NCBI RefSeq assembly: GCF_949628265.1
Contig: NC_088787.1
Span: 7,864,501 to 7,928,500, forward strand
Reading direction: 5' to 3'
DNA length: 64,000 nucleotides
Source: Cloeon dipterum
Taxonomy: Eukaryota > Arthropoda > Insecta > Ephemeroptera > Baetidae
Positions 1 to 64,000 of this stretch are shown piece after piece. Numbering within the stretch: the stretch's first letter is position 1; every line of letters begins with the position of its first letter. The position numbers and the translations under genes were made by a program. The notes beneath the pieces were generated by a model. It ran no database searches. It was not told where the DNA came from and saw nothing but the letters and a program-made list of their open reading frames with translations.

Positions 1-960
1 ATTACGGCCAGCTGAGTTTAAAAACAGGCTATTTTTAAATTATTTATATTTTAAAATTATTAATTTTTCAGTTCAACTTGCATGGTAATTGCAATATTGA
101 TTTTAAACATTAAATCACGCAGATGAGCATCTCCTTTTAGTCTCGAGTGTTTTGAATTATTTAATTAATTATCAGATTTATAAGTTTTGCTGGTACTTAC
201 GAGTAAGAAATTGAAGCATGCAGCATCTCAGCGGCAAACGACTTATTTATAAACAAAACAAATTTCCAGCAGTGCTTCAAAGACTGCACCGCCGCGTAAT
301 TGCCCGCTCTTTTTAGGTAGCGGAGTGTTTTTTAAGTGTGCTGTATCCGCCACATAGCTCATAATCAGGAAATTTTGAAACGTTCTACTTTTAAACTTTA
401 TCGCTAATTGACATATTTTAGCACTTACGCTATATGTAAATGTAGTCAATTCCTCTAGATAGAAACGCTAAGAAAGATTTATTTTACAAAATTACAGATT
501 AAGTTAGATATAATTTATTACAATTAAAACATCGCCAAAGCAAAAAACGAGCATTGATCTGTGATTCATTTACTATACGAATGTTTGAAAAATGAAGATT
601 TTCATTTCATTAAAAATATCAAGTAGTGTTTGATATTTTATGGGAAGTCTTATGGCAGACACTACTTAAAATTTGCAATGAAAACTAGAACCTAATTATT
701 TTAAAATATTTTTCTGGAATATTCAATTGGAAAATTACGCTCAGTTGAAATAAAATCAACTTTCTTGGTGTACAGCGCGAGATATCAACTGAACATCATG
801 ACACCCTCGAGTGTATGATCGGCCCTCTGGTTAGTGCGAACTCTTAATTTTTTATTAACTTTGAATAATATGTAGCAGAGTGCATCCCCCTCTGTTGGTA
901 TCTATTCCATACAAAGATAATTTTTCATTTTATGAAGCACTGGCAAATATTATTGATAAT
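1..960 (+). repeat. Dispersed repeat family A, copy 1 (no SINE inside)
   Basis: This AT-rich sequence recurs at about 2,665-5,120, at 8,342-9,217 and, inverted, at 12,530-13,143. The copies stay recognisable over hundreds of bases (for example the stretch around the word CACGCAGATGAGCATCTCC). No long reading frame is conserved, so it looks like a non-autonomous element or the remnant of one. Around 722-735 this copy runs straight through the point where the copy at 3.7 kb carries the SINE-like element B, so it is an empty site. The left end is cut by the window edge. The superfamily is not known to me. Confidence 0.75.
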
Positions 961-1078
961 AATAATAATCTTTATTTACTTTTGACGAGGTCATATACAT
1001 CAGCATTATACCAAATTTTTGACAAACGCCTAACGCGAGTTTGCCACTATTTATTTCTCCAATAGGATCACAAAATGA

Positions 1079-1132
1079 TTATTTATTGGTTCTTATCCAT
1101 GATGGCGTCGTAGTGGAAATTTCCACTGGACA
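1079..1132 (+). repeat. Short dispersed repeat, inverted partner at 6,650-6,710
   Basis: A segment of about 50 bp containing GGCGTCGTAGTGGAAATTTC recurs in inverse orientation directly after repeat C copy 1 (6,650-6,710). The palindromic core is GGAAATTTCC. It may be one end of a mobile element. No coding potential is seen. Confidence 0.5.
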
Positions 1133-1775
1133 CATTTTATTGTGTGAGCGCGTTGCTGGTTGAGAAAATCCCAGGCTCAGGGTCGCTCTGATCCTCGAAA
1201 GCAGCTGGCGCACGCACGCGCAGCTAGAGAAAATTTCAAGGCTTCAAACTCAAAATCATAATTATTAGGGAGTTACAAAGCTCGCTCAAGAAATGTTTTT
1301 TTTGCTCTTTTTATCCCTGTTTGAGGTCAATGAACAAAAACCGAACAACAACGTTAGCTATAAGGTATAGCAAAAGGCCGGTTCATTGACCAGGCCACCC
1401 ACAGAGGCATTATATTTGCTCTCTGCAGAGAGGGGGTAGATTTTTGTACCTCCCGGCAGCTGTGACAGGCCCCGCAGAACAATTTTTATTTTCAATCCAT
1501 TTGATGATCGTCTTGGCCGAAAACCTTGAAACGTTGATCACGCACCGCACTTTTTGCCACTTAGGGACAATGCACTTGATATAAAACGTCCTCAAAACCC
1601 GACTAAAAACGCCAGCGTGAGCTTTTGCCGCGAAAAATAGACGGAGCAGCTGAAAATGAAACTTTAAAATGTAAACAATGACACTTAAAGGCCAATTTTA
1701 ATTTTTCGGACCAATCACAAATTATAGTTCTGGTTATAACCAAGGAAGTTGATTTTATTTCAACTGAGCACAATT

Positions 1776-2035
1776 TTCCGTTTTTTTTTCTTGCTTTTTT
1801 ATCCCGGTCCTCTCGGAGCGGGAAGGGCGCGCACTGCACTAGCACGAATGCTGAAACCCGGGTCCCAATAACACCGCGAACGAATAACATGGGCGCACCA
1901 GGCTGCACAGGGACCCAGCCCACTCAAGGACCTTTTGCCTCCGCACCGAGGACTGCATTGAAACGCTAGACATTTGTCCCGTGAAGCCAAATCCCGCATG
2001 CTGGAAAGGTGCAAACCAGCAAGTTGGTTGTTTTT
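1776..2035 (-). repeat. SINE-like element B, partial copy, reverse
   Basis: This is a reverse copy of a GC-rich element seen also at 3.7, 9.2, 14.7, 17.6 and 55.7 kb. The T-rich start at 1,776 is the A-rich 3' tail of the element. The copy stops near 2,035, before the tRNA-like head. The flank at 1,740-1,775 is a reversed piece of repeat A, so this is a fragment of the same A-plus-B arrangement as at 3.7 kb. The frames that read through it in other copies are products of the repeat, not genes. Confidence 0.65.
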
Positions 2036-2448
2036 CTTTAACCTTTGACTCTACACCCCCTTCAATTCACCCTTAATTTTTACCCTACCAGAGTAAAAAA
2101 ATAAGTAAAATGCTGATCCGTAATAAACCAATTTTGAATCTAAAATAGTGAAAATTTTTATTTTGCTGATACGTTTCAAAACTAACGGTAAAAAACGAAC
2201 AAAGAATCAGCTAACTATCACAATTAAATATGAAGTTTCCCCCAATAGTACGCGGTTAAGTTGAGAAAATTTGAGAAAAATCAAATATACCTGGAATACC
2301 AGCTTAGAAATTGCAGGAAGGTTTATTAACATAAAAATTCTTTCCAGGAAATACCGATTTAAATCTTTTAAGGGGCGAGCAGCTCTGAGCTTTTAGAACA
2401 CTCAATGCGCTCACTTCTTATCGCAGCTGGCGGTGTTGCCTTTTGCTG

Positions 2449-2568
2449 GTGAGGAGTAAAGCATCAGGGTTGCGTCCCAAGGGAGGGTCTATTAAGGGTA
2501 GGGGTTTTAGAGAGGATCTATTCAGGTTTCAATTTAATTGCTTTCATATTCGCTCTAATTGGCAACTT
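2449..2568 (+). repeat. Dispersed repeat F, copy 1
   Basis: A segment of about 120 bp is found again in inverse orientation at 16,677-16,799. The shared sequence includes ATTCGCTCTAATTGGCAAC and GGTCTATTAAGGGTAGGGG. There is no reading frame of note. Between the family A and B pieces nothing else is seen from 2,036 to 2,448. Confidence 0.6.
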
Positions 2569-3737
2569 GCAATACATATCAAGGTGACCAAGATATCAAC
2601 AAATATGTACAGTTTAAAATAATTTTTAAATTTGATTCCTAAAAAGGGATTTAACTCTTATTAGGAAAAGTGGTATCATCAAGAAGTACCATTTTTCCGC
2701 GTACGATTTGTCAGGGAATGATTGTGCATGAGTCGTCATGTAAGGAGCTAGTGCAGCAACAGTTTATAGGGCTCTTTTTAACGCAAAGACACGCGCTTAC
2801 AAAAGAGTGCACCCTGCAACACGAGCCGTTGCGTGCTACTCTACGTGCTACCTAACTCCATCTTTATTCTAACTAGTTGTGACAACAATTCTCACTAGGT
2901 AGCATGAGAGTCTCTATATCAATTGACCACACGTGTGAGCTGCGGGGGTGCATGGGAAAGCATTAAAATTTGCCTCAGTCGTAGCCGAGTTTAAAAATAA
3001 GCTGATAGAATATTTTTAAAATATTATCACAGAAAGAAAAGTGCTTAATTTTTCAGCTCAACTTGCATGGTAATTGCAATATTGATTTTAAACATTAAAT
3101 CACGCAGATGAGCATCTCCTTTTAGTCTCGAGTGTTTTGAATTATTTAATTAATTATCAGATTTATAAGTTTTGCTGGTACTTACGAGTATGAAATTGAA
3201 GCATGCAGCATCTCAGCGGCAAACGACTTATTTTATAAGCGAAACGAATTTCCAGCAGTGTTTCAAAGACTGCACCGCCGCGTATTAATTGCCCGCTCTT
3301 TTTAGGTAGCGGAGTATTTTTAAGTGTGCTGTATTCGTCACAAAATTCACAATCAGGAAATTTTGAAACGCTCTACTTTTAAACCTTATCGCTAATTGAC
3401 ATGATATTTGAGTACTCACACTAAATGTAAATGTAGTCAATTCCTCTAGATTGGAACGCTAAAAAATATTTATTCTACAAAACTACAGATTTAGTTAGAT
3501 GTAATTTAATATTATTAAAACATCGCCAAAGCAAAAAACGAGCATTGATCTGTGATTCATTTATTATACGTATGTCTGTTGTAGATTTTGGTGAAAAATG
3601 AAGATTTTCATTTCATTAAAAAATATCAAGTGTTTGATATTTTATGCGAAGTTGTATGGCAGACTGTTCTTAAAATATGCAATGAAAACTATAGAAGCTA
3701 ATTTTTTTTAAATATTTTTCTGGAATTTTCAATTTTA

Positions 3738-4150
3738 ACCAGCCTGTTGGCTCGCATTATTAAGGCACTCTCAGGAGTGTCAAATCAATGGGAGGTATTT
3801 GAGCAGTTCGGAGATCTAATATACTGGCTACCCAATGTCAGAGATGGCAAAAAGTGGTTAGTTTAGTGACTCGAAATGCTCAAATTGCTCAACAGGCTGG
3901 GACTCGCTACTTGCTGGTTTGCACCTTTCCATTTGGCATCACGGGACGAATGTCTAGCGTTTCAAAAAAAAGTCCTTGGTGCGGAGGCAAGTGGCCCTTC
4001 AGTGGGCTGGGTCCCTGTGCGGCCTGGTGCGCCCATGTTATCCGTTCGCAGTGTTATTGGCACTCGGAATTCAGCATTCGTGCTAGTGCAGTGCGCGCCC
4101 TTCCCGGACAAGAGAACAAGAGGACAGGGATAAAAAAGTAAGAAAAAAAA
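3738..4150 (+). mobile_element. SINE-like element B, near full length, nested in repeat A
   Basis: The element starts with a tRNA-like head (GTTGGCTCGCAT then AAGGCACTC) and has a possible box B (GAGCAGTTCGGAGATC) about 60 bases on. It ends in an A-rich tail. These features fit a tRNA-derived SINE with an internal RNA polymerase III promoter; that is inferred from pattern only. Repeat A resumes at GGAAAATTGTGCTCAG after the tail, whereas copy 1 of A is uninterrupted here, so the insertion is real. No clean target duplication is visible. Confidence 0.6.
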
Positions 4151-4240
4151 TGGAAAATTGTGCTCAGTTGAAATAAAATCAACTTCCATGGTGCACAGCG
4201 AGATATGAACTGAACATCATGACACCCTCGAGTGTGTCAT

Positions 4241-4965
4241 CTAGAGCGTTTCCAAATTCCAAGTCAGGAAATGGAAACAGGAAACAAGAATTCCTGCTTT
4301 TTCCTGGAATTCCGGCAGGACAGGAAAATATTTTTCAGGAAAAGGACAAGATAGGAATTTTGCTTCAAAACAATTCCATTCTTGATCTTTTATGTTCAAA
4401 TATATCTCATTTAAAGACAGCATAACTTTTCATTTTGATACTGCTTTACAGTTACGTTTACTTTCTTTCATGTAACTAAACATTTAGCCTAAAAATTATT
4501 CACGGAGTTTACAATTGGGCTCTAAAATTTTTTTAAAAAGCACAACTCTTTAATTATAGTCAGTGGTTTTTGTTTTTGAACAAACTAACATTTTACCGAA
4601 TCAATCTACTGTATAAAAAAATCATTTTTTCGGGGGTTTCCTGCAATTTTTTTCATTTTAAGCATTTTTTGGGAATACTTTTGTGCGGGGTGCATAGTAT
4701 TTAGTATTTTTACTGTTTAGTTCATAAAGAGGAATTAGGAATTATATATCAACAGACACAATACGATAACTTTAAAAATCTGTTAAAATGAAAGTTTCAA
4801 ATAATTAAAAGCATACAAAAAACAGATATAAAAATTAATAAAAGATCAATTTGTTAAATGGAATTAAATTTAAAAAAACAGGAACAGGACAGGACCGGAA
4901 ATCCAAATTTGGAACAGGAACAGGATAGGACAGGAACAGAAAAACCTTTCTTGAATACGCTCTAG
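4241..4965. mobile_element. Non-autonomous TIR element (MITE-like), 725 bp
   Basis: The insertion interrupts repeat A between AGTGTGTCAT and TATCATCGGCC. Its ends are inverted repeats: CTAGAGCGTTTCC on the left and, read inward from the right, CTAGAGCGTATTC. The interior is AT-rich, with clusters of AGGACAGGA-type motifs near both ends, and carries no transposase. The target duplication is unclear (TA or TCAT are both possible). A diverged relative lies inside a TSEN54 intron at 51,240-51,670. Confidence 0.7.
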
Positions 4966-5169
4966 TATCATCGGCCCTCTGCTTAGCGCGAACTCTTAAT
5001 TTTTTTATTAACTTTTGAATAATATGTAGCAGAGTGCATCCCCCTGCATTGGTATATATCTATCCCATACAAAATTTATATTTCATTTTATGAAGCACTG
5101 ACAAATATTGAAATATAATTCATAGCACTAATTATTAATATGATATATCTTTAATTTAATTAATTAAAT

Positions 5170-5700
5170 AATATGAAAAGAATTGTCTCTATAGGGGATG
5201 CCGACGTTAGTTCTCACCGGGGACGAGCCCTTCTACTGTACGGCCAGAGTTAGGCTACGCTAGAGATCCGCAGAGATCGGGGGAGAACTGACTTGAGGAT
5301 GAAACACCACTGCGTTAAGCCTTAGCGAGAGTGCTCGGGAGGGCTAAACTACACCGACGCAGTCTACGTCTTCTATTGAGAAGAAGAGAAGCAATAATGG
5401 GAACCCTGAGCACAGAAGTGGGACTTCTTATTCAGGCGCCAGTCTGAGATTCATTCTCAGACCGACGCTCTCTAAATGAACAGTCGACACGAAATATGTT
5501 CATCGCCTCCGCTCATCCCCGATAAATGTCTGTTACAGGTAGCGAGTGCCCTAGCAGCGTTGAACCGGAGTCTTGACCACGGCGAGAAGAAGAAACACCA
5601 CACTACACGAAAGCAGTACACCACATATACACAATTCCTGTCAGATTGATAAGAAATAAAAGTTGCCTGATGGCTTCTACAGCGGAGGTGTGCTGTTTGT
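5170..5700. other. Unique GC-richer block, possible LTR-like sequence
   Basis: This block of roughly 500 bp is clearly richer in G and C than its surroundings. It has no long reading frame and contains an AATAAA near 5,654. It could be a solo LTR or the UTR of a retroelement, since it begins near TGTCTCTATAGGGG. I find no matching second copy, primer-binding site or target duplication in the window. The following 5,700-5,937 shows nothing identifiable. Confidence 0.2.
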
Positions 5701-5937
5701 GTTCAGGCCCTTTTGGCCGACTACCTTTTTATCTCCAAGAAATCGACGATTTTGCCCATTGGTGGCCAACAAATATTGATGACGACTCTACCTGATTAAT
5801 TATTGAATTGAGAATACTACAGCATTGTCTTCCCTCCGCGTCTCTTTTCCAGCGAGCGGCGCGACCAGCACGAGGGCGGAGAGCAGCCTCTCGTTTTAAG
5901 AAACCGTGGTCAGGCGCGGGAAGTATTACGCCGCATC

Positions 5938-6649
5938 GAAGTTCCAATTCAAATCCAGAAATAGAAGCTTGCAATTAGGATTTGCAAATGGCTTAAAAGC
6001 TTATGTTTCTTACTTATGAATAATTAAAACAATTTTTAATGTGTAAATATCTTGTTTTGCACTAATCCAATTCAGATTCAAGGTTAAATTAATTGATTAA
6101 AATTGGGTGAACTTTTAAAAAAATTGAGTTGATAACAGACAACAATATTGTGCTATTTAAAGAAACAAATTTTTTATCAAACCAATCACAGTCTATTTTA
6201 TAAATATGATTTTATATTTAAATTGTTGTAAATATAACGTAATTTATTAATATCTCTGTTCCTGTTGGGTTAAGCTTAGTGCTGAATATAACTAAAAAAA
6301 TCCAAAATCCAAAATAAAACAAATAAATCAAAATCGAAGATTCTACGCCAATTAGCACCGGAATTATGAAATTTTTGGTTTGCAGCAAAATTAATCCAGC
6401 TCTGCTCTCTAATAAGTCAATGCGGTATGTACAGGATCGTTGGTTTTCATTAAAAAAAATCATATTATTTGCTCATTTACTCGTTCTTTATTTCATAGAA
6501 TAAAATGATTTTTTTACAAATACGATTAAAATCTAAATTCTCCATCTCAAAGTTATTAATGGATTTTTCGATGAAGCTTAAACTTGTGATGAAATCCACA
6601 TTTAATATTTTGAAGTCAATATAATTGCTGTTCTGGCTCATGCAATGAA
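5938..6649 (+). repeat. Dispersed repeat C, copy 1
   Basis: About 710 bp are nearly identical to 9,354-10,068. Both copies begin TCGAAGTTCCAATTCAAAT and end GCTGTTCTGGCTCATGCAAT. The flanks differ, so the boundaries are real. It is AT-rich without a conserved frame, and no terminal inverted repeat is seen. Confidence 0.75.
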
Positions 6650-6710
6650 ATTCCAGTGGAAATTTCCACTACGACGCCATCTTGGATAAGAACCAATAAA
6701 TAAACATTAA

Positions 6711-8341
6711 ATTTTCTTGAACCTGTTGGAGAAAACTCGCGTTAGGCGGCAGGCAAAAATTTGGTCCGAACAATTAAGCTAGAGTATGCCTTTTTTAAAT
6801 TCAACCCGTCGATAATATTAGTTTTTTAAACAAAAAGACATTAATATCAAAATCTAAGTCGAGTATTTGAAACGCTATCTGAGGGTGTGATTAGATTGAC
6901 GGCTGCAGTATATTATCCGCTTTTAATGTTAATTAAAATTCAATGCCGTGGAACGGTTCTAATGAACTGGAAAAATTCAATTGATGAAAATTCAGTTTTG
7001 ATTAAGTGACGGCACGAGACGACGACGAATCAATTTTTTGTTTCGGGCGTTCATGCAGAGCAGATCCTGCTTGTCATTTCTTGCCATTGTTAAATAATTT
7101 TAATAAATTTTGCATGTACATATTTAAAATGGGCAATAAACAGTAATATAATCGCGGCTAGTTCCTAGTTCTCCGAGTCTGAAGCCGCAGCAATATATCA
7201 GTTTGCTTAACATAGATTAATTAAATAAGTGCTTTGACTTAGTTTCACATCTAGGTATCGCCAATTTTGCAATGCGCAAAAATGCACCACTGGTTTTTTG
7301 CGCAAAAAACCGGCTGGAAAAACCCAGCAGTTTTGGTTTTTCCGCATTTTTTCCGAATTTAACCCAAAATTAGTCAATTTTCGCTTCAAAAGAGTCTGAA
7401 ATTTCAGAAACGTTGAGAGTTAAAATTTTCAGTCTCTTGAAGAAACCCGTGGCTCTAATACTAATTCTGGTGATTTTGAAAAATCCTATTTTTGGTCATC
7501 CGGATCATGAGAATTTTTTATTTCCCAGAAGAATGTACGTGTTTCGGAAAAATGCGCAAAATTGCAGAAAAACCCGCAAAAAACAGTTTTTTTGCAATGC
7601 AGTGGGTTTTTCCGGAAAAATGCGGATTTTTGCGAACCCTGTTCACATCTGCTAGGTTTTTGACTATGCAGAGACTTGAATTTTGAGTTTTGTAATTAGA
7701 ACGTAAGGTTCCCATAACGCGTTTTTATGTACAAAACATCCCAATGGGACCATCTTTTCGCATCCCCGCACCGAGCTTTTAAATTGAAAACACCAAACAT
7801 TTTGTCCATAAAGCCATTGGAAAGGAGCGAAAACCAGCAAGCGTCGAGTGTCGGCGCCGGCGGCGCGCCTTGCTGCTTTAGGGAGCAGAATGTATTTATT
7901 CTATTGATTACTTTAGTTTTCGCAGAGAAAAATTGTTAAAAGCAAAGATAATACTTTCTATGGTTTATCTTTCGAGAGAAGCAATCGTGCGTGATTAAAA
8001 AAAAAAAAAAAAGTGAAAATACGAAGGCAAGAAGAGCAGATGCGTAGTTGGACCGCGCTGAATATCAAGCGGCAAGCTCAAGGCTCAAGCTGCAGAGAAG
8101 CAGGCGTTCGCTGCTTTCAAACTCTATTTAGCAGCTCAGCTTTTGGTTCACTTCTGTACACCCAATGTTAATATTGAGGAAAGCTGCGGAAAATTCAGTA
8201 AAATTCAACAAAATATTCTGCTGCCTTCCTGAGAAAAGATCTCCAAAGACAAAGATTCAATGTCAGATGCATTTTCAACAAAAATGGTTTAAAATTTCAT
8301 CAATATACAACAACGAAAGCTTAAAGCAGTTCACACAAAAT
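6711..8341. other. No gene seen
   Basis: This is AT-rich sequence without a supported gene. Around 7,260-7,640 there are scattered short words such as TTTTTGCGCAAAAAA and GGAAAAATGCGG in both orientations, suggesting an old degenerate repeat. A short A-run lies at about 7,998-8,012. The small reading frames here show no codon bias, domain or splice context. Confidence 0.4.
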
Positions 8342-9217
8342 AACTAGTTGTGACAACAATTGCTCACTAGGTGGCATGACAGTCTCTATATCAATTGACC
8401 ACACGTGTGAGCTGCGGGGGTGCATGGGAAAGCATTAAAATTTGCCTCCGTCGTAGCCGAGTTTAAAAATAAGCTGATAGAATATTTTTAAATTATTATC
8501 ACAGAGTGAAAAGTGCTTAATTTTTCAGTTCAACTTGCATGGTAATTGCAATATTGATTTTAAACATTAAATCACGCAGATGAGCATCTCCTTTTAGTCT
8601 CGAGTGTTTTGAATTATTTAATTAATTATCAGATTTATAAGTTTTGCTGGTACTTACGAGTATGAAATTGAAGCATGCAGCATCTCAGCGGCAAACGACT
8701 TATTTTATAAGCGAAACTAATTTCCAGCAGTGTTTCAAAGACTGCACCGCCGCGTATTAATTGCCCGCTCTTTTTAGGTAGCGGAGTGTTTTTTAAGTGT
8801 GCTGTATTCGTCACAAAATTCACAATCAGGAAATTTTGAAACGTTCTACTTTTAAACCTTATCGCTAATTCTAATTGACATGATATTTGAGTACTCACAC
8901 TAAATGTAAATGTAGTCAATTCCTCTAGATTGGAACGCCAAAAAATATTTATTCTACAAAACTACAGATTTAGTTAGATGTAATTTAATATTATTAAAAC
9001 ATCGCCAAAGCAAAAAACGAGCATTGATCTGTGATTCATTTATTATACGTATGTCTGTTGTAGACTTTTGGTGAAAAATGAAGATTTTCATTTCATTAAA
9101 AAATATCAAGTGTTTGATATTTTATGCGAAGTTGTATGGCAGACTCTTCTTAAAATATGCAATGAAAACTATAGAAGCTAATTTTTTTAAATATTTTTCT
9201 GGAATTTTCAATTTTAA
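8342..9217 (+). repeat. Repeat family A, copy 3
   Basis: This is nearly identical to 2,869-3,740, including the left end (ACTAGTTGTGACAACAATT) and the same junction with the SINE-like element. It looks like a duplication of the already occupied A-plus-B segment rather than an independent insertion. Confidence 0.75.
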
Positions 9218-9354
9218 CCAGCCTGTTGGCTCGCATTATTAAGGCACTCTCAGGAGTGTCAAATCAATGGGAGGTATTTGAGCTGTTCGGAGATCTAATA
9301 TACTGGCTACCCAATGTCAGAGATGGCAAAAAGTGGTTAGTTTAGTGACTCGAA
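9218..9354 (+). mobile_element. SINE-like element B, 5' fragment
   Basis: The copy carries the tRNA-like head of element B and runs to GGTTAGTTTAGTGACTCGAA. It then passes directly into repeat C. In complete copies this point continues into ATGCTCAAATTGC. The missing part of B does not reappear after repeat C, so the junction is a rearrangement or deletion breakpoint rather than a simple nested insertion. Confidence 0.6.
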
Positions 9355-10068
9355 GTTCCAATTCAAATTCAGAAATAGAAGCTTGCAATTAGGATTTGCA
9401 AATGGCTTAAAAGCTTATGTTTCTTACTTATGAATAATTAAAACAATTTTTAATGTGTAAATATCTTGTTTTGCACTAATCCAATTCAGATTCAAGGTTA
9501 AATTAATTGATTAAAATTATAGGTGAACTTTTAAAAAAATTGAGCTGATAATAGACAACAATATTGTGCTATTTAAAGAAACAAATTTTTTATCAAACCA
9601 ATCACAGTCTATTTTATAAATATGATTTTATATTTAAATTGTTGTAAATATAACGTAATTTATTAATATCTCTGTTCCTGTTGGGTTAAGCTTAGTGCTG
9701 AATATAACTAAAAAAATCCAAAATCCAAAATCCAAAATAAAACAAATAAATCAAATTCGAAGATTCTACGCCAATTAGCACCGGAATTATGAAATATTTA
9801 GTATGCAGCAAAATTAATCTAGCTCTGCTCTCTAACAAGTAAATGCGGTATGTACAGGATCGTTGGTTTTCATTAAAAAATCATATTTGCTCATTTACTC
9901 GTTCTTTATTTCATAGGATAAAATGATTTTTTACAAATACGATTAAAATCTAAATTCTCTATCTCAAAGTTATTATGGATTTTTTCGATTAAGCTTAAAC
10001 TTTTGATGAAATCCAAATTTAATATTTTGAAGTCAATATAATTGCTGTTCTGGCTCATGCAATAAAAT
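9354..10068 (+). repeat. Dispersed repeat C, copy 2
   Basis: Second copy of the sequence at 5,938-6,649, differing by scattered substitutions and small indels. It is fused at its left end to a truncated SINE-like element. The sequence after it (10,069-10,570) shows nothing identifiable. Confidence 0.75.
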
Positions 10069-10570
10069 ATAAATATTTTAAGAAATAGCTACAATGTGTC
10101 GAACAAAGTTCAGGTGTCATTTTCTAAAGCATTTTGCGTATAAACTCGAAATTAATTAAAATCACACTGAAGATGAGAGGAACAAGAGAAACTGTTTGGC
10201 TTAATATTTCAGCAACAAACCGTTCGATTGACACCATTTTAGAAAATTTGTTATTGGAATTTCATTTGCTAACAACTTTAAGTAGTTTTAACCTCCTCCG
10301 AGGTCAAGGTCAGCCGCTGCCCTCTTGATAAATTCATAGCATTCGTTTGAAACTGGCACCAAAATAAGGACATTTTTTTACTCATTCTAAATATGCTACT
10401 ATTTTTTAAATCACTTCATTTCTAATACAAAAAGTGTCTTAAATATTAAATGAAATTATATTATGTGGTGGCTGCACTATATACGCGCCCACTGCTTTAT
10501 CCTCTAGGCTTTTTGTTAAGAATTCTGCTTTCTTTGTTCAGTGCATGGGTTCTCACTCTATTATACTGCA

Positions 10571-10950
10571 TACTGACCTTAGAGGCGCCGGGACCAGGCG
10601 CAAATATCGACAATCAAGAGCACCGTATATTTTACAGAATTGGCATTTATTTTGGAAGGTAAGACGAGCACTGTTTAACTTTAATGTGATTTTCGCGCCC
10701 TCAGCGCACGATTTGTCTGAACCAACCACTGGCTGACGCGTAAAACTGGAAACCAAATGCACCCTCTCCCCCGAGTGATCGGAGAGGACTTCCTCTGAGA
10801 TGGTTTTCCGACCTCGGCCGAGCAGCACGTAGCGTACGAGCCAGCCAGCCACAGTAATAAGTAAGCATTTTTGTCAAAGTCTCGTCTGCGTTTTAATAAT
10901 TATCGTAACGGTAAATATGGTCAATATCGAGAGTGAAAGCCTTTTTCAAA
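10571..10950 (+). repeat. Dispersed repeat D, copy 1
   Basis: About 380 bp match 56,717-57,118 in the same orientation. Shared landmarks are GAGCACCGTATATTTTACAG, GATTTTCGCGCCCTC and CATTTTTGTCAAAGTCTCGT. The block is GC-richer than its flanks, and its short open frames are not alike in the two copies, so it is not treated as coding. Sequence 10,951-11,309 shows nothing identifiable. Confidence 0.7.
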
Positions 10951-11309
10951 TTCAGATAAAAACACATCAACCACTATTACGTGTTGGAGTTTAAATTTCC
11001 GCTTTTGTACCAGAGTTACAACTAATAAACACTCAAAAATGGATGTTCTAGCGAATGCACTGAACATGAACCATTTTCTTATTATGAAGTAAATAAATTT
11101 CTACATATTTACATATTCTAATTTAAATTTAATATTAAAAACAATGGATAGATTTTTCTTTATATTTTGCTGCCCTTCTGAAATGGTAAGCTTTGAGAGG
11201 ATTTTAATTACAAATATTTTAATATCACAACAGAGTGCGCACAGCGGGCCTGAATGTTAAAAATTGAAAATGGAGCGTACTCGGCTTGAGCGACGAGCGA
11301 TCACTACCT

Positions 11310-11402
11310 CGCCGTATTTTGTGCTTCTAATCGCATCTTTTTATTTCCTTAAATTCATCGGAGTGAATTGAACATATGCAGCAGTGCCCCCCCCCCCCCC
11401 CT
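11310..11402 (+). repeat. Repeat E, 3' fragment ending in a poly-C run
   Basis: This matches the 3' end of the fuller copy at 11,586-11,942: CGCCGTATTTTGTGCTT followed by a shared stretch and a C-run of about 16 bases. It is a truncated copy only 180 bp from the longer one. Confidence 0.6.
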
Positions 11403-11585
11403 AAGCAGCTCAGGTTGCACAAGTAATGGATTATTTTGCACTCTCAAGCCCATGTTTAAACCGCGTGGTTTCAATTAAATTTGAGAGTAGTAAGTAATAA
11501 AATTCTTACGCACCTAGCAATATTTTTTATTATCTAATCTAACGCTTCAAATTTTTATTTCTGTTTTCAATTAAAAATATATTAT

Positions 11586-11942
11586 ATATTATACCCTCTC
11601 GCACTGTGCGTGAATGCTCGTTGAGAATATCTCACAGTGGAGAGGAGAGTAGCCATACGGCGAGATGCTTTGCTGCTCAACCTGGAAATCAATACACTGA
11701 CAACAGGAGAGCCAGCGATGCACGAATACCATACATTCGCTGCGCTTGCAGTTGGGGTATTATATTCTCCCCTTAGATTTTCAATAGAAAAATATCGCAA
11801 CAACAGGAAAGACCTGGCCTTGGATACACGCAGGTGTTCTTGCACAATCGAATCGCCGTATTTTGTGCTTAAAATCGCATCTTTTTATTTCCTTAAATTC
11901 ATCAGAGTGAATTGAAAATATGCAGCAGTGCCCCCCCCCCCT
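11586..11942 (+). repeat. Repeat E, longest copy, ends in poly-C
   Basis: The copy begins near TATACCCTCTCGCACTGTGC and ends in a run of about 12 C. A third copy at 16,856-17,096 shares the first two thirds. A reading frame crosses it on both strands, but the copies differ by frame-breaking indels. The poly-C end in two copies may mark the terminus of the element. Sequence 11,943-12,529 holds no recognisable gene; 12,360-12,495 is rich in GGGAATTCCCGG-like palindromic words. Confidence 0.6.
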
Positions 11943-12529
11943 GGCCACGTTAAATACTACGTTGCAAATAAAATTCAATTTTTGTAAAAATGCAGAGATT
12001 ACTCAAACAAATCCTAAAAAAATGCATTTTATATTGATCAAGAACTTCTCTTTCGACTCTTTTAAGTTGCGAGAATCATCACACGTCAATGAAAGAAAAT
12101 TCTGTAACATTTTTAGTAATATTGGATGACAGAAAAGAAATATTACAGCTTGTACTCCGCAAATTGAAATTAGGACAGTTAATAAAGTTATCAAACCGTG
12201 AAAAATATCTAATATACAAACCATTCCTAACAATTTTTTTAATCATTCTATGAAAATTATAAGCTAGTTGTGAAATATGAATTTTGACGTGGCAGTACAA
12301 AGGTGTGCGACAATCAGTGCACCCTTACTGCACCTTATCCCCCACTGCACTAGTGCGTTCGCCGGGACAGGAATGTATCAGGATTCCCGGAATCTCCCGG
12401 GAATTCCCGGCGCCAGGAGCCAAATTTTTAGAATGGAACCACGGTCGGGACACGGGAGCGGGAAAGTTTTGCCGGGAGCGGGAATTCCCGGTAACCTAGT
12501 CAAAATCAATAGCGATAAAGTTTAAGTAG

Positions 12530-13143
12530 AACGTTTCAAAATTTCCTGATTGTGAGTTATGTGACGAATACAGCACACTTAAAAAACTCCACTACCTAAA
12601 AAGAGCGGGCAATTAATACGCGGCGGTGCAGTCTTTGAAGTACTGCTGGAAATTTGTTTCGCTTATAAAATAAGTCGTTTGTCGCTGAGATGCTGCATGC
12701 TTCAATTTCTTACTCGTAAGTACCAGCAAAACTTATAAATCTGATAATTAATTAAATAATAAAGAATAAAATGAGATGCTCATCTGCGTGATTTCATGTT
12801 TCAAATCAATATTGCAATTCCCATGCAAGTTGAACTAAAAAAAATTAAGCACTTTTCACTCTGTTATAATAATTAAAAAATATTCTACCAGCTTATTTTC
12901 AAACTCGGCTATGACCGAGGCAAATTTTAATGCTTTCCCATGCACCCCCGCAGCTCACACGTGTGGACAATGAATCGTGCTGCGCAGGATGCACTCTTTT
13001 GTTAGCGCTTGCCTTCGCGCCGTTAAAAGGAGCCCTATATATACATTGTTGCCGCACTAGCTCCCTTACATCATGACGATTCATGCACAATCGTTCCCTG
13101 ACAAATCGTTATGCGGAAAAGTGGTACTTCTTGATGATACCTA
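12530..13143 (-). repeat. Repeat family A, copy 4, reverse
   Basis: This is the reverse complement of family A. Bases 12,530-12,900 match copy 2 at about 2,990-3,390 and 12,970-13,140 match 2,672-2,850. Bases between are rearranged: the segment corresponding to 2,869-2,935 is mostly missing. The repeat ends near 13,143 at GATGATACC. Confidence 0.7.
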
Positions 13144-14695
13144 GGGTTGGGAAACTTATACGATCGACTATTTTTTTCTGTGCTCTATTTTTTTCCAAAA
13201 ACATGAAATCTTCACGAATAATGAAAAATGATGACGATTGACACCCACTTAAAATCGTTTAAAACCGTCTAAATTTTTCTCGAATTTTCTTTTTCTCATT
13301 AAGTTAAGTGAACATTTAAGTAATTTTCCAGAAAATTTGATGGTGCTGGAAAATATATTTCCACCTATATAAGATTGCAAATTTTATCAGCTTTCGCAGA
13401 ATCTGTTCTTATTTTTTCTTTGGACTCATACTTAGGTTCCGAGCTGCAAAGCCAAACTTGAACCCCTTATGAAATGGACAATTTTGGTATAATTTTCAAA
13501 GACCAACATTTTTAAGGATTAACTTGCCATTTTCTAGCCGTATATCGATTTTTTATTAACAAGATTATCGCCCCCCACAATTCCCCCTCGAGCTGAACCT
13601 CCCGACAGTTTTCAAATTTTCACCGTTTTTCATGAAAACAATTTTCCGATTGTTATTTAACACCATTGGCTTTGCCGGAAATTTTCACCCAGATTCCATA
13701 TGGTGTATCGCACCACGTTTGCTGAGAAAATTTGAAAAATCCTTAATTTTGGCTGAATTTGGGTTGTGGGTACGTGGAGCTGTGACAGAAATGCGTATTT
13801 CTCATTGTAGTAATTCGTCTTTTATTCATGTCTCGTGGTTTAGTAATCAAGATCAAGACTGTGAAATTACATAGATAATCAAAAATCACAAATACAATAA
13901 ATGATGATTATAACAATAAATAATATCACATTCAAAATACAAACAATTACGACACTTACCCCGTAGTGCGGGTCTAATAAGAAATAGTTTTTATGGAATT
14001 TTCTCGCACCAAATCTCATCCTAGCCGGTTGCCACTGCTGTCGTGCGAGGCTTAAGGTGCAGTGGGGGCCCCGAGCAAGAGCCCCAGAAACAGTGAATTG
14101 AATGAAAATAAACAATAATAAATATTAAAGTCCACGATTAAAATAATTTTTTTTAATTTAATTATACAACCAAAATTACCCGCAATTATCTCCAATCTAA
14201 GCCTAACTTTGGAGGAATCAATTTGTATTTTGACCGCGCTATACGTTATTTATTAGGTACAAAAAATTTAGAAAAAAAAGAAAAAAATACCATAACAATA
14301 CTTCACTAACAAAAACTGAACTTTTGTATTAGTATATTTTCGTTGCGGTTTTTGCGGTATTTTTGCAGTTAACCGCAACCGCGGTTGTGTCATTGGAATT
14401 GTGGTTGTGGTGCGGCTGTGGTTAATATTTTGATGTTATTGGTAACAATGGTTTTAAAAAATTAAAACCGCGCAGGTCTCTAGGCCCCACTTTGTGCCGA
14501 ATGCGTCTGCTGCTCAATATACTAAAAGTAATTAAATGAGCAGACCTAGTAATTGAAAACTCTTTTTAATAGAATTGTTATGTTACTATCGTAAAATCCA
14601 TATACTATGCTCAAGTTTTTAAACTTTGATGCCCTGTTCTGGTTAAAGAGTAAAATTAACTTGGAAATTTTTTAGATGACACTATGTAACTATAG
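13144..14695. other. No gene seen
   Basis: Mostly AT-rich, without a supported gene. It starts TAGGGTTGGGAAACTT, which resembles the terminus of some hAT-type elements, but no second end was found. Around 14,335-14,420 there is a stretch rich in GGTTGCGGTTTTTGCGG-like words. No RNA gene was recognised. Confidence 0.35.
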
Positions 14696-15110
14696 CCCGT
14701 TGGCTCGCATTGCTAAGGCACTCTCATGAGTGTCAAAGCAATGGGAGGTATTTGAGCAGTTCGGAGATCTAATACTGGCTACCCAATGTCAGAGATGGCA
14801 AAAAGTGGTTAGTTTAGTGACTCGAAATGCTCAAATTGCTCCACGGGCTGGGAGGCGCACCGGCGCCGATTCGCTACTTGCTGGTTTGCACCTTTCCAGC
14901 GTGCGTGATTTGGCTTCACGGGACGAATGTCTAGCGTTTCAATGCAGTCCTCGGTGCGGAGGCAAGTGGCCCTTGAGTGGGCTGGGTCCCTGTGCGGCCT
15001 GGTGCGCCCATGTTATCCGTTCGCGGTGTTATTGGCACCCGGGTTTCAGCATTCGTGCTAGTGCAGTAAGCGGCCTTCCCGCTCCGAGGATAGGAATAAA
15101 AAGAGCAAAA
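14696..15110 (+). mobile_element. SINE-like element B, most complete copy
   Basis: The element has the full head, with a possible box A (TGGCTCGCATTGC, from 14,701) and a possible box B (AGTTCGGAGATCT, from 14,759). The GC-rich body is shared with the copies at 1.8, 4.0, 17.7 and 55.8 kb, and the tail is A-rich (from about 15,095). It is not flanked by repeat A, showing that B moves independently. A frame of 173 codons runs through it and into flanking sequence, but this is repeat sequence and no gene is called. Confidence 0.65.
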
Positions 15111-15244
15111 AAATGTATGAATAATTGTAATTATGTCATAAAATGTTTAGAATATGCTGCAAATAAATATATTAAACGCAAATTAAAGCATAGTTTCAAC
15201 TCGTTCCAAACCCGTGTCAACTCGATCGTGACTCGTTCCCAAAT

Positions 15245-15365
15245 CACGTGATTTGACAGTTTGACACGAGACTTCACACGTGTCTAGCTCGTGGTAGACA
15301 CGTGTTCCGAAACACGTGAACTCTCGTGGCTAAAACCACGAGTTTTTCACGTGTCTTTTCACGTG
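15245..15365. promoter_or_regulatory. Cluster of six CACGTG palindromes
   Basis: CACGTG occurs at 15,245, 15,277, 15,299, 15,313, 15,348 and 15,360. The flanks are mostly TCACGTGA, ACACGTGT or mixtures of the two. The fourth and fifth sites form the outer ends of a hairpin whose inner stem is CTCGTGG/CCACGAG. CACGTG is the canonical E-box bound by bHLH factors such as Myc/Max, USF and CLOCK/CYCLE. Whether these sites are functional or simply belong to a foldback repeat cannot be told; the nearest supported gene starts 3.5 kb away. Confidence 0.5.
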
Positions 15366-15429
15366 ATTTTTTTCGTGGGGCGAGTGGTGAAAAAAATCGG
15401 GTGGTAAAAAAGCAAATGCAACCCTGATA

Positions 15430-15586
15430 GCGAGCTGTTAATTTCTCTGTATTTCTACAGAAATAATGTCCTGCTCAGCCCCTAGTCGGGAGAGGAAGCT
15501 CATGAATTAGGACTACAACCAGTAGCCGAAACTATAGTTGAGCAGGATATTTCTGTAGAAATTCGGAAAATTAAACAGCTATTATT
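15430..15586. repeat. Short foldback (inverted repeat) element
   Basis: The arms (about 15,430-15,478 and 15,539-15,586) are inverted copies: TTTCTACAGAAATAATGTCC against GGATATTTCTGTAGAAATTC, with the similarity extending outward to AGCTGTTAATTT/AAATTAAACAGCT. It is probably a small MITE. Sequence 15,587-16,676 shows nothing identifiable beyond a GC-rich patch at about 16,560-16,670. Confidence 0.55.
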
Positions 15587-16676
15587 CACCGAGGAAGCTG
15601 CCATTAATTTCAACTGATTTTTTATTGCACGGATTATACGTATTTTAGAAGTGCAGTACAAATATATGTCATCTGAAATGGATGAAGTTACTTCAAATAC
15701 ATCAATAATCGACCTACTCTGGCCTAATTATTTTGGATAACTGGGAAAAAATTAACGACAGTTGAATAAGGTTGCGTTATTGCTAAAATCTGTATGCGTT
15801 GCTCAAAATTCACTTTTGTCAGAAGTTCAGAGCAATAAATATTTTTGTCAGATTAATATAACCTTTTTTACCTTTTGTTCAAATAAGTAGGACATTAATT
15901 TTTTTCTTGAAAATTTTTGAAACACTCGACTTCCAAATAAAAATAGATACGTGTTCTAGAGCATTCACATCAGCCAGACTGGTAAAATGTTGGCCAGCCG
16001 ATTTGGTTTTAGTTCGCCAGGCACGGAAAATTCGCTTATTAACGTTTGGTTTTTGATGATTTCTCGAATTGATTGGAAACAAGGAGTTTCAGCTCATTGG
16101 GCCGTTTGTTGGCCTATTCTCATCCAAAATGAAATAAAAACGCAGCTCATTTAATGCATTTAATTGTTTCCGCGCTAGTTTTAAACACGCAAAGCGAATT
16201 TTTCACTCTCGAAGTGAGGGCCGCCGAGTCCTAGTACCTGATCAAGCTCTCGGTTTAATTTTTATTCCTGTGTGCAAAGACGGAAAAATCAAGGATGTTA
16301 CAGTTTTTCCCGTTTGCTCATTCCCCAATAAAAATATGATATGAATTTAATGAGGAGCGGGCCGAACGGCCAAAGCGGTGGGCAGGTGGGTGGGCTGCTG
16401 GGCATGTAACAAACCTAACGAAAATGAAATTTTATTTTTCGATTTTTTAAAGATTTTTCCTTTGATTTTGAAATTATTTTAGCCAAAACAAGGAGTTGAA
16501 TAAAGAGTGTGTGTTGCCTCCAGCCCTAGTCCCAATTACACGGGAAAGCCACTAAAAAAATATGGGCCGCGACAGCCACAAACGCGGGCCGCTTGACAGT
16601 CTTGGAAATATTGGGCGGTCCGGGCGGCCCACCGGGGTTTCGCCCGGTTCGCCCGATTACCAGTCCGAGCCTGGTT

Positions 16677-16799
16677 GCCAATTAGAGCGAATATGAAAGC
16701 AATATATTAAATTGAAACCCGACTATAGATCCTCTCCAAAGCCCCTACCCTTAATAGATCCTTCCTTGGGACGCAATACTGATGCTTTACTCCTCCTGC
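16677..16799 (-). repeat. Dispersed repeat F, copy 2, reverse
   Basis: Inverse copy of 2,449-2,568, starting TTGCCAATTAGAGCGAATAT. It lies about 55 bp upstream of a copy of repeat E. Confidence 0.6.
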
Positions 16800-16855
16800 T
16801 ATTTCCCCCATTTTTAGGGTGTTCACTTTTCTTGCAGAAAAGTTACTTGGAAATA

Positions 16856-17096
16856 TATTATACCCTCTCGCACTGTGCGTGATGCTCGTTGAGAATATCT
16901 CAGTGGAGAGGCGAGATGCTTTGCTGCTCAACCTGAAAATCAACACTTGACAACAGGAGAGCCAGCGATGCACGAATACCACATTCGCTGCGCTTGCATA
17001 TTCTCCCCTTAGATTTTCAATAGAAAAATATCACAACATCACAGGAAAGGCCTGGCCTTGGATACACGCAGGTGTCCTTGCACAATCGAATATCTG
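16856..17096 (+). repeat. Repeat E, copy 3 (5' part)
   Basis: Matches 11,586-11,845 with several small deletions and diverges after the word TGCACAATCGAAT. It lacks the 3' part and the poly-C end. The sequence after it (17,097-17,614) is AT-rich with no supported gene. Confidence 0.6.
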
Positions 17097-17614
17097 TGCG
17101 GCCTTTTCAAAGAGAATTGTTATTTTTCGTTATGCGAGAGAGAAGCTCCTTTAATCTATAGGGAACAACTCTTGGGAAAACGATTGCTTGTATATTCAAC
17201 TGTCAGTTTGAATTACAAAATGATCCTTTATTTTTTTGCATATTACTACGCAGTGGCCAGATTAATAAATTTCGACTCTCACTTACTCTTGCATTTTTTT
17301 TATTTTTACCGGTTAAATAAATATTGCTCTTAACTTTTCAGATAAAAAATCTAAATGAGTCAAATTAACAAATCGTTTTGATACGTCCACGTTGAACCGA
17401 AGCGGCATCTTGATCACCGCTGAGGACTCTCCATGATCATGTTAACTTAATTTTTAACTTTAAATTATTTGTATTAATAATAATTGCTTCATTTTGCTTT
17501 AAATGTATAGCTTTTACGAAATCAAATTTTGTAAGCTGTATCTTGGAAAGTTGCAGGCCGTCAGCAGTTGAGGTGAACGCAAATCGTTTTTGTCTGAGTT
17601 TTATTTTCTTTATT

Positions 17615-17860
17615 TATTTTTTTTGCTCTTTTTATCCCTGTCCTCTCGGACCGGGAAGGGCGCACACTGCACTAGCACGAATGCTGAAACCCGGGTGCCA
17701 ATAACACCACGAACGGATAACATGGGTGCACCAGGCCGCACAGGGACCCAGCCCTCTGAAGAGCCACTTCTTGCCTCCGCACCGAGGAATTTTTTTTTTT
17801 TTTTTTTTGAAACGCTAGATATTCGTCGCGTGAAGCCAAAAAACAGCAAGTAGCGAGTCG
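17615..17860 (-). mobile_element. SINE-like element B, partial, reverse
   Basis: A reverse copy with the T-rich tail complement at about 17,615-17,630 and the body up to about 17,860. A run of some 20 T at 17,790-17,809 replaces internal sequence. The tRNA-like head is missing. Confidence 0.6.
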
Positions 17861-18124
17861 GCCTAGGCCTAGAATTATGAGAATTATGCAGCCGGCATGC
17901 AGGCGGTCACCCATCCACCTACTGACTGCACACAATGACACAATGTTGCTCAGCTTCTCGGTGATCTAAAATGAGAACCGGTGTGTCCAACATGCTACAC
18001 TCTAGACATATTTATTTTTTATTTTCTAAATATTTCAATTTAAAAACTAATTTAGTGCGTCTCGAAAATCTTTAGTAGAAAATGGGAGGGGTAATTTCCG
18101 AAAAAAAACACACCAAAAGAATAT

Positions 18125-18371
18125 TCTGTCGCGTCAATCTCCAACACTAACTCAACCAGGTTTTAAGCTGGCAGCTTGCATCGCTCTTGAGATTGAGATG
18201 CTCTCTTGCATTAGGTCGCGTATTTTTCTGTAAAATCCGTGTAAGAACTCCTGCAACGATTTATACTATTCGAGAAATTGTTAGAATTGTGCGCCACGCG
18301 TTTTTGTCCGATGCAAGCTGCCAGCTTTTAAAACCTGGTTGAGTTAGTGTTGGAGATTGACACGCGACAGA
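18125..18371. repeat. Inverted repeat with arms of about 60 bp (foldback)
   Basis: The arms at 18,125-18,183 and 18,309-18,371 are almost perfect inverted copies: TCTGTCGCGTCAATCTCCAA on the left, and the same word with one 2-base insertion on the reverse of the right arm. They are separated by about 125 bp. Transcription would yield a long hairpin RNA. It lies about 530 bp upstream of the TAZ gene. It could be a MITE; no target duplication is clear. Confidence 0.7.
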
Positions 18372-18901
18372 GATGTTCGCTCTCCGTGAGGTGAGGGACT
18401 CGCTGCACCAAAGGCTAGCTGACGAGGGTTTCATACCCGAAACGGTTTTCCTATAGTCATGGGTGTTTGGCGCCAATGAATGTTTTGTGTTTTTTTCTGG
18501 GACATTTTGGCACTCGCTTATATATCTCGTGGGTGGGCAAATTCGAGAAATCAGGCGTCGCATAAAATTAATTTTATCCACAATTCTTTTTATTAATTTC
18601 CAGACAGCTATATATAACTGTAGAATTCTGAAATATAATGCATGAAGATCTTGGCTGTCTTTTGCGCTTTTTTGCTCGCAATAAATTTAATGCGCTTATC
18701 ATGAACCTGCTCGGCCCGTGCAGGACTCTAAATGTCAGTATATGGTTGGCTTCTGCTCCACCCGGAGAAGCTGAAGGCGCGCGTTGAGGTAGATTACAGA
18801 TCAGGCCGAGGATGTTCACGACAATGCGCTGAAGCTAACTTTCAATGGATTGACAAAATCGATATTGTTTCAATTTTATAGATACAAAATCAACCTTCGC
18901 A

Positions 18902-20627
18902 ATGAGTGCCCCGAAAAAACCTAGGATTGATAAGCTGGCGCCTGGCCCCGGATTCACATTTGAGGCACTACGACAGATCAGGCGGCACTTGCTTCGTTTG
19001 CTACATGCACAAATCTGCACTATGGAAAAGGATGAGGTGAGAAAGATTTACAGAATTTATCATCCTCAACTTAAGTAAACGAACAATTTATTCCAGTGTT
19101 CCCACTTTGGCTGCTGCAACGTCAAATATGTACTACGTCACATGGATTCTTGCGATATTAAAGACACAGCTTGTGGCTTTACTCTCTGCGCGTCATACAG
19201 AAAAATTATGACACACTGGCATGAATGTTTAGAGCAGAATTGTCCAGTTTGCACTCCAGTCAGGAAACGCATTCCAGGAAGTGAGTCCGTTTTTCATTAT
19301 TTTTAAAATAAAAAAGGCTGTGGAATTTTGCGATTATCAAAAGCAACCCAGTCCACAAACGTCACACGAGCCGAGTTTCGATCGTGTGACTGTTTTTGGA
19401 TTTTTTTTGTGAATAACAGTTTGTTTACAAGACTTACAACAGTTTCCAAGCAGATTTATGGGGGTTTTCATAAATTCAACCCTTCTAAAATGCTGAACAA
19501 AAACACGTTCGTTTTTATATGAAAGGTAACCGTGTTTTTTTATTAGGTATCAAGAATGCCTTTATCCAGTGGCCCATTGAGTGGAGTTCAGTGTGGAGTG
19601 CAACGGAGGCCCATATAGAAAGACTGATAGACGGTTCTGCAGGCCCTGACCTTATTAATGGCATCTTGATGCCTGAGGGGATCTCAGACTCATCCGACAC
19701 GAGAAGCTCTCATAGCATGGAAAACTGGATGCATCCTCCAGAGCAGAAGAACAACAACAGCGATGACAGGTGTGAAGAAATACCTGAAAATCCTTTACAA
19801 AAACTGTGGCACCCTACGGTAAGCTCTTTGAATATTAATTATTGTAGCCGACGATATAATTGAGCGTTGATCTTCTTATTTGCAGTTTCAGCGTTACCAT
19901 GACATGGCCAAGGAGACTGGATTTCAGGATTCAGGTAAGCGCTCATGGATATATTATCAACTTTGTCTTAGAAAAAAGCTTGAACAGTCGAGAAACCAAT
20001 TAATTTCACAGTCATTTTTTGCTTTCACGAGTGCGAAAATTATATATTTGATGATTATTTAAGGCAAAATATTGCCAGTTTAAACAGAAAATGCGATTCC
20101 CAAAATTAAGCGATGCATATATATCAATTTCGTGTAGGGTAGAGACTAGAGACGTTCAGAGAAAAGTTTGAAGGGAAATAAAAATGAATGAATTTTTCAG
20201 AACAAAAAAATCTAAATTGCGTACTAAAAACCTTGAGAGATCTTGGAATCTACGACACAATCCTGGGACAATACAGTCATTATGGACGCAACTTGAAACG
20301 GCATTTGACATTTACACTGATTTGCTACAACAGCTACCGCCAAGGGATTGAAGCCTACACTGGGAACGGAACGCAGACGACGCAGGTATGTAATAAGAGA
20401 ATTTAATAATTATTGAGAATGCTTAAAACTTATTATTATGTCTTGCTCCACAGTGCACCCACGAGATCTGCAGTTTTATGATCAATCAAATGAGCCACTT
20501 TGACACATGTGAGGACCGTAAGACTTGTGCAAATCAAGCCTGCCCGCCACTTTGCGCATTAATTGATCACTGGAAGCTATGCATCATGAACCAAGAGTGT
20601 CCAGTGTGTTCTGATCTGTATGATTAG
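18902..20627 (+). CDS. Protein with two TAZ-type zinc-finger modules (CBP/p300 TAZ1-like)
   Basis: Six exons: 18,902-19,036, 19,097-19,280, 19,547-19,818, 19,886-19,934, 20,201-20,385 and 20,454-20,627. They join in frame to 332 residues. Residues 29-97 form a complete TAZ1-type fold with all twelve zinc ligands: H35, C39, C46, C51; H60, C64, C71, C76; H85, C89, C94, C97. The spacings are close to those of CBP TAZ1. Residues 248-327 form a second module with ligands C276, C281, H290, C294, C300, C305, H314, C318, C324 and C327. The expected first H and C are I254 and S258, so its first zinc site is incomplete. The linker (99-247) has no domain that I recognise; I see no convincing KIX, bromodomain or HAT. 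TAZ domains bind transcription-factor activation segments, so a nuclear, CBP-like adaptor or competitor is an inference. The start codon follows a possible 5' UTR splice acceptor (TTTTATAG, to 18,879). Confidence 0.8.
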
Positions 20628-20746
20628 TTCTCATCAACGCCTTTCTTAATTTTAATTAGAAATAATACGTGGTGATTGGGCTTACTGTAAAATTTGAACC
20701 TTCGATCAAATGCAAAAAATACATTATCAACACCTTCTTGGATATC

Positions 20747-21134
20747 AGGGTAGCAAAAACCCTGTTTTTTTTTTAAATACAGTGCAGTGGTTAAAAACGG
20801 TTTTAGTTCAATTTTTACCAGTTTCTTGTAGTCAATGTTTTCAACTTATTTTTCAATAATTTTCTAATTATTAGTCCGTAACCTTGACTTGAAAGATTGC
20901 CAGAGATAAATTTTTGGAGAAATAGAGGCAGCAAAATGGCAATTTAAAAGAAAATATCTGCACAGTGGAGGAAATTTTGAGCACTCCAACCAAAATTTTA
21001 GATTTTCACAAAAGAAAAATGGAATGAATTCATTTCTTGCAATTCTCGAGCAAAAAATTGGTAAAAATTGAGTGGTAAAAACCGTCAAACACCAGTGGTG
21101 AAAAAAATCGGGTGGTAAGCAAATGCAGCCCTGT
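20747..21134. repeat. Dispersed repeat G, copy 1 (MITE-like)
   Basis: This aligns over its length with 22,975-23,343 in a WDR55 intron. It shares GAGGAAATTTTGA and the end word GGTGGTAAGCAAATGCA. The left end CAGGGTAGCA and the right end TGCAGCCCTG are roughly inverted, as in a MITE. A fragment of the right end is also seen at 15,381-15,426. The frames through it are not conserved. Confidence 0.6.
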
Positions 21135-21484
21135 TTCAATTTCCATGATTTCACTGAAAACTAAAACGCCAAATACTTTAATGTTTCCTTTATGGAATAG
21201 ACACATATTTGGAGCATTCTAATTCAAAAGATTATAATCAATTTAGCGATTAATTTACTCTTATAAAGTTCCTCGCGTTTTAAGAACACCAGTTTTTTAG
21301 CAGATTTCCATTTTCCTGATCGAGCAAATAATTTAGACCATATAAATCCCTGAAATTAACCTCAAAAATCAATTAAGAGTTTAAATGCATATTTTTTATA
21401 AAAGTAAAAGGACGCTGTCAATATTAAAAATGCCAAGTTCCTAAATAATTGTACCACTCTATTCATAAAGGCATAATCATTTGT

Positions 21485-24400
21485 TCACGCCATGTCTTGG
21501 AAAAAGTCGCCGGCGTTTCGTACATTAGACGAGGGCAGGTTGTGTTTGAGCACCTTCTTGTCGTTCTTCTCCCTCTCGGACACGACCAAGCCGTCAAAGT
21601 ATTTGATGTTCCAAAAGTGGATCACGTTAGAAAAGCCGCTTGTCGCAATCAACTCACCGTCGCCTGATACGTCCATGCTTTCCACGGTCGACGACGGGTG
21701 TGTGCCGACAATGCCAAGTTGCTTGTGCGGGAACAAGTGTGTCGCTCTGCAAAATCAATGTTCAACTTCAATTTTTGTAAAATATGCATTTGATAAATAC
21801 AAATAAAATGGAAACTGATGATTTTAAAGAGGAACGATAGTGTATTTCTCCGCAACACACAGATTAGGTTCTAATGATCATGTAAAGTTAAAAAAGATAG
21901 AGCTAGCAGAGGAAATTTTCAAGAAAATCGGCCTCAAATCAAAGTTGGAATTGTCTTAAATGGAAAATTCTCAGACGAATAAATAAAATTTAATTTTCAA
22001 GATTCAAAAGTACTTTTTTATCTTCTCACTGATAAATTTTTCTAATTCTGAAAGCAATTAATTTCATTTGCTCAAAAAAGAGGGTGGATTTTGGGGCACT
22101 TTTGGTCAGAAGTATGAAAAAAATTGGTCAATCAGAAAGTTGTTAAATAAAAAAATTACTGTCACTCCTTAATTTAATTATTAAGGATAAAAGAAATGAC
22201 AATGCTTTCACTTGGTCTCCCCTAAACGATTAAAGTAAGAGCTGATCATGGAAATAATTAACAATAAAATTATTTGCCATGATAATCAAGGGCTCAGATA
22301 GCTTCCGAAGATAAAGAAGGGACGAATTAACTGTTTGGACTCATAACAAGAAACAAAATTTTTAAATTGTCCACAGCTGATTGGATTTCTATGAATAAGG
22401 TGCTACTAAAAAAATCAAAAATTAGATGGGAGCACCTCAAGACTCCGTCTGAGTGGGCGGTGACAACGATGTTTTGCGTGATCGACTTCATGCAGTTGAT
22501 GGGGTTCTTTGGCCCGGGAAACTCATCCGAGTGATAGCCAAAGGAGCCCCAGTCGAAGAAGTAGTATGTGCCTTTGCTCGAGCCCACTACCAGCTTTCTA
22601 TCCTGCTTCACCAGCGCCAAACTACTCAGTTCACACTCGTATAGCTCAGACTGGAATAGAGAAAACATTTAAAATTTGGTATAAAATAGAGGAGTTTTAG
22701 TTTTTGGTCAGGTTTCTGAGCCAAAAATGGTAAGGAACATCAAAATAGTTGAATTTATTGCCAAAGTGGCTAAACTCATCATCATAAAATAGGATTTCTA
22801 CTACCAAAACACTGATGTTAAATTAATAATTTTCAACAGGATGTCTTAAAATTTTAAAATGCAAGGTGGAGATGTGTTTTATATTTGATTAATTATATAA
22901 TTTTATTTATTCCCTAACTTTAGCCCATTTAGCTGGTTAAAACCTTCTTGGCTGAAATTATTTTTAAAAAAGCTGGCGTTTTTTAACACTGTTATCAGCA
23001 GAATTGTAAAAACCCGCGTTTAAAAAAAAAATCAGTGGTAAAACCTGTTTTTTATTTAATTTTGCAGTTTCTTGCAGGCAATGTTTACACCTCAGTGTTA
23101 AATAATTATTATTTGCTCATGACCACGAATTTAATAATTGTCAGCGAGGAATTTTTTAAGAAACTGAGGCAGCAAATAAATGGAAATTTAGAAGAAAAAA
23201 TCTGCTCAGTAGAGGAAATTTTGACCACTGCGACCGCAATTTTTAGATTTACACTGGGGAAAGATAGAATAAAATCATTTCTTGCCCAAGATATTTTTAC
23301 AAAATGGGTGGTAAAAACCGAGTGGTAAGCAAATGCAACACCATTTGTTGGTGATTTTTGGGGCGAAAACTCTTTTTAAATTTATGCTGGACTTCGTTAT
23401 ATTTAAATGAATTTAATTCAACTTTCCAGGACCCTTAAGAGTTCAAAATATGAAAATGAAGGGCCAGAAAAATCTGCATTCTAAGCAATTGGTAGATTTT
23501 GGTTCGAATTTTAGTAAAAAAAAAATCCAAGACAACACCTGGACCAACTTTACCGACTAGTTTAAAATATCCGGCAATTTTTTCATAATTCTCTTGCATT
23601 AATTTAATTAGTACCTGAACATGCAGCTTTCTGCTGTGGAGGTCGATGGTGGTAATCATTCCTTCGACAGAGGAAAAAACAAGGAATCTCCGTGACTCAT
23701 TAGTCACCATGTCAGTGATTGTCTCTTCTGATTCTTTCAAGGAAAGTATTGCATCCTTTTGTCGCAGATCCCAAACTAAAACGCCAATAATATTAATTAA
23801 TCAACCCCAACAGCAATGAATTAAAATATTAATTACGTTTCACTGTGCCATTGTCATCTCCAGTGGCAAATCTGTTTTCGTCGATAACTTTTAGCGTGTA
23901 GACTGGTTCTCTGAAAATAATAAAATAAATTAAAACATGGTAGCTTTTATTATTTTGTTTCTAGCTGGAAAAGTCAAGGATATTACGCACTCGTGGGCAT
24001 CGTCGTTGAACCATTTCGGTTTAGAGCTTGCTACGTCGGTGACCATGATTGATTTGTCTTTGGAGGCTGAGTAAAGCAGGTCGCCGTCTTCGCTGAACTC
24101 AACGCATCTGCATTCCTTGTTGTGCGCCTCCACTGTTTCTTTCAGCTCGCATTTCTCCATACTGTACTCGTACCTGAGTGAAAAAATTATTTAAACAAGA
24201 GATCAAAAAAGGAATTGTCAAGAATTTAACTTTCAAGTATGTATTTCTGAATTGTTGCCTAGACTGATATTGACCAAGTTCAGTGCTTGAAATGACTCAA
24301 TTTGGCGATTTAATTTAACTCAATAGAAATTTCAAAATTAATTACAAAACGTTTTCTGTCAAAATTTGGTTGTAAGTCGATAAATTTGCAGGCAATTTTT

Positions 24401-25796
24401 TTATTTTTAAAAATAAAAATATGATTTTTCTTGCTGAAACTCCCCCGCAATTTTTTACAGCTGTTAAAATTTCCTATTTCTTCTGTTCCAACAATTTTCC
24501 CGAATGGAATTAATTATTTGAAAATTAACGAGTTGAGTTTTTATTTTATATATTTATTTTACACCACAAAAATGGACCTCTTCTGTTAAACTGGTGAAAT
24601 AAAATATCAGGGTTGCAAAAAAAACCAATTTAAAGAGTGCATTTAAGCAATCAGGGTAATTTTATCACCTAAAATCGCAAATTTTTGATTTTTCAGAGTG
24701 CAAAAATGTATCTGCAGCAAAATATGGATATAATCTGATGGTGAAAAAACAGGTGATACGAAAATTGCCCCCTGATAAATTTAAAAATCCAATCAGTCCT
24801 TCTAATATTTTAATTTGTTAATTAAATTATCCCAAATAATCAGAAATATGACCAACTCAAATAAAATTAATTGCTTTCTTACAAGAAGATGTCCCCGTCG
24901 AAGGAGGCGGCGGCGATCAGGTCTTTTTCAGGGTGGAAGCTGATGTCTGCCACCAGTTCGCTGGTGTGAATGTCCGGAGGCTTGTCTCTGCGCACTTCTT
25001 GGGCGTTCTTGAACGCTCTCACGATGTCGTCATCGTCGTCCTCCTGCTCTCCTGCGTTTGAATTGTCCTGCTTGTCGTCGTCGTCATCATCGTCGCTGCT
25101 GTCACTGCTGTCGTCGTCGTCGTCGTCACTGCTCGCTTCGGAGGTTTGGGCGTCACCTTCGGCGTTTGAGTCTTCTTGGCTGCCTCCTGCCACCTCCTCG
25201 ACCAACTCGACAGACGAGTCGGAGTCAAAGTCCTCGTCCATGCCTGAAAATTTATTTTTTAATGGTAAAATTTTGAATGAAGAGTTAAGAATTTGTATTA
25301 AATATATGTAAAATGCAATCTAAAAAAGCGGGTGTCTGCAGTTCTGGGCAAGTACTGTAATTTAACCATTTTAAGAAAAAGAATTTGACAAAAAACAAAC
25401 AACAGAAGAAATAGCTGCCATTCTGTTTAATACATAGAGCTTTTTCTTTGGGCTTACCCGATGCCATTACGTAGGCATCCTTCATTAGATTGATAAACTA
25501 AAATAACAAAAAATCGTCATTATAATTTTGATATTGAGTCACATTATTGACTGGTAAAGCAAAAAACAACGATTTAGTGAGAAAATTGTTACTTCATCTT
25601 AATGTGAAAAAATCAGCCGCTGAAATAAAGGCGCACGAATCTGTTTTGTCTCAAAACTCTCAAAGAATCTCGCCGGCGTGTGCAGTGGTAGAATGCAATG
25701 CGAGATTTTAAAACCAATCTTACGCCAATCAACTCTTTCAAGCTCACAGTTTACAAGACAAGAATTGTGTTAAGCTTACCTTTAAAGTTTCTCATC
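21485..25796 (-). CDS. WDR55: WD repeat-containing protein 55 homologue
   Basis: Seven exons on the minus strand: 25,796-25,781, 25,243-24,883, 24,173-23,991, 23,910-23,837, 23,775-23,615, 22,650-22,436 and 21,746-21,485. They join without a frame break to 423 residues. The N-terminus is a long acidic stretch with runs of Asp and Ser; WD40 repeats follow. Typical family segments are ISFHPEKDLIAAASFDGDIF, CVEFSEDGDLLYSASKDKSI, FATGDDNGTVKLWDLR and VVGSSKGTYYFFDWGSFG. The C-terminus (SSNVRNAGDFFQDM) matches the family's end. WDR55 is a nuclear/nucleolar protein required for rRNA processing in vertebrates. The first exon adds only MRNFKG before a second in-frame ATG at 25,241, so either start is possible. 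The length is slightly above that of the human protein, mainly through the acidic N-terminus. Introns hold repeat G and related debris. Confidence 0.92.
22975..23343. repeat. Dispersed repeat G, copy 2, in a WDR55 intron
   Basis: Second copy of the repeat at 20,747-21,134, lying in the 964-bp intron 22,651-23,614. An open frame of 97 codons crosses it on the plus strand, but the other copy does not keep it. A weaker relative of the ends is visible at about 24,605-24,780 in another WDR55 intron. Confidence 0.55.
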
Positions 25797-26591
25797 TTTT
25801 ACGGAGGTGTTTAAGTTCAATTTAATCCAAATCAGTCTCGATCGTTGTTTTGTTTACATCTGCGTCTGCGATTCTGCTGCCGTGCTGCCTGCACGCGGAG
25901 CGCCAGCGGGCCGGAGCGGGCGACCACATGTGTTTGCTTCTGGCGGAGCAACAAGCGCGCATGCGTGAGAGCATTTCGTACCTTTTGGCGCGTGGGGAAA
26001 TCGGGCGTTTGGTTGTGCAGGGTTGATAATAATTATTCAGAAAAATACAATTATTATTATTGTAGAATCGCTAAGGAAAAATTATTAGAGCGGAGAATTT
26101 TCAAAATAAACGGATTTTTATTCGGTTTTTATTCAAACACTGGCAAGATTATTTCATTTAATGTCGATTTAACTGAAAGCTTTACACTTTTTGCGATTTT
26201 ATTAATTTATAGTAATTTTTCCTTGTAATTGACTGTTATTTAAAATTAAAAATAAACTGCTTAATATTTTTAAAATGATATTCAGTAATTAAATACAAAA
26301 AATAAATATGTTATCTTGAATAATGGATAATATTTTTATCGTATTTTAATTGACATTTTTATCAAACTAGGATTAAATTGTTCTTTAAAATCAATAGCTG
26401 ACATTTCAAAGAGAAGCTCGAGGATTCTGTTTCTGCATTAGATTAGACCAGATTAAATGACGCATTTTGTCACCTTCAATATCTTCTCAGCTGTCAAAGC
26501 TGCCAATTTTGACATAGATTATAGATTAACAAAATAGCCAATAATCGATAAACTTTACACTCTGCGAGTATTAATCTTGCAAATCTCGAAG
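25797..26591. other. Intergenic region between WDR55 and the lectin gene
   Basis: The first part (to about 26,010) is GC-rich and is the likely WDR55 promoter and 5' UTR. The remainder is AT-rich. The two genes diverge from this region. A frame of 127 codons on the plus strand at 25,845-26,228 has no recognisable domain and changes composition midway; it is not called. No clear TATA box was found for the lectin gene. Confidence 0.4.
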
Positions 26592-27530
26592 ATGAAGGTG
26601 CTAGCTTTCCTGCTCGCTGCACTGGCTGCTGCTTCGGCCAACGACGCAATTCTAGCTGGTAATTTCTAATTCTCGCAATAAAATTATTTATAAATTAATA
26701 ATTGCATCATTATAGAACTTGGATTGATTCCTTTCAATGGAGGACAGTACCTGCTTAGTAGTTTCAATGTGAGTATTTTTTTATTATTATTTTTACCTGG
26801 TTAGCTGAAATCCGTCATTTAAAATTTAATATCATTTTAGATTTTGAAATCACAATCTTTACGATAAAAGCTGCTTATTATCTATTTTTAAATTTTAGTT
26901 TTATGAGAAAATACGTAAGCACAACTTATTTTGTTACTCCTGTTGATCTTGTTTGTCGTTTTTAATTTAATTTAATTATTTATTAAAGTAATAAAAAATA
27001 CAAATATGACGAAAAGCCCTTTTTATCATATTATTTCAATTAAACATGACCTAAAAGATATTCTATACCATTTCAGTTCTAATAAATTCAAATCAATGAA
27101 TTTCAGGCATCTTGGGTAGATGCCAGCAATTTCTGCAAGAGCATCGGTTTCGCCCTCGTGGACATTGACTCTGAAGAAGACCACATAACTGTGACTGACG
27201 TCTTTGGTATACGATCCACCATAAAAAATAAAATCTTTTAATTATTCTCCTGCATCCGAAGGTGCGGCGATTCCTGACAGGGTGTGGATCGGCGGGACTG
27301 ACCTGGGCCGCGAGGGCAGCTTCTACTGGGGCCAGTCGCTGCGGGACTTCAGCCCCAACGAAACTTACTGGCACGAGGGCGAGCCCAGCGGCACCAGTCT
27401 TCACGGTATCAAAGAGGACTGCGTGCAGTACAGGCGGCTTGTCAACGGCACCGAAGTCCTGTGGAACGACGCCCCTTGCGAGCTCAAATACCAGTTCATC
27501 TGCGAGGTTGTGCCTGCCCCTTGCGTGTAA
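26592..27530 (+). CDS. Secreted C-type lectin-domain protein
   Basis: Four exons (26,592-26,658, 26,716-26,768, 27,107-27,206 and 27,262-27,530) join in frame to 162 residues. A signal peptide (MKVLAFLLAALAAASA) is followed by a single C-type lectin domain. Conserved features are C50, W82-I83-G84-G85 (the WIGL position), C127, the W141-N142-D143 calcium-site motif, C146 and C154. The carbohydrate-specificity triplet is E114-P115-S116, a variant of the EPN type usually linked to mannose-like sugars. Sequons N40-A-S, N106-E-T and N135-G-T suggest N-glycosylation. An additional Cys (C161) next to the C-terminus has no internal partner and might allow dimers. Single-domain insect lectins act in pathogen recognition or digestion; which applies here is unknown. 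Confidence 0.93.
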
Positions 27531-27572
27531 TATTAAATTAATTTGTATTCTAATAAATTAATATGTGTATTG

Positions 27573-27578
27573 AATAAA
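27573..27578 (+). terminator. Polyadenylation signal AATAAA of the lectin gene
   Basis: The canonical hexamer lies 43 bp after the stop codon. The next 700 bases (27,579-28,315) contain the 3' flanks of two converging genes and nothing else that I can support. Confidence 0.6.
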
Positions 27579-28315
27579 GACAGTTTTTATAGTTGTTGAC
27601 TAAACCAAGAACAATCAAATTAGTCGCAGCATCAAACTTGATTATTCGTATCTTGATGTGATCAATCTTGTTTGACGTTTCTTTTCTCATCAATGGCACA
27701 GCGTTAGAGGCCCAAAGTGAAGGTCATTTAATTTTTCGGGGTTTTTGATAAAGATAAGGAAAAGCATCAGACGAATTAAATGCAGTCTATTCATTTTTAT
27801 TACTGTCACAGATTTACATCTTAACACGTCATAAATGTAAAAAATAATAAATACCCTCAACCATGGTCATCGATCGATTGCGTACGAAAAGAGACCAAAT
27901 TGCCCATTTGACCCGAGAGATTCTGAAAATCACGCGTCTGTGTTTTCACCTCCGTTGCGAATGGTAACAATTTCGCGATTTTTAGTCCGTTTTAAGAAAA
28001 GGGGATGAGACAGTGAGAGAGAGAGCACACGGACGTGCACGGCGGAGACAATTATTATTTTTATTTTGTTGAGCGATATGCAAAGAGAATTTTCCGCCGT
28101 GCACTCCTGCGGTTTCAACAGTGCATTTTCCGTTACAAAAAAAAATCAGAGGCTTTTGTCACGAAATGCAACTGCCGTGTCAAACACGCTTTTGCCGGGT
28201 GAAAAAAATAGAGATTTGCTCAATCGTGTATTTTATACGCCATTATAATTTTCACCGCGGAAAAAGTGTGGACGTGGAGCGCCGACACGGCAAAAAGTGT
28301 TATCTAAACAGTCAA

Positions 28316-30194
28316 TCAGTCGGCGGTGCGTCTCCTGATGAGGTTTTCCTCGTCGTTCAAGGGCTCAGTCGTTGTGGTGGTGGTGGTGGAGGCCGTCGTC
28401 GGTGCTTTGACGAGCACCATCTCCTCCGAGGGCACCTCCGTGGTCTCGGCCTCGACGTCCGTGGCGGTCTCGGTGGTTGGCTCGGTGGTCGTGGTGGAGG
28501 GCTTCGGAGGCCGTTGGACCTCGGCGTTCTGGGCGTAGTTGCGCAGCTGTTCACTGGCCATCCGCAGCACGTTGGACAGCACGTCCAGCTTGACGGCCAG
28601 CATCTGCTTGACGAGACGCACCAACGAGAAGGGCTGGTTGCCGCCGGCCTCGATCTGCATGATGTTGGTCGAGTCGGCGGGCGCCTGCTTGTACATGGGC
28701 GAGCGAAGGTGCTCTGGGACGGGACGGTAGGGCACCCGCTCGAAGCGGTATTGCCTCTTGGTCCTGCGATGGACGTTGCGCCGGAAGCGTCTCGGGCCCT
28801 GCTCCTCGGTGTGCAGGTCGTTTTCCGGGTTGGGGTGCATCGATGTGTAGACGGCCTTCAGGATGCTAGGCATTAAACCTTCGTTTTCGTCCTCACGCTT
28901 GAAGTGGTCGCTGCGCCGCGCGAAGCCCTCCATGGGGAAGAAGAGCAGGCCAGCCAGTCCGGCGGTCATCAGCAGTCCGACCACCGTGGTGCCAAAGCTG
29001 GGGATGCCCTCTCCGGAAAGGTAGTCGATGATCCTCGAGGTCAGGGGCTTCTCCTCCTTCTCCTCCAGTTCTGAGTCGATCTTGTTCTCAGGCTTGCTGC
29101 TCGGCCTGCGCCTGCGCTTCTTATTTTTCTTGTTCTTCTTCTTCTTGGTCTTGGTGGCCGGTGCTGCGGTCGTGGTGGTTGTCGTAGTGGTTGGTGCCGG
29201 GGTTGTAGTAGTTGTAGTGGTCGTAGTGGTAGTCGCGACCTTCGTGATTGTCTTCTCGGTGGACAGGATCTCAAACGTTTCAGGAATGAAGGTAGAGATG
29301 GCCTGTGGCGGCCTGGTGACCACGGACGCGGATGGTGGGCGGTACGGCTTCGCCACGGGTTTCTTGGGCGGCTTCTTGGTGGTGGCGACGGTGGGAATCG
29401 ACTCGGTGACGACGGTCACAGGGGCCACGGGTGTAACAGCGCCACGGCGAATGGCGGGCATGACAGTCGTTTGAACAGTAGTTTTGGACTTTTCCGTCGT
29501 TTGAACAGTAGGTTTGAACTTTACCGTCGTTTGGGCAGTAGGTGTGAATTTTTCCGTCGTTGGAGCGGGCTTGGGCGTCGTGGAAGGTGATTCGATCCTG
29601 CTCAAAATGGCGAAGGGTGGGGAAACGGCTGGGCGCTTGTTAGCAAGTTGCTCCACCTTCTTGACCACGGTGGCAGCAGTAGTAGGTTTCACTGGAGCAG
29701 GGGTAGTGGTCACAACCTCCTTTTGGGTAGTTTTGGGTGGAGCAGTGGTGGGTTTTGTCGCTGCTTTGGTTACAAGAGCAGGAATCGTCGTCTGCTTTTC
29801 TAAAACCACAGTCGCCGCCGTGGGCTTCTTTGTCGCATTGACTGCGGCGGGCGTTGACGTAACGCGTGGAGGGAAGCGCGTGGGCGTCTCGTTGCTGACG
29901 ACCAGCGGTGTTTGTGCGGTGCCCTTGATGGTAATGTTCGTGTTCGTTTGCACCATCTGCATCTGCTGCCACTTCTTGTCTGGCGACGGCTCAACCTCCT
30001 GCTTCTTGGCAGGTGGAGTGCGCACGTCCAGCACCGTCTGCGGGTTGTTCAGCAGCTGGCTGGTCACGGCGGCGATGCTGTCTTCCACCTCAGGACCGCG
30101 TTTTGATTCATCGTTTGGCTTGGATTTCAGCTCGGACGACACCACCACCGCCTCTGTCTCTGTGACGGCACGAGGCTGCGGCACCAGATCACGA
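28316..30194 (-). CDS. Thr/Pro-rich mucin-like membrane protein (3' exon; 5' exon not found)
   Basis: One long terminal exon encodes 625 residues. It opens after a splice acceptor (TTCCAG, complement of 30,195-30,200) and needs two bases from an upstream exon, so the true N-terminus is missing here. The first 60% is rich in Thr, Pro, Lys and Val, with poly-Thr tracts typical of O-glycosylated mucin-like stalks. It is followed by a basic block (KKKKNKKNKKRRRRPSS) and a hydrophobic, probably membrane-spanning segment (GTTVVGLLMTAGLAGLLFF, about 28,945-29,003). The C-terminal part has dibasic or furin-like sites (RRFRR, RRTKR), a helical stretch and a second Thr-rich tail ending in RRRTAD. I do not recognise a named family. 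The neighbour at 31,172 has a similar plan. Function is unknown; a surface or apical-matrix role is only a guess. Confidence 0.7.
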
Positions 30195-31171
30195 CTGGAA
30201 CACGAGAGTTTATTTTTTTAGAGCAATAATGACTGGCAGGTTACAATTTCATGCATGTAAAAATAAATTAAATTTTCTTTTAGGTTTTAATTTATTTTGA
30301 ATTTATTTTTCTAATGGGATATAAGATCAGGTATGACTACTCTATTTAATGAAATCATGTAACAAAATTACACTTTAATAATAATAAATTCAGTCATAAT
30401 GTGTCAGTTATAGTCTGATAAAGAGTAAAAGATACGGAAAGGGCGTTTATAATGTCTTTCGCATGTGCAGAAACTCACAAAGCGAAAAGTGTGTGTAAAG
30501 AAATTAGAGCGTGAAGAGCAAATTGCGCAATAACATATTATGATATGGGTCATCTGATTAGGGCCTATGTCAATAGAGTGAAGTGTGTGTATCATTGTTC
30601 AAAGAGTTAATAATTACCTCAAGATCAGTCACCTCGTTTTGCGTGAGACGCGCGCTGTTATTTTATTATCATCTTCGTCATGCTTCGGGAAATGAGTAAA
30701 TGTTTTTGTCACGCATGCAATGAGATTTTGTTTGTGTTGGGTGTATGGATTGAAACACTTATTGTTATAATTATAATTTTATTATTATTATATTAGCGAA
30801 CAGCAGAAAGAAGAAAAATTGTTAGGAAAGAGGTTATATTAAATAAAAATGCATGCATTCTCGTATTATGTAAATTATTCTCTACAGTATTAGGATCAAA
30901 TGGCTGCGATTGAATTATTTTTGGCATCGATAATTTACATGTAAGCATCACCTCACGCGTTGATCACAAAATTCTAAGTGGCACATCTACTGAAATAATT
31001 ATTGTAAGCGGGGTTTTGGTCATAATAAATTTAAGTGTCTTTTTATTCGTCTTTATGTGTCAAAAATCAAGCAGTCAGGTTTGAGTCATTTGTTGTTGAT
31101 ATGTAATTTTAGAATCAAACCAAAATCCCCGCATGTCTAATAATTGATTAGCCTAATCCCGCGGACTATGC
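30195..31171. other. Upstream region or intron of the mucin-like gene
   Basis: AT-rich. Nothing reads as a signal-peptide exon ending in the phase needed by the exon at 30,194. A good donor (complement of about 30,612-30,618, after CTTGAG) suggests a 5' UTR exon near 30,620-30,680. Otherwise I see nothing. Confidence 0.35.
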
Positions 31172-34100
31172 TCAGGTGACACCGATTTGCCGAAAGTCGA
31201 GAAAACGCCTGCGACGACGCCCATACACGTGCGGTGTGTCGAGGCTGCGACCCCAAACGACGCCGACGCCAGCCGGCTCGCCCCTGGCCGGTCGCCGCTT
31301 TTTCTTTTTCGGCGGCTTCTTAGTCGTGGTCTTGTACTTTTGCTTGGTGACCACGATGCTGTGCGCCACCTCCTTGCCGTGATCGTGTGGCTCGCTGGAG
31401 GAGCGCCAGCCTGGAATCACGTAGCGCGTCATGCCGACCAGCATGGACAACATGGCCAGCACTGGGGACACCAGGATCAGCCAGAAAACTGGACTGGTCG
31501 TGTTGAAGAAGATTTGTCCTAGTTCATTGAGGATAGACGGCCGCACCGTGGTGGTGGTTACCACGGGCGGTTCAGTCACTGGAGGCACCTCAGACGAGGT
31601 TTGCGGCGGCTCGGTCGCCGGCGGTTCTGTTGCCTCCTGGTTTGCCAGTACGTCGTCGTCCTCTTCAACGGGCGTGTCGTGGGACGGCGGCCGCACGATC
31701 ACATCAGTTGGTTTGGTTGGGGACGGTGGCCGGTAGCCGTAGTGACCTCCGTGGTTGGGTGGGGGATAGTTTGGTGGACGATAGGAGGATGATGAGGGGT
31801 ATTTTATGGGGGCTGGAGTGGCATAGTTCTGCACGTTGTGGTTGGTGATAGTGGGGCTGACGATGATGGTCACGTTGGGACAGTTTTGCTCCAACGACGT
31901 GGTCTGGGAGACGGGAGGAGAAGGGACACCTCCGTATATGATTGTTGGGGGCTTGTAGGTGGACTCGACCAACTGCTGATGCATAGTAGTTGTCGTTGGG
32001 GTCGTCGGAGCAGGGTAGTGGATAATGGGAGAAGTAGTGTGCGTAGGGTAGTACACCACTGGCGGCCGGGTTGTCTCCTCCTCGTCCGCACCTTCGATCA
32101 GCTCTCCCAGCACTTCGTGCACGATGTCAGGCTCTGCGTAATTGTCCTGGGCCGGAGGCTGGTACTGGTAGTTGCCACCGTGCATCTGCGGGGAATGGTT
32201 GTCAGGGGCATCCACGACGAGGGGGTGGATGGTGGGAGGATGGGTGGGTTTAGCAACCTGCTGGACCGTACCAAAATTGGGCTTGTTGTGCAGGGTTTCT
32301 CCAAAGTCATCAAAATCGTCAAAGTTGCTGTAGATTGTGGGGGCGGGAGGGGAAGGTACTGCAGGTTTCTGGTGCTGCTGGAAGTCAAAGGGGTCGTAGT
32401 TGTGCTGGGGGTGGTTATATTCAGGTTGCGGCCGGTTCACGAAATCATGCGGATATTGAGGGATTTGAGAGGGTGTCTCAGGGTAGTGAGGACCCTGAGA
32501 GGGGGTCTCGTGGTAGTGAGGACCCTGGGAGGGGGTCTCGTGGTAGTGAGGACCCTGGGAGGGGAAGTTTGGGTAATGAGAGCCCTGGAAGGGGAATTGT
32601 GGGTAATGCGAACCCTGGGAAGTAGACGGAGGATTGTAGGGGCGGTACTGGGAGTTAACGACCCCAAAAAGTGTGCCATCGACCGTGGGGCTGGTGGTGT
32701 ATATGCCGTCAATGTGCGGCTCCCCGCCCGACTGGTACTTGACAACCAGGGTCTCGGGTTGCATCAGGTCGCCGTGCGAGTTGGTGATGAACCCTTTGAC
32801 CAGGTGGGGCACCTCGGGCGACAGCGAAATGATCGACTCGAACGGCGACTGAAACGTGGAGCGAGGCCGCGGCAGGCCGGCCGCTTTGGTCGGCGCCGGC
32901 CCGGTCAGCGACACTTGCACCCACTCCCCAGAATCCGTGCCATTTAAAGAATCAGACGCGTTTGGTGATGCATCATTCAAATCGACCTTCAAAATTCTAG
33001 AACTAAAGCTATTGTTTTTTTTCGCGTGCGTGATCAGCTCGACCGGCTGCCAGAGCGTGGAGCGCGCCACCCGTTTCCCTTTTCTACGCTTCTTCTCCCA
33101 TCTACGCCTAATGTGTATTGTGTCCGATCGGTCGGCTGCGTCTGTCCAGTCTCTGTTAGTGGGCGAGGTTAAGTACCTGTCCTCTTGCACCGGCTGCCAC
33201 GCGTCGCGCGAAAAGTGCGCGTTCGGTCTGTCGTCGCTGGACTGCCGCACGTGAGACGACACGGAGCTGCCGATCAGCTGCGCCGTGATGAAGTCTGCAA
33301 CACACACAAGAGATCCAGACAAGATAAGAGACCTGCTAACTCGTGAAAGCAACAAATTGTTAATAGAGTGTGTGTATTTACTCGTCTCCACTCACTTTTA
33401 TCACAGCAGGTGTCCAACAACGTGTTATTACACGCGAAAAATTAACTTATATTAAAAGGAAACACTGGTCCTTTATTCAGGAACAAATTAATTTAGCTTT
33501 ATGAAAATTTTTCAAATTAGTTAGATCAGGTTTGCCAGATTTGTCTCATCCCGTATTTTTTGGGATAACCCAGCTAGAAGGAATGTTTTGGATTTTTTTT
33601 TACCGAAATTTCCATGAAAAACCATTGATTTGTTTTTATTAAAATGAAGATTAATATTTGTAAATCAAATACTGCAAAGTTGTGAAATATTTTCCAGCAA
33701 GCAGTGTAAAATATTCAAATGAAATTTATTTAAAAAAATATTTTATTTAAAAACGTTGCTACTGAATGCTTTGGGCTGTGACTATAGAGCAAAAATGTGA
33801 TCACTAATCGCGTTTAAGTAATTTTTAGCATATAAGTGTGTGCAAGAAATAAAAAATTAAAAAAATTGTGGCGCAATGAGAATTTGTTCTGGATTTTTTC
33901 AACCGTGGGAAAGTGGTATTATTCGTGTTTTTAATTTAAAAAAATGAAAAATGCTGCTTTAAGCTATTAAAAAAATTAAATTAGAACTAAAAAATTGTTT
34001 TCCAACAAGTTTCCCAAAGAAAAAATGGATTTTTCACTCATCCCGCCTTCAATGAACCAATAAAATTTAAATTAGGGTTTGCTTGTGCTCGTAAAAAGCC

Positions 34101-34508
34101 CCCTAATTGCTTTCCGGGAATTTAGATCAAGAAGTGTTCTCGACCTTAATCTCATGACAAAGTGCCGAAAATGCACAGTTGGAACATGCCTTAAATATTC
34201 TCGCTCCATTAACGGATGTTTAGTGTGCACTCCGTCTGCCTAATAAAATGAAAAAAAAGCATTCAATTCAAATCACTCTTTAATAATCATTGCTCAAGAG
34301 AGCAAGCGAGTGCGGAGACGCGCAGCGTAACTGTAAATCGGAAAGCCTATTGTCCGGTGCAATGATCCGGAAACGACAAACGAGAAATAAATGTGTTTAG
34401 GGTCTTACCAACGCCTCTGGCGCGATGGACGGCGGCGCCGGCCGCGGGGCCGCATGCGACGGCCAGCAGCAGGGCCGCCAGCTGCAGGCACTTGCCACGA
34501 CAATGCAT
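31172..34508 (-). CDS. Proline-rich mucin-like single-pass membrane protein
   Basis: Two coding exons (34,508-34,409 and 33,294-31,172) join in phase 1 to 740 residues. Exon 1 supplies a signal peptide (MHCRGKCLQLAALLLAVACG). The long outer part is low-complexity and rich in Pro, Thr, Tyr, His and Asn, with a tandem ten-residue repeat of the type SQGPHYHETP, then Thr/Pro stalks. A hydrophobic segment (about 634-660, core FWLILVSPVLAMLSMLVGM) is followed by a basic tail (KKPPKKKKRRPARGE). The end contains GRRRRR before a ten-residue C-terminus. The early part has basic, furin-like sites (RRRWEKKRRKGKR). A 5' UTR intron is likely, since a splice acceptor (GTTTCAG) lies 15-20 bases before the ATG. 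No named family is recognised. The plan (signal, mucin-like stalk, TM, basic tail) suggests a cell-surface or cuticle-associated protein. Confidence 0.8.
32467..32625 (-). repeat. In-frame 30-bp tandem repeat inside the mucin-like gene
   Basis: About five units of 30 bp, each with the minus-strand reading SQGPHYxETP or SQGSHYPxFP. The two central units are identical. Because the period is a multiple of three, copy-number changes would keep the frame, so length variation between individuals is likely. Confidence 0.75.
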
Positions 34509-37500
34509 CTCTCGCAGTCGAATCTCTGAAACAAGCAGTGACGAGAATAAATAAATGAGATGAGCCACTTTTCACACCACTCACTCACTCGGCGGTGCGC
34601 CGTTTCCTCCGAATATTATTAGTATAAGTGTGTGTACACATAATTGTGAGTGTTAAACGCGGTCCGTTAGCGGCGCCGAAGATGATTTGCTCTACCTGGC
34701 TGCCTGCCTGATGAATTTTTTACTGCCCATTTTTCAGCATTCCGCGCGAGACCCGTTAGCGGCGCACCAGCTGATCGTCGGCGTTGCGCAACAATCCGCG
34801 ATGGTCCGTGCCCGAGAGCAAAAAAGTACGCGGAGAAAATCGCATTTTGATCGTGTGTTTTCATTCAATGACAACACAAAAATTACGGATAAATTAAAAA
34901 TAAATGGGATTAGCAGGTGAATTTTTAAATTATTTGGATCGGAATATTCAGATTAAATTAATATTGGATTTCAAACGAGGACAGTTCAAAAATTAAATGG
35001 AACGTTAGCTAACACTGATATTTAATTTGTTCTTGGAGGCTCTAATTTATTTGTAATTATTTCCTCCTGGTTTTAAACATACCAGATAATTGGAGAGCTA
35101 AAAACTAATCTAAATATCTCTACAACAATCCAATTTTACCCATTTTTTAGAAGCAAGAATTTAAGATATAAGCAGAGCCAAAATTTTCTATGAATTTGAA
35201 ATTTTTATTTTTATTAAAAGATGTGGAGACTGATGAATTTTCTCAAAACCGTGTGCTTTTTTGTCTTGGAAATTTTAAAGAACAACATCAAAACCTTTCA
35301 ATCAACAAGGCAAGGTCAAGACTGTTCTACCGGTGTGCAGTTTTTGCAATTCTGATCCCAAGATTTGGCGGTAATAATATTTTATGGCACAAAATTTAAA
35401 AAAACAATGTGTTTTTTACGTTTTGAAGTGTATTTATTTTCGAAATTGAATGCAAACACTGCAAGAAAAATTTTTCAATTGCTCACAAGTTAATTTGGAC
35501 TACTTTTTAGGGAGGTTAATGATTTTTTTTATTTAAAAATTAAAACAATAAACTTGGCCAACATGACTCTAAATTTGGTGTTTGTTCGATCAGGATTGAT
35601 AAGAGGAATCCAAAACACAAAACTTATTTAATTTTTAATTGGACCTCCAGGGGAAATGATTATGCTTTTTTAAAAAATTTCAAACCATTCCGGACACATT
35701 AATGGTTTCTTACATAACAGAACTAAATACCATTTATTTTACTATAGCGGTCATGCGCAGAACATAATTACGACGGGTCAAAGAATTATAATAAACAGTA
35801 ATTAAATAATTCACTTGTTCGGCTCCAGCGAGAATGTTGTTAACAAATTCACTCTCCCGTGCAACATTAATTTCAATTATCTGTCGTTTGAGCTCGCCAA
35901 TTAATTCACAGAGCAATAATTTAGCTCTTCCCGAAATCCGCGAGGGAGGGCATTCACTCTTCTCTAGAATTTAAATGCAATTTCATCACGACGCGCGGCA
36001 ACGAGAGCAGTGCGCGTCCGGCTTCACGAGAGCAGAGCAGAGAAAAACCGTTGCAAAGATGAAAAGGCAGGAAAATTCGCCGTGCGATGCGTAATTGAAT
36101 AAACAACAACGTGGCTCGCGCGCTGAATGAGACATTAAATATAAGAAGGCTCGCAGGTGTCACGAAAAATTCCCAGCGCCGCGAGATGGAAAAAAGGACG
36201 CGGTGCCGTTAAAATTCGGCGCTGAGCCAATTTTCCCACGACCGCAACACTCACTCGAGGGTTAATTGCTTATTAACTGCACACGCTCTTCAAATCATTT
36301 CCTCGCAGAAAATAATCACCGCCAGCACGGATTTTTATGAGTGTCCATTTCTCAAAAATCTTTTAATTCAATTAGGAAATTAAATGAATTCACGTTTGTC
36401 CACGTACGACGAGCTGTCTCGTTGGCAATTATTGCCTTTTGTTTCGCACTCCTTATATCGCCGAGGGAAAAACGAAAGGCGAAGGTTAAAAAGTGCAAGC
36501 GGCGGAGGCAATTTGGTCTTGGATGCGTATTTGGACAAGCAATTCCCTGCTGTCATTAAAAGGCAACGGCCAGCGCACAATAGCCTCGGACGTGGCACAC
36601 GCGCGTTGAGTAAGCAAACAAACGAACGTGGACAGAAAGAGCAAAAACCGATTTGCAAACCAACGGCTTCCAAAGGCCTACGTTGACTCAACTTTTGACG
36701 CTCGCAATTTCACAACGAGGTAAATTCAAAAAAAGGTTTGAAACAGTTCGGCATCAGGAAAGAAAGAAGGAAAGGCACAGTTGTCATTTCTATGAGTCAT
36801 TTTCAGCTGTGTCAGAACAAAGAACCTGTTCTGCGTTTGAGGAATTCCAATTTACGGGCTCGTCTGCCCGGTCAATCACACCGCTTGCTAATTTGTATGT
36901 TTGGTCTCTAGCCACTGTGTCTGACGAGAATCTGAATTGAATGTTTGATTTTGTCACTGATAATAGACACCCAACATTCCATTCAAATGAGTTAAAAATT
37001 ATTTTTCAATGTTACTTGAAGGTTTTTTTTTAAATAAAAAATTGAATTCTCTTTTATTGTTCTCTTGAATGGTTAAATTTTCAATATAAAAATTCCAGGA
37101 TTTTTGGTTTAGTCTTGTGTCTTCTTTTTCTAAGAATTTTTTTTGATTGAAACCCGAAAAATTAAATCTTGTTTACTCATTTACTCAAATTTTTAATTAA
37201 ATAAAATCAAATGATTCAAATCCAGTTCACTTAAAGATAAATTGAGAGAATTGGCGTCTTATTTAAAAAATAAAATTTAACATGAAATTCAACCCTGTCA
37301 TTCTTTTAAAATTTCTCGATTCCTTCCAAATTAAAATTGATGGGCATTATTAAATTTAAAAAAATAATACGACTTTAAATTAAAATTCAAAACAAATTTC
37401 CCACTCTTTTAACAAGTATCTGATCAATATATTTTAATTTAAAAAATCATTCAACGCAGAAGGAAATTCGGAGACTCACATGAACGGATTTGAAGATTGA

Positions 37501-40500
37501 TCGAAGGGTGAACGGTTGTTGTGGAGCGGTCCTCAGCTCGCGCGCCTTGCACTGGAAACCTGCGCCGCACTACTGCCGCTCGCCGCGTCTTGCTGGACTC
37601 TTCTTCCTCCTCTCCTGCTGCAACATACACGCCGACCAGGTTAGCGGTACCTTTTTCACGGCAAAGGCCGCCGCCGCCGCCGCCTCTGCGTTATTGCTCA
37701 ACTCCCAGCCCATTGGCCGGCAACGAACAATTTTGCTTTTCTGCCGCGTCACACTCTTTTCTGTTCCAGCAGCCCTATTTTTAGAGTGCTTTACTTTTTC
37801 CGGATGATTTTCGAGATGTGATGCGCTCGAGAGTAATTCGGGGAAAGAGCTGATTAGCTTGATATTTAATATTTAAGCAGAGAGGAGACAATCAAAATTA
37901 TTTTTTCTTTTGTAAATTATAAGCTCACATATCATTTAATTAATTTGAATAGAAACATAAAATCTAATAGAAAATGTTAATGAATTTTTTAAATTAATCC
38001 AATTCCTTTTGATTATAAATATTTTAAGGAGAGAAAAAAGGAAAGTCAAACGATGCCAGTGTGTTTATTTTGTTTTGTCAACCGGCTGCATTCCTCATTT
38101 CTGGTTTTGGTGGAGTGTTTTCGTCCGCTAATAAAAAAATTCTGCGGTTGCAAGTGAGATTGAGCATGAAATATGTAAGTCGTTGACCCTCTAAATGTTT
38201 TGGCTTCGATTTTCAGCCGCATGAACGCCAAAAATTGTGGCTTTGCCTCCTCTTACAATTAGTCGGCAGAAATAAACTATTCAGTACAGTTAATTTTATA
38301 GCTTCGAAAACTTTATTAGATTTTTTTATGGTATAATTAATTTAGATGCACTTTTTAATCAAGAAAAGGAAGGAACAGTAAAAATATCTACGATTTTGAA
38401 TCGCAGAGTTCATTTTCGAGCTAAATTCATCAATTGCGAGAGCCGTCGATAGAGTAAACTTTCGATTTTAATGTATTTCACTGCGATTTGAGACTCAATT
38501 CTACCACCGTACATTCAGCCCTGAAAGTTATATATTTTTATGTGTTCAAAACAAAAATTAACTGAGCCAATAATCGCAGAAACGTCAAGAAATTATTATT
38601 TTATAGAAAAAGTACATAGTTTTTCACATTTCTACGGCAGTTAGAAGAACCAATTTTGGTTTCCAGCATAAAAATTGAAAAAATCTCAAGTTATGAAAGC
38701 GGAAATAACCATTTCTTCTCTTAGAATGATGAACCTACAATTTTTGTTCAAACACGCGCTTGACAAAGTTGAGGCAGACCTTTTCAAGAAAATTTTTAAT
38801 ACTTTTTGGATGGTAAGTCGGCCGGTTATGATCTTATATCTCGTCATTTTCTTTTGTTTTAGTCAGACTTAATCATGTTGGTTTGTAGTCTGTAAAAAAT
38901 GCACTGTCTTTATTTAATTTTTATTCAAATGTAGCATATCATTCAAGTAAGTAATTTTATCATCCATGGCAAGAAGTGAGCAAAACCGAAATTCGTTTCA
39001 AAAAATAGATTAATTTTTTTAAATGGCTCTGATTTGAAGAAAAATTTAATTACAAAACAAAAGGAAGAAAATAATAATTAATTTTTAATAACAATTAATA
39101 TTGAAGAAAAATTTTGACAATTATCGGCACAAAAAGTCGTTGTATTATTAGTTTTGGCTGTCAGCTGGAGCCCTGTATCATGGAAAAATTAAAAACTATT
39201 TTAGATCAGGTAAATTTATAAAACATTTTCTTCCGTGAATGTATTCTCGAGTGTGTGATCTAGAATCTAAATAAATAATAATTTTTGAGTCTTAATATTT
39301 GAATTTAATTAAAATTCCTGGGCGTCGAGGGAATTCCTTCCTTGTCCGAAAGTCGTTACATCCGAGTGATTCGTTCGTTAGCAACTTGTCGCACACGGTG
39401 TCGGGTGACAAAAGCTTCCGTTTGCTTGCTTTTCCTCGGCTATAGCGCGTGTGCCGCGTATATTATTAAGGCTCTCCCATGGTGCACGGCGAGTGAGTGA
39501 GTGAGTCTCCGTTACCTTATTTCTCTCTCTGCTCTCTTCGCAGGATGAATCAGTGAGGCGAGCGAGCGAGCGAGTCAAGGGGGCAACGAACCACTGCCAC
39601 TGCCCGCGCGTCCCGGGGCACACGTGACCTTGCTGCTCTCGCAAATAATCTGCTCCATACGCGCGCGCTCTTTTTTTTTTCTAACAATTAATTGTGGCGA
39701 ATAAAATTCGCAGGCGCCTGATCCCAGGCTGCTTTCCGACTCGTCGGCCGAGAACAATCGCGATTTTCACGGTCATTGGGGCAAACAGCCCGATTGTGTC
39801 TCTTGGGAAAGTGAATCTGCATGTGCGTGCGAAATGCGCCTTTCTAGCCCAAGCGCGTTGGGCAAAATGAGATGGATGGAGAACGAGAGCCGAGAGGAAA
39901 CGGCGGCCCGTTTGCCTCAATCCGAGCATCACTGACCAACGATAACGTACACTCTCGCAAATTCGCGAATTTCACTTTTTTGGCAGCCCAACGCGAAAAG
40001 CGTGCCAAACCTTGGCAAGGATGGGAATTAATTATTTAAAATTTGTATATTCTTAACTTGAAATGTGTTCAAGAAAAGTCGGACAAAGTTAATTTACAAA
40101 ATTGCTGGTGTTTAAATGGACATTTTACAATTTTAAATTCGGAAAAATCAGGAGAAAATTCCGGAAGAGCAAACATCCATTTAAAACTACCCTTATTCCT
40201 GACAATTAATCTCTTTAAAATAGTTTATTAGAAAAACAACTTAATCTGAAAGTAATCATGCAGCAAAAAATTAAACTCTTTAATGTGATGAGTGATGACG
40301 ATAAATTAGAGTGTATTATTTCAATTAATTTGTATATTTTATTTATTTAAGTTCATTCAAATTATCCATTTTAAATTAAAAAAAAATAACGACAGAAATT
40401 ATTAAAAAAATTGGACACATGCATAGCATTGGAAAGGATTAACTAAACATTTTTTTAGCGGACGAGTGTTAGATTAAGTATTACTTATTTCGAGCTTTAT

Positions 40501-41397
40501 CAAATGAAAGAACATTATGTGCTGAAATCCATAATTACTCTACATAAATTAGTTCTGCTGTCTAAATAATTGAGGGATAAACATCCACAGTTTTCGTTAA
40601 TTTTCCAAAGCGCAAACACTCATTCAGTGATTTAGCGCTTGAAAAAACCCCTAAAATATGCATTTATTTCCAAAAACGATTTAATCTCTTTATTTAAAAG
40701 GCTTTTTTGATTGAAAAATCTTCAGCTTTTAACGCATTGAGTGCAGTTAACGATAGAGAAAAAAAATACAATTAAAAAACTCAAGGGAAAATGAGAGATC
40801 GAGAATAAAAGCAATTTTCCATAATTATTTTAAAAGTAACATAGTTTTAAGCAACAGAGGAGATATCATCCAAAACCAATAGGAAACTGAACAATTTCTG
40901 TCTGTATTTTTGTTTTAACAGCACAATTAGGGTACGAATATACGCATAATGCCAAGTGCACACGTAATCGTCTACCTGCTACCTGAATGTAAGTGCCGCG
41001 CACGCAAGGAGCGCGAGATTAGGGCAAATCGGTCCATGACGCATACGGCGTCGTCGTGTGTTACGCGTGCGGCTTGTGTCATCCTCACATTTCGTGAACA
41101 TGTGGGTTAACTAACTGTTCGCCGGCAATCACACCGAATTTCGGCCAGCGCATTTTCCAATTATTGGCATCATTAGCCACACAAACTGCCCGACGCGCAA
41201 AAAAGCGAGGGAAATCTCGATTCGATGCCGGGATTAATTTTAAAAATAGGAAAACTCACGGTTCAGTGTGTCCTGCTGATGTTTGGCTGCCAAGGAGCAT
41301 TATTCATTACTGTGTCTGATTCGTTCTGTCCTCAAATTCAGCGGCTGTAAGCAGGAAAATCCTTAAAAATCAAGACTGGAGGCGCGCAGAGACTCAC
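34509..41397. other. Long gene-poor stretch with GC-rich islands
   Basis: Nearly 7 kb without a supported coding exon. GC-rich islands at about 34,600-34,830, 35,930-36,300, 36,400-36,700, 37,490-37,800, 39,350-39,960 and 40,950-41,240 stand out from AT-rich spacers. Several contain donor-like minus-strand sites, for example complement of GACTCACATG at 37,474-37,483. They look like promoters or non-coding first exons for the minus-strand mucin-like genes. Short GAGT and GAGC simple repeats lie at about 39,490-39,575. The open frames here lack domain or splice support. Confidence 0.4.
38440..38690. repeat. Diverged relative of the foldback element at 46,020
   Basis: The words ACTTTCGATTTTAA, CACTGCGATTTGAGACTCAA and CGTACATTC match the left arm of the palindromic element at 46,020-46,440 in order. 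The centre and part of the right arm (ATTTCTACGGC, TTTTGGTTTCCAGCA) also match. The outer ends are not preserved, so this is an older, degraded copy. Confidence 0.5.
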
Positions 41398-41590
41398 CTT
41401 GTGCTTGCTGCCGATGCCGGTGCGTGTCTGACAATGAGGAGCCGTCTCTCATTTGTGGGTCGTGTTCCACTCGCTGCGCTATCAGAGGATCAACCCTACC
41501 AACTAGGCGCCCCCAGAGCGTGAAAGTACTGTGGGAGCAGAAGAACAAACAAATAAAGGCCAATCCGACACTCATCTTGCTTTGATTCAT
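41398..41590 (-). CDS. Orphan signal-peptide first exon
   Basis: On the minus strand, MNQSKMSVGLAFICLFFCSH begins a strong signal peptide. The frame continues for 64 codons plus one base to a good donor (CAAG then GTGAGTC, complement of 41,391-41,397). An upstream in-frame ATG at 41,653 exists but would spoil the signal peptide. The exon ends in phase 1. The first coding exon of the mucin-like gene at 34,508 also ends in phase 1 and joins the exon at 33,294, so this exon could be an alternative first exon of that gene. It might instead belong to a gene whose other exons I cannot see. It is out of phase for the exon at 30,194. Confidence 0.45.
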
Positions 41591-41599
41591 TTTAAATCT

Positions 41600-43433
41600 A
41601 GCAGAGCTTGTTCCTTTTCTTATCTTATCAAGATGTGGTAGAATAATTTCCATAGAGGAAAGTAAAATAATTAATATGTATTTAAACTGTACGATTGAGA
41701 CAGGGAAACTTTTGAAATTTATTTAAATTAATTATTAAAATTAATTTAATTAATTATTAATTAAAATTAGCAGCTGAGCAAATATTTAGTTTGCTCAATA
41801 TTTAGCGAAAATCAAGCCTAGCACCAATTTTAAGCAACAGTTAAATTTAAATAATTAAGCCTAATTAATTTATCGAAAGAATTAAAATTTGTTTTGATGA
41901 TTTTTGATTTTTTTTATACAAAACGGATTTTGATTCCTTCTCTTCCAACGGTGTGCGAATAATAGGGTAAATTTCCTTCTGACGACATATCATTTAAGAG
42001 ACAGAGCTCGCCAAAAGCATGCAAACTTTGGAGAAATTGCAATGGCACAACCTGAAAATTTTTATCTCTATGTATCTAGATTTTCTGAGAACATTCAAGG
42101 TATTATATAATACATATTAAGCTATAAATTTTTCAGGTCATTTATGCTCAAGACTATAACATATTTACAAACCAGGATCCTGATAGTTGGATTTTGAGTT
42201 TGCAAAAATTATAATTATGTATGTATGACGACAAAAGGTGAGGCTTTTAAAGTGTTTCCATCTGCTTTGATTTGCTGCTCTCAAAGCTGAACAAGAGATG
42301 ATAATATTTTCTAGGCGACAGGGATGTACTCAACCCCTTCACCGGGTTTTTGGTATCAATTAATGATCGGCGTCCAAACTCCAAACTGCCAAAGTCAGCC
42401 ACACAGCCACAGAAGAGGGGGGGCGTAACTTAGGAAATATAATAATATGGTGGCGCACCACGCCCCCTATGGGCGGCGAGCAGTGATCTCTTGCCTGCCA
42501 AGTCTGCGCCGCCATAGTGTATTCCCTCAGTTACGCCCCCTTTTCGGCGGCCAATTTTGGCTGTTTCGACGCCGAGCATTTTGGTTTCAAGCACAATCTA
42601 AAAATTTAAGTATTTTTTTATACCAAAAACCCTAGTGCCTAAAGTCGAAGGAAACATCCCTGTTTTGTTTGGATAATTGGAACGAAAATTTAGCTTTCGA
42701 ACATCATTCCCTGCCTAAAATACGCTCGGAGTTTTGTTTTCCGGATTTTAAAGCTTCCTGGACCCTTTCAAAAACAAATAAGATAAAAGGCCTAAAATCT
42801 CCGAACAGCCATGACATTTTAAAATCATATATACGTTTCAGAACAAAAGTAATTATACAATACATATCTAAAAATAAAAAGACCCAAGCAGATATACTAA
42901 AAATCCCGTGACCCGGCAAAACAAAAAATCAGTATTGAATAAGAATAAGAAATAGGAAGATGTCAATTTGTATTAAAAATCAATAAAACAACAGTGTTTA
43001 GGTAATTATACAGGCGCCTGACCAATTAAATTTATTGCCCTTGTACAAAGTTCAAAATTTACGGCCAAGCAGAACATTCTTGTTAAAATTTCGATTCAGA
43101 ATTCATGTAAAAGGAACAAATTATTAAAATGGAAAGGAGTCTAGTATATTTTCTAATTGAGCACCGGCAACAGTGGTTTAATATTAAGTCCTTGCAACTT
43201 AAAATACAAAAATTTAAAAGTAATCCATTACAAACTAAACGAGTAGTTTTCTTTTTCTTTAAATATAATAATATGTGAGTTTAACATTAATTTTCTCTTT
43301 TTTGATTTGAAACGACTGCAGATCTCCCAGCGACATTTGATGCCACCACCCACTCGTCTGTCGTTTCTGGCAGTCGTAATTTAATGGAAATACACGCAGC
43401 GCGAGTACTAGCTGCTTTTTCAGTTCGTTTTTA
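41600..43433. other. Intergenic, with one short inverted repeat
   Basis: Mostly AT-rich with no gene. At 42,421-42,458 and 42,509-42,542 there are inverted arms: GGGGGCGTAACTTAGG against CCCTCAGTTACGCCCCC. Their inner ends also pair (ATGGTGGCG/CGCCGCCAT), with a spacer of about 50 bp, forming a GC-rich hairpin of roughly 125 bp. The rest shows nothing identifiable. Confidence 0.45.
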
Positions 43434-46400
43434 TTAGTATGGCACGTTCGAGAAGAGATACGAGACGGATTCCCCATTGTGAGTACGACGGACCGCCTCG
43501 GCGAACATCATGGAGACGTCGATCACTTGGATCTTACTGCTCTCCTTCATGTGCTTCTCCTGGGAACAAAAAATAAATAAAATCAGTACCGTTAGAAAAG
43601 GAGTACAAAGCTGCATTAATTCAAATAGGACTGGACCGAATTTAGATTAAACTGTACGGGTCATTGGATGCTACGGATCATTGACAAAAGTCACACCAAT
43701 ATTAAATATAGACAAAGTAAGGTAAAAGAGCGTCACGGGGTGTATTCTGTATTAAAATCAGGAACTTATTAAAGAATAAAACCATTTTTAAAATAAGGGA
43801 TGCCCCTCAAAAGTATTCTCAAGGCACGTTTGAACAAAAACAAAGATATGACGATAAAGGAAATAATAACAGGATAATTTGACCCCTACAGAACTTCGAC
43901 CTTGACCTTAAAGTGGAATGATAGTAATTTTGTTACTTTAAAAAATGATGTAAAATGAAAAGTTAACCCTAACCAACTAATTCTTTTGATATACTTGTGA
44001 CCAAAGTGTCCCAAAATCCAATTTTACGAATTTTAACGGTTACGCCCCATATTTTGATTAAAGGAAATTAATTGTTACCGGGGTGATAAAATTATGAAAA
44101 TTTAATTGTGACAAAAAATAGTGCTTTTGACTCTTGAAAACCATTTTTCATTTTTTAATAAATTGCAAATTTTCGAAAGGGGTCTCTTTTAGGCCTCATT
44201 AAAATTCACCAGTTCATAGTAGCGTCGAAAACTGGCTATATTCAGAAAGCTGATTAAGTTAATTATGATAATTAAGTTAAATTAACTAGCGCGCTAGCCG
44301 CGTTTTTTAACAAAGGGGGAAGTGTGTGACACGCCCCCCTCTGTTGGCTAGCAGCGCTGGACGCGTTTTTGCCAGTTTTCTCCGAAATTGACAGCGTTTG
44401 ACCATGCATTCTCACATGATTTGGAATCCTCTCGTCAAATTCTATCTGACAGTGCAATTCTTTCTTTGGGGAAAATCTGCAAATTCAGCAAAAACCGCAA
44501 GCACAAAAATTCCTTTGAGAATTCTCCATTTAAAACAACACTAACTTTGAAGCCGATTTTCTCAAAAATTTACAGCGCTACTTATGTATATTTTGAACTT
44601 TACATCATCCCTAGGACCTAATCTGTATCTGTGCTAAAGGATTTTGCAGGGAAATTCACTATCATTCCTCTTTAAGAAATTCTTAGGTTTTAAAAATTCC
44701 AAAATCATCCCGAAAAGCCGGAAAAATTTAATTTTCACACATTTTCATTGTGTGTGAGGAAGAAATCGGTCGATTTTACTTAAAACGAGTCAAAACGACC
44801 AGGATACTTGAGCCTTTTTTAAAATTTATTGATTTAATACCGTACCTGAGGAATGGTATTAGTGACGGCGACAGCATCGAAGCAGGCAGCCTCGATGCGC
44901 GAGATGGCCGGGCCGGAGAAGATGCCGTGCGTGAGGATGGCGAAGACCTTGAGTGCGCCGGCGTCCATCAGCTTCTCGGCGGCGAGGACGATGGTGCCGC
45001 ACGTGTCGGCCATGTCGTCGACCAAGATGGCGATCTTGTCGCGCACGTCGCCGACCAGCACCATGGAGGCGACCTCGTTGGCCTTCTTGCGCTCCTTGTG
45101 GATGAGAGCGAACTCGACGTTGAGCCGGTCGGCGATGGCGGTGACGCGTTTGGCGCCGCCCGCGTCCGGAGACACGATGATCGAGTTGCGCCACTCGGGG
45201 ATGTTCTCCTTGATCCACTTGACCTCGGCCGGCTCGGCGAACAAATTGTCCACCGGGATGTCGAAGAAGCCTTGGATCTGGCTGGCGTGCAGGTCCATCG
45301 TGATGATGTGGTCGGCCCCGGACACGCTCAGCATGTTGGCGATCAGCTTGGCCGAGATCGGCGCCCGGCTCTTGTCCTGTAACGAAGGGATCATCTATTT
45401 AATTCGCGTGTGTCGTTCTTTTTGCTTGTGATCAAGCGACAACACAAACACAGAGTATTTTGTTTTCTCCTGTATAAAAATTCGGTTTTTTTACTGAAAT
45501 AATTTTTAACTGGCAAATTTCTTTCTGTTCCATTCCTGAACTTGGGAAATTTAGTCAAGCAAAAGTTTATTCAAAGTAAAAATAAAATAAATAGTCTTAA
45601 TGAAATGTCTGAAATTTAGGAATTTTAAGCGTTCACATTTTTCTCCAAGCTTCCAACAGACCGTCATGGACCGATCAAATGAGCACGAATTAATTATTTA
45701 AAGCCTATTAAACAAAAGCAACCATGAAATCATCCTAAAATAGTCTGAACCCGTAACTCCGAAAAAAGTGCATAAAAAATGGGGGTTTTCTAACGATCAC
45801 ATGCAAAAGGCGGCTTTTTAGACGTACTTTTTTTTAACTAACTATAGTCGTGATATAGGAAAATATCCCTGATAATTATATTTTTGTGGTGATTCCTCAT
45901 TTGAAACCACTAAAATATATTTTTGCTGGCCAATTTAACCCCATAAATTCCCACATGGAAAGGAAATAACAAAAAATATCACGTGGGAATGGAGAGATTT
46001 GTAACCAGCTGTCAATTCACCAGTTGCATAAACCCTAAGTGTTCGAAGCCGCCAACAGATGGCACCACCGTAGACTTTCGATTTTAAAGCACTTCCGCTG
46101 CGATTTCAGACTCAATCTAGCTACTGTGCATTCTTCAATTAATTTGCTATTTTTTGACATGCTATAAACCAAAATCGGTTCAGCCAATCGCCGTAGAATC
46201 GTGAAAAACTATTTTTTGAAATAAAAAAATCTTTTCCAGCGTTTCTACGGCGAATGGCTGAATCGATTTTGGTTTTCAGCACGTCAAAAAAAACAAATTA
46301 ATTAAAAAAAGCAAAATAGCTAGATTGAGTCTGAAATCGCAGCGGAAATGCCTTAAAACCGCTTAAAACAAAATTTTTAAGAAAGTCTGTGGTTGCGTCA

Positions 46401-47886
46401 TCTGTTGGCAGCTTCAATAACTAAGGGTTTATGCAACTGGTCAATTAGGAGATAGAAAAATAATAAAAAATAATTTTTCTTTGAAAATGAGGCATCAAAA
46501 ACAGATTTTAACATTTTCATGTATAATTTTACCTATCATCTATTATTTAAATTAATTAAAATTAGAAGTTCACCACGTTCGGAGTGGTCGCTTCAAGAAC
46601 TATAAACTGAATCAATATCTCTCGGAATTTAAAATTAGGATTTATCTGTGGGCAGGCATCAACAATGAATTAAATGATAGAAAAGCGACTCTTTTACTTT
46701 TCCAGAAATATAATTATGGCTTCCTTGTTGCTTTATTTTTTGCTGCTAAATAATTGGTTGTGCTTGTATGGCTTTGAATAAAATGCAAAAGTATTTCAAA
46801 ATAATTTTGTAGTAAAAAACAGTTGGCAACGAGGTTGATAATATGTTATTCAATAGGACCGTGAGAATGCCGTGGAATTTCTTTGAGTCTCTCGACAATT
46901 GCTGTCAAAATTCCAGCCCTATACTCTATGGTATTTGTTACACCCCTCCATTCATCATTCTTCTCTCCTCATTTCTCATTTCCCAATTCCCAATGCAGTT
47001 GCATTCTCACGTTTTGCTCCGCATTTTATGGTTTTGCTGTTGTATACTTTGCTTTTCTAACAGCAAGCTTCGGACCGGAAGGGCTAACCACCCTCCCCCT
47101 GTTGGGCTCCCCAGGGAGCCTTCCTAATCGACTTGTCTGAACAAACTTCTAACACGTGTTGAAAATAAATGTTCTCATCCTCTCGGTTTTTTTTAAGTAA
47201 TAAAACTTTCGACATGAAAATAATTATTTTCTAAATTAAGTACAAATTCGATTATTCGTATGATTGCTCAGGAAATGTTTACAAATTAACAGCCTGTTAA
47301 AATTCCATGCAGGTGTCGGGGAGAATAATTCAAGACTAAATAAACAATTATTATTTCCAATGCTTGCGTCAAAACAAAAGCAAAGTGAACATAATTAAAT
47401 TTTCCGATAAAATAAATTTGAAAACAACATCCTAAAAGGCACATTATTTATTTTAAACTGAACAGATTTCTCATGAAGAGTATGTAATAATGTTTTAATA
47501 TCTGTCCCAGCATTCCGAGCCTGTGATAAAATTTAATGTTTTCGTGCATGTGTTGAAAAAGCGTAGGCGTTAAATGAGATGAATACCTTTTTATCCTGTC
47601 TGGCGTACGGAAAGCAGGGGATGACTGCGGTCACCCTGGAGGCAGACGCGATTTTGCACGCGTTAATCATGATGAGCAGCTCCATCAGGTTGTCGTTGAC
47701 CTCCCCGCAGCCGCTCTGGATGATGTACACGTCCTCGCCGCGGACCGATTCCCCGATCTCGACGCACGATTCCAGGTTGCTGAACTTTTTTGTAACCACT
47801 TTGCCGAGATTCATGCCGAGCCGGTCGACGATGGCCTGCGCCAGCTCAGGGTGCGACGAGCCGCTGAAGATCTTGATGTTGGGCAT
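43434..47886 (-). CDS. PRPS: Ribose-phosphate pyrophosphokinase (PRPP synthetase)
   Basis: Three exons (47,886-47,587, 45,376-44,846 and 43,559-43,434) join in phase 0 to 318 residues, exactly the length of human PRPS1. The enzyme makes 5-phosphoribosyl diphosphate from ribose 5-phosphate and ATP for purine, pyrimidine and NAD synthesis, in the cytosol. Conserved segments include the start [16 protein letters not shown], the flexible catalytic loop YARQDKKDKSRAP (split by the first intron after K100), the metal/ATP region [20 protein letters not shown], and the PRPP-binding loop [12 protein letters not shown]. The first intron (2.2 kb) holds a palindromic element. The frame is open upstream of the chosen ATG, but no ATG occurs there and the family starts at MPNIKIF. 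The stop overlaps an AATAAA (TAATAAA). It lies head-to-head with TSEN54. Confidence 0.96.
46020..46440. mobile_element. Long palindromic (foldback) element in PRPS intron 1
   Basis: A 421-bp element is a near-complete inverted repeat. It begins CCAGTTGCATAAACCCT and ends with the complement. The arms share GCCAACAGATG, AGACTTTC, CGCTGCGATTTCAGACTCAA and CCAAAATCG. The flanks TCAATTCA and TCAATTAG agree at the first six of eight bases and may be a decayed target duplication. It encodes nothing. It would be transcribed within PRPS pre-mRNA and could fold into a hairpin of about 200 bp. Confidence 0.8.
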
Positions 47887-48623
47887 CTTGCTCACTTGTC
47901 CCTGAGTCGTTCGTCTGCCGGAGGGTGATGGTCCTTCGAGCAGGCCAAAACTGAGATTGAGGGTTGTTGAAGGTGCTCGTCCGACGCTTAGGTTACCAAC
48001 AAAATACTCCTCGTGATTTACGGTAGGGAACCAAGCAAACAGGCCCGGACACGCTCGAATCCCTCCGAAACGCGCCAAATGTTTGATTTCACGTGAGAGG
48101 GAATTCTGAGATTTGAATTTGGCGCCACTTTAAGACCGACTGTCGCATCTCTTTCGGAGTGTGCGCACGTCGTCAAGCGCAACCATTGTAAACAAACTTG
48201 TATGGGCAGGTTTCTTTTTACCAGGTGTAGTGTGAGAATAGGAGTTAAGGACGAGCATGAAATTAAATTGCTTTTTAATTATTTTTTACCGGGTTAGGCT
48301 AAAATTTACAAGAAATTACGAAAACAAAATATAATTAAACTTTTTAAAGACTTAAGAATGAATTTTCAAATGCATTATTTATCTAAAGATTTTCAACTCC
48401 CTAATCAACTCCCCTAGTGCTAATATTTTGTTTCTTGTTAAAGTTTATGCCGTCGCCTTCATGAATAGTACAAAAATACTAATTTTTCGCGCATTTCTTC
48501 AAGCTTTCCCTTGTCTTCGTAACTGTTTGGCAGCTATACTTCCCGAAAATTAATTTTCGACCGCGTGACATGTGATCAACTAGATACCTGTCGTCTCTTT
48601 GTTTTGATTACAAAAATCAAAAC
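47887..48623. promoter_or_regulatory. Shared head-to-head promoter region of PRPS and TSEN54
   Basis: The start codons of PRPS (minus) and TSEN54 (plus) are 737 bp apart with no gene between. The PRPS side (to about 48,230) is GC-richer; the centre is AT-rich. No TATA box is obvious, as is usual for housekeeping promoters. Co-regulation is possible but not shown by the sequence. Confidence 0.45.
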
Positions 48624-51600
48624 ATGCTCTCGTGAGTCTTTCCACGAACCTGCTGAGCCTATTTTTAAAATTCTTATTTTCTCCACAGAGCAAAGGAATT
48701 GTCTGCTGGCATGCAGAAAAACCAAGGCCAGACAGACCCGCTTAAGCGAGGACAAAAGCTAAACACTCCTTCAGGTACATGGTCGGAGGAAAACGAGGTA
48801 GAAAGATGCAGAAGCGACTTGGTCACCTTGCTCAGCGCCCAGAGAATTGAAAAGAAGTGGGCTAAGCCAACAGAAATTAATTTAAAGCGTGAATTTAAAG
48901 GATTTTTCGTGCAGGAGTCTTCGGTCTGTGGCGGAATGGGTGCCGGCAAAGGGTCTGGCGATGGTCACACGGAAGCAGGGAAGATGCTGGACCACCTTTG
49001 GCGTTGAGCTGGGCAAACTGCTCTGGCTGAGGCCTGAAGAGGCCCTGTTCCTCATGGAAACAGTGATTTTTAAATTTATTTTTTAAACAGGATTTTAATC
49101 AATTTATGAATTTATAGAACACATTGGAGCTGCAATTCGGTGGGGTGTCTTTGAGTGTTCAGCAGGCTCACAACCTGATCCTGAGCTCTAGTCTGCATCT
49201 GTCTCACTACCAGGTGTATTCAAAGCTGCAGCGGTTAGGGTGGGTTGTCCTTCCGCGCTGCAGACAGACACCAGAACCGCCACCGCTGATCCCAGCCAAA
49301 GCAGAGGCTCCGAAGGTTGAAGTCATAGACCTGGACGCTGAGGACGAGTCCGGCAGGTTCGTTTTAAAGGTCCCATTTTAGTCAGGGCACATCTGCAATG
49401 ATGTAATCAGTTAAATAATTGATTTTGTGAGTTAAATTGTGGTTGTTTAATTTTTAGGAGTTTTTCCTAACGAATAAATTATTAAAGAGCCTCATTTTCT
49501 GATAATTCCAATTTTTCAGTCATATAATAACCCTTTTTATTCATCAGGTGCAAGGCTTTCGAGCGGTATGTGCCCAACATCCTCAACCAAAAGCAGTGGG
49601 TGGTGCGTGTGGCCCCTGCTCACCTGCTGCCGCCCAACATAAATCCTTCAAGGCAAGAGTACCTGCTGCGTTTTGGCGGCGATCCCCAACAGATGCCATC
49701 TTTACTTGGCAGACTGGGACCACCGCCACTCAACTCGCAGATCTTCCACCCCAGACAGCCTCAGCAACAACTCACGTTTAGCTTGCAACAGACACAATTT
49801 AGAGGAAGCTATTTCCATGCTCAAAGGCAAGACAGAGGTTTTAATTTAATATTGTGGAATTTTTTAAGTAATGTTTGTCCGTATGGAGAGGCTGAATGAA
49901 TTGGTTTGGAAATTTTGAAGCATTTTCTTAAATTAAAAAAATATTCTGCTGGCAAGTTTAAAAAAAAATAATATTTCTTAAATATTTCAGTAATTAATAG
50001 TTAATTTAGTGTTTTTGGTTTATCACAAGAATTAATTTATTCTTATGTTTTTCTTTTTCTTACCATTTTACTGCCAATAATGAAGAAACAATTTGACAAA
50101 ACAATTAAGAGGCCACAGATTTTTATCAAAAATAGTTTTAACTCTACCACTTTAACTGGAATGGAAAGCTCTCAGATTAGAAACCTAAAAAATACGACAT
50201 TTTTTGTTTAAAATTCAGAGGGGATATATTTTAAGATATCTCAAATTTTTAAATTACTTGATATTATGTCTTCTCAACAATAATTTGTAATCTAAATTTC
50301 CACAAAACTGCACTTTTAAATTATTTTAAGCAACAGGAATAAAATATAACTAACCCAAACAAAGAAATAGACCAGTCTCATCCTATCTAGAAATATTTTA
50401 AGTATTATGTTGCACTATTTTAATTGAAATCTCTTTTCCTCTCAGGTTTGAGTTGCAAGTGCAGAGTCAGGCGTTAATGCACCAGCAGGGGCCGCGGCAC
50501 TGGCACCCCCGGCCGCGGTGGCCGCAACAACACCACCAGCCACGGGGGAGGCACAACAACAACAACCGTCGACGCCAGCGGAAGCAGCCCAGAGACGAAA
50601 TCCCTCACTACGAGAGAGCGAGTGCGCCGAGCGGAGGCCGTGGCCAGCAGAGACCCAGGTTTAAGAACTGGACTGAGCTGAAGGCCAAGAAGGGCGCCGT
50701 AGAGACCATAACTTTGGAGCCGGACGAGGAGAGATTGAACGAGTGCGGCCTCCTCCAACCAGACCACTGCAAAAGCTACAGTAAGTGGAGGGAGAGTCTT
50801 GAACTGCGAAACTAAATAGAAATTTTCAAAAAGCAGTAATAGTCACGCTTGAAAATCAACTCCTATTATATTTTTCAACAACCTATCATTGAGTCATTTG
50901 CATATTGTGGACAGCTTTGAAAAGTTTTGTTCCCCTCTAAGTTTCTGTCTTTTTCTTTGAATAAACATCCAGAGATAAAAAATTCAATGCTGATAGGTCA
51001 GTCTTAAATGTTTTTCAGCACACGTCAAATGAAATCATTTAAATCAAGAATACAAAGTAGGAGGATATAATTTAATCTTGAATCACAGAGAAAGGAGTAA
51101 AAATAATGAAATGTGGTGCCATTTGTCACCATCGGGAATTTCCCAATTAGCAATTTTAAAGAAATCGCAGTATTTTGCATGGCAATAAATAATCTTTTAT
51201 ATTTTTACTGGAGTAATTTTCAAAAATGGAGCAGTTTTAATTGAGCGGTTTTTCTGTTTCTGTCCCGTCCTGTTCCAAAAATTTCAATTTCTTGTCTTGT
51301 CCTGTTCCGTCAGCTATATTCCTGTTTTTTCCTGATTTGGTTTTTGTTAAAATAAAAATTTAAATTTAATTCCATATTACAAAATGGTTTTAGCAATTTA
51401 TAAATGGTAACTTCTGCTAGGGTTGTATTTGAAATAAGATTTTTTCAGGAATATTTTGATTGTTTGGGCTACAAATTTATTCTCATTAAAGAAAACGCTG
51501 TAAAACAGTATTAAAATGGATGTATAATGCTATCTTCAGATGGGTTAATCTGATATAAATTAGATTTAATTTTTTTTAATAAAATTCCTGGTCCTGGTAA

Positions 51601-52088
51601 ATATTTTCTTGACAGGAAAAATCAGGAACTCTCTCTAATTTATAGACAGTTTTAGGAAAAACCCTGTTCCAAATTGAAAGTGACACTTATAATGCTACGA
51701 TGGTTGCAAAATTCCTAAAGCAATTTATTTTTTTAGAAACGGTGCTGAGCAAACTACAGATATTCCGCAGTGCCAGTCCAGCTGCAGCAGACAGGAGCAG
51801 AAAACTGGAGCTAAAATACGACGTCTACATGCCTTCAGCTCACTTCAGAAAGTCGGCTCCTCCAACTCCAGTTTGCCACATCGCTATTCTAAGGTAGCCA
51901 TTGTAAAAAAATCTTGATCCGAATAAGTGATGATCGATTTTAACAGTCAGCACGACGAAGTGCCAAGCGAGGCCGAGTTGAATCTGGCAGAGGATGGAAA
52001 AGAAGCACCGATTGTCTTCGCTGTTGTGTTGCTGGACTCAATTCAATTCATCAGCCTTTCTGGTGTTGATCTCAAACTCGTCTCGTGA
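48624..52088 (+). CDS. TSEN54: tRNA-splicing endonuclease subunit Sen54
   Basis: Eight exons (48,624-48,631, 48,689-48,856, 48,915-49,062, 49,118-49,356, 49,548-49,826, 50,446-50,780, 51,737-51,893 and 51,947-52,088) join in frame to 491 residues. Sen54 is a structural subunit of the nuclear tRNA-intron endonuclease. Family segments appear in order: LSAKEL at the start; RCRSDLVTLLSAQRIEK; VAEWVPAKG and LRPEEALFLME; the Sen54 N-domain core SLSVQQAH and HYQVYSKLQRLGWVV. Then comes a variable Gln/Arg/Pro-rich middle, then the C-domain (YDVYMPSAHFRKSAPPTPVC, APIVFAVV, IQFISLSGVDL). The first coding exon has only 8 coding bases (ATGCTCTC); it is chosen because it restores the family motif. The intron after 49,826 has a GC donor (AAAG then GCAAGA); the nearby GT at 49,838 would put a stop in the next exon. 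The 58-bp second intron is very short. Confidence 0.92.
51240..51670 (-). repeat. Diverged copy of the 4.2-kb TIR element, in a TSEN54 intron
   Basis: Reverse-oriented words such as CCTGTTCC, GTCCTGTTCC and TTTAAATTTAATTCCAT correspond in order to the right part of the element at 4,241-4,965. Clusters of CAGGA-type words recur near the other end (51,585-51,660). The terminal inverted repeats are not clear, so it is an older copy. Confidence 0.45.
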
Positions 52089-52157
52089 TTATAACTCAAG
52101 AAATAATTGCCTTACATTTTAATACTTTTATTGCAATCAACATGGATTTGTAATTTA

Positions 52158-52163
52158 AATAAA
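52158..52163 (+). terminator. Polyadenylation signal AATAAA of TSEN54
   Basis: The hexamer is 70 bp after the TSEN54 stop codon, a usual distance. Confidence 0.55.
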
Positions 52164-53669
52164 ATCGCAACTTCTTCAGTTATCAAAGTATATTTTTTAA
52201 CCGCAAAATTTCCTGTTGATTCTTATAACCAGTTAGGAACAAAAATTTGTATAACATGGCTATAACCCTGGATAAAAAATTAAAACTCAATATTTCTCCT
52301 CTAGAGTTAAAATGTAACTAAAAACCTCTTCAATTAATCAGCAGGTGAATTTTTAACATTATTAGTGCCAGATATAATCAGGGTCGAAGGGTAAAAAACT
52401 GAGAAAATCTAAACTCCCGTAAGAATTACACGGGAACTATTAATTTTGGATTTAATTAGTTATATGAGGAATTCGGCCACGATTACTACCCTATCCTCTT
52501 CTAACTGACGAAAATTGACGTGAAACTGAGTTTGAGATTTTTCCGGCCCATAGGATTTTTTCTAAAAAAATAAATTGATTTTAGCACTCTCATTTTCAGC
52601 AGTGGACGAACAACTTAAATAGGCGCATGGGCGCCGCCGACCCCCTGGGATTATTTTTTTCATTCTGGCGATTGATAAACACCAGGGGGGTTGAAACAAA
52701 CTCATGTCTTGATTTTCATTTATTTGGCTTTGTTAAAATTAATTTAATGCGGATTTTTCGAATTTGCACTTGCGCGTATTATGCGCTGCAGGCGCCCGGC
52801 AATGCGGTAATTTTTTTTTAAATTCACCCGTTTGTCTGATCGTCGACGACGACGACCTCATTCGACAGGCTATTTTCTCCAAATTTTATCTAGCAAACAC
52901 AAATGTCCTTTTTCAGGGTACCGTGACCTAGAGATCCTGTCCGCAGTACAATTTTAATACTTTTTCTACAGTTTCATTCGACGATACTCAGCCACGATTT
53001 TTCATACTTGCCCGCCACCGACCTTCCTCAGGTTGCACGACGTATGAGGATTGTTTTTAAGTGGTTTTCGCGGTGTCGTTGCTTTTTTAATTGCAAATTT
53101 TGCACTCGCGAAGAGTTTCAACGCGCACACGAGTGCCGTGCGGCGCCGCGAGGCACCTCAACGACCATTTTCGGTTTTCGCGATTTATTAAGAACCAAAT
53201 TTTTGTCCGCAAACCCACACAACGATTTATTCGAAGCCACTTTTCGCGATTTTTCCAGCGCCGGCGCCGACCACTTTGGCACATTGTCGTTATCAACTCT
53301 TTTTCGGAATTTTTCAACACGATTCATGACGAAGCAGGAACGCCAAGCACAAAGGCGAGATATCGTCTCGACGGAAAGCAACCGAAGGACGAAAGGTCCG
53401 AGGACCTGAGGAGCCATCTGGCAGACCATCGGAAGCGCTGTTCGAATTAATCAATAAATACTGACAATAGCACAAAATTACACAATCAGAAATATACACA
53501 AACAAAATTCCTCATGAGCGAGATAAATAAGATAATTTTAGCTTTGAGTAGATGTCCAGAATTAAACATTGTTTTTGTATTTCTTCATCCTATCTACCCC
53601 GTTCGTGCGCAAGAAAAAACTACGTGATGGTTTTGACAAGTAAAATTGCGATAAAATGAGATGCACCAA
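52164..53669. other. Intergenic; GC-richer block at about 52,840-53,450 not understood
   Basis: No gene is supported. A block from about 52,840 to 53,450 is GC-richer, contains open frames on both strands (the longest from an ATG at 53,044 to 53,409, plus) and is followed by an AATAAA near 53,453. The predicted peptide has no recognisable domain and the overlapping frames on the other strand are equally open. It could be an intronless young gene, a non-coding transcript or a repeat. Confidence 0.3.
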
Positions 53670-53700
53670 TATAAATATTGCCTGAACGGCAGGTTTAGTC
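53670..53700 (+). promoter_or_regulatory. TATA box and initiator of the serine protease gene
   Basis: TATAAAT at 53,670-53,676 is followed 27 bases later (T to A) by TTAGTC at 53,695-53,700, close to the arthropod initiator TCAGTY. The start codon is at 53,723. This gives a 5' UTR of about 26 bases, typical of highly expressed secreted enzymes in insects. Confidence 0.6.
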
Positions 53701-53722
53701 GTTAAATCACTCCAACGCCGTC

Positions 53723-54900
53723 ATGAAGACAGTAATTGCGTTGACCCTCGCCCTTGTCCTCGCGGCTCAGGTATGTGAATTATAATTAGGGGTTTGGACA
53801 AAATTATTGAGCCAGTCCACGATTGAAGTTTAAACAAAACTATGACCAAATTTTTTTTCCAGGCCGTTGATGACTGGCACAAGAAGGTGCAATCGTACAA
53901 AAGCGCAATCAGGGATTCTCATGGTTTGTTATACATAATTGATTTTACATTCACAATTAGAAGAATGTAATAATATATTGTAGCTAATTCTCAACACATC
54001 TTCCGTGGACGTGTCGCACACCTTGGACTCCTTCCCTTCCAGGTTCTGGTTTGGAATCAAAACGTCGGCGAAAATAATAAAATCTGTGGTGGATCCCTCA
54101 TTAAGGAAGATAAAGTGCTGACTGCAGCTCATTGTTGCAACGGGTGTGTGAGACATGGCCACCAAAATAGGACTTTAGACAAACTTTTAATAATTCCAGA
54201 GCGTCATATTTCGTTGCCTTTCTTGCCACTATCAACTTTGCAATTGTCGAACCCAACAGACAGAGAGTCAGGGGCTCCAAGTACACGATACACGAGAATT
54301 ACAACCCCGTAACTATTGAAAACGATCTCTGCATAATTCACCTGGACGCCGAGGTTCGTGGCGAGGGCATTGCCACCCTCCGCCTTCCGTCTCGCTCCCA
54401 GGCCGAAATGACCTTCGCAGGACACAAAGCTACCATCGCTGGATGGGGAGAAACCTCAGATAGTAACAAAAATCCTTTCAGGATATGACAAATTTTAACT
54501 CTCCACTTTTCTGTTTAGATGACACCATTATGAACACTGTGCTTAGGTACACTGATGTCATGACCATCATGAAAAATGACGATTGCAGAAGATATTATGA
54601 ACTAATTACTGCCACGATGCTTTGCGCGAACAGCCCTGACGGATCTGGCGTTTGCATGGTAACCGTTTTTCGTTTTGGTTTTTGCTCCTTATTAATTTTT
54701 ATTTTCCAATTTTGGCAACGCAGGGAGACTCTGGCAGCCCCCTCACCATCACCGAATCTGACGGAGTGAAGACCCAAGTTGGAATCTCCAGCTTTAGTCC
54801 TTCAGTAGGCTGTGAGACGCTTCGTCCTGACGGCTACGTCAGACTCACAGAATACCTTGACTGGGTCGAAAAGTGGGCTGAAGTCGATATCCGCCCTTAA
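53723..54900 (+). CDS. Secreted S1-family serine protease, chymotrypsin-like
   Basis: Six exons (53,723-53,770, 53,863-53,923, 53,984-54,143, 54,200-54,462, 54,519-54,658 and 54,724-54,900) join in frame to 282 residues. A signal peptide (MKTVIALTLALVLAAQ) and a short propeptide precede the catalytic domain, which begins near I42. The triad is present: H86 (LTAAHCC), D132 (ENDLCIIHL) and S227 (GDSGSP). The residue equivalent to chymotrypsin 189 is G221, not Asp, so trypsin-like specificity is unlikely; a chymotrypsin-, elastase- or collagenase-like preference is inferred. GDSGSP replaces the common GDSGGP. The presumed activation site is SQH followed by IFRG, without the usual Arg or Lys before Ile and with IFRG in place of IVGG. 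It is probably a digestive or secreted zymogen. TATA box and AATAAA are in place. Confidence 0.93.
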
Positions 54901-54958
54901 AACTCTGGCGCCATTGAGAACCGTTACATAATAATCTTATATAATTTCTTTTCATTAG

Positions 54959-54964
54959 AATAAA
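54959..54964 (+). terminator. Polyadenylation signal AATAAA of the protease gene
   Basis: The hexamer lies 59 bp after the stop codon. Confidence 0.6.
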
Positions 54965-55721
54965 GCGGTATTCTAATTTCTAAAATGAAATTTTTATCAC
55001 TTCAAGACAAAAAATAATAATTCAAGAGCAAATTCAGATTTAAAATAAGCCTCACTTTCTACTCTGGGGAGGTTTTGTACACCAACTTCCTTAGCGTTTT
55101 CCTCCCCCAATAAAAAAGCCACGTTGTATAGAAATTTTGCTTGCCAATCAAGCATGGTACCACTGCGCAATTTTTTTCCGGAACCTGACATTGAGAAGAT
55201 ATTCCATAAAAGACATGGTGGGAGTGTATTTTGGTCCTAAATATTTCAAAAAATCATACCAGCCACTGGCGCACAAAAAACACAGAATAAATTAGATTAA
55301 CCCCCCTAGAAGAAATATTTGGCTCCTCCACTTATTAAAAGGTATCCGATATTTGTATAAAAACAGAAGTACATAAATGTTTTAAAAATCTACAAAAACT
55401 TGCGTTTTTACTTACACCCATTGATATAAGTTAAATTAAGTACAAAACGCCCGCACAGAAATTTATTGTCAAAACATATTATTCCAGGATTAATCCAACT
55501 TTGTCAAAGAATATTCTGCGAGAAAAAATATTCCGCGAAAAAGAAATGTCTACGCTTTTTTATTCAAGGATTAATCCACAGATTATTCCAAAATAGATAT
55601 TCCTGGAATATTTCTAGATTAATCCAAGAGGAAAACTTTCATAAAATAAAATTTCTCCCTTCAATTTATTTGATTGTTCTAGGCAAATCAAATGAAATTA
55701 TATACCAATTAGTGATAGACT
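54965..55721. other. No gene seen
   Basis: AT-rich. A minus-strand frame of 64 codons at 54,997-55,191 begins MSGSGKKLRSG but has no domain, splice context or second exon. Around 55,480-55,640 there are several GGATTAATCCA-type palindromic words (55,488, 55,569 and 55,617), probably an old foldback. Confidence 0.35.
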
Positions 55722-56112
55722 TTTTTGCTCTTTTTATCCCTGTCCTCTCGGACCGGGAAGGGCGCGCACTGCTCTGGCACGAATGCTTAATTCCAAGTGC
55801 CAATAACACCGCGAACGGATTGAATGGGTGCACCAGGCCGCACAGGGACGCAGCCCAGTCAAGGGCCACTTGCCTCCGCACCGAGGACTGCATTGAAACG
55901 CTAGACATTCGTCCCGTGAAGCCAAATCACGCGTGCTGGAAAGGTGCAAACCAGCCCGTTGAGCAATTTGAGCATTTCGAGTCACTAAACTAACCACTTT
56001 TTGCCATCTCTGACATTGGGTAGCCAGTATATTAGATCTCCGAACTGCTCAAATACCTCACATTGCTTTGACACTCCTGAGAGTGCCTTAACAATGCGAG
56101 CCAACGGGCTGG
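55722..56112 (-). mobile_element. SINE-like element B, reverse, near full length
   Basis: T-rich tail complement at 55,722-55,740, body, then the tRNA-like head ending at about 56,112 (reverse of AGCCCGTTGGCTCGCATTG). Its middle lacks about 20 bases present at 14.85 kb. The reading frames through it are repeat-derived. Confidence 0.65.
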
Positions 56113-56291
56113 TTTAAAAAAGTATATTTTTCATTTTTTAAGATAAGTTGAGATAAGTTAAGATAGTGTGACAACCAATTGTTATAAAACTGAAAAAATC
56201 GTCTGATATTACACCATTATTCATCTTACTACGTTTTGGGACTGTCATTCTATATATGCTGTCTGCATTATTGGCTCAATAGTTGTGCAGA

Positions 56292-56411
56292 ATGGCATTT
56301 TGGGACGAAGACGTTCCAGATCACTGCAAAGCATGGTGGTGGTTGTGGCTTGCAGTTATTATCGTTATTATTGTGGTCGGTGCGATACTATCATGCGTCA
56401 TATATTGTTAG
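56292..56411 (+). CDS. Putative 39-residue single-pass membrane microprotein
   Basis: A short frame from ATG at 56,292 to TAG encodes an acidic N-terminus (MAFWDEDVPDHCKA), an aromatic belt (WWWLWL) and a membrane-spanning stretch rich in Ile and Val (AVIIVIIVVGAIL), ending in SCVIYC. The order (acidic head, Trp interface, beta-branched helix, short Cys-containing tail) is what known small integral membrane proteins show, and a hydrophobic run so regular is unlikely by chance. The ATG follows GTGCAG, which could be a splice acceptor, so an upstream non-coding exon is possible. I do not recognise a family. It lies between a SINE-like copy and repeat D, so a repeat origin must be excluded. Confidence 0.4.
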   Translation: MAFWDEDVPDHCKAWWWLWLAVIIVIIVVGAILSCVIYC

Positions 56412-56716
56412 ATGGTGTTCAGTACGTGCTATTTTTCCATTTTGTAAAACTCAAATTTCAATAATTTAATCTGCAGTTATGCCGTAAACCTACTCGGCCT
56501 GAGCTGTCCCAATGTGTGCCTGCAGACCCTAGGCTCGGCGCGAGGCCGCAACCCAAGAACCACCAATTTATGTACCAAATTGGCCTTTCTTTATTTTGCC
56601 TCAAACGTTCAAGCGAGCACTGATTAACGTAAAGTAACTTTCACGCCCCAAAATGTAGTTTTCCAATCACTGACTGGCACGTGACACGTACTGTGTTGTG
56701 ACACTCTTTGGCCTGT

Positions 56717-57118
56717 TACTGACCTCAGAGGAGGCGCCATGACCAGGCGCTAATATCGACAGTCATGAGCACCGTATATTTTACAGAATTGGCATTTATT
56801 TTGGAAGCGTAAGACGAGCATTGTTTAACTTTAACGTGATTTTCGCGCCCTCTCAGCGCACGATTTGTCTGAACCAAAACCACTGGCTAACGCGTGTAAC
56901 TGGCGGCCAAATGCACCCTCCCCCGAGTGACTGGAGAGGCTGCATTTGGGCTTCCTCTGAGATGGTTTTCCGACCTCTGCCGAGCAACATCTAGCGTACG
57001 CGCCAGCCAGCCACAATTTATAATAAGTAAGCATTTTTGTCAAAGTCTCGTCTGCGTTTTAATAGTTAACGTAACGGTAAATATGGACAATGATCGCGAT
57101 TGAAAGCCTTTTTATAAT
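56717..57118 (+). repeat. Dispersed repeat D, copy 2
   Basis: Second copy of 10,571-10,950 in the same orientation, with several small insertions (for example around 56,940). Bases 57,119-57,720 after it show nothing identifiable. Confidence 0.7.
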
Positions 57119-57728
57119 TGTTAGAGTCACTTACGTTCCAATAAAACCACATCATAAATCATTGTTAGACAGCAGTTAAACGGCGGTGTATAATTTCTAC
57201 TTTTCTATTTGATAAAATACAGAGAATTCAAAAATAATAACGTAATTAATACAGAGGAGATTAATTTGTCAATCAGTTATTTGCACTTTTCATAGTTTTT
57301 GCTAATTTTGGAGAAACTGGACTATTTATTTGAGTTTAGAAGTTGCTGAGAGTATTTAGTCGCGCGTTCTTGCCAGGCCAGCAAGACGCAGATATTTTAT
57401 TCTAAGGATTTCGGACTGCTCACAAGCAGTGAGGCAATTAATATTTCTAAAGTCTCATGATTATTCCAACTCGCTGCCGTGCATGAGCAGCCGAGTTGGT
57501 AATAATTATGACCGATTGTTGGCATTATTAATCAGCCTAGTTGAATAATATAGTTCAGTGGATCACATCACAGTTTAAGGAGAGTGAGTTTATTGTTAGA
57601 AGCATAATTAAAGAGAGCAAATATAATAACATAATAATAAGCAAGGCATAATCAGTAATATTGAGGAGAGGCTTTTGAGAATGGCTTGGCCCAGTAGCAG
57701 ATACAGTGTTAAATAGAGAGGTGCATAG

Positions 57729-59855
57729 TAGTGCTTTGCGCGGGTCGCGGGTTTGAAGGTTGAACCCGCAAAACCCGCACCAAACCCGCGGGTGCGGGTC
57801 CAGATTTTGCAAATCCAATATGGCGTAGTGCGGGTTGACTCAGCAAACCCGCAACTTTTTTGTAATTCTAATAGCACCAACAACAGACCCTCCTGCCAGC
57901 ACCAAAAACAGAAAAAAACGGCCCCTCCTGCTAGTACCAAAAAATGACCCCAATACACAAAAAAATGACCCCTCTGCACCAAAAAATGACATTTTTTTCC
58001 ATAGGGAGGGGTCAATTTTTTCCCTAGGGAGGGGTCAATTTTTTCCCTAGGGAGGGGTCATTTTTTTCCATAGGAAGAGGTCAATTTTTTCCATAGGGAG
58101 GGGTCATTTTTACCATAGGGAGGGGTCATTTTTTTCCATAGGGAGGGGGCACTTTTTTCCAAAGGGAGGGGTCATTTTTTTCCATAGGGAGGGGTCAATT
58201 TTTTCCCTAGGGAGGGGTCAATTTTTTCCATAGGGAGGGGTCATTTTTTTCCATAGGGAAGGGTCATTTTTTCCATTGGGAGGGGTCATTTTTTTCCCTA
58301 GGGAGGGGTCATTTTTTTCCCTAGGGAGGGGTCATTTTTTCCCTAGGGAGGGGTCATTTTTTTCCATAGGGAGAGGTCAATTTTTTCCATAGGGAGGGGT
58401 CATTTTTACCATAGGGAGGGGTCATTTTTTTCCATAGGGAGGGGGCACTTTTTTCCAAAGGGAGGGGTCATTTTTTTCCATAGGGAGGGGTCAATTTTTT
58501 CCCTAGGGAGGGGTCAATTTTTTCCATAGGGAGGGGTCATTTTTTTCCATAGGGAAGGGTCATTTTTCCATAGGGAGGGGTCATTTTTTTTCCCTAGGGA
58601 GGGGTCATTTTTTTCCCTAGGGAGGGGTCATTTTTTCCCTAGGGAGGGGTCATTTTTTTCCATAGGGAGAGGTCAATTTTTTCCATAGGGAGGGGTCATT
58701 TTTACCATAGGGAGGGGTCATTTTTTTCCATAGGGAGGGGGCACTTTTTTCCAAAGGGAGGGGTCATTTTTTTCCATAGGGAGGGGTCAATTTTTTCCCT
58801 AGGGAGGGGTCAATTTTTTCCATAGGGAGGGGTCATTTTTTTCCATAGGGAAGGGTCATTTTTTCCATAGGGAGGGGTCAATTTTTTCCATAGGGAGGGG
58901 TCATTTTTTTCCATAGGGAAGGGTCATTTTTTCCATAGGGAGGGGTCATTTTTTTTCCCTAGGGAGGGGTCATTTTTTTCCCTAGGGAGGGGTCATTTTT
59001 TCCCTAGGGAGGGGTCATTTTTTTCCATAGGGAGAGGTCAATTTTTTCCATAGGGAGGGGTCATTTTTACCATAGGGAGGGGTCATTTTTTTCCATAGGG
59101 AGGGGGCACTTTTTTCCAAAGGGAGGGGTCATTTTTTTCCATAGGGAGGGGTCAATTTTTTCCCTAGGGAGGGGTCAATTTTTTCCATAGGGAGGGGTCA
59201 TTTTTTTCCATAGGGAAGGGTCATTTTTTCCATAGGGAGGGGTAATTTTTTTCCCTAGGGAGGGGTCATTTTTTTCCCTAGGGAGGGGTCATTTTTTTCC
59301 ATAGGGAGGGGTCATTTTTTTCCATAGGGAGAGGTCAATTTTTTCCATAGGAAGGGGTCATTTTTTCCATAGGGAGGGGTCATTTTGCTGAAAAAAGTGA
59401 CCCCTATGCACCAAAAAAATGACTTCTCTGCACTAAAAAATGACCCCACTGCACCAAAAAATGACCCCTATACTCCAAAAAGTGACCCCTATACACCAAA
59501 AAGTGACCCCTCTGCCTGCACCAAAGTGACCCCTCTACTTGCCTTCAAGCCGTGTTTAATTTAACGTAAAATTTGGCAAAATCTGAAATTTAATTTTCCG
59601 TGGTCTTGATTTCATTACTACACATTTTAAAGATAAACTGACCCGCAAAACCCGCACCAAACCCGCGGGTACGGGTCCTGATTTTGCAAATCCAATATGG
59701 CGGATTGCGGGTGCGGGTTGGCGCTAGGTTGGCGTAGTGCGGTTTGGGGCGGGTTCAAATTTTGAAAAAAGACATGGGTGTGGTTTGGGTGCGTTACGAA
59801 ATAAGCGGGTTCGGTGCGGGTTTGGGTTGAAAATTTGTGCCCGCGCAATGCACTA
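57729..59855. mobile_element. Non-autonomous hAT-like DNA transposon with an internal minisatellite
   Basis: The element is bounded by a perfect 8-bp duplication GTGCATAG (57,721-57,728 and 59,856-59,863), which fits the nTnnnnAn target consensus of Ac-type hAT elements. The ends are inverted repeats: TAGTGCTTTGCGCGGG on the left and, read inward, TAGTGCATTGCGCGGG on the right (one mismatch in 16). They agree with the hAT start pattern YARNG. Subterminal regions carry repeated ACCCGC or GCGGGT words on both sides (57,740-57,845 and 59,640-59,850), like transposase-binding subterminal repeats. The body is a tandem array. There is no transposase gene; the short frames are not proteins. Confidence 0.85.
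57988..59386. repeat. Minisatellite, unit about 23 bp, with higher-order structure
   Basis: About 60 tandem units of the form CATAGGGAGGGGTCATTTTT with variants: CCCTAGGG, GGTCAATT, AGGGGGCACTTTTTTCCAAAG and TTTTACCATAG. The GGGGGCAC variant recurs at 58,140, 58,436, 58,732 and 59,097, giving spacings of 296, 296 and 365 bp; variants between these markers repeat in the same order. This is a higher-order repeat of about 296 bp with one expanded period. The flanks at 57,940-57,985 and 59,395-59,530 carry looser units in the opposite orientation (AAAAAATGACCCC). Confidence 0.9.
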
Positions 59856-59863
59856 GTGCATAG

Positions 59864-62459
59864 TGGGTGAGCTCGGCGTCAGCGAGTGCTCGGCGGAGAC
59901 CAATAAAGAAGCCGCTCCATTTCTGCTAGCTGTAAGCTAACAATAATGGGTTATGGAGGGCACTAATCACTAATGTTTAGCTGTGTTGCAGATATTCTCA
60001 ACAGTTGATGTCGCAGAAGTGTAAGATAAATTTTTATTTATTTATTTATCTCTAGGATACCCAAGAGCCGATTGCCGAACCCTTTTTGTCAGCTGATTGC
60101 GGGACGCCGAATTCAGTCTTGTCCGAGCTACGCAGAACTTAAACGATAAGTACCCATTTTAATAGCTAGCGAAGCTGGCTCATAATTAGCGTTTTTCAAA
60201 TTTTCATCAAAGTCTGCATGTTTTGTTGATGCTGGAAATTTTCGAAGTCCGAGCAGAACGAAAAGTGGAGCTTATTCCTTTTCTCGTGCGACTGATATGG
60301 TTGTGCAAAACTGACAATCGATTATTTATTTTCTGGGAGCTTTATGATGTCCGGACTATCAAATGAGTGCGAATCATCAATTTTAGAGCATTTTGACAGA
60401 GTTTTAAGACTGATGTATTTTCATCCAGACCGACTATTTTCTGATTAGCTTAAAAATAGGGAGCGATATTTAACTGAAATAAAAAAAAAATGGTATTTTC
60501 CCCTTATCTATTATCGAAATCAGCCCAATCCACGAAGGTGCAACAGTGTTTCTAGCAGCAATGAGGTATACAAATTGATTTTTTTACCGTATTGTTTCTT
60601 TGTAATAGTTAAGCGAGATTCCAAGATAATTCTAACCTATTTTCGGAGTCATCATGCAGAATAAGCCTGGAGGCTCCCTTTTCACGGGAATATTTTAACT
60701 CGTTTTATTCCTAGGAGCTGATAAGAAAAACGAGTTTAAAGTTTTCCATTAATTTACGAGACATTAATATTTGCTTTGAGGCTTTGAGATATACACATTT
60801 TGTTGCAATTTTGATGAGAGTCTAAACAATGTTAGAACATATAATATAGTTCAAATTTATGCAAGACGTGTCCACATATACGCAATAAACTTTTGACTAC
60901 ATAAATTATGAATGAAATATTTATTAGACACCACGGGTGTACAACAACAGTCATATACAATAATTAAATCACAGGTTGACAGGTTCATTGCTAGTTTTTG
61001 CTTTGGCGGCTTGGCACAGTGTCAAAAGTGTTCTTATCACATTCGAGAAAATGGTAGAAACTGATTGTTTTATCACAGAATTAGCACTCGCAGTTCTCAC
61101 TCACGCAGGAGTGATAGGTCAATTTTTTACAAATCAAATAGAGAAAACCGTGACATAAGCGCGTGTCTCGTGAACATGTGTCTGTTATTAAAAAGGGCTC
61201 CCTTCCCATTTTGGTTGACCATGGCGGGGGTGACGAAAAACCCCGGGTCGATTTCGGAGGCCTCAAAATCCTGGTTAGCCATGAACTTTTTTTAAATGAG
61301 TCAGTCTCCGGCATTGAAAATCTTGTTATCAACTCTTTTACAAAAAATTCAGTGTCTGTTAATTTATATGTCTACACTATATTATAGTGTACTATTTTAC
61401 AAATTACAATGATTCCTCGTAAAATCGTTTGTAAAAGAGCGCATTTTTCTGAACGAAGACAATGTATAGCTTTTTAATCAGCATACACAGTTCAAATTCA
61501 CTGGGGCGTATTAAAATTAAATTACATGCGAACAACATTAAACTTCACCTGCGCGTATCAATGCTGGTAATTATGTGTTGCATTAACATTTCAATATTTA
61601 AATTTGCTTTTTTGGGGTCTAAAATAATTGTGACTTAATTTCCTTAATTTCATTTGACACCGCATAATTATTGTTTTCCAACTTCAAATTTGGACAAAAA
61701 TTCTTTGAAGCCGCTTAAATTAGCGAGAGCGACTTATATCCGAATTACAGAATTGTGTTTTAAGTTTGCGTTCCAACTAACAATAAGTGCGTGTGCGTAG
61801 TGAGTGTCCTGACTGGTGGCTTTGCGAACACGCTGATGGGGCGTGGGCTGTGCAGTAGTCGAGAAACAGAAGGGCGACCGCGAGCTCTGGTCGGTGGCGT
61901 CCACTGTTATCAGCTAACACTCAGGCGCGTGTAGACGCGAGCTGATTGCGAGTAGAAGCTAGATGAAGTAGTACTAAACTTGATGTGTCTTGTTACATCA
62001 TTGTGTGTAATCGCATAAAACTAAAAAACGCTTAAAACAAGCTTTTTATATAACCGGTTTTTATAAATGCATTTTATGCTTCGATTTGAGACTAATATAA
62101 AATTAGGATCAGATATGACCAAATATAAATTTTAAAATTGAAAATTTCAAATTTTTAACTTTTATTGCATATTTTTAAGATTGATTCATGAATGTGAAAA
62201 ATATAGCCGTGTACCGGTTTGATGTTACATAATACCTCGTACTTGTAAACAATGAAAGCCACAGCTGGCTACAGCCGTACAGCCACATACTTAAGATTCC
62301 TCTCGTTTTGCGATATTTCTCAGCAATAATTTCCTTTTTTCTCAACCCCACTCTAGGTCCCTGCTGGTTTGTCCTCCGCAAAATAGACAAATTCAATGAA
62401 TCTGCAGTATTAACCTCTATTAAAATTAATTCGGCCTGTAGTCGAATTCCCCTTTTCCA
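59864..62459. other. Intergenic, no gene seen
   Basis: AT-rich with no supported gene or RNA. A GC-richer island at about 61,790-61,980 has no coding potential and could be a promoter or non-coding exon upstream of POLB. The word ACTTTTGACTACATAAATTATG-like AT tracts and short frames elsewhere are unremarkable. Confidence 0.35.
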
Positions 62460-64000
62460 ATGCTGAGTTTGCCGGCAAGAAGGATTGCAACTTGTTATCT
62501 CACACTGATTGGCGGCAAAATGAGTACATCAGCGGCAGCTAAAGATCTCAACAAGGATCTCTGCGGCATGTTGAAACGTAAAGTGAATTATTATTTCCTT
62601 AAGTTGGTGACAAAATTGGCGTCCATCCCCCGTGTCATTATTTTATGACTCGTTATTAATTCGAATTTTTCCTAAATTCAAAGAAAATTGAAGAGCGTTA
62701 AAATTATTTTAACCAGATTTTTATTAAGATGAATAGAAAATTTCATAAATTAAAAATTATTCCAGAACTAGCGGAATACGAGTTGGCAGTAAACAAAAAC
62801 ATGTACAAAAGTCGTGCCTACAAACAGGCGGCGGCCACCCTGGCTAAATTGGACTACAAAGTCTCCTCAGGAGAAGAGGCGAAAAAGCTGAAGGGCATCG
62901 GCGACAAGATCAGCAAGAAAATCGACGAGTTCCTTGCCACCGGCACTTTAAGAAAGCTCGACAATGTAAGCAAAAATAATTGTTACCCTGATAGAAAACT
63001 GATAAAATTAAATTTTCAGATTCATAAAGACGCCAACAGCGAAGCAATAATTCTGCTATCCAGAGTGCATGGAATTGGATCAGCGAAAGCTCGCGAGCTG
63101 GTCACTGATTTCGGAATTAATTCATTAGAGCAGCTCCGGCAGCGTCAGGACGAGCTCAACCTCAATCATCACCAATTAATTGGCATCAAGTGAGATAAAA
63201 AATATTATAATCAATGAAAATTAGGGAAAATCTAAGAAAACGATTTTATTTTTGAATTTTTCAAATGCAAAAGAAACATTTTGCTGAAACATAATTGTGT
63301 TGATTTTCTGATCAGCTGGTTTTAAAAATGTTATCGTTATTAAAATATTTCAAATTTAAAAAGAAAAATGCCAATTCATTTAGTTAATTAATTTTAATTT
63401 TCAGATACTTTGAGGATTTTGAGCAGCAAATTCCCCGAAAGGAGATCATAAAAGTGGAGAAAATAGTAAAAGATCACATTGCCAACTTCGACCCTGAGCT
63501 GCAAGTTACATTTTGTGGGAGCTACCGGCGCGAAAAACCTGAGAGCGGTGACATGGACATTTTAGTAACAAAGTCAAGCTATGTCTCCACGTGTGACAAA
63601 AAAGAAGGATCCACCATCCTCCGCAACTTTGTCAGCGAACTGGAAAAAATCCAATTGATCACCGGTACCATCTCCATTGGCGACGTCAAATTTATGGTAA
63701 GCGGCGAGGTCAATATTTTATTAAGTAGAAAACAACAGTTAATTAAAAAGGTTAAAAAGCTTTGAAATTCTGATTCTATTTGATATAATGAAAATTTGTT
63801 TCCATGTTTTTTAATTCTCTGATTATCTGAGTTTAAAAAAAAACTATTTATTATTCCATTGAATTCCAGGGTGTTAGTAACATAGGTAGAGTTAAAGGGC
63901 ACGAGAAGAAAGACGCGTTGTACCGCCATGTGGACATCCGGGTTTGTCCCAGTGATCAGTACCATTGTCACATTCTGCACTTTACTGGCAGCAGCCTCTT
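62460..64000 (+). CDS. POLB: DNA polymerase beta, 5' part (runs off the window)
   Basis: Exons 62,520-62,577, 62,766-62,965, 63,020-63,189, 63,405-63,696 and 63,870 to the end join in frame; the last is cut by the window edge. Pol beta fills short gaps and removes 5'-deoxyribose phosphate in base-excision repair. The 8-kDa lyase domain is shown by SRAYKQAAATLAKLDYK and GIGDKISKKIDEFLATG, with the lysine equivalent to human K72 present. The helix-hairpin-helix motif is SRVHGIGSAKARELV. The polymerase domain follows with FCGSYRRE, the catalytic aspartates in SGDMDILVT and the third in HVDIRV. The family start fits MSTSAAAKDL at 62,520 (strong AAAATG context). An in-frame ATG at 62,460 would add MLSLPARRIATCYLTLIGGK, which resembles a mitochondrial presequence. 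The C-terminal third is outside the window. Confidence 0.95.

Follow-up and report, generated by a model that had tools for sequence, protein, structure and literature searches.

The gene at positions 18,902 to 20,627 of the window, by which we mean the whole 64,000-nucleotide stretch of Cloeon dipterum DNA analyzed here (contig NC_088787.1, 7,864,501 to 7,928,500, forward strand), encodes a small protein of 332 residues carrying two TAZ domains, both of the TAZ1 type. We consider it about an even chance that this gene is a member of a lineage-specific family of twin-TAZ1 proteins which descend from TAZ1 of the genome's own CBP and compete with CBP or buffer its recruitment. CBP and p300 are hubs whose limited supply is divided among many transcription factors. 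The TAZ1 domain of CBP/p300 is described as a docking site at which transcription factors compete (PMC12547938).

The six exons proposed by the first-pass annotation join at GT-AG borders into an uninterrupted frame of 332 residues plus a stop codon, with intron phases of 0, 1, 0, 1 and 0. Three paralogs, described below, have the same exon order, phases and open frame. The main features, with the two modules designated A and B, are as follows.

Exon 1, 18902..19036, plus strand: start codon, basic N-terminus MSAPKKPR, and helix 1 of module A with H35 and C39.
Intron 1, 19037..19096, plus strand: 60 bp, phase 0, directly 5' of C46, with one in-frame TAA.
Exon 2, 19097..19280, plus strand: remainder of module A with ten ligands, C46 to C97; zf-TAZ with TAZ1 spacing.
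Exon 3, 19547..19818, plus strand: linker, with the family motif L..(I/F/L)WH at its end.
Exon 4, 19886..19934, plus strand: short linker exon (FQRYHDMAKETGFQD) with an FxxYH counterpart in paralog g6817p.
Exon 5, 20201..20385, plus strand: N-terminal half of module B, with C220 (20218-20220) and a helix 1 carrying I254 and S258.
Intron 5, 20386..20453, plus strand: 68 bp, phase 0, directly 5' of C276.
Exon 6, 20454..20627, plus strand: remainder of module B with ten ligands, C276 to C327, H278 (20460-20462) and the stop codon.

Codon 45 closes exon 1 and codon 275 closes exon 5, while C46 and C276 begin exons 2 and 6; a phase-0 intron thus lies directly before the first Cys of both modules, at the E45/C46 and Q275/C276 borders where it had been placed. 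A first exon like exon 1 was also present in the paralogs at C2:6817324 (-), C2:6813035 (-) and C2:6817818 (+). The N-terminal MSAPKKPR could serve as a nuclear signal; the paralogs show only PKIPR.

Several features of the surrounding DNA were recorded. A 37-base inverted repeat, 97% complementary, occupies window positions 18130-18166 and 18328-18364, about 540 bases upstream of the start codon. Farther upstream, inverted arms of about 200 bases (14909-15113 and 17618-17840), 93-94% complementary and 2.5 kb apart, look like those of a transposon with terminal inverted repeats. Positions 57990-59386 hold a 1.4-kb tandem array with a 23-base unit and higher-order periods of 137 and 296, and reading frames at 62702-63765 resemble DNA polymerase beta by eye.

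A Pfam search of the 332 residues identified zf-TAZ (PF02135) in two stretches, with an E value of 2.5e-19 and 69.9 bits against a cut-off of 25, and no other family at E<=1. The same search found no HAT_KAT11, KIX or bromodomain in the protein, in agreement with what had been read from the sequence. Each module also exceeded the zf-TAZ cut-off on its own in a genome-wide profile search, at 47.3 and 31.3 bits.

Both modules have the ligand spacing of TAZ1, as the first-pass annotation had claimed. Module A retains all twelve zinc ligands (H35, C39, C46, C51, H60, C64, C71, C76, H85, C89, C94 and C97) in the TAZ1 order of HxxxC in helix 1 followed by CxxxxC, HxxxC, CxxxxC, HxxxC and CxxC. Module B retains ten (C276, C281, H290, C294, C300, C305, H314, C318, C324 and C327) and departs from the TAZ1 pattern at the helix-1 HxxxC of zinc site 1, where I254 and S258 stand in place of the first His and Cys. 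In both, CxxxxC forms the second zinc site and CxxC the third. TAZ2 has the opposite arrangement, with CxxC second and CxxxxC third; neither window module shows it, and the genome's own TAZ2 does. Searches of the PDB with phmmer agreed: with residues 1-107 as query, E values were about 4e-12 for TAZ1 chains of CBP/p300 and no better than 0.002 for TAZ2 chains. With module B the TAZ1 hits began at 2.4e-6, and TAZ2 chains did not appear up to E = 10. CBP/p300 TAZ1 is the best match of both. An AlphaFold2 model of module A computed from a three-row alignment had a mean pLDDT of 47.3 and gave no support for the fold.

The intron position points the same way. The phase-0 intron directly before the first Cys was found in both window modules and in TAZ1 of the genome's own CBP (C2:22126863-22127018, minus strand), which has the fold family, the ligand spacing and this intron before CxxxxC in common with the window gene. 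The genome's own TAZ2 shares the Pfam family zf-TAZ with the window modules and differs in its spacing and in having no intron there, the entire zf-TAZ profile being matched within one open frame of 223 residues. At the start of the C-terminal exon, an AG directly abutted the first Cys codon in all 33 modules examined. The donor scan recovered a phase-0 donor in 27 of them, CBP TAZ1 and its near copy included; in the other six, all A modules, it gave none or an implausible one. From this shared arrangement, and from the single frame of TAZ2, we conclude that the intron was inherited from CBP TAZ1.

Insects are expected to carry two zf-TAZ domains, both in a single CBP gene. A profile search of the genome (190 Mb, 10 contigs) returned 48 zf-TAZ matches, all above the cut-off, a count that is a lower bound and includes some partial matches. 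By location, C2 had 29 at 6.78-6.88 Mb, 6 around CBP (22.08-22.14 Mb), the 2 of the window gene and 6 at other places; C3 had 4 and C1 had 1. The only genome matches to KIX (in two pieces) and HAT_KAT11 lay together at C2:22.12 Mb, about 14 Mb from the window gene, so the genome has one CBP gene. Together with a protein that contains only zf-TAZ, this rules out the possibility that the window exons are part of a larger CBP-like gene. The genome also carries the insect gene Orco. Profile searches for chemosensory families gave 5 matches to 7tm_6 and 1 weak match to PBP_GOBP, the latter at odds with the 191 OBP genes given for Cloeon dipterum (PMC7250882), a species with 2n = 10 (PMC6446309).

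Using profiles of the four module exons, we scanned about 230 kb around the 48 matches and the window. A 100-kb cluster, 1 Mb from the window gene, contained 13 pairs in which an A module is followed by a B module on the same strand, bringing the A-B pairs to 14 with the window gene. In two of the 13 cluster pairs (6820/6822 and 6855/6856) the B module was damaged. Outside the cluster, a tblastn-type search with one B module picked up no B-type modules except that of the window and one in a broken copy; the other matches were either A-type modules or CBP TAZ1. Complete models were built for three cluster genes.

g6813m, C2:6813035-6810926, minus strand: open frame of 351 residues; zf-TAZ twice (Pfam).
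g6817m, C2:6817324-6814155, minus strand: open frame of about 315 residues; last ligand pair incomplete (CPLFH at the end).
g6817p, C2 from 6817812, plus strand: open frame of 338 residues; zf-TAZ twice (Pfam).

These proteins are 33-35% identical to the window protein. Their exon order and phases are those of the window gene, an agreement in phase that is partly by construction because the window model guided the choice of splice sites in the paralogs; the continuity of their frames is not a product of that choice.

The search also turned up other arrangements of TAZ modules. Two tandem A-B units, C2:6830236-6834222 and C2:6836126-6840111, lie 5,890 bases apart with identical module translations, and inside each there are also half of a further A module and additional N2 exons. 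The CBP TAZ1 exons have a near copy at C2:22138604-22139515, consisting of an N exon, a C exon and part of a second C exon; it shares the strand of CBP TAZ1, lies some 12 kb upstream of it and is possibly a fresh TAZ1-only copy. Beyond the genome's own TAZ2 there were six TAZ2-like matches (C2:31985808, 31987272, 22099515 and 22079470; C1:29501912; C3:7327168); the four that were placed in the module tree group with TAZ2, so TAZ2 seems to have multiplied as well. Six diverged TAZ1-like modules, at C3:521703, 523488 and 527097 and at C2:30670331, 31700921 and 31705995, fall outside the A and B groups.

The module tree was built from 45 modules and 55 columns. It omitted the identical copies A6836 and B6839, the copy at 6.965 Mb, the TAZ2-like matches at C2:22079470 and C3:7327168, and the partial modules 6842638, 6830862, 6836752, 22138628, 6856929 and 6822354. 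Eleven B modules and window module B formed one group (support 97/89), the TAZ2 rows a separate one (97/98), and a third (86/94, unstarred) took in 16 of the 17 cluster-type A modules. Two modules, A_6864 and window module A, were unplaced near TAZ1, and window module A joined no A module. In six AU tests, p was 0.034 for window A and window B as closest kin, weak as one test among six; 0.18 for window B with TAZ2 (log-likelihood 9.3 lower, 55 columns), which is not formally rejected; 0.29 for B with TAZ2; 0.34 for A with window A; 0.498 for A, B and the window modules held together, as likely as the free tree; and 0.51 for window A with TAZ1.

The first-pass annotation had proposed an intragenic duplication of a TAZ1 exon pair. 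An intron-bearing TAZ1 exon pair was indeed doubled, but not in this gene: a duplication private to it is rejected by the A and B clades and, with the reservation given above, by the closest-kin test. Since the 14 A-B pairs have the doubling in common, we favor a doubling that predates the family. As to how it arose, intragenic duplication and the fusion of two neighbouring single-TAZ1 genes are both compatible with the tests, the held-together tree included.

The loss of the first His and Cys from module B, seen at the outset, is confirmed, and that of the helix-1 His extends to all 13 readable B modules of the 14. Every one of the 14, counting B6856 and B6875 despite their broken frames, has a loop His within CxxxxC (C+2 in 13 modules, C+3 in one), and in the exon before it a Cys stands close to the start. 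In window module B these residues are H278 (C276+2) and C220, both kept in relatives. Because the pair occurs in 14 of 14, zinc site 1 of module B may have been rebuilt, as CxHxxC plus a Cys, rather than lost. Only slightly less than an even chance attaches to the alternative that module B is a degenerate TAZ1 with two zinc sites, the loop His and the exon-5 Cys being incidental legacies of one ancestor. The B modules form one clade, so that 14 of 14 does not equal 14 events, and the exon-5 Cys sits about 35 residues N-terminal of the lost His position. Among the 18 A modules listed, the helix His is kept in 17 (A3782 has Arg) and the loop His occurs in one, window module A itself, beside all twelve normal ligands; the loop His therefore need not be a ligand. 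Against a merely incidental loop His, it is as invariant as the ligands: across eight B C-terminal exons the invariant columns were the ten ligands, the loop His (H3) and W40, with one Cys and one Leu invariant in the preceding exon.

We compared rates of change between the window gene and its paralogs, for which dS is near saturation. In all three comparisons dN was lower in the modules (0.44-0.46 in A, 0.45-0.63 in B) than in the linker (0.95-1.06). A closer comparison came from C2:6964001-6966298, where part of the window gene has been copied together with its downstream flank; this segment is 93-94% identical and broken. Its gene portion (C2:6965208-6966298, minus strand; 94% identical, exon 3 onward plus downstream flank) has no first module and is frameshifted by a 2-base insertion in exon 5. 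Exons differed at 24 of 652 aligned bases (3.7%) and introns at 11 of 405 (2.7%), the exons changing no more slowly, which together with the damage to the copy counts against the gene model; the linker-side and zinc-core exons differed unequally, exon 6 at 1 of 146. Within the cluster, g6817m (C2:6817151 to 6814155) is a mosaic, with a module A 93% identical to that of its head-to-head neighbour g6817p and a linker and module B 88-91% identical to g6813m, which suggests gene conversion. Other relatives are damaged: B6784 and B6834 lack some ligands, and B6856 and B6875 are frame-broken, a pattern as in a family under weak constraint.

These observations bear on a rival reading, in which tandem duplication of the CBP TAZ1 exons has left by-products that decay or evolve under weak constraint and have little function. 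The identical tandem pair 6830/6836, the broken B modules, the truncated copy at 6.965 Mb, exons that changed no more slowly than introns against that copy, and the dN/dS of 0.076/0.114 for the close pair g6813m/g6817m are all in its favor. We nevertheless think it unlikely, given four complete frames with conserved splice phases, B modules that have retained the ligands and the loop His at 30-50% identity, and a slower pace of change in modules than in linkers when the window gene is compared with its paralogs.

The reading we prefer is a family of docking proteins made from TAZ1 of CBP. The window protein is unlike CBP in having no KIX, bromodomain, HAT, ZZ or TAZ2, in placing two TAZ1 modules in a small protein, and in its changed module B helix-1 ligands. 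The TAZ1 domain of the genome's CBP gene would have given rise to small proteins of two such domains, in which module A is predicted to fold and bind zinc as CBP TAZ1 does, and module B would be a diverged TAZ1 whose site 1 would replace the lost helix ligands with the loop His and perhaps with the Cys of exon 5. The twin protein would bind acidic activation domains of transcription factors, and having two modules would either increase avidity or allow different activation domains to be read. With no acetyltransferase, it would act as a competitor or buffer of CBP recruitment. Since the protein has two TAZ1 modules and no enzyme, this would be the simplest role of a putative nuclear protein, and competition is what was first suggested for it. 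A bolder form of the proposal, which we regard as doubtful, is that this insect family, fast-evolving and gene-converting, supplies decoys with twin domains, which adjust how activation domains reach CBP, and that it includes a new zinc-finger variant, in which the site-1 His of module B has moved from helix 1 into a CxHxxC loop and the fourth ligand is a Cys from an added N-terminal segment.

The two modules might instead form a bridge that holds two transcription factors together or tethers CBP-independent complexes. Two diverged modules, in separate A and B clades, on a linker of 108 residues with 19 acidic and 8 basic residues are consistent with such an arrangement, to which we give the same low probability as to the by-product reading. 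A shortened CBP retaining TAZ1 and TAZ2, which had been argued against from the start, is very improbable: the AU test alone does not reject module B with TAZ2, but the TAZ1-type spacing of both modules, the phase-0 intron, the grouping of B modules apart from TAZ2 and the PDB matches all stand against it.

Relatives of parts of this arrangement exist elsewhere. Plant BTB-TAZ (BT) proteins carry a TAZ domain without an acetyltransferase, as the window protein does, and differ in having one TAZ plus a BTB domain where the window protein has two TAZ and no BTB. In nematodes the CBP/P300 subfamily is tabulated with 12 genes in Pristionchus pacificus and 7 in C. elegans (PMC11075575), a lineage-specific multiplication of CBP-related genes as in the twin-TAZ1 family; that table passage gives no domain plan and mentions no two-TAZ1 plan. 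Among the literature matches listed there was no earlier report of TAZ multiplication in insects. Viral contigs gave 8 pattern matches and no relative by tblastn, and phage records gave no match.

If the preferred reading is true, these docking-only, doubled and multiplied proteins would provide a natural test of whether competition for activation domains is a means of regulation in animals. The family would also offer, should module B have a rebuilt site 1, a natural series of variants for following how the ligands of a structural zinc site change.
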